The position numbers and the translations under genes are program-made. The notes under the pieces are model-generated. The model searched no databases. It was given only the letters and a program-made list of their open reading frames with translations, and had not been told where the DNA came from. Shown piece after piece: positions 1-32,677 of a DNA stretch of 32,677 nucleotides (position 1 is its first letter; each line of letters begins with the position of its first letter). This DNA is from Acidimicrobiaceae bacterium (lineage in GTDB: Bacteria; Actinomycetota; Acidimicrobiia; Acidimicrobiales; MedAcidi-G1): NCBI GenBank assembly GCA_002687745.1, contig NZBE01000009.1, positions 31,709 through 64,385 on the forward strand. The letters are read 5' to 3'.

Positions 1-60
1 CCGGCCGTCGGCGACAACGCCGTCCTCATCGTTTGGAACAACCCGGATCTGGCATCCTGA
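1..60 (+). CDS. 3' end of an unidentified gene (partial)
   Basis: The first frame is open from base 1 and closes with TGA at 58-60, giving a 19-residue C-terminus ending in NNPDLAS. The next gene starts 31 bases later behind a good ribosome binding site, which fits this being the end of an upstream co-directional gene. The other two plus-strand frames are also open here, so the frame choice is an inference. Too little remains to name a family. Confidence 0.4.
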   Translation, partial: PAVGDNAVLIVWNNPDLAS

Positions 61-91
61 TCACATCAGATCCGGTCTGGGGAGGAACCTG

Positions 92-1273
92 ATGTCAGAA
101 ACTGGCGAGCGCGCCGAGAGCGGTGCACTGGGGCACCTGCGGATCGCCGACTTCAGCCGCATCCTGGCCGGCCCGCTGGCAACGATGGCCATGGGGGATC
201 TCGGGGCCGATGTGGTCAAGGTCGAACAACCCGGTGTGGGCGACGACACCCGCAGCTGGGGGCCGCCGTGGTGGGAGGTCGACGGACAACCGACAAGCAC
301 CTACTACCTGGGCCTCAACCGCAACAAGAGGAGCATCGCCCTGGATCTGGGTGACCCTGCAGACCTGGAGGTGGCCCGTCGGCTGTGCCTGGACGCAGAC
401 GTGGTGGTCGACAACTTTCGGGTCGGGACGATGGAGCGTTTCGGTCTCGACAGGGTTTCCCTCGTTGAGGATCGACCCGATCTGATCACCTGCTCCATCA
501 CCGGATTCGGCAGTACCGGTGACGGTGCGAGCCTCGCCGGTTACGACTTTCTCGTACAGGCGATGAGCGGTCTCATGGCGATCACCGGCGAGGCAGACGG
601 TGAGCCGATGAAGGTGGGCGCCGCTGTCGTTGACCAGTTGGCGGGCCTCTATGCCGCCGTCGCAATTCTGGCCGCCGTCGAGGAGCGGCGTGAGACGGGC
701 CTTGGCCAACACGTCGAGGTCTCTCTGATGGGAGCGGCCCTGGCAGGTCTGTTGAACGTGGGATCCGCCCACGTGACAACCGGTGCCGACCCCGGGCGCC
801 ACGGCAACCGGCACCCGTCGATCGTCCCCTACCAGTCGTACCGGGCCTCTGACGGTCAGGTGGTGATTGCTGCAGCCAGCCCGGTCCTGTGGCAGCGGTT
901 GTGTGAGGTTCTGGACCGTCTCGACCTGGCTGTCGACACTCGTTTTGTCGACAACGCCGCGCGCCTCCAGAACGCCGATGCCCTCGAGGCTGAGATCGAA
1001 TCGGTGCTGGCGCCGGGAACCGTTGCCGAGTGGACAGGCCGGCTGCGTGCTGCCGGGATTCCAGCGGGCCCGATCAACAGCGTGCGTGAGGCGTTTGCCA
1101 CTGCCGAGGATCTGGGCCTCGATCCCGTCTGGGTAATGGGTGACGGCACGGATTCTTTCAGGTCGGTCGGATCGCCGATCAGGATGTCGGCCACCCCGCC
1201 GGGGATTTCCAGGCCGCCGCCAGCCAACGACGAACACGGCCCTGAGATCCGCAGCGAGATCAGCGAGATCTAG
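92..1273 (+). CDS. CaiB/BaiF family CoA-transferase (type III)
   Basis: A 393-residue protein of the usual length for family III CoA-transferases, which move CoA between carboxylic acids through an enzyme-bound anhydride. Family signatures are seen: the N-terminal SRILAGPLATMAMGDLGADVVKVE region, the NRNKRSIALDL segment near residue 77, and the GYDFLVQAMSGLM stretch near residue 150. The conserved nucleophilic aspartate is likely D181 in VVDQLAGLYAA. The ATG at 92 follows GGGGAGG at about 80-86. The substrate cannot be read from the sequence; a neighbouring acyl-CoA dehydrogenase suggests an acyl-CoA route. The gene is convergent with the alkylsulfatase gene, and the two stop codons share the palindrome CTAG at 1270-1273. 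Confidence 0.9.
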   Translation: MSETGERAESGALGHLRIADFSRILAGPLATMAMGDLGADVVKVEQPGVGDDTRSWGPPWWEVDGQPTSTYYLGLNRNKRSIALDLGDPADLEVARRLCLDADVVVDNFRVGTMERFGLDRVSLVEDRPDLITCSITGFGSTGDGASLAGYDFLVQAMSGLMAITGEADGEPMKVGAAVVDQLAGLYAAVAILAAVEERRETGLGQHVEVSLMGAALAGLLNVGSAHVTTGADPGRHGNRHPSIVPYQSYRASDGQVVIAAASPVLWQRLCEVLDRLDLAVDTRFVDNAARLQNADALEAEIESVLAPGTVAEWTGRLRAAGIPAGPINSVREAFATAEDLGLDPVWVMGDGTDSFRSVGSPIRMSATPPGISRPPPANDEHGPEIRSEISEI

Positions 1274-3192
1274 GGCTCGATGATCTTGAAGAAGATCGGG
1301 AAGTCGGTGAACGTCTCCCAGAGTGCGAGCACGCGTTCAGCGTCGCCGCTGACCGTGGCTGCACCCGACCCGACCAGGCCGCCAAGTTGGCCCCCCGTTG
1401 CCACCAGTTCGTCCAGCGCTGCCCGGTCACAGGTGACGGTCGCGTCGGGCGACTCATGTGGTCTTCCCGGGGCAGAGTGGAGGGTTCCGTTCGAAAGTTC
1501 CAGGCGGATGACCTCGTTAGTGTCGGGCAGCAACCAGTTGATGTTCAGGTGGCCCAGGTCTGCTGCGAGAGGCCCGTCGACCCTCACGGCCAGGTAGTCG
1601 AACACCTGCTGCAGGGTCATTCCCCGTGCCACCTCGGGCCTGGGTCGTTGCATTGCCGGAACGTCGATCGAGCCGTTCCTCAACTCCTGTGCACCCGTGA
1701 GGTAGATGTCGCGCCACGGCCCGGACTCCGCCCGGTAGGCCAACTGCTCGAAGGCATCGGCCTGGAGCAACCTGGCCTCTTCACACCCCGGGTCGGCGAA
1801 CACGGCGTGCCTGAGGACCTCGGCAACCCACCGGTGGTCACCGGTCTCAAATGAGGCCCGTGCCTGCTCGAGCAGGTTCTCCATTCCGCCCATGAACTCC
1901 ACGTACCGGGCACCGGCCTCTACCGGCTCATAAGGGTCGAGGCTGGACGGGTGGCCGTCGTACCAGCCCAGGTAGCGCTGGTAGACGGCCCGCACGTTGT
2001 GGCTGACCGTGCCGTAGTAGCCGTGGCAGAGCCAGTCGTTCCACAGACCCGGAGGGAGGTCGATGCGGGCGGAGATCTCGTTAGGGGTGAAGCCCAGGTT
2101 GGCCAGCCGCATTGCCTGGTCGTGCAGCCAGCGGTAGAGGTCGCGCTGGTTGGTCAGGTAGTTCCTGACGGCGTCTGTTCCCCAGTGGGGCCAGCCGTGG
2201 CTGGCGAACACGATGTCGGTCCGGTCTCCCCACCTGTCCAGAGCCTCGTCGATGTAACGGCTCCACATGAGGGTGTCGCGAACAAGTGCGCCACGCAGGG
2301 TCAACACGTTGTGCATCGTCGCCGTGCAGTTCTCGGCCATACAGAGGATGCGGTGGTCCGGGAAGTAGAAGTGCATTTCTGCCGGGGCTTCTGTCTCCGG
2401 GGTGAGCTGGAACTCGATGCGAACCCCGTCCAGCACCAGTTCCTGGCCGGTCTCTGTGATCTCGATGGTCGGGGGCACCAGGGCCGATGACCCTGTGGGA
2501 AGGCCCTTGCCGAGCCCCTGGTCGACATGGCCGTGTTCGTTCCACGGGATGAGCAGCCCGAACTGGTAGGTGGTCCGGCGGCTCATGGCCGGTCCGGCGA
2601 CCACGTTCTCGGCCACCGCTTCACGCAGGAACCCCTCGGGTGCCACAATCGGCACCTCGCCGGATTCGACCCGTTCAAGGTCGACCACGCCCAGCACGCC
2701 GCCGTAGTGGTCGACATGGGAGTGGGTGTATATGACCGCCGTGACGGGCCGGTCGCCCAGGTGTTCGGTAACCAGGTCGTATGCGGCGCGGGCGGTTTCG
2801 GTTGTGGTCAGGGGGTCGATGACCACCCATCCGTTGTCACCACGGATGAACGTGACACAGGAGATGTCAAATCCGCGAACCTGGTAGAAGCCGTCACAGA
2901 TTTCGTAGAGGCCGTGCTGGGCGTTGAAGCCGGCCTGGCGCCACAGGGCCGGGTTGACTGTGTCTGGTGCCGGGCCCTCCACGAAGTCGGACCGGGAGAG
3001 GTCCCAGGCGATCGGCATCCACGGGTTCGGATCGATTCTGTCGATTACCGGCTCGGCCCTTGTGGCGATGAAGCCCCGTGCAACGTTGGCGGCGTCGCTT
3101 CCGTCGTCAGGGGGGAGGGAGGCCGCAAAGGCCTCAAGGTCGGCCCTGGTCTGTTGTGTCGCCGGCCTCGGGGTCCGAGGGTCGTCGGTCAT
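1270..3192 (-). CDS. Alkylsulfatase-type metallo-beta-lactamase-fold hydrolase
   Basis: A 640-residue protein matching the length and layout of the SdsA1/BDS1 alkylsulfatases, which cleave primary alkyl sulfates such as SDS to alcohol and sulfate. An N-terminal segment precedes the metallo-beta-lactamase domain, with metal-binding THSHVDH at residues 156-162. Further family motifs are AENCTATMHNVLTLRGA and the FASHGWPHWG segment, then the helical dimerisation region, then an SCP2-like C-terminal domain from about residue 515 (LNINWLLPDTNEVIRLEL). No signal peptide is visible, so the enzyme is probably cytoplasmic, unlike secreted SdsA1. The gene lies 22 bases downstream of an acyl-CoA dehydrogenase on the same strand and is probably co-transcribed with it. 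That pairing would suit oxidation of the released fatty chain. Confidence 0.9.
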   Translation of the reverse strand: MTDDPRTPRPATQQTRADLEAFAASLPPDDGSDAANVARGFIATRAEPVIDRIDPNPWMPIAWDLSRSDFVEGPAPDTVNPALWRQAGFNAQHGLYEICDGFYQVRGFDISCVTFIRGDNGWVVIDPLTTTETARAAYDLVTEHLGDRPVTAVIYTHSHVDHYGGVLGVVDLERVESGEVPIVAPEGFLREAVAENVVAGPAMSRRTTYQFGLLIPWNEHGHVDQGLGKGLPTGSSALVPPTIEITETGQELVLDGVRIEFQLTPETEAPAEMHFYFPDHRILCMAENCTATMHNVLTLRGALVRDTLMWSRYIDEALDRWGDRTDIVFASHGWPHWGTDAVRNYLTNQRDLYRWLHDQAMRLANLGFTPNEISARIDLPPGLWNDWLCHGYYGTVSHNVRAVYQRYLGWYDGHPSSLDPYEPVEAGARYVEFMGGMENLLEQARASFETGDHRWVAEVLRHAVFADPGCEEARLLQADAFEQLAYRAESGPWRDIYLTGAQELRNGSIDVPAMQRPRPEVARGMTLQQVFDYLAVRVDGPLAADLGHLNINWLLPDTNEVIRLELSNGTLHSAPGRPHESPDATVTCDRAALDELVATGGQLGGLVGSGAATVSGDAERVLALWETFTDFPIFFKIIEP

Positions 3193-3214
3193 CGGCTTCT
3201 ACCTGGCCGGAGGG

Positions 3215-4537
3215 TCATGGTCCCGTGAAGACCGGTCCGGTGGTCTCGTGAATCGGCACCTCGCCGGGGCCGTCGCCGTAGCGGCCGAGTTCGAACCGTG
3301 CGACCACGAAGTGGTGCACCTCGTCTGGCCCATCAGCTAGGCGCAGCGTTCGTTGGGAGGTGTACATGGATGCAAGGGGTGTCCACTGGGAGACACCCGT
3401 TGCGCCGTGGACCTGGATCGCCTCGTCGATGATGTGACAGACCTTCTCCGGGACCATTGCCTTCACAGCGCTGATCCAGACCCGGGCCTCGGCGTTGCCC
3501 ATTGTGTCCATGGCCCTTGCGGCACGGAGCACCATCAGGCGCATCGACTCGATGTCGATTCGCGCCCGTGAGAGGACCTCCATGTTCTTGCCGAGGCGGG
3601 CTATGGGCTTGCCGAATGCCTCCCGGTAGAGGCCACGGCGGGCCATCAGTTCGACGGCACGCTCGGCGGCACCGATTGAACGCATGCAGTGGTGGATGCG
3701 GCCCGGCCCGAGGCGCAGCTGGGAGATCTCAAAGCCGCGACCCTCGCCGAGCAGGAGGTTGTCGTAGGGAACGCGGCAGTCGTCGAAGGTCAGGTGCATG
3801 TGGCCGTGGGGGGCGTCGTCATCGCCGAACACGTGCATGGCGTGGTCGATGGTGAGCCCCGGGGCGTCAGTTGGTACGAGTATCTGGGACTGGCGGTGGT
3901 GGGGTGGTCCATCAGGGTTTGTCTGGACCATGGTGACCATGATCTTGCAGCGGGGGTCTCCTGCGCCGGAGATGTAGTACTTGGTTCCGTTGATCACCCA
4001 TTCGTCTCCGTCGCGCACGGCGCTGCAGGCGATGTTCTTTGCGTCGGACGAGGCCAGGTCGGGTTCGGTCATGGCGTAGGCCGACCGGATCTCACCGTTC
4101 AGGAGGGGCTCGAGCCACTGCTTCTTCTGCTCAGGGGTACCGACCCGCTCCAACACCTCCATGTTCCCGGTGTCGGGTGCCGAGCAGTTGAGGCTCTCGG
4201 AGGCAATGGGGTTCTTGCCCAGTTCGGCCGCTATGTATGCGTAGTCCAGGTTCGAGAGGCCCTCGCCGGTCTCGGCATCGGGAAGAAAGAAGTTCCAGAG
4301 GCCCTTTTCGCGTGCCTTTGCCTTCAGGGTCTCGATGATGTCGATCTGGCCGGGGTGGTAGCCCCAGTGGTCCTCGCGGGCGGCACCCAGGTCGTGGTAC
4401 TCACGGGTCACCGGCTCAACCTCGGTGGCGATGAAGTCCACGACGGCGTCGTGGAGCGGGCGCGTCGCCTCCGACATGGCCAGGTTCATGGAGGTGTCGC
4501 TCGGGTCTTCGATGTGGAGTCCGGGTCCGATCGGCAT
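3215..4537 (-). CDS. Acyl-CoA dehydrogenase (ACAD10/11-like)
   Basis: A 440-residue FAD-dependent acyl-CoA dehydrogenase. Seen are the AYAMTEPDLASSDAKNI flavin/substrate loop, the WVINGTKYYISGA strand, the GRIHHCMRSIGAAERA helix typical of ACAD10/11-like enzymes, and a C-terminal RLADGPDEVHH motif where the catalytic acid region lies. It introduces an alpha,beta double bond into acyl-CoA; chain length is unknown. The start at 4537 is preceded by GAGGAACCC; an internal Met at residue 17 is an alternative. It leads a two-gene minus-strand unit with the alkylsulfatase and is divergent from vapBC. Confidence 0.9.
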   Translation of the reverse strand: MPIGPGLHIEDPSDTSMNLAMSEATRPLHDAVVDFIATEVEPVTREYHDLGAAREDHWGYHPGQIDIIETLKAKAREKGLWNFFLPDAETGEGLSNLDYAYIAAELGKNPIASESLNCSAPDTGNMEVLERVGTPEQKKQWLEPLLNGEIRSAYAMTEPDLASSDAKNIACSAVRDGDEWVINGTKYYISGAGDPRCKIMVTMVQTNPDGPPHHRQSQILVPTDAPGLTIDHAMHVFGDDDAPHGHMHLTFDDCRVPYDNLLLGEGRGFEISQLRLGPGRIHHCMRSIGAAERAVELMARRGLYREAFGKPIARLGKNMEVLSRARIDIESMRLMVLRAARAMDTMGNAEARVWISAVKAMVPEKVCHIIDEAIQVHGATGVSQWTPLASMYTSQRTLRLADGPDEVHHFVVARFELGRYGDGPGEVPIHETTGPVFTGP

Positions 4538-4656
4538 GGGTTCCTCGTTGTGGGATTGGAAACGGTGGCTGAGTCGTGCCGGAATCTAGGTCAGCGGTGG
4601 GGTGCGCCCCCAAACCGGAAGGACCGGAAGTGTGGGCTTTCCGGGCCATCTGGGTC

Positions 4657-4695
4657 CACATCTACATGTGAAACACGGATTATGTGCTACACATA
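4657..4695. promoter_or_regulatory. Two inverted repeats upstream of vapB (candidate autoregulatory operator)
   Basis: Two short palindromes lie just before the vapB GTG. CACAT-CTAC-ATGTG is at 4657-4670 and TATGTG-CTA-CACATA at 4681-4695, the latter ending five bases before the start codon. Both use the same ATGTG/CACAT half-site. VapB antitoxins commonly repress their own operon by binding paired palindromes at the promoter, so this placement fits. The sites are seen; the binding is inferred. Confidence 0.5.
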
Positions 4696-4700
4696 TACAC

Positions 4701-4907
4701 GTGACCAACCTTACGCTTGCAGTCGATGACGACCTCCTCGCCAGAGCGAGGGTCAGGGCAGCCGAGCAGGGCACCTCGGTAAACGCCGTGGTCCGGGAGT
4801 TGATCACCGGTTTCGCCGCCACCGATCGGGTCGACTCGGCACGCCGCCGGCTGATGGCGCTGTCGGTCTCCTCCATGGCCGGATCAGGAGGCAGGTCGCC
4901 CACGTGA
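4701..4907 (+). CDS. vapB: VapB-type ribbon-helix-helix antitoxin
   Basis: A 68-residue protein starting at the GTG at 4701. Its N-terminus (TNLTLAVDDDLLARARVRAAEQGTSVNAVVRELI) has the strand-helix-helix pattern of ribbon-helix-helix DNA-binding antitoxins. The C-terminal part would bind the toxin. Upstream in-frame codons give non-family sequence, so the GTG is preferred. The stop TGA overlaps the toxin GTG start (GTGA at 4904-4907), the coupling expected in a VapBC module. Inverted repeats directly upstream are candidate self-regulatory sites. Confidence 0.8.
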   Translation: MTNLTLAVDDDLLARARVRAAEQGTSVNAVVRELITGFAATDRVDSARRRLMALSVSSMAGSGGRSPT

Positions 4908-5353
4908 CCGGCTCTCTCACCAACAGGGTGTTCGTGGACACGTCCGTGCTGGTGCGCCTCTTCGACGACGACGAACCACGGCGCCAGGCCGGCGCACGGG
5001 CTGTCTTCGGCGACATCCAGGCAACCACGCTCGTAATCTCGACGCGGGTCATGGCCGATTTCTACAACATCGTCACCAGGGAGTTTGCCCGTCCCCTGCC
5101 GGCGGTGGTGGCAGGGCGGGCCCTGACCGATCTGGCTGACCTGGCGGTGGTTCAGGTCGATCACAACCTGGTCGCCGCAGCAGCCGACACCGCTGAACGA
5201 CACGACCTGGACATCCGTGACGCCCTGGCTGTCGAGGCGGCCGCCACAGCCGGTTGCGGTCGGCTGCTGACCGAGGTGTTCCCGCATGGGACCGTGCTAC
5301 GGGGTGTGCTGGCAGAGGACCCCGTCAACTGGGAGGAGAACCGGTCGCAATGA
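4904..5353 (+). CDS. vapC: VapC-type PIN-domain ribonuclease toxin
   Basis: A 149-residue PIN-domain protein, predicted to be a metal-dependent RNase held inactive by the neighbouring antitoxin. The first catalytic Asp is D12 in VFVDTSVLV. The second acidic position, in ISTRVMADFYNIVTR, is Asp where Glu is more usual. The third is in LDIRDALAVEAAATAGC, and LLTEVFPHG is the usual C-terminal strand. It starts with GTG overlapping the vapB stop. Its own TGA at 5351-5353 overlaps the ATG of the following alpha/beta hydrolase, which is unusual for a toxin gene. Its target RNA cannot be predicted. Confidence 0.85.
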   Translation: MTGSLTNRVFVDTSVLVRLFDDDEPRRQAGARAVFGDIQATTLVISTRVMADFYNIVTREFARPLPAVVAGRALTDLADLAVVQVDHNLVAAAADTAERHDLDIRDALAVEAAATAGCGRLLTEVFPHGTVLRGVLAEDPVNWEENRSQ

Positions 5354-6330
5354 TGGATATCGACGGCCTGAAGCGACACGAGGTGGATGCGTTCGGAACG
5401 GGTATCCACGTTGCCGAGGTCGGTGAGGGTCCGATGGTCCTGTTCGTCCACGGCTTTCCCGAGTCCTGGTACTCATGGCGACACCAGCTGCCTGTCGTCG
5501 CGGCCGCCGGAATGCGGGCAGTTGCCATTGACGTCCGCGGCTACGGATCCTCGGACATACCGGACGAGGTTGATGCCTACAGACTCGTGGAGCTTGTCGG
5601 AGACTGCGTCGGAGTTGTCGAGGCCCTCGGTGGTGGAACGGCGACGATCGTCGGACACGACTGGGGTTCACCGATTGCAGCAGCCGCAGCCCGCCTACGC
5701 CCCGACGTGTTCACCGCCGTGGCGCTCCTCTCGGTGGCCTATGAACCGCGGGGCGACCCGCGTCCGACAGACGTGTTCAAGATGATGGGCGGCGACGACG
5801 AGTTCTACATCGAGTACTTCCAGGAACCTGGCCGCGCCGAGGCCGAGATCGCCGTCGATCCGGTCCGCTGGCTGGAGGGCTTCTACTTCACCGCCTCGGG
5901 CGACTGCCCCCCCTCTGCCCCTGACGAGAAGCCGATGGGTCTGATCGCACCTGGCGGGAAGATGAGCGACGCCTTCAGGTACCCGGACCAGCCGACGGCC
6001 TGGATGATCCCAGAGGACCTGGCCTTCTACGCAGCTGAGTTCGCCCGGTCCGGGTTCTCCGGGGGTCTCAACCGGTACCGGTGCGTCGACCTGGACTGGG
6101 TTGACCTGAGGGCCTGGCACGGAGCGCCCATCAGGCAGCCGTCGCTGTTCATCGGTGGCGAGAACGACGGGCCGACCATCTGGGGGGCCGGCAGCATCAG
6201 CAGGTTCCCCCAGACGCTTCCCGGCCTCCATGCCTCGGTGATCCTCCCCGGCGTGGGGCACTGGATGCAGCAGGAAGACGCCGCCGGTGTAAACGCCGTC
6301 CTCCTGGGGTTCCTGGCAGCTGTCCCCTGA
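5350..6330 (+). CDS. Epoxide-hydrolase-like alpha/beta hydrolase
   Basis: A 326-residue alpha/beta-hydrolase-fold protein. The oxyanion motif HGFPESWYSWRHQLP and the nucleophile motif GHDWGS, with Asp at residue 104, are those of epoxide hydrolases. A charge-relay Asp in GGENDGPTIW, the base His in GVGHWMQQE, and lid tyrosines (FYIEYFQE, GLNRYR) complete the set. Fluoroacetate dehalogenase-like enzymes share most of these features, so the substrate is not certain. The ATG at 5350 overlaps the vapC stop as ATGA; a second in-frame ATG lies at 5353, with GGAGGAG about 12-15 bases upstream. Coding upstream of 5350 belongs to vapC in another frame. Confidence 0.88.
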   Translation: MMDIDGLKRHEVDAFGTGIHVAEVGEGPMVLFVHGFPESWYSWRHQLPVVAAAGMRAVAIDVRGYGSSDIPDEVDAYRLVELVGDCVGVVEALGGGTATIVGHDWGSPIAAAAARLRPDVFTAVALLSVAYEPRGDPRPTDVFKMMGGDDEFYIEYFQEPGRAEAEIAVDPVRWLEGFYFTASGDCPPSAPDEKPMGLIAPGGKMSDAFRYPDQPTAWMIPEDLAFYAAEFARSGFSGGLNRYRCVDLDWVDLRAWHGAPIRQPSLFIGGENDGPTIWGAGSISRFPQTLPGLHASVILPGVGHWMQQEDAAGVNAVLLGFLAAVP

Positions 6331-6364
6331 ACGACACCGGTTCGGCGCGTCAGTGACCAGACCG

Positions 6365-6400
6365 CTGCACTTCGAGCCCGGAACCGCCTAGGTTGTCCGG
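6365..6400 (+). promoter_or_regulatory. Candidate leaderless promoter of the APC transporter gene
   Basis: TAGGTT at 6389-6394 is followed by exactly six bases and then the ATG at 6401. A weak -35-like CTGCAC sits at 6365-6370, 18 bases upstream. No Shine-Dalgarno sequence is present. The same TAGGTT-N6-start arrangement recurs at three other genes in the window, which supports transcription starting at or next to the start codon. Confidence 0.6.
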
Positions 6401-8494
6401 ATGGCGGCAGGTGCAGCGCGCAAATTGACCCGGTCGCTGGAGCTGCGCCACGTCTTTGCCCTCTCCACGGGGGCGATGTTGTCCTCTGGCCTGTTTCTCC
6501 TCCCCGGGCTGGCGGCCGCCAAGGCGGGTCCTGCCGCGGTCATCGCCTATCTGCTGGCCGGCACCCTCGCGATACCGGCGATGCTGAGCGTTGCCGAACT
6601 GTCGACCGCCCTACCCAAGGCCGGCGGCACCTACTACTTCCTGGAACGAGCACTCGGTCCGGCCGTCGGCACCGTGGCCGGCTTTGGCACATGGCTCTCG
6701 CTCATACTCAAGGACGCCTTCGCCATGGTCGGTATGAGCGCCTATCTGGTGCTGATCGTCGATGTCGACGGAAGGACCCTGGCTCTCGTTCTGATCGGGT
6801 TGTTCACGCTCGTCAACGTCGTCGGTTCCAAGGCAAGCGCTTCGGTCCAGCTGGTCATGGTCACGTTCATCCTGGTCGTAATGGCCTGGTTCCTCGTAGG
6901 GGGGTTCTGGGATGTCAGGGCCAACGGCATCGACAGCTCGCGGCTCGACCCGTTCTTCACCTCGGGCTGGTCAGGGGTTCTCGCGGTGACCGGGCTGGTG
7001 TTCGTCTCGTACGGAGGACTCACCAAGGTTGCCAGCGCCGCTGAAGAGGTGGAGGATCCTTCCCACCGGATTCCGCTGGGGATGATGCTGTCGCTGGGGG
7101 CGGCCACGCTGCTCTACACCCTCGGGGTGCTTGTGGCTGTCGTGGTTGTACCGCCGGAGGTACTCCACGAGGACCTGGCCCCGATTCACACCGCTGCGGT
7201 GTCCGTCCTGCCGACTGCAGGTGCCTGGCTGGTTGTCGTGGCGGCTCTGGCCGCCTTCGCCTCGGCGGTAAACGCGGGGATCCTTGCGGCGGCCCGGTAC
7301 CCGATGGCCATGGCGCGCGACGGGTTGTTGCCTGCACGGCTGGGAGGGTTGAGCCGCTACGGAACACCGGCGGTCGGGGTCGTGATCACCGGTGCGATGA
7401 TCGCCCTGGTGGTCGTGGCGTTCGACGCCGAGGCAATAGCCAAGCTGGCAAGTGCGTTCGTGCTGCTCACCCTTGGAATGGTGAACCTGGCCGTTCTGGT
7501 ACTGAGGGCTTCGCGGATCGTTTCATACGCACCGGCCTTCCGCACCCCCCTCTACCCGTTCACCCAGTTCGTCGGAATCGCCATCTCGGTCCTGCTCATC
7601 TCCCAGCTCGGCCTCGTTGCGCTCGTCTTCATCGGCGTGGTAGCCGTGGTCGCCTGGGTCTGGCACCACCTGTACGCCACGCCACGGACCAACCGGGCAG
7701 GTGCCATCCGCCACGTGTTCGAACGCTGGGGCGAGGGTGTCGACCGTGGCCTCGATCGAGAGATGAGTGCAGCGATGGCGGGCCACGGGCTGCGTTCAGA
7801 TGACGACTACACGGGGCTGATCGCGAGGGCCGTGGTGCTGAGCGTGTCATCTGGAACGGACATCGGCGAGGCTGCCGAGCGGGTGTCCACCGTGCTCTCG
7901 GACCGCATCGGCCTCCCCGCCGATCTGGTCAGTGACAGGTTTCTCGAGACCGGTTCGCTCTGGATCCAGCCATTTGACGAGCACCCGACGGCTACGCCCG
8001 TGGCTCTGTTCGACGCGATCGACGATGACCAGCTGGTGATCGTGCGGGCGGCCGGCGGCATCAGGATTCCAGCCGCATGGGGCGGCTCGGGCGAGCGGGT
8101 GAACGCCCTGTTCTTCCTCGCTGGAACCGCGGCCAATCCTGGTTGCTCGTTGCGCCTGGCGGGGGAGTTGGCCGGTTACCTGCACGGCGGTTCGCGACAG
8201 ATCGGGGCGGCTGGAACCGAGGCCGAGGTGAAGTCGGCCCTCCTGCCGGGCTTGACACTTCGCCAGTACGCCCTCCTTCCGGAGGGAAGCGACGTCGGCC
8301 TGATCGGTGAGCGTGTCGGTGACATTGAATGGCTGGACGGGGTTGAGTTGGCCTCGGTGACCAGGTTCGGGGTGTCCATGCCGATCGACGCCGACCTGGT
8401 GCTGGAGGCAGACGACCAGCTCACGATTCTGGGCCCCGAGGCGGTGATGCCGGCAGCCGGCCGGCCAGCCCCCCTGGTTCCTGCCAGGCCCTGA
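6401..8494 (+). CDS. APC-superfamily amino acid/polyamine transporter with EIIA-like and RCK_C regulatory domains
   Basis: A 697-residue membrane protein. Residues 1 to about 430 hold roughly 12 hydrophobic segments of the APC fold, with SSGLFLLPG in the first and AELSTALPKAGGTYYFLERALG after the second. From about 465 to 610 a cytoplasmic segment resembles a PTS EIIA type-2 domain, including GGIRIPAAWGGSGERVNALFFLAG. The usual phospho-His motif is not clear, so the domain may sense rather than transfer phosphate. From about 620 a TrkA-C/RCK_C-like module ends in LVLEADDQLTILGPE, a fold that often binds ligands. The substrate is unknown; the tail suggests ligand-gated transport. It is monocistronic, apparently leaderless. 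Confidence 0.85.
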   Translation: MAAGAARKLTRSLELRHVFALSTGAMLSSGLFLLPGLAAAKAGPAAVIAYLLAGTLAIPAMLSVAELSTALPKAGGTYYFLERALGPAVGTVAGFGTWLSLILKDAFAMVGMSAYLVLIVDVDGRTLALVLIGLFTLVNVVGSKASASVQLVMVTFILVVMAWFLVGGFWDVRANGIDSSRLDPFFTSGWSGVLAVTGLVFVSYGGLTKVASAAEEVEDPSHRIPLGMMLSLGAATLLYTLGVLVAVVVVPPEVLHEDLAPIHTAAVSVLPTAGAWLVVVAALAAFASAVNAGILAAARYPMAMARDGLLPARLGGLSRYGTPAVGVVITGAMIALVVVAFDAEAIAKLASAFVLLTLGMVNLAVLVLRASRIVSYAPAFRTPLYPFTQFVGIAISVLLISQLGLVALVFIGVVAVVAWVWHHLYATPRTNRAGAIRHVFERWGEGVDRGLDREMSAAMAGHGLRSDDDYTGLIARAVVLSVSSGTDIGEAAERVSTVLSDRIGLPADLVSDRFLETGSLWIQPFDEHPTATPVALFDAIDDDQLVIVRAAGGIRIPAAWGGSGERVNALFFLAGTAANPGCSLRLAGELAGYLHGGSRQIGAAGTEAEVKSALLPGLTLRQYALLPEGSDVGLIGERVGDIEWLDGVELASVTRFGVSMPIDADLVLEADDQLTILGPEAVMPAAGRPAPLVPARP

Positions 8495-8537
8495 GAGTTC
8501 CCCGGCGATCCGCCAGGAAAGCTGTCATCCTGGGGCA

Positions 8538-9446
8538 ATGGTCGGACTGGACCTTGAATGGGAGTTTCGGGAGCGGGCATTCGCCTTCCTACGCGCGGTC
8601 CAGCTGCGTACCGGTGGGCCTGTCAGGCAGGCCGACGTGGGGTCCTTTGAGTTCCGTGGCGGGAGGTACCGGTTGATGCCGACACAGCAGGGAATCTTGA
8701 AGCCGAGGCAGTTGGATGCCGCCCTCAGTTTCGTCACCAGATACTCAGGCAGTGGCTACCGACCCTACGACGACCATGAGGGTCCAGATGGCCTGCTCCG
8801 GTACAAGTGGGAGGGCACCGACCCAGACCACTACCGCAACAGGGGAATGCGCCTTGCCATGGAGGCACGTCTCCCCCTCATCTACTTCAGGGCGATTGCG
8901 AAGGGCCTGTATGAACCGATCTTTCCGGTAACTCTCGTCGGTGAGGAGGTGGCTGCCAGGCAGTTCGTGGTCGCCCTCGACGAGGTGTCCACCGGCTACT
9001 GGGACAACAGGAACGTGATCGACCTTGCCACCAGACGCGAGTACGCGGAGAGGACCACGAAGGTAAGGGTCCATCAGCCCGTGTTCAGGTCGGTTGTGCT
9101 GGACGCCTACGGGCACCGGTGCGCGTTGTGCAACCTTCGTCACCGTGAACTTCTCGACGCTGCCCACATCAGGGCCGACGCGGACGGTGGCGAGCCTGTC
9201 GTCACCAACGGCATCTCCATGTGCAAGATCCACCATGCCGCCTACGACAGCGACATCCTCGGGATCAGGCCGGATCGCGAGATCCGGCTGCGGTCCGACG
9301 TGTTGATGGAACAGGACGGACCGACGCTTCGCTACTCGCTCCAAGGCCTCCATGGAGAGCAGATGCAGGTCCCCCGGCGTCGTGCCGCTCATCCGTCGGT
9401 TGACCTTCTCGAGGAGCGGTGGGACCGGTTCAAGCAGAGCGCATGA
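8538..9446 (+). CDS. HNH endonuclease, putative restriction-type (COG3440-like)
   Basis: A 302-residue protein. The C-terminal part has a full HNH/zinc-finger nuclease motif: CALC near residues 194-197, LLDAAHIRADADGG with the catalytic His, then NGISMCKIHHAAYD. The N-terminal 150 residues contain YDDHEGPDGLLRYKWEGTDPDHYRNRGMRLA and LPLIYFRAIAKGLYEPIFPV, motifs typical of a family annotated as putative restriction endonucleases, with an N-terminal domain likely to recognise DNA. No methyltransferase or partner lies nearby, which would fit a stand-alone nuclease acting on modified or foreign DNA; that is an inference. A 6-bp inverted repeat (CCAGGA/TCCTGG, 8513-8533) sits just ahead of its ATG. 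Confidence 0.82.
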   Translation: MVGLDLEWEFRERAFAFLRAVQLRTGGPVRQADVGSFEFRGGRYRLMPTQQGILKPRQLDAALSFVTRYSGSGYRPYDDHEGPDGLLRYKWEGTDPDHYRNRGMRLAMEARLPLIYFRAIAKGLYEPIFPVTLVGEEVAARQFVVALDEVSTGYWDNRNVIDLATRREYAERTTKVRVHQPVFRSVVLDAYGHRCALCNLRHRELLDAAHIRADADGGEPVVTNGISMCKIHHAAYDSDILGIRPDREIRLRSDVLMEQDGPTLRYSLQGLHGEQMQVPRRRAAHPSVDLLEERWDRFKQSA

Positions 9447-9464
9447 TGTCGCCAACCCGGCTAT

Positions 9465-10388
9465 TCAGTGCTTGAGCAGGCGCTTCACCTCGGCAATCCC
9501 GGCTATCGCCTCCGACGCCGTACCGGCCACTGGTGCCAGGTTGAGGTCGACGGCGCCGGCATCCACGAATGGGGCCAGCCACCCGGCGATCTCGGATGGC
9601 GTGCCGACCGGCGAATACCTCTCAAACGCCGAGAAGGGAGCGCCGTAGAAGGATTCCATGCTGGGACCCAGGAGTCCCGCCCCCTCTTCCGGTGTGTCTC
9701 CCAGCCCCACCCACACCTGATACCCGTGTCTCCATTTCACGTCTGTCCGACCAGCCGACATGGCGGCTTCTTCGGCCAGGGCGACCCCGGCAGCGAACCG
9801 GTCAGGCGAGCACCATGAGGCCAGCCATCCCTGGCCGCGTGTTCCGGCCCTTTGAATGGCGGCCGTCGAACGGCCACCAACCGTGACCACAACCGGAGGG
9901 TCGGGTTCGGGCCGGATCGAGGTGTTGGGCACCTGGTAGAACTCGCCGTCGTGGTTGACGGTAGTTCCGTCCAGAAGTGGGAGGAGGACGTCAAGGGCCT
10001 CGTCGGTCCGACGTCCCCGGGTGGCAGGGTCCACCCCGACCGACTCCATTTCGTGACGGTCCTCGCCGCCCACCCCGATTCCGAGGGTGAGGCGGCCCGG
10101 AGCATCTTCGGCCAGGGTGGAGACCTGACGGGCCACTGCCACGGGATGACGGAGGGCCAGCAGGTAGACGCCGATGTAGAGACCGATTGTGGGGTGCAGT
10201 CCCGCCAGCCAGGCCATGGTCATGAGGCCGTCCCGACCCTGGCCTCCCTGAAATGCCACATGGTCCGACGTGATCATGTGGTCGAGGCCACCGGCGGCGG
10301 CGGCGTTCACATACGCGTCTGCCTCCTCACGCGACTTGAAGCCGGCTGGAGGGATCGAGACACCGACCCGAACCGGCCCACCGGTCAC
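9465..10388 (-). CDS. LLM-class (luciferase-like) F420/FMN-dependent oxidoreductase
   Basis: A 307-residue TIM-barrel protein of the bacterial luciferase-like family, which uses reduced F420 or FMN. Seen are VRVGVSIPP at the N-terminus, MITSDHVAF, LALRHPVAVARQVSTLAEDAPGRLTLGIGVGG near residues 80-110 and TVGGRSTAAIQRAG, all in family order. The GTG at 10388 was chosen because it overlaps the nitroreductase stop as GTGA and the family sequence begins there; upstream in-frame residues are shadow sequence of the nitroreductase. It is the last gene of a four-gene operon with acyl-CoA enzymes. The substrate is unknown. Confidence 0.85.
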   Translation of the reverse strand: MTGGPVRVGVSIPPAGFKSREEADAYVNAAAAGGLDHMITSDHVAFQGGQGRDGLMTMAWLAGLHPTIGLYIGVYLLALRHPVAVARQVSTLAEDAPGRLTLGIGVGGEDRHEMESVGVDPATRGRRTDEALDVLLPLLDGTTVNHDGEFYQVPNTSIRPEPDPPVVVTVGGRSTAAIQRAGTRGQGWLASWCSPDRFAAGVALAEEAAMSAGRTDVKWRHGYQVWVGLGDTPEEGAGLLGPSMESFYGAPFSAFERYSPVGTPSEIAGWLAPFVDAGAVDLNLAPVAGTASEAIAGIAEVKRLLKH

Positions 10389-11059
10389 GGAGTCTTCTTC
10401 TGTCCGAATCGATCCCATGACGTGATGCGCTCGGCTGGCCTGGGACGCGGGGCCACACCCCAGTTGCCGGTCGGATGCCCGAGGGGTAGTAGGGCCAGGA
10501 CCTCGTAGCGCGCGGGTATGTCGCACAGTTGGCGCACCTCATCTTCGTAGATTCGGTGCAGCGTGGTCATGGTCGTTCCGAGTCCCAGTGAGCGTGCTGC
10601 CAGCATGAAGTTCTGGACAGCCGGGTACACGGAGGCGTGGGTGGGGCCGACTGGCATCGGGCCCTCGTCGTCCTCGACCGTCATGTCGATGGACGGCATT
10701 AGTACGAGCACCAGCACCGGTATGTGCTCGAGGTTCTCTGCCAGGTGGACCGTGGCCCGGTTGTTGCGTTCCCAGCTGCTTCTGGTGGCATCGTCTGGGA
10801 ATTCGGTTGGAGCTATGGCAGCGCCGTAGCGCGCCCATCCACGTCTGTAGATTTCGGCCAGAGCCAGCCTCGTGTCCGGGTCCTGCACGATGAGGAACTG
10901 GTAGGGCTGGATGTTGCCCCCGCTCGGCGCCTGAACCGCTGCCTTGAGACACGTCCAGATGTCTTCCTCGCTGACCGGATCATCGGTGTAGCGGCGCATC
11001 GCCCGGTGGGTCATCATGCCCTCAAGGAGACCCGGTTCTGATTCGGTTTCTCCACCCAT
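10385..11059 (-). CDS. Nitroreductase-family FMN oxidoreductase
   Basis: A 224-residue protein of the nitroreductase fold. THRAMRRYTDDPVSEEDI near residue 17 and APSGGNIQPYQFLIV near residue 44 form the FMN-binding elements. A C-terminal LLPLGHPTGNWG matches the conserved flavin loop. Members reduce nitro groups, quinones or enones, or fragment flavin, so the exact role is open. It lies 12 bases downstream of the enoyl-CoA hydratase gene and overlaps the LLM oxidoreductase by four bases. It probably supplies a reductive step, or reduced flavin, to the same pathway. Confidence 0.87.
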   Translation of the reverse strand: MGGETESEPGLLEGMMTHRAMRRYTDDPVSEEDIWTCLKAAVQAPSGGNIQPYQFLIVQDPDTRLALAEIYRRGWARYGAAIAPTEFPDDATRSSWERNNRATVHLAENLEHIPVLVLVLMPSIDMTVEDDEGPMPVGPTHASVYPAVQNFMLAARSLGLGTTMTTLHRIYEDEVRQLCDIPARYEVLALLPLGHPTGNWGVAPRPRPAERITSWDRFGQKKTP

Positions 11060-11071
11060 GCTGCTGCCCTC

Positions 11072-11869
11072 CTACCTGCCTGTAAAGCGGGGTTCGCGTT
11101 TTTCGGCCAGAGCCGTGAGAGCTTCGGCGTGGTCCTCTGAGGTGAACGTGAGCATCTCCAGGGCCGTGGACAGGTCGAATGAGGATCCCATCGTCTGTTT
11201 GATCCAGGCGTTAACCGCCTGCTTTGTGTATTGCACCGCCTGTGGAGCACCGGCGGCGAGGCGCCTGGCCCATGCCAGGCCTGCGGCCCGGCAGGTCTCT
11301 GCGTCGGGTGTCGATTCTGTGATCAGGCCCAGCTGGGCGGCCTCTTGTGCTCCGACTGCGTCCCCTGTGAGGAGAAACCGCTTGGCGAGCACGGGGCCAA
11401 GCGCGAGCGGCCATGCGATCGTGCCACCGTCGCCTGCCACGATGCCGACCCTGACGTGGGGGTCGCCCAGCCGTGCCGTTTCGGACATGACCACCACGTC
11501 GCAGAGTAGGGCGATGCTGGCTCCCAGGCCCATTGCGTGTCCGGTTACGGCACAAACCACTGGTAGGTGGACATCCAGCAGGTCCCAGATGAGCGACTTT
11601 CCGTCAAGTCGCAGGTTGGCTGCGAATCCGGGTTCTTGAAACTCGGGAAACCATGCGAAGTCTCCGCCGGCCGAGAAGGCCGACTCGGTACCGGTAAGGA
11701 GGACGGCCCGGGCGCTTCGTTCGGCCTGGAGGCGAGGGAACAGATTCGTCAACTCGTGGTGCATCCGGTCGTCAACCTTGTTGAGGGGGTCATCGACTTT
11801 GTCGATGGTGACGATGAGGACGTCCTCGTCGTATTCGAACCGCAGGTACTCGAAGTCGGCGCTGGTCAT
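11072..11869 (-). CDS. Enoyl-CoA hydratase/isomerase
   Basis: A 265-residue crotonase-fold protein. The oxyanion-hole segments are LLTGTESAFSAGGDFAW near residues 58-74 and VCAVTGHAMGLGASIALLCDVVVMSETARLGDPHV near 105-140, followed by GIVAGDGGTIAWP. This resembles the subgroup with AGDGG rather than the PGAGG of classical beta-oxidation hydratases, so hydratase versus isomerase or hydrolase is uncertain. It sits 10 bases after the type-2 acyl-CoA dehydrogenase gene in the same operon, suggesting sequential dehydrogenation and hydration of one acyl-CoA. Confidence 0.87.
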   Translation of the reverse strand: MTSADFEYLRFEYDEDVLIVTIDKVDDPLNKVDDRMHHELTNLFPRLQAERSARAVLLTGTESAFSAGGDFAWFPEFQEPGFAANLRLDGKSLIWDLLDVHLPVVCAVTGHAMGLGASIALLCDVVVMSETARLGDPHVRVGIVAGDGGTIAWPLALGPVLAKRFLLTGDAVGAQEAAQLGLITESTPDAETCRAAGLAWARRLAAGAPQAVQYTKQAVNAWIKQTMGSSFDLSTALEMLTFTSEDHAEALTALAEKREPRFTGR

Positions 11870-11879
11870 GTCGGCGAGT

Positions 11880-13031
11880 TCACAACAGTGTCGTGTCGGT
11901 GTCCAACCCCAGTCGGATACGCCCGGTCAGTTCGTGGATCCTTTCGGCCACCATGCCGTGGGTTGCGGCGACCTGGCCGTCCCGTACCGCCCTCTGGAGG
12001 GGTTCTCGCAGGTAGACGGCGGTGCCCCCTGCCTGTCGCTGGAGGTTGATGAGGGCATCGGCGCACCTCTGTGCCGCATCGGCGGTAGCCAACCGGATGA
12101 CGCGACGGTGTTCGATGCTCAGCGGGTCGCCGGCAGACGCCGCATCCCATGCCGTACCGAGAGCTTCCAGGAGGAAGGCTCTGGTGGACCGGGCGGTGGC
12201 TTCTGCGGTGGAAATGGCAGTCTGTCCGGACGCCCGCTCAGCCAGGGTGCGGCCGGAGCCCTGGGGCGTCTTGGCCTCGGCTATTTCGGCGAACCTGTCG
12301 ATCGCGCCGTCGAGCAGGCCGATGGCAACAGCAGCCACTCCGGTAGCGAGCATGCCGTAGAAGGGGAAGCGCCAGAGGGGGCCGTCAAGACGGGGTTTCG
12401 CATCTGTCAGCTGCACCCAGCGACCCTCTGGCACGAATGCCTCCCTGGTCGTGTAGTCGGTGGAACCTGATCCTGAGAGTCCGGTGACATGCCAGGTGTC
12501 CACGAACTCGACGTCTCCGGGCTCAAGGAACACGAACGGGGCGAACAGTCCGTCGGCTCTGCTGGCAGTTGCACCGACGTCGTTGACTATGCGGGTACCC
12601 CCTCCAATCCAGGTGCAGTGGCGGGTTCCCGAACCCCATTCCCAGGATCCTGAGACCACGAGTCCACCGTCGACCGGTCGTGCTGTTCCGGTGGGTACCG
12701 AGTAGCCGCCGGTGCAGGAGTCGGCGGGGCCGTAGATGGTCGCAGCGTGATCGGGTGGGAGAAAGCCGGCCAGGAGGGACGTGGTCCCGGCGATCATCAC
12801 GCACCAGGCGGCTCCTCCGTCGTGTCGGGCCATCTCGGCGATTGTGGCCATGCCCGTTGTGACGTCCACCTCGGGGCCACCAAGTTCTGCTGGCACGAAG
12901 AGGCGGAACAGGCCGACTGAGCGCAGGTCGTCGACGACATCATCCGGGAGGGTCCGGGTGGCTTCGATCCGTTCGGACCTCTCAGCGATCGACGGTCCCA
13001 GCTCACGGGCCATTTGTACGAGGTTGCCCAT
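11880..13031 (-). CDS. Acyl-CoA dehydrogenase type 2 / flavin-dependent monooxygenase-like
   Basis: A 383-residue protein of the acyl-CoA dehydrogenase fold, closest in pattern to the type-2 C-terminal-domain group that also includes HsaA- and PigA-like monooxygenases. Seen are LPDDVVDDLRSVGLFRLFVPAELGG, MARHDGGAAWCVM and a SGSWEWGSGTRHC strand. The canonical catalytic Glu motif of ordinary acyl-CoA dehydrogenases is not obvious near the C-terminus, so an oxygenase or atypical dehydrogenase role is possible. It is the first gene of the four-gene minus-strand operon and appears leaderless: TAGGTT lies six bases before its ATG. Confidence 0.83.
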   Translation of the reverse strand: MGNLVQMARELGPSIAERSERIEATRTLPDDVVDDLRSVGLFRLFVPAELGGPEVDVTTGMATIAEMARHDGGAAWCVMIAGTTSLLAGFLPPDHAATIYGPADSCTGGYSVPTGTARPVDGGLVVSGSWEWGSGTRHCTWIGGGTRIVNDVGATASRADGLFAPFVFLEPGDVEFVDTWHVTGLSGSGSTDYTTREAFVPEGRWVQLTDAKPRLDGPLWRFPFYGMLATGVAAVAIGLLDGAIDRFAEIAEAKTPQGSGRTLAERASGQTAISTAEATARSTRAFLLEALGTAWDAASAGDPLSIEHRRVIRLATADAAQRCADALINLQRQAGGTAVYLREPLQRAVRDGQVAATHGMVAERIHELTGRIRLGLDTDTTLL

Positions 13032-13037
13032 CGCCGG

Positions 13038-13066
13038 AACCTAGAGGTTGTGTCGGAGTCATACAA
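13038..13066 (-). promoter_or_regulatory. Promoter of the four-gene acyl-CoA operon (leaderless)
   Basis: On the minus strand TTGTAT (13061-13066) is separated by 17 bases from TAGGTT (13038-13043), which is followed by six bases and the ATG at 13031. This is a good sigma-70-type -35/-10 pair with a leaderless start, and the clearest promoter in the window. Confidence 0.7.
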
Positions 13067-13101
13067 ACCGGTGGTCATGGTCTGATGGCACCCCGGGGGC
13101 C

Positions 13102-13113
13102 TAGGGTCGGCCT
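13102..13113 (+). promoter_or_regulatory. Candidate leaderless -10 box of the PIN remnant
   Basis: TAGGGT at 13102-13107 precedes the GTG at 13114 by six bases, the same geometry as three other starts in the window. I see no good -35 at the expected distance, so strength is uncertain. Confidence 0.4.
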
Positions 13114-13413
13114 GTGATCGACGGGGCCCATGAGGCCGACCCGGACGATGGGAATAGCGACGTCGATACCGGGGTTACGGAGCGTGTGGGTAACACCGGA
13201 CCGGCGTCTCTGTCGGCTGAGCAGGCCTTCCAGCAGTACGTGCTGCCCGAGATCGATGTCCTCGGCCGTGTCGCGCTTTCGCTCACGCGTCACTCGGCCG
13301 ACGCCTCGTATGTGGCGCTGGCCGAGGCGCTCGGAGCAGCCCTCGTCACCTCCGACAGGCGGCTGGCAGAGGCGCCCGGGAACCGTGCCGATGTGGTGCT
13401 GGTAACTGCCTGA
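13114..13413 (+). pseudogene. Half-length PIN-domain (VapC-like) remnant
   Basis: A 99-residue reading frame whose last 45 residues ([22 protein letters not shown] and on) match the C-terminal half of VapC toxins, with the third and fourth acidic residues in place. The expected N-terminal half, with the first Asp strand and the central acidic residue, is absent; the first 30 residues are an acidic stretch of no known family. A full VapC would be about 130 residues. No antitoxin gene is next to it. I take it for a decayed toxin gene that may still be transcribed, given the -10-like box six bases upstream. A functional small protein is not excluded. Confidence 0.55.
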
Positions 13414-13531
13414 GGCCCCTTCTACTGGCGGAGTGGCTGAAAGTGCGCGACCATCGCTGTCTGGTCGAATGCCGGAAACCCCACCATCGGGGGAGGGGTG
13501 GCCCGACCTACTTACATCATGGGGGTTTGTG
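13414..13531 (+). other. Leader region before the molybdenum hydroxylase genes
   Basis: This 118-base gap holds a 6-bp stem with an 8-base loop (CGACCA 13448-13453 with TGGTCG 13462-13467) and a weaker 5-bp pairing (CCACC 13481-13485 with GGTGG 13497-13501). A G-run at 13521-13525 lies seven bases before the ATG at 13532. It could be a structured 5' leader, but I recognise no known riboswitch consensus in it. Confidence 0.3.
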
Positions 13532-13984
13532 ATGGAGGTATCTGTCACGGTCAACGGCCAGGTGCGAACGGCCGATGTGGAGCCGCGCACCCTGCTGGCG
13601 CATTTCCTGCGCGACGACCTGGGTCTGACCGGAACGAACATCGGCTGCGACACGAGTTCGTGTGGAGCGTGCACTGTTCTGGTCGACGGCCGCTCGGCCA
13701 AGTCCTGCACGATGCTGGCCGTTCAGGCCGACGGGGCCGACGTCACGACCATCGAGGGCCTGGCCGGCGAAGATGGCCTCCACCCGATGCAGGAGGCCTT
13801 CCACGAGTGCCACGCCCTCCAGTGCGGGTACTGCACACCCGGCATGGTCATGGCGGCCGTGTCCCTGGTCGACGAGTACTCCGACCTTGACGCCGACGGC
13901 GTACGAGAGGGCCTCGAAGGCAACCTCTGCCGCTGTACCGGCTACCAGAACATCGTCAAGGCCGTCCTGGCCGCGTCCGAGTAG
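13532..13984 (+). CDS. [2Fe-2S] small subunit of a molybdenum hydroxylase (CoxS/XDH-type)
   Basis: A 150-residue iron-sulfur protein that passes electrons from the molybdenum site to FAD. The N-terminal ferredoxin-like domain binds one cluster with C39, C44, C47 and C59 ([13 protein letters not shown]). The C-terminal helical domain binds the second with C98, C101, C133 and C135 ([10 protein letters not shown] and GNLCRCTGY). All eight ligands are present. The ATG at 13532 gives the usual family length; the frame is open further upstream but that part is not conserved. It is the first gene of an S-L-M operon, 12 bases ahead of the large subunit. Confidence 0.93.
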
Positions 13985-13996
13985 GGGGAACGAATC

Positions 13997-16381
13997 GTGA
14001 CCGTCACAGAAACTCCGTTCGCCGGCGGCATCGTCGGCGAAGCCCGTCTCCGCAAGGAGGATCCCGCCCTGCTCACCGGCGAGGCCAAGTTCATTGACGA
14101 CCTTGACCTGCCCGGTGCACTCTGGGTGGCGTGTGTGCGCAGCCCCCACGCACACGCCCGTATCAACGGCATCGACACCTCCGGGGCACTGGCCGTGGAC
14201 GGTGTGGTTGCGGCCTACTCCGGCGGGGACCTGGCAGACACCTGGGCTGCCCCGTTGCCGTGCGCCTGGCCGGTTACCGACGACATGAAGAACCCTGCGC
14301 ACTTCCCGGTTGCACAGGGAAAGGCCAACTACGCGGGCGACATCGTCGCCGTGGTCGTCGCAACCTCCAGGTTCGCGGCCGCCGACGGGCTCGAGGGAGT
14401 GGTTGTCGACTACGAGCCGCTGGATGCCGTCGTTTCCATCGAGGAAGCGGAGTCCGACAGGGTGGTCATCCATGAGGACCTTGGGACCAACGTGTCCTAC
14501 GAGTGGCCTCTCATACCCGACCCCGAGGGTGTCGATGCGGCGTTCGAGGCTGCCGCACACCACATCACCGAGACATATGTCCACCAGCGCCTGATTCCGG
14601 CCCCGATGGAGCCACGCGGTGTCGCAGTGGTTCCGGCGCCACACAACGGCGATATGACGCTGTACTCGTCGACCCAGATACCCCACGTGCTGAAGGTCAT
14701 GGCGGCACTCACCCTGGGCGTGCCAGAGCAGAAGCTGCGCGTGGTCGCACCTTCGGTTGGTGGCGGGTTCGGCTGCAAGCTGAACGTCTACGCCGAGGAG
14801 ATCCTCTGCATGGCCCTGGCACAGCGCCACGGAGTGCCGGTGCGCTGGACCGAGAGCCGTACCGAGGCGGCGGGTTCGACAATTCAGGGGAGGGCCCAGC
14901 GTCAGACCATCGAGTTGGCGGCCGACGCCGACGGAAAGTTGACCGCTGTACGCGCGACCCTGCTGGCCGACATGGGCGCCTACCTGCAGCTGGTGGCGCC
15001 CGGCGTGCCGCTGCTCGGAGCGTTCCTCTACCACGGGCTCTACGACGTGCCCCTCTATTCGTTCACCTGCAAGAGCGTGTTCACCAACCTCACCCCCACC
15101 GATGCCTACAGGGGCGCCGGACGGCCCGAGGCCACCTACGCAATCGAGCGTGGAATGGATGCCCTTGCAGTGGCGGTCGGAGTCGGAGCCGACGAGATCC
15201 GATCGCGGAACTTCATTCCGACAGAGAAGTTCCCCTACGACTCACCGGCAGGCCTGGTGTTCGACTCGGGCAACTACCAACCTGCCCTGGACAGGGCCAA
15301 GGAGCTCATTGGCTGGGATGCCCGGATGGCAGAACAGGCCGAGCGTCGGGCAGCAGGGTCCACCACACACCTGGGTCTCGGCATCTCGACATATGTTGAG
15401 ATGTGCGGCCTGGCCCCAAGCCGGGTGCTGGCATCGCTCAACTACGGAGCCGGCGGGTGGGAGTCCGCAACCGTCAGAGTGCTGCCGACCTGCAAGGTCC
15501 AGGTGGTCACCGGCACCACGCCCCACGGGCAGGGCCACGAGACGTGCTGGTCCATGATCGTCGCCGATCGTCTCGGTGTCGACCCCGACGATGTCGAGGT
15601 GCTCCACTCCGATACGGCGATCTCGCCTCTCGGCATGGACACCTACGGCTCACGGTCGCTCTCGGTCGGTGGCACCGCCATCTGGATGGCCACCGAGAAG
15701 GTGGTCGAGAAGGCCGCGACCATCGCGGCTCACATGCTCGAGGCCAGTCCTGAGGACCTGGAGCTGACCGGTGGCGTGTTCAGCGTCAAGGGCAGCCCTG
15801 ATGCCGAGGTGCCCCTGGCTGGCGTGGCGTTTGCGGCGTTTACAGCACACGACCTTCCCGACGGAGTCGAGCCGAACCTGCAGGCCCAGGTGACCTGGGA
15901 TCCACCCAACTTCACGTTCCCGTTCGGTGCCCACATCGCCGTGGTTGAAATCGATGAGGCGACCGGTGCGGTGGACCTTGTCGACTACGCGGCCTGTGAC
16001 GACTGCGGAAACCAGATCAACCCGATGATCGTCGAGGGGCAGATCCACGGCGGCATTGTCCAGGGAGTTGCTCAGGCCCTCTGGGAGGAGGCCGTCTACG
16101 ACGAGGACGGCCAGTGTCGCTCGGCCAACCTGGCCGACTACCTGGTGCCATCGGCAGCCGAGTGCATCGAAATGAAGTTGGACCACACCGTCACCCCGTC
16201 GCCGACGAACCCAATGGGCGTCAAGGGGATCGGAGAGGCCGGGACCATTGCGTCGACGCCGGCCGTGATGAACGCCGTGGTAGACGCTCTGAGGCCGTTG
16301 GGAGTAACCGGGGTGGCGATGCCAGCATCGCCGATGACGGTGCGACGAGCCATCGAGGCCGCCGGGGGAGGTGCATCATGA
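13997..16381 (+). CDS. Molybdopterin-binding large subunit of a form II CoxL-like hydroxylase
   Basis: A 794-residue catalytic subunit of the xanthine oxidase/CO dehydrogenase family. The molybdenum-cofactor motif GGGFGCKLN lies near residue 255, the active-site loop AYRGAGR at 370-376, and the catalytic Glu is E747 in GVKGIGEAG. True CO dehydrogenases carry AYRCSFR with a copper-binding Cys at that loop. The AYRGAGR seen here marks the form II group, whose substrates are mostly unknown and probably include N-heterocycles, purines or aldehydes. It starts with GTG after GGGGA. Its TGA overlaps the next gene as ATGA. No cofactor-maturation gene (CoxD/E/F, XdhC) follows. Confidence 0.92.
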   Translation: MTVTETPFAGGIVGEARLRKEDPALLTGEAKFIDDLDLPGALWVACVRSPHAHARINGIDTSGALAVDGVVAAYSGGDLADTWAAPLPCAWPVTDDMKNPAHFPVAQGKANYAGDIVAVVVATSRFAAADGLEGVVVDYEPLDAVVSIEEAESDRVVIHEDLGTNVSYEWPLIPDPEGVDAAFEAAAHHITETYVHQRLIPAPMEPRGVAVVPAPHNGDMTLYSSTQIPHVLKVMAALTLGVPEQKLRVVAPSVGGGFGCKLNVYAEEILCMALAQRHGVPVRWTESRTEAAGSTIQGRAQRQTIELAADADGKLTAVRATLLADMGAYLQLVAPGVPLLGAFLYHGLYDVPLYSFTCKSVFTNLTPTDAYRGAGRPEATYAIERGMDALAVAVGVGADEIRSRNFIPTEKFPYDSPAGLVFDSGNYQPALDRAKELIGWDARMAEQAERRAAGSTTHLGLGISTYVEMCGLAPSRVLASLNYGAGGWESATVRVLPTCKVQVVTGTTPHGQGHETCWSMIVADRLGVDPDDVEVLHSDTAISPLGMDTYGSRSLSVGGTAIWMATEKVVEKAATIAAHMLEASPEDLELTGGVFSVKGSPDAEVPLAGVAFAAFTAHDLPDGVEPNLQAQVTWDPPNFTFPFGAHIAVVEIDEATGAVDLVDYAACDDCGNQINPMIVEGQIHGGIVQGVAQALWEEAVYDEDGQCRSANLADYLVPSAAECIEMKLDHTVTPSPTNPMGVKGIGEAGTIASTPAVMNAVVDALRPLGVTGVAMPASPMTVRRAIEAAGGGAS

Positions 16382-17193
16382 TCCCCGCAGCAGTCGGATA
16401 CGTGAGGGCCGATTCGGCCGAGGCGGCGGTAGCGGCACTTGGCGAATACGGCGACGACGCAAAGCTCCTCGCAGGTGGACAGTCGCTGATACCGCTCATG
16501 AGGCTCCGTCTAGCCAGGCCCGGCGTGCTGGTCGACGTAGGTAGGGCTGACGACCTGCGCGGCATCAGCGTCGACGGCGACACCGTTTGCATCGGCGCCC
16601 TGACCAGCCACAGCGACCTTGAGCATTCGGCGGATCTGGTGGCGGCCTGCCCGCTGCTTGCACACGTGGCATCCCAGGTCGGTGACCCGGCGGTCAGGCA
16701 CAGGGGAACCCTTGGCGGCTCTCTGGCACACGCCGACCCCGCATCAGACCTGCCGGCAGCGGTGCTTGCACTCGGCGGCACGCTCATGGTCACGGGCCCG
16801 GGCGGCTCGCGTGAGATTGAGGCTTCGGACTTCTTCACCGGGTTCCTCGAGTCAGCCCTGACGGCTGACGAGGTGCTGACCGCCGTCCACCTGCCGGTCT
16901 CCACCGGTGGCTGGTCATATCAGAAGTTCAACCGGCGTGCCCAGGACTGGGCGATCGTCGGGGTCGCCGTTGCGGAGGGGGGTGCAGGCGTGAGCCTCGT
17001 AAACATGGGGTCCACCCCGCTTCGGGCCTCTGCTGTGGAGGCTGCCGTTGCCGGTGGAGCTGGAGCATCCGATGCTGCTGCGGCAGCTGCCGACGGTACC
17101 GAACCGCCCTCGGACAACAATGCCGATGGTGCCTACCGGGAGCACCTTGCGCGGGTGCTCACCGAGCGGGCGCTGGCGTCCGCTGGCGCATGA
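16378..17193 (+). CDS. FAD-binding medium subunit of a molybdenum hydroxylase (CoxM-type)
   Basis: A 271-residue protein with the two FAD-contact motifs of the CoxM family: AGGQSLIPLMRLRLARP near residues 33-50 and the region GTLGGSLAHADPASDLPAA near 112-130. It transfers electrons from the second iron-sulfur cluster to an acceptor. The ATG at 16378 overlaps the large-subunit stop (ATGA) and gives the usual family N-terminus. The last 50 residues are rich in Ala, Gly and Asp and contain a low-complexity insert (VAGGAGASDAAAAAADG) before the terminal helix. Confidence 0.92.
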   Translation: MIPAAVGYVRADSAEAAVAALGEYGDDAKLLAGGQSLIPLMRLRLARPGVLVDVGRADDLRGISVDGDTVCIGALTSHSDLEHSADLVAACPLLAHVASQVGDPAVRHRGTLGGSLAHADPASDLPAAVLALGGTLMVTGPGGSREIEASDFFTGFLESALTADEVLTAVHLPVSTGGWSYQKFNRRAQDWAIVGVAVAEGGAGVSLVNMGSTPLRASAVEAAVAGGAGASDAAAAAADGTEPPSDNNADGAYREHLARVLTERALASAGA

Positions 17194-17415
17194 TCAGCAT
17201 CACCCAGCGGCATCGGCTGGTTCCCGGCGGTCGTTGGGCCCGACCGGGCAGGTGGGTGGTGAGGGGCCGCTCGATGCCGGCGATGGACGAAAGTCGTGGT
17301 GAGTCAGACCGCTACCGGTTTCAGGCACGCAGGGACCAGCGCTCCACCCGGTGGCGTTCTCGAGGGGTGGCCCTGCAGCGCCACGGATAGGACCCGGCCC
17401 CACATTCGGGAGGTC

Positions 17416-18918
17416 TCAGCGGAGTAGCCGGTGGAGCAGTTCTACGCGGCGGGATGGTCGACCGGTCCTTGCCTCTGCCCGGTCTCCTGAACGTGCCGCC
17501 CAGAGCCCCGAGTTGATGCCCATCCAGCGGAAGGGCTCAGGTGCCCACCGGCGTGACACGTGGCCGACCCACGGCAGGTCGGTGCGTTCGCTTTCGGTAC
17601 CCGTGATCAACTCGGCCAGGGTGTGGCCGGCCAACTTGGCTGCGGCCACTCCGTCACCGGCGTAGCCACCTGCATGGGCGAGGCCTGCGCTCCTGTCGAG
17701 GCTGACCGTCGGGAACCAGTCTCTCGGTATCCCGAGCACGCCACCCCAGCGGTGGGTGATTCCTGTTCCGGCCAGGACCGGGAACAGGTCGCGGAGTGTC
17801 CCGACGATTCGGTCGTGTACCGGCGAGGCCTGTTCGACGGCCGGGTCGATCCTGGAGCCGTACCGGTAGGGCGCTCCTCGGCCGCCGAACGCAAGGCGGC
17901 CGTCGGCGGTGCGCTGGCCGTAGATGGTCATGTTTCGTCCGTCGGCGAAGGTCGGCCGGTCGGCCAGGCCGATCTCGTCCAGCACATCCTGAGAGAGAGG
18001 TTCGGTTGCGACCATCAGCGAATAGAAGGGGGCGATTGCCCGTCGTTGCCCCTTCAGGTCTCGGGTGTACCCCTCGGTCGCCCTTACGACGATCTCGGCT
18101 GTGACCGTGCCGTGTTCGGTGGGCACCGCACCGTCGCCGGTGGACAGAGCTGCGGTTCCCTCGTAGATGGTCACGCCGAGGCGTTCGACGACGTCGGCGA
18201 GGCCGCGCACCAGGCGTGCGGGGTGCACCGCGGCCACGTGGGCCATGAAGCGCGCACCCAGGGCGTCGGTGGCGTTGCCGACGGCTCGTGCCTCGTCCTG
18301 TCCCAGCATCGAGATGTCGTCGGAGGTCAGGCCGACGGCGTGACGGGCGCTGACACCAGCCTTCAACCGTGAGAGCTGTGCCCTGTTGCGGGCCCATGAG
18401 ATGGAACCGCCTTTTGCGTAGTGGCAGTCGATCCCCTCGGCGGTGGTGACGCGCCCGATGTCGTCGACCTGCCAGGGTTCGACGGCTATGTCCACGGTTC
18501 CGGTCCGTTCGGCGTCGCAGTCGATTGCGTGACGGTCGATGGCGTCCATCAGGGCATCCAGGTTCTCGTCGCCGAGCCTCAGGAGGGTGTCGATCTCGTC
18601 GGGCCAGTGGGCCAGCCCGTTGGCGAGGCCGTGGGTGAGAGAGGCTTCACAGAAGCCGCCGTTGCGGCCGCTGGCGCCGAAGGCGGCCGTTTCCGCCTCG
18701 ATGACCGTGATCCGGCGGCCGGGGTCTGCCTCGGCGGCGATGAGCGCTGTCCACAGGCCGGTGAATCCGGCACCGACGACGAGGTCGGCTGTCGTCCGGC
18801 CGTTGAGCGTGTCGGCCGGCTGGGGAGGGTCGGTTCGGTCCAGCCAGAAGACGGCGCTGCGTGTGTCTGTCAGCGACCGGGAGGCAGCGCCGTGTGCCTG
18901 ATGGTCGGTTCCTTCCAT
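17416..18918 (-). CDS. FAD-dependent amine oxidoreductase, PuuB/DadA-like
   Basis: A 500-residue flavoprotein of the glycine/D-amino-acid oxidase family. The N-terminal dinucleotide motif is VVGAGFTGLWTALIAAE near residues 46-62, followed by IEAETAAFGASGRNGGF. Near the C-terminus GGYAGDGVAAAKLAGHTLAELI closes the FAD site. The pattern with YGQRTADGRLAFGGRGAPY and HRWGGVLGIPRDW is that of gamma-glutamylputrescine oxidase-like enzymes. It probably oxidises an amine or amino acid. It is divergent from a broken polyamine-type ABC ATPase gene and near two class III aminotransferases, which supports a polyamine link. A Shine-Dalgarno-like AAAGGG lies six bases before its ATG. Confidence 0.85.
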   Translation of the reverse strand: MEGTDHQAHGAASRSLTDTRSAVFWLDRTDPPQPADTLNGRTTADLVVGAGFTGLWTALIAAEADPGRRITVIEAETAAFGASGRNGGFCEASLTHGLANGLAHWPDEIDTLLRLGDENLDALMDAIDRHAIDCDAERTGTVDIAVEPWQVDDIGRVTTAEGIDCHYAKGGSISWARNRAQLSRLKAGVSARHAVGLTSDDISMLGQDEARAVGNATDALGARFMAHVAAVHPARLVRGLADVVERLGVTIYEGTAALSTGDGAVPTEHGTVTAEIVVRATEGYTRDLKGQRRAIAPFYSLMVATEPLSQDVLDEIGLADRPTFADGRNMTIYGQRTADGRLAFGGRGAPYRYGSRIDPAVEQASPVHDRIVGTLRDLFPVLAGTGITHRWGGVLGIPRDWFPTVSLDRSAGLAHAGGYAGDGVAAAKLAGHTLAELITGTESERTDLPWVGHVSRRWAPEPFRWMGINSGLWAARSGDRAEARTGRPSRRVELLHRLLR

Positions 18919-18935
18919 CGGCCGCCCTTTGGCAA

Positions 18936-19010
18936 CGGAATTAGTTGGTATATGGTCATCAATCGACTGGATCAGTTGTCATTGTGTCGCATAGTCTGCT
19001 GAATCAGTAG
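18936..19010. repeat. Three phased 12-bp direct repeats in a divergent promoter region
   Basis: CGGAATTAGTTG (18936-18947), CTGGATCAGTTG (18967-18978) and CTGAATCAGTAG (18999-19010) are direct repeats whose starts are 31 and 32 bases apart, about three helical turns. The second and third agree at 10 of 12 positions, the first and second at 9 of 12. The last two contain the short palindrome CTG-N3-CAG. They lie in an AT-richer gap between the PuuB-like gene and the ABC ATPase remnant. This is a plausible operator array for an oligomeric regulator; the Lrp-type gene at 20915 is the nearest candidate. Confidence 0.5.
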
Positions 19011-19088
19011 CCCGGATTTCGACCGAGGGTACAACCCGACAGGTTGACGAACGGGTGTCAGGTCGGAGTGGTCAGGGGGAGAGCGGTC

Positions 19089-19364
19089 TTGGTAGGGAGC
19101 GACACGAGTGTTGCCGTCGGGCTTCAGGGCGTAGTCAAACGCTTCGGGGATGTCGTCGCAGTCGACAACCTTGACCTCGACATCCACGACGGTGAGTTCT
19201 TCTCCCTGCTCGGACCGTCAGGGTGTGGCAAGACGACAACGCTCCGGATGATCGCCGGGCTGGAACTCCCGACAGCCGGGTCCGTGCAGATCCACGGCGA
19301 GGAAATGGGCATCCGTCCGCCCAACAAACGCCCCGTCAACACCGTGTTCCAGAACTACGCCCTG
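19089..19364 (+). pseudogene. Truncated PotA-like ABC transporter ATPase (5' part only)
   Basis: Ninety-two residues of a spermidine/putrescine-type ABC ATPase: a [18 protein letters not shown] strand, Walker [10 protein letters not shown] at 42-50, and the Q-loop NTVFQNYAL at 84-92. The match stops exactly there; the expected helical domain, signature motif, Walker B and C-terminal regulatory domain are missing, where a full PotA has about 350 residues. The TTG at 19089 follows AGGGGGAG and is the likely start. The frame runs on through non-homologous sequence to 19532. It cannot hydrolyse ATP as it stands. I read it as one end of an internal deletion, or an assembly join. Confidence 0.75.
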
Positions 19365-19423
19365 AGGACACGGGTGACTTCGAGATCAAGTTCACGGATG
19401 CGCTCTCGAGGGCGCGTTCCTGA
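19365..19423 (+). pseudogene. Possible 3' remnant of a second transporter gene
   Basis: Directly after the PotA-like part ends, a different frame reads [19 protein letters not shown] and stops with TGA at 19421-19423, 16 bases before a strong hairpin. The composition looks coding and the position fits the C-terminus of the last gene of a lost ABC transporter operon. I cannot assign it to a family from 19 residues. Confidence 0.35.
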
Positions 19424-19439
19424 TTCCATCCCGTTCGGT

Positions 19440-19477
19440 GGTCCCGGGTGTCGGCCGAGAGGCCGACACCCGGGACC
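19440..19477 (+). terminator. Perfect 17-bp hairpin with GAGA loop
   Basis: The arm at 19440-19456 (GGTCCCGGGTGTCGGCC) is perfectly complementary to 19461-19477, with the tetraloop GAGA at 19457-19460, a stable GNRA-type loop. A further wobble plus one pair extend the stem outward. No T-run follows, so it is a GC-rich terminator of the kind common in actinobacteria, or an mRNA-end stabiliser. It lies after the ABC remnant and 51 bases before the aminotransferase GTG. Confidence 0.7.
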
Positions 19478-19528
19478 GCTTCAGGGCCGTACACCGACAA
19501 CCATCCGTAGCGAAGTGAGGTCACAGCA

Positions 19529-20908
19529 GTGACAGCAACCGTCAGCGAACACATCCGCCTTGCTGAGTTGGCCGAGCGCCACCTCTGGGGGCACTTCAGT
19601 GTCCTGAAGAACACGATCGACGGCACGCGTGTCATCGAGCGTGGCGACGGCTGCTACGTCTGGGATGCAGAGGGCAACCGCTACCTGGATGGCCTGGCCG
19701 GCCTGTTCGTGAGCCAGCTGGGCCACGGCCGACCCGAGTTGGCAAGGGCGGCCGGTGAGCAGGCAGCCACGCTCGGCTACTTCCCGATCTGGACCTACGG
19801 GCACCCCTCCGCAATCGAACTCTCTGCGAAGCTGGCCGAGCTGGCACCGGGCGACCTGAACCGGGTGTTCTTCACAACCGGTGGGTCAGAGGCGGTTGAA
19901 TCGGCATGGAAGCTGGCGCGCCAGTACTTCAAGCTGAATGGCCAACCCGACCGCATCAAGGTCATCAGCCGCAACCTCGCCTACCACGGCACGACCATGG
20001 GGGCGCTGTCCATCACGGGCCTGGACTCGATCAAGGAGGTGTTCGAGCCGCTCGTCCCGGGGGCAGTGAAGGTTCCAGAGACGAACCACTACAGGTGTTC
20101 GACCTGCCAGGACGATCCGCACTGCACCCTGCATGCGGCAGACGCCATCGAAGAGGCGATCCTGAGGGAGGGCCCCGAGAGCGTGGCAGCCGTGTTCCTG
20201 GAACCCGTCCAGAACGCCGGCGGCTGCTTCACTCCACCACCCGGCTACTGGCCCAGGGTGCGCGAGATCTGCGACAGGTACGGGGTGCTGCTGGTGTCAG
20301 ACGAGGTGATCTGTGCCTTCGGCCGGATCGGACACATGTTCGGGTGTGAGCGCTACGGCTACCAGCCCGACATGATCACCACGGCCAAGGGGCTCACCTC
20401 CGGCTACTCGCCACTCGGCGCCATGCTGGTGGGCGACAAGATCGCCGAGCCCTTTGTGGGGACGGGCGAGGCGTTTCTCCACGGCATCACCTTCGCCGGA
20501 CACCCTGTCAGCTGTGCCGTGGCCCTGGCCAACCTGAAGGTCTTCGAGGACGAGGACATCATCGGCCATGTTCAGGGCAATGAGGCCGCATTCCGTGCCG
20601 CACTCGACGACCTCGCCGATCTGCCAATCGTCGGCGACATTCGTGGTGCCGGCTACTTCTACGGAATCGAGCTCGTCAAGAACCGCGACGGGCGGGTGTC
20701 GTTCAGCGCCGAGGAACGTGAACACCTTCTTCGGGGCTTCCTCTCGAACCGGTTGCTTGAACTGGGCCTCATCTGTCGCGCGGACGACAGGGGAGAGCCG
20801 GTGATTCAGCTTTCACCGCCCCTGATCGCGGGCCCTGAACAGTTCGACGAGATCAACGACAAGCTCCGCCAGGCACTGACCGGTGCCATGGCCGAAATGG
20901 GGGTATGA
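19529..20908 (+). CDS. Class III pyridoxal-phosphate aminotransferase (putrescine/omega-amino acid type)
   Basis: A 459-residue fold-type I aminotransferase. The phosphate loop [19 protein letters not shown] lies near residue 115, [18 protein letters not shown] near 225 and [20 protein letters not shown] near 255. The PLP-binding lysine is K287 in [11 protein letters not shown]. The whole pattern matches the SpuC-like putrescine/pyruvate and beta-alanine/pyruvate group, which moves a terminal amino group to pyruvate. The start is the GTG at 19529, behind GAAGTGAGG. It is followed six bases later by an Lrp-type regulator, and lies between amine-related genes, so polyamine or omega-amino-acid breakdown is likely. 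Confidence 0.88.
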
Positions 20909-20914
20909 CCGGCT

Positions 20915-21385
20915 ATGCCATCTGACCGCAGCGAGGTGTTCCAACTTGATGATGTCGACAAGGCCATCATCCGCGAACTCCAGGTGGACGGTCGTATCCC
21001 GTTCGCGCAGCTGTCACCGAAGGTGGGGCTTTCCCAGGCTGCCGTGAGGCAACGGGTGAAGCGCCTCACCGAGAGGGGCGTGATGCAGGTGGTGGCTGTG
21101 ACGGACCCACTCAGCCTGGGGCTCTCAACCCAGGCAATGGTCGGCATTGCCGTTACCGGGGATGTGCGGGCGACCGCAGCAGCCGTGGCAGCACTGGACG
21201 AATCGGAGTACGTGCTCATTACCGCTGGCCGTTTTGACATCCTCGCCGAGGTGATCTGCACCGACAACGACGCGCTGCTAGAGCTCGTAAACGACCGGAT
21301 CAGGTCCCTTGAGGGTGTCGCCTCAACCGAGGTGTTCTCGATTCTGAAGATGGAGAAACTGGTCTTCTCCTGGGGCACGGGCTGA
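20915..21385 (+). CDS. Lrp/AsnC-family transcriptional regulator
   Basis: A 156-residue regulator. Residues 12-60 form the N-terminal helix-turn-helix (LDDVDKAIIRELQVDGRIPFAQLSPKVGLSQAAVRQRVKRL); residues 70-150 form the RAM ligand-binding domain (AMVGIAVTG near 76 and YVLITAGRFDILAEVIC near 104). Such proteins act as octamers that respond to amino acids and often control neighbouring catabolic genes. It follows the aminotransferase by six bases, so the two are probably co-transcribed, and it is the likely local regulator of the amine cluster. Confidence 0.92.
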   Translation: MPSDRSEVFQLDDVDKAIIRELQVDGRIPFAQLSPKVGLSQAAVRQRVKRLTERGVMQVVAVTDPLSLGLSTQAMVGIAVTGDVRATAAAVAALDESEYVLITAGRFDILAEVICTDNDALLELVNDRIRSLEGVASTEVFSILKMEKLVFSWGTG

Positions 21386-21399
21386 CCGACCCCGGGGCG

Positions 21400-22605
21400 T
21401 CAACGCAGGGCGTCGGCCATGGCATCGATGATGCGGCCGATCTCATCGTCGGTGATGACGAGTGGCGGACAGATTGCCAGGCAGGTGCCCATTGGCCTCA
21501 CGATGACCCCGGCTTCGAGTATCTCGTCGCGGGCCGGCACGGCATCGCGGCCCAGTTCAGCTGCGTAGATGGCTCCCATGCCGCGCCACGACTCGACAAG
21601 GCCGTCACCCTCGAGGGCCGCCAGCCCGGCCTGCAGACGCGCACCGATGCGGTCGACGCGGTCCACCAGCCCCTCGGCCTCCATCAGCTCGATGTTGGCA
21701 ATGCCCGCGGCACAGGATGCGTGGTGGCCCGAGTAGGTGTAACCGGTGCGGAGCAGGAAGCCGGGTTCCTCGAGCTCGCTGCACAAGTCCCTCGAGACGA
21801 TCACACCTGAGAGTGGCTGGTAGCCCGAGGTGACGCCCTTGGCGAAGGTCATCAGGTCGGGGGTGACTCCAAAGGTCTGGGCGCCGAACCAGTTGCCGGT
21901 GCGACCGAATCCGCAGATCACCTCATCGAAGATGAGGAGCGCTCCGTGGTCGTCGCAGAGACGACGCAGCCCCTCGAGGTAGCCGTCGACAGGTGGGTAC
22001 ACCCCGCCGGCGCCCTGGACCGGTTCGGTCAGCACAGCGGCGATGCGCTCTCCGTGTTCTGCAAACACCGTGGCCGCCGCCTCGAGGTCATCGTGGGGAA
22101 CCTCGATGAAGTGGGGGATGAGGTCGCCCCAACCCTCACGGTTCAGGGCGATGCCCTGGGCCGACGTACCGCCGAAGTTGGTGCCGTGGTAGCCGTTGGT
22201 CCGCTTCACGATCACCTGACGGCCCTCGTGGCCGCGACGCTGTTGAACCAGCCTTGCGATCTTCAGGGCGGTGTCGACCGCCTCGGAGCCTGAACAGCCG
22301 AGGAACACACGCCCATCGGGGTGAGGTGAGCGCTCCACGATCATCTCGGCAACCTGTGCTGCTGGCCCGTTGCTGAACGGAGCGAAGGTGTTGTAGGCCT
22401 CGATCTGGCGCATCTGGGCGGTGACGGCGTCAATGATCTCGGTGCGGCCGTGGCCCACCTGGCAGAGCCAGAGGTTGGCTATTCCGTCCACATAGTCCCT
22501 GCCATCGGGGTCGAAGACGAGCGAGCCTTCGCCCCTCACGATGTTGAGGTAGTCGTCCTCGGGCCTGCCAGGTGGTGAAAACGGGTGCAGCAGTGCGTTG
22601 GTCAT
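21400..22605 (-). CDS. Second class III aminotransferase
   Basis: A 401-residue fold-type I aminotransferase, clearly related to the product of 19529-20908 but shorter. FLGCSGSEAVDTALKIARLVQQRRG is the phosphate-loop region, LTEPVQGAGGVYPPVDGYLEGLRRLCDDHGALLIFDEVICGFGRTGNWFGAQ the central part, and MTFAKGVTSGYQPL carries the PLP lysine. The ATG at 22605 overlaps the MFS stop (ATGA). The frame is open far upstream, but that part is a shadow of the MFS gene. It is convergent with the Lrp gene (14-base gap). Pairing with an MFS carrier suggests uptake and transamination of an amine or omega-amino acid. Confidence 0.88.
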   Translation of the reverse strand: MTNALLHPFSPPGRPEDDYLNIVRGEGSLVFDPDGRDYVDGIANLWLCQVGHGRTEIIDAVTAQMRQIEAYNTFAPFSNGPAAQVAEMIVERSPHPDGRVFLGCSGSEAVDTALKIARLVQQRRGHEGRQVIVKRTNGYHGTNFGGTSAQGIALNREGWGDLIPHFIEVPHDDLEAAATVFAEHGERIAAVLTEPVQGAGGVYPPVDGYLEGLRRLCDDHGALLIFDEVICGFGRTGNWFGAQTFGVTPDLMTFAKGVTSGYQPLSGVIVSRDLCSELEEPGFLLRTGYTYSGHHASCAAGIANIELMEAEGLVDRVDRIGARLQAGLAALEGDGLVESWRGMGAIYAAELGRDAVPARDEILEAGVIVRPMGTCLAICPPLVITDDEIGRIIDAMADALR

Positions 22606-23807
22606 CGAAAGAGCCCCCTGATCGTGCCAAATGGTACGCCGGGTCTGACCGGCTTGTGGTCCTCGGGCCTGGTCAGCACCGCCCCCACCACGAGGAGGAG
22701 GGCCATGACAGTGGCGGCGGTGATCCAGACGGTCGTGTCGCTGGTGGCGCTGTAGACGGCGGCGAATGCCAGCGATGCCACGGCACCGGTTGCCACCTCG
22801 ACCGCTGTCATCAGACCCTGTGCTGCGGCCTGGCGTTCCTCGGGCACGGCAGCGGATGCCAGCATCGGTGTTGATGGAAAGCCGAAGCCCTCGGCCACCG
22901 AGGTTGCCGAGGTCAGGACTATCAGGGCCCAGGCACCCGGGACGATGCCGTAGAACGCGACCATGATCGTCATGATGCCGAGTGTTCCCACAGCCCAGCG
23001 ACGTGCTCCGAATCGCTGGGCCAGCACACCTCCGACGGGTGAGAAGATTGGAAGTGGCAGAGCGGCAGCGGTCAGCGCGAACCCGATGAGTGCCTGAGAG
23101 GCACCCCTGTGGTCCAACTCGAGCACCCAGACCGACTCGAACGCCCCGATGAGGACGAAGTAGGCGGAGCCGATGCAGAGTGCTCCGATCAGGCGCCTGA
23201 CCCGCAACAGGCCCGTCATTCCGAGGCGTTCGGTGTCCTTTGTGGCGGTGTCCGGTTGAGCCCGAAACGCTGCGGGAAGCAGCAGCAGGAGGAACACAGC
23301 CGACACCCAGAACCATGCGCGGAAGCCACCGATGGCGGTCACGGCCACGGCTGCGAGGGGGGCCGCGACGAACCCGCCCACGTCGAAGGCTCCCAGCCGG
23401 CCCAGGTTGCGTCCCAGGTTGTCTGGGTCGGCCACGATCACGGTCCGTCGTGCAGCCGGGCTGCCGGCGCCCAGGGCGAATCCGAACGCTGCACGGCCGA
23501 TCACGTAGTGCCACAGCTGGTCACCGAGTGCCAGCACCACCAGAGCGCCGGCACCGATTACCAGAGCCCACTTCAGGAGTTGTGGTGACCTGCCCCTGTC
23601 GGCCAGCGGCGCCATCACGAGGCTGGCAACAAAGGCCGTGGCGAATCCCGTGGCGATGGCTATACCGATGCCGAAGTCTGAGAATCCCAGTTCGTGCTTC
23701 AACTCGGCCAGCAGAGCGACGACCCCTCCAAGGCCTGCAGACATCCCGAAGACGATCAGGTAGTAGGGAGCCAGGTTCGGTCCCTCCAGCGTCCCGCCGG
23801 TCTGCAT
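22602..23807 (-). CDS. Major facilitator superfamily transporter
   Basis: A 401-residue protein with about 12 hydrophobic segments. The loop between the second and third segments, APLADRGRSPQLLKW, fits the MFS signature loop, and a long hydrophilic loop with DTATKDTERLG marks the middle. The ATG at 23807 begins just before the first membrane segment (YYLIVFGMSAGLGGVVALLAEL); the frame is open 24 codons upstream, but those residues lack family likeness and cover the promoter. The substrate is unknown. It leads a two-gene unit with a class III aminotransferase. Confidence 0.85.
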   Translation of the reverse strand: MQTGGTLEGPNLAPYYLIVFGMSAGLGGVVALLAELKHELGFSDFGIGIAIATGFATAFVASLVMAPLADRGRSPQLLKWALVIGAGALVVLALGDQLWHYVIGRAAFGFALGAGSPAARRTVIVADPDNLGRNLGRLGAFDVGGFVAAPLAAVAVTAIGGFRAWFWVSAVFLLLLLPAAFRAQPDTATKDTERLGMTGLLRVRRLIGALCIGSAYFVLIGAFESVWVLELDHRGASQALIGFALTAAALPLPIFSPVGGVLAQRFGARRWAVGTLGIMTIMVAFYGIVPGAWALIVLTSATSVAEGFGFPSTPMLASAAVPEERQAAAQGLMTAVEVATGAVASLAFAAVYSATSDTTVWITAATVMALLLVVGAVLTRPEDHKPVRPGVPFGTIRGLFR

Positions 23808-23834
23808 CGGCGCAGTCTGACATAGGGATGTGCC

Positions 23835-23849
23835 TTCGGTAGTACCGAA
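23835..23849. promoter_or_regulatory. Perfect 7-1-7 palindrome between MFS and acyl-CoA dehydrogenase genes
   Basis: TTCGGTA-G-TACCGAA lies in the 74-base divergent gap, with its centre 35 bases upstream of the MFS ATG and 40 upstream of the acyl-CoA dehydrogenase ATG. Its core GTA-N-TAC matches the central part of the FadR-subfamily GntR operator consensus (t.GTa.tAC.a), but the flanking positions do not. It overlaps where the -35 of the MFS promoter should be (TATGTC at 23819-23824 is a possible -10). A repressor site controlling one or both sides is likely; the regulator is not in the window. Confidence 0.55.
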
Positions 23850-23881
23850 TACAGGAGCCCTGTGGGAGGATCCAGGCACCG

Positions 23882-25021
23882 ATGCTGGAGTTCACACAGG
23901 AACAGGATGCGTTTCGTGGTGTGGTCCGCGAGTTCGCCGAGGCCGAGATAGCGCCCCATGCCGAGGTATGGGACCGGGACCATGTCTTCCCGACCGAAAC
24001 CGTGCTGGCAATGGGCGATCTGGGCCTCTTCGGCCTGATGTTCGGATCTGAGTGGGGTGGCGCCGATGCCGGCCTCACCACCCAGTGCATCGCCATCGAG
24101 GAGGTAGGTCGGGTCGACCAGTCGATGGGCATCACCCTCGAGGCAGGTGTGTCGCTGGGCGCCAGGCCGGTCGCCGAGTACGGCACCGACGAGCAGAAGG
24201 CGCAGTGGCTTCCCGACCTGGTGGCTGGTCGCCGCCTGGCTGCCTTCGGGCTCACCGAGCCGGGGGGCGGCTCAGACGCCGGGGCTACCGCCAGCCGGGC
24301 CGTGATGGACGGAGGCGAATGGGTCATCGACGGGGCCAAGGCGTTCATCACCAACTCCGGCACCGACATCACGAGCCTTGTCACCGTCACCGCCAGGACC
24401 GAACAGGGCGTCTCGGCAATCGTCATTCCCGCTGGCACACCGGGCCTGACGGTCGAGCCCGCCTACAGAAAGATGGGTTGGCATGCCTCGGACACACACG
24501 GCCTGGTCCTGGAGGACTGCCGTGTGCCGGCAGAGAACCTGCTGGGTGAACCTGGCCGGGGCTTCGCACAGTTCCTCTCCACCCTCGACGACGGGCGTGT
24601 GGCAATTGCAGCCCTTGCAGTGGGCCTCATCGCCGGATGCCTCGACGAGTGTGTGCGCTATGCCAACGATAGAACCGCGTTCGGCCGACCCATCGGCTCC
24701 TACCAGGCGATCGCCTTCAAGTGCGCCGACATGGCGACCTCGCTGGAGACGTCCCGACTTGCCACCTACCACGCAGCCGGACTCCGCGATGCGGGCAGGC
24801 CCTACAAGAGGGAGGCAGCCATCGCCAAGTTGCACGCCACCGAGGCAGCCGTTGCAGCAGCCCGTGAGGCGACCCAGGTGTTCGGTGGGTACGGCTTCAT
24901 CGACGAGACCCCCGTCGCCCGTTTCTACCGTGACGCCAAGATCCTCGAGATCGGTGAGGGAACCAGCGAGATCCAACGACTCGTCATCAGCCGTGACCTG
25001 GGGTTGGGGGAGCCCCGGTAG
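23882..25021 (+). CDS. Acyl-CoA dehydrogenase
   Basis: A 379-residue acyl-CoA dehydrogenase of normal length. Seen are the FGLTEPGGGSDAGATASRA loop near residue 122, WVIDGAKAFITNSGTD near 148, and the C-terminal catalytic motif EIGEGTSEIQR, with the general-base Glu in the position used by short-chain enzymes. The substrate is likely a short or branched acyl-CoA. GGGAGGA lies 11 bases before the ATG. It is 38 bases ahead of the kynurenine operon and may be transcribed with it. A role in tryptophan breakdown is not established by sequence: it lacks the motifs I would expect of glutaryl-CoA dehydrogenase. Confidence 0.9.
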   Translation: MLEFTQEQDAFRGVVREFAEAEIAPHAEVWDRDHVFPTETVLAMGDLGLFGLMFGSEWGGADAGLTTQCIAIEEVGRVDQSMGITLEAGVSLGARPVAEYGTDEQKAQWLPDLVAGRRLAAFGLTEPGGGSDAGATASRAVMDGGEWVIDGAKAFITNSGTDITSLVTVTARTEQGVSAIVIPAGTPGLTVEPAYRKMGWHASDTHGLVLEDCRVPAENLLGEPGRGFAQFLSTLDDGRVAIAALAVGLIAGCLDECVRYANDRTAFGRPIGSYQAIAFKCADMATSLETSRLATYHAAGLRDAGRPYKREAAIAKLHATEAAVAAAREATQVFGGYGFIDETPVARFYRDAKILEIGEGTSEIQRLVISRDLGLGEPR

Positions 25022-25059
25022 GGTCGGCCCTCGGAACTGGAACCGACCAGGAGTAGGCG

Positions 25060-25596
25060 ATGCCCGCAGCCAACAGCATGAAGGCCTTCAACTTCCAGGC
25101 CTGGATCGACGAACACCGCGACCTGCTAAAGCCACCTGTCAACAACAAGCTCATCTGGACCGATGGTGACCTCATGGCATTCATCGTCGGTGGGCCCAAC
25201 GTGCGCACCGACTACCACGACGATCCTGTCGACGAGTTCTTCTACCAGATTGAGGGCGACATGATCCTGCGGGTCATGGAGGAGCCGGGTAGCCCGCCGG
25301 TCGACATCCCCATCAGGGAGGGCGAGGTGTTCTTCCTGCCGGCGCACACCCGGCATTCTCCGCAGCGCCCGGAGGCCGGAAGCATCGGCCTGGTCATAGA
25401 GCCGGCACGGCCGCCGGGTGCGCCGGACGGCTTCGACTGGTACTGCCCCAACTGCTACCAGCTCGTCTACCGGGCCGAGGTGCTGCTGAAGTCCATCGTC
25501 ACCGACCTGCCGCCGCTGTTCACCGCGTTCTACGGAGACGAGGAGAAGCGCACCTGCGGATCCTGCGGACACCTGCACCCGTCGCGGGACGGCTAG
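25060..25596 (+). CDS. nbaC: 3-hydroxyanthranilate 3,4-dioxygenase
   Basis: A 178-residue cupin that opens the ring of 3-hydroxyanthranilate to 2-amino-3-carboxymuconate semialdehyde. Fe(II) ligands are H53, E59 (YHDDPVDEFFYQ) and H99 (HTRHSPQRP). Substrate-binding R49, R103 and E114 align with the known enzyme. Two CxxC pairs, C129/C132 and C166/C169, form the rubredoxin-like iron site typical of the bacterial type. AGGAG lies a few bases before the ATG. It is the first gene of the kynurenine cluster, although its reaction comes last. Confidence 0.95.
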   Translation: MPAANSMKAFNFQAWIDEHRDLLKPPVNNKLIWTDGDLMAFIVGGPNVRTDYHDDPVDEFFYQIEGDMILRVMEEPGSPPVDIPIREGEVFFLPAHTRHSPQRPEAGSIGLVIEPARPPGAPDGFDWYCPNCYQLVYRAEVLLKSIVTDLPPLFTAFYGDEEKRTCGSCGHLHPSRDG

Positions 25597-25638
25597 TGGA
25601 CGCTGACATCCCTTGGCACGACATTTCCGAGGTCGCCA

Positions 25639-26934
25639 GTGCCTGAGCAGTACGACACCACCCCTGCCTGCGCTGAGCGTCTCGATGCCGAGGACCCGCT
25701 GGCGCACATGCGCGACGAGTTCGTCATGCCGGTGGGCCCCAACGGAGAAGCCGAGGTCTACCTGGTCGGCAACTCGCTCGGGCTGCAACCTCGGGCAGTG
25801 CGTACATACATTGAGGCCGAGCTCGACAAGTGGGGCAGGCTGGGGGTGAAGGGCCACACAGAGGCAGACCGGGAGCCGACCTTCCCGTGGGAGTCCTACG
25901 AGGAGTCCCTCAACCACCAGATGGCTGCGGTCGTGGGAGCAGAACCCGAAGAGGTCGTGGTCATGAACGGCCTGACCGTGAACCTCCACCTGCTCATGAC
26001 CACCTTCTACCGCCCCACGCAGGAACGCTTCAAGGTGCTCATCGAGGAGCACGCCTTCCCGTCAGACCACTTCGCTGCGGCTTCCCAGGTACGCCATCAC
26101 GGCAGGTCGGCCGAAGAGGCCCTGGTTACCGTTTCGCCCCGTCCCGGCGAGGACCTGCTCAACGCCGAGGACCTCATGGCGGCAATTGCCGAACAGGGCG
26201 ATGAACTGGCCCTCGTCCTGTTGCCGGGGGTGCACTACTACACGGGCCAGGTGCTTCCGCTGGCAGACCTGGCGGACGCGGCACACCGGGTCGGTGCCAT
26301 GGTCGGCTTTGACCTCGCCCACGCCGTCGGGAACATACCCCTGGGCCTTCACGACAGCGGAGCCGACTTCGCCGCCTGGTGTACCTACAAGTACCTCAAC
26401 TCCGGTCCGGGCGCCACCGCCGGATGTTTCGTCAACCAACGCCACCTCGAACGGACCGACCTCAACCGGTTCGAGGGCTGGTGGGGGACCGACAAGGCCA
26501 CCCGATTTCAGATGGACACGGTGTTCAACCCGATTCCGACGGTCGAGGCATGGCAACTCTCCAACCCTCCGGTCTTCTCCATGGCACCCATCAGGGCCTC
26601 GCTTGAGGTGTTTGAAAGAGCCGGCGGGATGGGTCCGCTGCGGGAGAAGAGCGAGAAGCAGATCGCCTACCTCGACCACCTCCTGGACGAGGTCCTGGCA
26701 GGTCGGGTCGAGTCGATAACCCCAAGGCCCCTCACAGAGCGGGGATGCCAGTTCTCGCTGCGGGTAACTGCGGACGGCTACGCGGGACGCGGTGTGTTCG
26801 ATGCCCTGGAGGCGACAGGTGTCGCCTGCGACTGGCGGCATCCCGACGTCATCAGGATTGCGCCCGTTCCCCTCTACAACTCCTTTGCCGACATTCACCG
26901 GTTCGTCCAGGTCCTCGACGGGATCCTGTCATGA
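25639..26934 (+). CDS. kynU: Kynureninase
   Basis: A 431-residue PLP enzyme that cleaves kynurenine or 3-hydroxykynurenine to anthranilate or 3-hydroxyanthranilate plus alanine. Family sequence includes YLVGNSLGLQPR near residue 35, the PLP-phosphate region VVVMNGLTVNLHLLM near 110, VGFDLAHAVGNIPL with the cofactor Asp near 228, and the lysine K251 in CTYKYLNSGPGA. It starts with GTG at 25639 behind a weak GAGG, while its stop overlaps the monooxygenase ATG (ATGA). The 42 bases between it and the dioxygenase gene carry a 16-codon open frame (see findings). Confidence 0.95.
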   Translation: MPEQYDTTPACAERLDAEDPLAHMRDEFVMPVGPNGEAEVYLVGNSLGLQPRAVRTYIEAELDKWGRLGVKGHTEADREPTFPWESYEESLNHQMAAVVGAEPEEVVVMNGLTVNLHLLMTTFYRPTQERFKVLIEEHAFPSDHFAAASQVRHHGRSAEEALVTVSPRPGEDLLNAEDLMAAIAEQGDELALVLLPGVHYYTGQVLPLADLADAAHRVGAMVGFDLAHAVGNIPLGLHDSGADFAAWCTYKYLNSGPGATAGCFVNQRHLERTDLNRFEGWWGTDKATRFQMDTVFNPIPTVEAWQLSNPPVFSMAPIRASLEVFERAGGMGPLREKSEKQIAYLDHLLDEVLAGRVESITPRPLTERGCQFSLRVTADGYAGRGVFDALEATGVACDWRHPDVIRIAPVPLYNSFADIHRFVQVLDGILS

Positions 26935-28298
26935 CCGATCACGTGACCATCGTGGGGGCCGGGCCTGCCGGGTCGATGCTCTCCATTCTGCTGGCCCGCC
27001 AGGGCCTGTCGGTGACCATGTACGAGAGCCGCCCGGACATGCGCACCACCGACATCGGGGCTGGACGCTCCATCAACCTGGCGCTCGCCACCCGGGGCAT
27101 CGAGGCGCTCAGGGAGGTCGGTGTGATGTCCGAGGTCCAGGAGATCCTGATCCCCATGATGGGGCGGCTGATCCACGACGACGGCGGCACCTCGATGCAG
27201 CCGTACGGCAGCCGTCCCCACGAGTACATCAGCTCGGTCTCACGTACAGCGCTCACCAGCATCCTGCTGGATGCCGCAGAGGCCACCGGGCAGGTGGAGA
27301 TCAACTTCGACATGCGCTGTCGCGGGGTCGACTTTGAGGCCAACACCCTCCAGTTCACCGACTCCACCTCGGGTGAGGCGAGCCGTGTCCCGTTCACCAC
27401 GGTCTTCGGCACCGACGGGTCGGCATCGGCGGTGCGCGACGCCCTGCTCGAGGTCAACGGCGGCAGCGTTGACATCGAACCCCTGGTGCACGGCTACAAG
27501 GAACTGACCATGCCGGCGGGTTCCGACGGCAGGTTCCAGATCGAAAAGGAGGCCCTGCACATCTGGCCCCGGCGGGACTTCATGCTCATCGCCCTTCCCG
27601 ACCTTGAGGGAACGTTCACGGTCACGCTGTTCCTGGCCAACGAGGGACCCACCGACAGCTTCGAGTACCTGGCATCGGGTGGCGATGTTCTCGGCTTCTT
27701 CGAGGAGCACTTTGCCGACTTTGCTCCCCTTGTGCCCGACCTGGCCGACCAGTTCACCACCCACCCCCATGGCCGCCTCGCAACGGTTCGAACCACAGGT
27801 TGGGCGCATGGCGACCGGGCGGTGATCCTGGGTGACGCCTCACACGGGGTGGTGCCCTTCCACGGTCAGGGGATGAACGCGGCCTTCGAGTCATGCATCG
27901 TGCTTGACACCTGCATGCGTGACCACCCGGGCGACTGGGCCACGGCGTTCGCAGAGTTCGAACAGGGCCGCAAGCCCGACACCGACGCCATAGCCGACAT
28001 GGCTGTCGCCAACTACGTGGAGATGAGCTCAAGCGTGGTTGACGAGCGCTACCAGCTCAAGCGTGCCGTGGCCCTGGAGCTGGACCGCCTGTGGCCCGAG
28101 CAGTTCACACCCCGGTACGCAATGGTCATGTTCAACACCATTCCCTATGCCGAGGTGCAACGACGGGCCGCCCTGCAGGGAGAGGTCCTCGAGCGGTTGA
28201 CGGTGGGCCTGATCGATATCGGTGAGGTCGACTGGCAGGCGGCGGAGAGAATGGTGTCAGAACTCGACTTCAACCAGGCCTCAGACACTGGAGCATGA
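26931..28298 (+). CDS. kmo: Kynurenine 3-monooxygenase
   Basis: A 455-residue FAD- and NADPH-dependent hydroxylase that makes 3-hydroxykynurenine. The FAD motif GAGPAG lies at residues 9-14, RSINLALATRGIEALREVG near 45 is distinctive for this enzyme, and GDASHGVVPFHGQGMNAAFE near 301 is the second flavin motif. No strong C-terminal membrane anchor is seen, as expected for bacterial forms. The ATG overlaps the kynureninase stop, and its own stop overlaps the next ATG, so translation is probably coupled. Upstream in-frame sequence is a shadow of kynU and was excluded. Confidence 0.95.
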   Translation: MTDHVTIVGAGPAGSMLSILLARQGLSVTMYESRPDMRTTDIGAGRSINLALATRGIEALREVGVMSEVQEILIPMMGRLIHDDGGTSMQPYGSRPHEYISSVSRTALTSILLDAAEATGQVEINFDMRCRGVDFEANTLQFTDSTSGEASRVPFTTVFGTDGSASAVRDALLEVNGGSVDIEPLVHGYKELTMPAGSDGRFQIEKEALHIWPRRDFMLIALPDLEGTFTVTLFLANEGPTDSFEYLASGGDVLGFFEEHFADFAPLVPDLADQFTTHPHGRLATVRTTGWAHGDRAVILGDASHGVVPFHGQGMNAAFESCIVLDTCMRDHPGDWATAFAEFEQGRKPDTDAIADMAVANYVEMSSSVVDERYQLKRAVALELDRLWPEQFTPRYAMVMFNTIPYAEVQRRAALQGEVLERLTVGLIDIGEVDWQAAERMVSELDFNQASDTGA

Positions 28299-29083
28299 CG
28301 ATGGACCTCACCTACGGCCGCTACCTCAAGGTCGACGAACTGCTGGACCTCCAGGAGTGCCGCTCCGACGGACCTGAACACGACGAAATGCTGTTCATCG
28401 TCATCCACCAGGTCTACGAGCTCTGGTTCAAGGAGGTTCTCCACGAGGCCGACATGTTGGTCGCCAACATCGAGGCAGGTCGGCTGGACAGCGGAGCCCA
28501 CCAGCTCAAGCGCATCCTGAAGATCCTCAAGACCCTTGTCGCTCAACTGGATGTTCTCGAGACGATGACGCCGCTTGAGTTCCAGTCCTTCCGCAGCTTC
28601 CTCGAGAGTGCCAGCGGGTTCCAGTCGGCGCAGTTCCGGGAGTTGGAGTACGCCCTCGGCATCAAGGACCCACAGCACCTCGGGTACTTCGCCGAGGGTT
28701 CAAGGGAGCGGCTCCGCCTTGAGGAGCGCTACAACTCACCGAGTATCTGGTCCACCTTTCTCGTGTATCTCAGTACAGCAGGGTTTGCCATCCCTGCCGA
28801 CATCCTTGAGCGTGACGTCACCGCACCCACGGTTGCGTCGTCTGGCGTGCAGGCTGTGCTGTCTGACATCTACAGGACCAGTCCGGACCTCACGGAAATG
28901 TGTGAGTCGCTGACCGACCTGGACGAGGGCCTCCAGGAGTGGCGTTACCGGCACGTCAAGATGGTGCAGCGCACCATCGGTGCCAAGATCGGTTCCGGTG
29001 GGTCGCTGGGTGTCGAGTACCTCCAGTCCACGCTGTTCAACCCGGCGTTCCCCGACCTCTGGGAGATCCGTACCGGGTTCTAG
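28295..29083 (+). CDS. kynA: Tryptophan 2,3-dioxygenase
   Basis: A 262-residue heme protein catalysing the first step, tryptophan to N-formylkynurenine. By alignment to the Xanthomonas enzyme, H38 (IHQVYELWFKE) is the active-site base, R100 (FRSFLESASGFQS) binds the carboxylate, and H220 (WRYRHVKMVQRTIG) is the heme ligand. The loop usually written GTGGSSG reads GSGGSLG here, a mild variation. It is the last pathway gene in the cluster and overlaps the monooxygenase stop by ATGA. A second Met at residue 3 is an alternative start. Confidence 0.95.
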   Translation: MTMDLTYGRYLKVDELLDLQECRSDGPEHDEMLFIVIHQVYELWFKEVLHEADMLVANIEAGRLDSGAHQLKRILKILKTLVAQLDVLETMTPLEFQSFRSFLESASGFQSAQFRELEYALGIKDPQHLGYFAEGSRERLRLEERYNSPSIWSTFLVYLSTAGFAIPADILERDVTAPTVASSGVQAVLSDIYRTSPDLTEMCESLTDLDEGLQEWRYRHVKMVQRTIGAKIGSGGSLGVEYLQSTLFNPAFPDLWEIRTGF

Positions 29084-29121
29084 GCTGCCGCAGCCGAACG
29101 AGTTGCACCCGGGGAGCCGTA

Positions 29122-29751
29122 GTGAGCCACGACCACCACAGGCACGACCACGACAAGGGCTTCATGGCCAACGTCCACTGGCTGTTGAAGGTCCACAAGT
29201 TCTGGCAGGCCGACACCAACCGGGCAATTGTCGACATGGTCGATCCGCAGCCGGGTGAGAGCCTGCTCGACATTGGTGCCGGCATGGGCCCGGCCACGGT
29301 GCTGGCTGCGGCCCGGGGTGCGTCGGTGGTTGCGGTGGACCCATCAGGCCTGATGAGGTCGATCTGCGGGGTGAGGCGCCTGTTCCAGCGTGCCCGTGGC
29401 CGCATAACCGTCGAGTCCGGTACAGCTGAGAACCTCCCCGTTGCCGGCGGTTCCATGGATGCCCTCTGGACGGTCAATTCGGTGCACCACTGGGTGGACC
29501 TGGACCTGGCCTTCGCCGAGCTGGCAAGGGTGCTCGCTCCGGGCGGAAGGCTCGTGTTGATGGACGAGGACTTCACCCATCCCGACCATCCGATGCACGA
29601 GACCCACCACGGTCACGAGGATGAGATGACCGCGGTCCACGTCGAGGCCATCGCTGCATCCCTTGGCGATCTTGGACTCGACGCGACCGGCCAGAAGACC
29701 GTTGCGGCTGGTGTCCCCGTCAAGTTGATCCGGGCGACAAAGCCCATCTGA
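29122..29751 (+). CDS. Class I SAM-dependent methyltransferase, His-rich
   Basis: A 209-residue methyltransferase of type-11 pattern. Motif I is LLDIGAGMGPATVLAAARG, the acidic end of strand 2 is VVAVDPS, then AENLPVAGGSMDALWTVNSVHHWVDL and LAPGGRLVLMDEDF. The N-terminus reads SHDHHRHDHDKGF and a later loop HPDHPMHETHHGHEDEM, two His/Asp/Glu-rich patches that could bind metal. GTG at 29122 lies five bases after GGGGAG; an internal ATG at 29164 would remove the first patch. It follows tryptophan dioxygenase by 38 bases, so is probably co-transcribed, but the methyl acceptor is unknown. It could act on a kynurenine-type aromatic or an unrelated substrate. Confidence 0.78.
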   Translation: MSHDHHRHDHDKGFMANVHWLLKVHKFWQADTNRAIVDMVDPQPGESLLDIGAGMGPATVLAAARGASVVAVDPSGLMRSICGVRRLFQRARGRITVESGTAENLPVAGGSMDALWTVNSVHHWVDLDLAFAELARVLAPGGRLVLMDEDFTHPDHPMHETHHGHEDEMTAVHVEAIAASLGDLGLDATGQKTVAAGVPVKLIRATKPI

Positions 29752-29763
29752 CCGGGGGTCCTG

Positions 29764-31164
29764 TCAGGTGGTGACCGGGTCTATGGGGGTGATCCGACCG
29801 AGGGCGGCCTCGATGTCGGAGGCGCCGTCCAGGCAGAGGTCCTCCCTGTAGCGGTCCGCAATCACCTGCACCCCCTGTGGGATTCCGTCGGCCACGCCGA
29901 CCGGAACCGCACAGGCCGGGATTCCCAGGAGGTTCACCGGGGTTACGCAGCGCATGACGTCGAGCATCAGGTCCATTCCACCCTCGGCCACATCGGCGTC
30001 GTGTGCGAACGGTGGCTGGGTCCACACCGGTGCAATGAGTACCGGATTCTCGGCGAAGAACCCGGCCCATGCCGCCCCCAGGCGGTGGTACTCGGTGTGG
30101 ATCAGGATGGCCGGCACCTCGTCGGGTGGGTAGCGTTCGATCAGCTCGTTGAGCAGCCCCAGGGCCTCGTCGCTCATTATCTCGGCCGCTGCTGCGACGG
30201 TTGCCGGCATGTCGCAGCTCAGCATCCGTGCCCAGACCTCCTGGCACTGCTCTATCTCGGGCGGGGCCGCTTCGACGATCTCCCAGCCGGCCGCCTCGAG
30301 GGCTCGCGCCGCCCTGTCGACACCGTCGGCCACAGCCGGGTGGATCGGACCACCGGGAACCTCGGTGAGGACTGAGGCCCTCCTCGCAACAGGTGGACCG
30401 TCGAACGGCACGGTCACCGACTTCGGGTCGCGCGGGTGGCGGCCTGCCATGGCCTCTACACCCAGCTTCAGGTCTGCCACATGGCGGGCCATCGGCCCCT
30501 CGACGCTCATCAGCTGGAACGCCAGCGTCGGCGTGTCGGCCGGCGGCATGGTTCCCGCGCTCGGGAAGCGTCCGAACGAGGTCTTGAGCGAGGTGATCCC
30601 ACAGCAGTAGGCCGGGTTGCGGAGCGAACCGCCAAGGTCGTTTCCGAGCCCGAACGGCGACATTCCGGTCGCGATCGATGAGGCCTCTCCTCCGCTGGAC
30701 CCACCGGCGGTCAGGTCAGGTGCCCAGGGGTTGCGGGTGAGGCCGTGAAGCGGGTTGTTGGTGGTGATACGGAGGCCCATTTCGGGAAGGTTTGTTCGGG
30801 CCAGGGGGATGGCACCGGCAGCCTTCATGCGCTCCACCACCGGTGAGTCGACGGGTGGCACGGCCTCGGCCATGGCCGGTACACCGTTCGTGGTTGGTGA
30901 GCAGGTGCAGTCCAGGTTCTCCTTGATGGTGATGGGTACACCGTGGAACGGCCCCAGGGGGTCACCGGCAGCAACAGCCGCATCGGCTGCGTCGGCGCCG
31001 GCCCTGGCACCGTCAGCCAGGACGCGAACCACGGCGTTGAGGTCGCCGTTCACCTCGTCGATGCGTTCCAGGTGGGCTTCGAGCACCTCCCGGCTGGAGG
31101 CTTCGCCCCCGGCGATCATCGTCGCCAATTCATTTGCCGCCCGTGTCCACAGTTCGTCGCTCAC
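29764..31164 (-). CDS. Amidase-signature family amidohydrolase
   Basis: A 466-residue amidase with the Ser-cisSer-Lys catalytic set: Lys in ITIKENLDCTC near residue 80, and GGSSGGEASSIATGMSPFGLGNDLGGSLRNPA near 152-183 with the cis-Ser and nucleophile. The family hydrolyses amides, including acyl-amino and aryl-amide bonds; the substrate is not evident. It is convergent with the kynurenine/methyltransferase unit (12-base gap) and divergent from an alpha/beta hydrolase. It starts with GTG and appears leaderless. Whether it could deformylate N-formylkynurenine is speculative. Confidence 0.9.
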   Translation of the reverse strand: MSDELWTRAANELATMIAGGEASSREVLEAHLERIDEVNGDLNAVVRVLADGARAGADAADAAVAAGDPLGPFHGVPITIKENLDCTCSPTTNGVPAMAEAVPPVDSPVVERMKAAGAIPLARTNLPEMGLRITTNNPLHGLTRNPWAPDLTAGGSSGGEASSIATGMSPFGLGNDLGGSLRNPAYCCGITSLKTSFGRFPSAGTMPPADTPTLAFQLMSVEGPMARHVADLKLGVEAMAGRHPRDPKSVTVPFDGPPVARRASVLTEVPGGPIHPAVADGVDRAARALEAAGWEIVEAAPPEIEQCQEVWARMLSCDMPATVAAAAEIMSDEALGLLNELIERYPPDEVPAILIHTEYHRLGAAWAGFFAENPVLIAPVWTQPPFAHDADVAEGGMDLMLDVMRCVTPVNLLGIPACAVPVGVADGIPQGVQVIADRYREDLCLDGASDIEAALGRITPIDPVTT

Positions 31165-31170
31165 GGTGGC

Positions 31171-31200
31171 AACCTATGTGACGAGGTGAGGCGGTTACAA
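31171..31200 (-). promoter_or_regulatory. Promoter of the amidase gene (leaderless)
   Basis: On the minus strand TTGTAA (31195-31200) is separated by 18 bases from TAGGTT (31171-31176), followed by six bases and the GTG at 31164. It has the same spacing and -10 sequence as the promoter of the acyl-CoA operon. Confidence 0.65.
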
Positions 31201-31210
31201 AGGGGGCGGC

Positions 31211-32104
31211 ATGGGACGTGTGACGGCAAACGGCATCGAACTCGAGTACGAGGTGTTCGGCGATGAGGCCGATCCGACGCTGCTCCTGATCATGGGCCTG
31301 GGTGCCCAGATGACCACCTGGCCTGTGGAGTTCTGTAGGGAGCTGGCTGGCCGGGGCCACCAGGTGATCCGCTTCGACAACCGTGACATCGGCCTGTCCA
31401 GCCACATGGACCACCTTGGTGAAGCGGACTCCATGGCCGCTCTCGGTGCAGCGATGGCCGGTGAGGCCGTCGACGCGGCCTACACGCTCGCTGACATGGC
31501 TGCCGACTCGGTCGGGCTGTTGGATGCCCTTGGCCACAACTCGGCCCACATCGTCGGAGCCTCGATGGGTGGCATGATCGCCCAGAGGCTGGTGATCAAC
31601 CATCCCGAGCGTGCTCTGTCGCTGACGTCGATCTTCTCGACACCCCGCTTCATTCCGGCTGATCCCGAGGTGGTGGCCGTGTTCAACTGGCCCGATCCCG
31701 GAACCCTGGAGGGTCGTATCCAGGCCGGAGTTGACGGCGCACGCATGATGTCGGGTGGCGGCTTCCCGTTCGACGAGGACCTCGTCCGCCGGTATGTGGC
31801 GGCCAACATCGACCGGTCATGGCACCCTGAGGGACAGGCGCGCCAGATGTTCGCCATCGTGGCCGATGGTGACCGCACCGAGGAGCTGCGCTCGGTTGAC
31901 CTTCCGACCCTCGTTGTGCACGGCACCCATGATCCCCTCGTCGTGCCACAGGGTGGTCAGGAAACTGCCGATGCCATTGTGGGAGCCGAGTTGGTATGGA
32001 TCGACGGGCTGGGCCACGAACTTCCGCCGGGCGCCTGGCCGACGATCCTGGATGGGATCAGCGGGCTGGTGGCAGAAGCCGAGAGGGCGGGCGCACCCGC
32101 CTGA
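31211..32104 (+). CDS. Alpha/beta hydrolase
   Basis: A 297-residue alpha/beta-hydrolase-fold protein. Oxyanion region LLLIMGLGAQMTTW, then RFDNRDIGLSSHMD, the nucleophile elbow GASMGGMIAQ with the likely catalytic Ser near residue 118, a late acidic residue in VVHGTHDPLVV, and the His in DGLGHELPPG. The pattern resembles esterase/lipase-like members such as aclacinomycin methylesterase relatives. The activity is unknown. AAAGGGGG lies shortly before the ATG. It is not the aromatic formamidase HGGYW type. Confidence 0.85.
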   Translation: MGRVTANGIELEYEVFGDEADPTLLLIMGLGAQMTTWPVEFCRELAGRGHQVIRFDNRDIGLSSHMDHLGEADSMAALGAAMAGEAVDAAYTLADMAADSVGLLDALGHNSAHIVGASMGGMIAQRLVINHPERALSLTSIFSTPRFIPADPEVVAVFNWPDPGTLEGRIQAGVDGARMMSGGGFPFDEDLVRRYVAANIDRSWHPEGQARQMFAIVADGDRTEELRSVDLPTLVVHGTHDPLVVPQGGQETADAIVGAELVWIDGLGHELPPGAWPTILDGISGLVAEAERAGAPA

Positions 32105-32242
32105 TCAACTCAGCACCAGGCCCTAGGGACCGGTCGCGATGTCGACTGTGAGGGTTGCCGTGTAGCTGGTTGCTGACGAACCGGCCGGGGGCGGGATTCC
32201 TGCCAGAGGCGAAGGTCGACGGCGGTCAGGGCCGAATGTCAC

Positions 32243-32275
32243 GGACGGTTCCCACGGCGTGGAAGGGCGCCGTCC
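32243..32275 (-). terminator. Hairpin between convergent genes (possible terminator)
   Basis: GGACGG (32243-32248) pairs with CCGTCC (32270-32275), and an inner TT-(C)-CCAC/GTGG-AA stem with one bulge lies between. It follows the aldehyde dehydrogenase stop by a few bases on the minus strand and has no T-run. It could serve both convergent genes. The rest of 32105-32242 shows no convincing gene. Confidence 0.4.
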
Positions 32276-32281
32276 CCGTAC

Positions 32282-32677
32282 TCAGGGCTGGATGACTATG
32301 AGGCGTTCCTCGGTCATCTCGCGCACGGTGTAGGCGGGGCCCTCACGGGTGTTGCCCGAGTCGCGGATGCCTCCGTACGGCATGTGGTCGGCCCTCCAGG
32401 TTGGGACCTCGTTGACGAGCACGCCGGCAAAGTCGAGCACCTCGGCCGCCCGAAGCGCCTTGGCGATGTCGTTGGTGAACACGGCTGCATGAAGTCCGTA
32501 GATTGTGTCGTTGGCACGGGCCAGGGCGTCCTCGTAGTCCGTGTAGGTGGCGATGCCGACGACGGGTCCGAACACCTCGGCACAGCTCACCTTCATGTCC
32601 GGGGTGATGCCCGACAGGACTGTTGGCGAAAGGATGCCGTCTTCGCCGACCGTTCCGCCGCATTCCACGACGGCGCC
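32282..32677 (-). CDS. Aldehyde dehydrogenase, C-terminal part (partial, continues beyond window)
   Basis: 131 residues are visible, open to the window edge, so the gene continues beyond position 32677. They carry late motifs of the NAD(P)-dependent aldehyde dehydrogenase fold: SCAEVFGPVVGI with the cofactor-contacting Glu, NDTIYGLHAAVFTND, and PYGGIRDSGNTREGP. The RADHMPYGG and MTEERLIVI features resemble lactaldehyde/phosphonoacetaldehyde-type dehydrogenases more than aromatic-semialdehyde enzymes. The catalytic Cys and the start lie outside the window. It is convergent with the alpha/beta hydrolase. Confidence 0.9.
   Translation of the reverse strand, partial: GAVVECGGTVGEDGILSPTVLSGITPDMKVSCAEVFGPVVGIATYTDYEDALARANDTIYGLHAAVFTNDIAKALRAAEVLDFAGVLVNEVPTWRADHMPYGGIRDSGNTREGPAYTVREMTEERLIVIQP

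Follow-up and report, generated by a model that had tools for sequence, protein, structure and literature searches.

Probable conversion of a catabolic kynurenine operon to de novo NAD synthesis by deletion of ACMSD in Acidimicrobiales-like bacteria

A bacterial kynurenine pathway, in which tryptophan is converted to quinolinate for NAD synthesis, was reportedly described by Kurnasov et al. in 2003. Its distribution among bacteria is treated in PMC4217691. The titles and abstract openings that were searched (one set being the best 10 of 86) described neither an ACMSD-deleted catabolic operon serving NAD synthesis nor kynurenine-route NAD synthesis in Acidimicrobiia. The pathway itself is already known, and the conversion of an operon proposed here would be a new variant.

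A presumed catabolic counterpart is seen at many outside loci. Where HAAO, KYNU and KMO share a strand, as they do at 22 of these loci, the order is HAAO-ACMSD-KYNU-KMO in 18 cases, and 15 of the 18 also have RidA in front. The other four loci (L268, L270, L303 and L308) read HAAO-KYNU-KMO without ACMSD; the shortened order is not unique as such. The g2 relatives G007 and G012 carry TDO-KMO-KYNU-ACMSD-HAAO-RidA-mhpD/E/F, plus nadA and nadB. The operon studied here does run opposite to the pathway order, as a reading of the sequence alone (the sequence-only reading) had pointed out. This was dropped as a clue, since the same order is ordinary among the outside loci.

The window (the whole stretch of DNA analyzed, 32,677 nucleotides) contains a complete set of TDO, KMO, KYNU and HAAO genes, all on the + strand. 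Pfam and NCBIfam profiles were run on eight window proteins. The 3-hydroxyanthranilate 3,4-dioxygenase HAAO (178 aa, 25060..25596) scored 248.5 bits with NF009763, over the cut-off, and matched 1YFU with an E value of 1.1e-66. Kynureninase (KYNU; 431 aa, 25639..26934) scored 426.7 bits with TIGR01814, also over the cut-off. For kynurenine 3-monooxygenase (KMO; 455 aa, 26931..28298), none of the NCBIfam models was over its cut-off, and the best solved relative is the KMO 6FOX (E 4.7e-100); an open reading frame called from 26745 is the same gene with an overlong start. Tryptophan 2,3-dioxygenase (TDO; 262 aa, 28295..29083) matched PF03301 over the cut-off, with 2NW7 as the best solved relative (E 1.7e-56). 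Its match to TIGR03036 covered the full length at 274.6 bits but did not reach the cut-off of 390.7. The profile and structure matches bear out the identities assigned to the four genes by the sequence-only reading, and the four-base overlaps it had noted among the last three genes are ATGA at 26931-26934 (KYNU/KMO) and at 28295-28298 (KMO/TDO). A gap of 42 bp lies between HAAO and KYNU. Within genus g1, to which the window's own assembly (G000) belongs, the operon genes have a median dN/dS of 0.05-0.13 (kynureninase, 0.128; KMO, 0.116; TDO, 0.059), indicating purifying selection. In the relatives, KYNU and KMO were sought in the vicinity of HAAO. In the KYNU gene of G001 and the KMO gene of G004, what look like breaks are stretches of N and not mutations.

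When ACMSD, RidA, mhpD/E/F and the HGGYW-type hydrolase were used as queries, tblastn (E 1e-6) gave no match in the window. This upholds the earlier statement that the window has neither ACMSD nor an HGGYW-type formamidase, and the deaminase-type RidA and mhpD/E/F, the hydratase, aldolase and dehydrogenase of the lower catabolic pathway, are absent from it as well. The ACMSD search was done on 25 genomes and then repeated on 41. ACMSD occurs in 7 of 25 family genomes and in none of the seven g1 genomes, G000 included. G007 and G012 have a genuine ACMSD, the G007 copy matching the solved 6MGT with an E value of 5.6e-129, and the protein of G023 is without its last ~30 residues. The internal stops flagged in the ACMSD hits of G012 and G015 sit before the start and at the natural end, and the reading of these genes as broken was rejected.

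The interval between HAAO and KYNU (25596..25638, + strand) resembles the first ~14 codons of ACMSD and opens with a GTG overlapping the stop codon of HAAO. Taken together, the HAAO-KYNU linkers of six g1 genomes match the beginning of the ACMSD gene in four g2 genomes; in each test, none of 20,000 permutations was as good, and the match ranked 1-2 of 19962 windows. The G000 copy is the most decayed, with 13-19 of 38 positions matching. Judged on the six genomes jointly, these sequence comparisons indicate that the 42-bp linker is what decay has left of the 5' end of ACMSD.

A second scar, of 38 bp (25022..25059, + strand), lies directly before HAAO at the RidA position of the relatives, and its last bases are those in which G001 has the stop codon of RidA. 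The same interval is 466-470 bp long with an intact RidA in G001, G002 and G003, and 37 bp long in G004. In G006, only residues 113-139 of RidA are left. RidA is lost in three of the six operon-bearing g1 genomes and is found across g1 intact, as a remnant or gone. The intact copies have a median dN/dS of 0.065. This purifying selection indicates that RidA still does something in G001, G002 and G003.

The nadC gene of G000 (TIGR00078, 285.4 bits; cut-off, 198.4) has counterparts in all seven g1 genomes. No nadA match was obtained in G000 or in any other g1 genome. The nadB gene is absent from the panC-nadC slot, which is assembled, in all six operon-bearing g1 genomes, and the best genome-wide nadB match in G000 was 210 bits against a cut-off of 452.75 bits. 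Matches to TIGR00551 near 200 bits occur in nearly all genomes and are probably a succinate/fumarate-dehydrogenase-type paralogue, because they are under half the cut-off and outside the nadC slot. Local alignment to G005 was used to look for leftovers of nadB between panC and nadC in g1; it gave essentially only the end of panC, and a remnant there was rejected. G005 is the sole g1 genome with nadB; nadA was not found in it, and it is without HAAO and TDO. HAAO is present in six of seven g1 genomes. The combination of nadAB with nbaD, named earlier as a sign of a catabolic role, was looked for in the genome and not found. The presence of nadC, with nadA, nadB and ACMSD not found, gives good support to the suggestion that a pathway stopping at the semialdehyde fits quinolinate and NAD supply.

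The genomes are drafts (completeness is 89% for G000, which is in 38 contigs, 88-95% for the g1 genomes and 74-98% for the family genomes), and genes missing through incomplete assembly would make the operon uninformative on NAD. This is very unlikely, as nadA, nadB and ACMSD are all missing in six of six operon-bearing g1 genomes, and the slots of nadB and ACMSD are assembled and empty, the latter holding the remnant.

The account that we propose starts from what is observed, namely, the gene content, the absences, the remnants of ACMSD and RidA and the purifying selection. TDO, a formamidase encoded elsewhere, KMO, KYNU and HAAO would convert tryptophan to 2-amino-3-carboxymuconate semialdehyde. 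Without decarboxylation by ACMSD, the semialdehyde would be converted to quinolinate by spontaneous ring closure, and NadC would form nicotinate mononucleotide from it, a de novo NAD route replacing NadA/NadB. We infer the enzyme activities, the ring closure in the cell and NAD as the product kept by selection. The ancestral operon would have been catabolic, with RidA ahead of HAAO and with ACMSD separating HAAO from KYNU. The ancestor of the g1 species that carry the operon would have lost ACMSD by deletion, which would have turned breakdown into biosynthesis, and RidA would have been lost later in some of these species. The two remnants and the gene content point to a probable switch of a catabolic operon to NAD synthesis through deletion, and we consider the account as a whole likely.

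In the family, 18 genomes have HAAO over the cut-off, 11 of them without ACMSD, and none of these 11 has an intact nadB. One nadB relic occurs among them, in G009; it is broken into fragments that contain no N, and nadA is retained in that genome. In G015, G016, G023 and G024, ACMSD is present and both nadA and nadB are missing, indicating that loss of nadA/nadB is not strictly tied to loss of ACMSD. Neither NAD route is complete in these four genomes, and nadC is truncated without N in G015 and G018; salvage or uptake therefore probably exists in the family. The operon could in principle supply 3-hydroxyanthranilate, anthranilate or quinolinate to a secondary metabolite or signal while NAD comes from salvage. 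This is very unlikely, as HAAO and NadC are kept together in all six operon-bearing g1 genomes, which fits quinolinate as their shared intermediate, and the 11 genomes without ACMSD likewise argue against it.

The neighboring genes bear on whether the operon might still be catabolic. Upstream, an acyl-CoA dehydrogenase (Pfam Acyl-CoA_dh; 23882..25021, + strand) is a conserved neighbor found at the same place in g1 loci and most g2 loci, and it is probably outside the pathway. Downstream, a SAM-dependent methyltransferase with a His-rich N terminus (Methyltransf_11; 29122..29751, + strand) is conserved in g1 and g2. It is followed by an amidase-signature hydrolase (PF01425 and NF005687 over cut-off; 29764..31164, - strand), a conserved alpha/beta hydrolase (PF00561; 31211..32104, + strand) found in G000, G001, G002, G004 and G006, and the C-terminal part of an aldehyde dehydrogenase (32288..32677, - strand). 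The last runs past the window edge, is 80% identical to the G001 protein and is complete at L078:1997-3490. Three of these neighbors, the aldehyde dehydrogenase, the amidase and the alpha/beta hydrolase, play no part in the NAD route; they stay beside the g1 operon under purifying selection, as does RidA where present. Together, the aldehyde dehydrogenase, the amidase-type hydrolase (or RidA) and the alpha/beta hydrolase might degrade the semialdehyde independently of a decarboxylase. On plasmid pCNB1, an amidase and a RidA protein are clustered with 2-aminophenol dioxygenase; this amidase is reportedly the deaminase, and its record says only 'amidase'. It is just 28% identical to the window amidase, which was not accepted as a 2-aminomuconate deaminase, and no orthology is claimed. 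Continued catabolism is unlikely, as ACMSD is gone from g1, mhpD/E/F are absent from the g1 clusters over the stretches compared, and RidA is lost in half of the operon-bearing genomes. Moreover, the g2 genomes that still have ACMSD also keep these neighbors, and catabolism would leave NadC without a known source of quinolinate.

Conversion to NAD synthesis still calls for a formamidase. The sequence-only reading that one is lacking holds for the window and is not supported for the genome, where an HGGYW-type homologue lies on contig C13 (G000:C13:10744-11640) beside a second TDO, a divergent TDO homologue. The C13 hydrolase has the motifs HGGYW, GSSAG and HFD in common with the eukaryotic-type kynurenine formamidase 4E11, which is presumably that of Drosophila, and matches it with an E value of 3e-22; its top solved match by score is 9N8R, named Lipase 1. 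It differs from the 4E11-type enzyme in being bacterial and paired with a divergent TDO, and formamidase is its candidate activity. The homologue was not found in the operon-bearing genomes G001 and G002. A KynB, which had been said to be missing from the window, has no PF04199 match anywhere in G000 and was rejected as the formamidase of the operon; PF04199 proteins occur in relatives, including one in G005. A standard kynB elsewhere in the genome was thus not found, and only the different, eukaryotic-type homologue was. With this homologue elsewhere in the genome, beside the second TDO, the window amidase need not be a formamidase. The suggestion that the amidase is a non-orthologous formamidase also loses ground in the G002 cluster, where the alpha/beta hydrolase adjoins the methyltransferase with no amidase between them.

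If the account is correct, an essential biosynthetic pathway is exchangeable, and deletion of one branch enzyme turns breakdown into synthesis. The stages are visible in one family: a full catabolic operon, RidA loss, an ACMSD remnant and, in another genus, a broken nadB. The NadA/NadB route can run without oxygen in other bacteria. The kynurenine route costs three O2 per quinolinate ring, a puzzle for a bacterium equipped for nitrate respiration: G000 also encodes nitrate reductase, and the host group is probably marine. Tentatively, and with somewhat less than even confidence, we suggest that a single ACMSD deletion let the oxygen-sparing NadA/NadB be discarded in a nitrate-respiring lineage, probably in low-oxygen sea water. 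If true, the lineage would depend directly on trace oxygen for its NAD. Under the same tentative suggestion, sister genera would be making a comparable exchange or would have made it separately, as the broken nadB of G009 hints.

The window operon matches the presumed catabolic RidA-HAAO-ACMSD-KYNU-KMO cluster of Kangiella, Microbulbifer, G007 and G012 in genes and order. It differs from that cluster in being without ACMSD, mhpD/E/F and, in G000, RidA, and in having TDO and the methyltransferase downstream. With the bacterial tryptophan-to-quinolinate NAD pathway, the window genome shares the predicted reactions, the kept NadC and the missing aspartate route. In contrast to that pathway, it is found here in Acidimicrobiales-like genomes, KynB is missing, the formamidase homologue belongs to the eukaryotic alpha/beta-hydrolase type, and the operon carries the remnant of a removed ACMSD.

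Four consecutive genes in the window encode HAAO (25060-25596; best solved relative 1YFU, an HAAO, E 1.1e-66), kynureninase (KYNU, 25639-26934), KMO (26931-28298; 6FOX, a KMO, E 4.7e-100) and TDO (28295-29083; 2NW7, a TDO, E 1.7e-56). The genes named in the sequence-only reading are real, and its four-base overlaps (ATGA) were found at the KYNU-KMO and KMO-TDO junctions; a 42-bp linker separates HAAO from KYNU. Among the six operon-bearing genomes of the genus (the window's own, G000, and G001, G002, G003, G004 and G006), median dN/dS was 0.128 for KYNU, 0.116 for KMO, 0.059 for TDO and 0.049 for HAAO, and these low ratios indicate selection for an operon that is in use. In the proposed pathway, TDO would convert tryptophan to N-formylkynurenine, a formamidase would yield kynurenine, KMO 3-hydroxykynurenine, KYNU 3-hydroxyanthranilate and HAAO the semialdehyde, which would close spontaneously to quinolinate for use by NadC. 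Oxygen is used in three of these steps (TDO, KMO and HAAO). Passages of PMC4217691 state that the closure needs no enzyme.

The survey covered 41 genomes, mostly drafts (the window's own, 6 of its genus, 18 others of the family and 16 of the order), with KYNU and KMO sought only around HAAO; the G000 assembly, in which the window occupies C8:31709-64385, is a draft of 1.85 Mb in 38 contigs, 89% complete. HAAO exceeded the family cut-off in 19 of the 41 genomes, and TDO was likewise found in 19 (each in 6/7 of the genus). The nadC gene was found in 36 genomes (33 over the cut-off) and in all seven of the genus, nadA in 16 genomes and 2-amino-3-carboxymuconate semialdehyde decarboxylase (ACMSD), at E 1e-20, in 9, two of them weak; neither nadA nor ACMSD was found in any of the seven. 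For nadB, 14/41 genomes were over the cut-off and the best piece in G005, of the same genus, was just under it (445.7 versus 452.75 bits); G009 had fragments, and the other family genomes gave no match or only about 200 bits or less. The gene order panC-[nadB]-nadC-coaX-lysS is conserved. The panC-nadC slot holds nadB in G005, G007, G012 and G014 and lacks it in the six operon-bearing genomes as well as in G010, G016, G018, G019, G020, G022 and G024; panC was not seen beside nadC in G015 and G023. These results support the earlier proposal of NAD synthesis via quinolinate. G005, basal in the genus in a four-protein tree, has nadB and is missing both HAAO and TDO. Either the operon is ancestral to the family and was lost in G005, or it arrived after G005 split off.

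HAAO was over the cut-off in 18 family genomes. The 11 without ACMSD contained no intact nadB and one nadA (G009), and the 7 with ACMSD contained nadB in three and nadA in three, numbers that are not independent because the genomes are related. Four genomes (G015, G016, G023 and G024) have ACMSD and neither nadA nor nadB, which counts against a simple rule linking ACMSD to NadA/NadB; the G023 ACMSD is without its last ~30 residues and the G015 nadC is truncated. The clusters of these genomes (L065, L062, L074 and L063, respectively) contain HAAO and ACMSD without TDO or KMO. In G009, of another genus, nadB is broken in the panC-nadC slot (L209:8432-9349, no N in it), nadA is still there, and the genome also contains an ACMSD-free HAAO-KYNU-KMO-TDO operon; an exchange of pathways is apparently under way.

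According to passages of PMC4217691, most bacteria make NAD by the aspartate route and some by the kynurenine route, with at most a very small number using both. G007 and G012, of a sister genus, have both gene sets and also ACMSD, a combination consistent with kynurenine catabolism alongside aspartate-based NAD synthesis. Their single cluster, TDO-KMO-KYNU-ACMSD-HAAO-RidA-mhpD-mhpE-mhpF, looks like the older, catabolic form, and the G007 ACMSD is, by its match to 6MGT (E 5.6e-129), a true ACMSD. The opposite flank is as in the window's genus, with methyltransferase, amidase and alpha/beta hydrolase, and in G007 also aldehyde dehydrogenase. Beyond the genus, 75 loci were fetched by KMO similarity, and 22 had HAAO, KYNU and KMO on one strand. 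The order was HAAO-ACMSD-KYNU-KMO in 18 of the 22, with RidA in front too in 15, so the "reverse" order described earlier is the common one. Four loci (L268, L270, L303 and L308), from other phyla, have the three genes on one strand in the order HAAO-KYNU-KMO with no ACMSD between them. The position of ACMSD in the relatives is exactly the sole gap in the window's operon, that between HAAO and KYNU.

In the sister genus, the start codon of ACMSD and the stop codon of HAAO overlap, and the ACMSD protein starts with (V/L)KIDxHAHFFP. The linker in the window's genus (42 bp; 40 bp in G002) has a GTG start overlapping the HAAO stop in the same way, and reads VEIDAHSRFVP in G002, VEVDAHLHFST in G003, VEVDLHSLFSA in G004, VETDACSQSGPEV in G006, VETDIPSHNSSEV in G001 and VDADIPWHDISEV in the window. 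With the start codon omitted, the six linkers jointly matched the ACMSD starts of G016, G024, G007 and G012 at 46, 46, 49 and 55% of 38 positions, respectively; column permutations averaged 23-24%. In each of the four tests, which use the same six linkers, all 20,000 permutations stayed below the observed value, and the result was the same with codon phase kept. Among 19,962 same-strand windows per sister-genus locus, the ACMSD start ranked 2 (G016), 1 (G024), 2 (G007) and 1 (G012), and no window on the opposite strand of these loci ranked above it. The best interpretation of the linker is a decayed ACMSD remnant, which would make the direction of change a loss of ACMSD in this genus. Decay has gone furthest in the window's linker, where 13-19 of 38 positions match, and the case for the window by itself therefore depends on its kin.

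RidA precedes HAAO in G007, G012, G016 and G024. In the window's genus, G001, G002 and G003 have an intact RidA gene and G006 a stub of it covering residues 113-139. G004 and the window have lost it, with 37 and 38 bp left at that place; the window's 38 bp still end in the bases holding the RidA stop in G001. The intact genes are under purifying selection (median dN/dS 0.065, three genomes), so RidA is not decaying everywhere.

A methyltransferase with a histidine-rich N-terminus (29122-29751) follows TDO or KYNU in those clusters of the two genera that show that end. An alpha/beta hydrolase (31211-32104) and an aldehyde dehydrogenase (32288-32677) are kept beside the operon in both genera, although neither is needed for the NAD route.

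By KMO similarity, the nearest named relatives are MAGs titled Actinomycetota, Acidimicrobiaceae or Candidatus Microthrix. GC content is 65.6% in the window and 60.0-66.4% in loci of the genus, except G005 (70.1%). On contig C13 of G000, narH was over the profile cut-off; narG (873.8 against 1084 bits; truncated where the stretch ends), narJ (55.5 against 59.35 bits) and a NarK-type transporter (286.5 against 311.7 bits) fell short of theirs. Parts of PMC10205998 describe, within MedAcidi-G1, genus UBA3125 (mean GC 63.5%, nar genes, found only in oxygen minimum zones) and S20-B6 (a nar island too, mean GC 69%); the paper credits the five genera with nicotinate synthesis, but its main text is without "kynuren", "tryptophan" or "quinolin". 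The GC content and nar genes fit this family, and we infer an assignment within it and a marine low-oxygen habitat.

KynB (PF04199), one of the two formamidase types reported missing from the window, had no match in G000, but a homologue of the HGGYW type is encoded elsewhere in the genome. This alpha/beta hydrolase (G000:C13:10744-11640) carries HGGYW, GSSAG and HFD motifs and matches kynurenine formamidase 4E11 at E 3e-22; its top match is an enzyme named Lipase 1 (E 8e-33), and it is not identified as a formamidase by any NCBIfam model. It shares 48% identity with the hydrolase near HAAO in G019. In G019 (L072:1748-2770) and G010 (L073:10512-11408), of another sister genus, the HGGYW homologue and HAAO are no more than ~0.6 kb apart, a placement that would suit an enzyme of the pathway. 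An HGGYW-type hydrolase was not found in G001, G002 or G005, the first two of which have the operon. The G000 gene abuts a second TDO-like gene (G000:C13:9800-10744), and the pair (L194, 9800-11640) shares its contig stretch with the nitrate reductase and NarK genes. The pair also occurs in nine other family genomes. All 10 second TDOs have glycine at the active-site histidine position of the ordinary TDO and keep the heme-histidine region; the substrate of the G000 copy may be other than tryptophan. The window's amidase, earlier suggested as a stand-in formamidase, is not needed in that role and is missing from the G002 cluster. KynB is described in part of PMC4243253 as unrelated to the eukaryotic enzyme, and G000, a bacterium, encodes a homologue of that eukaryotic type.
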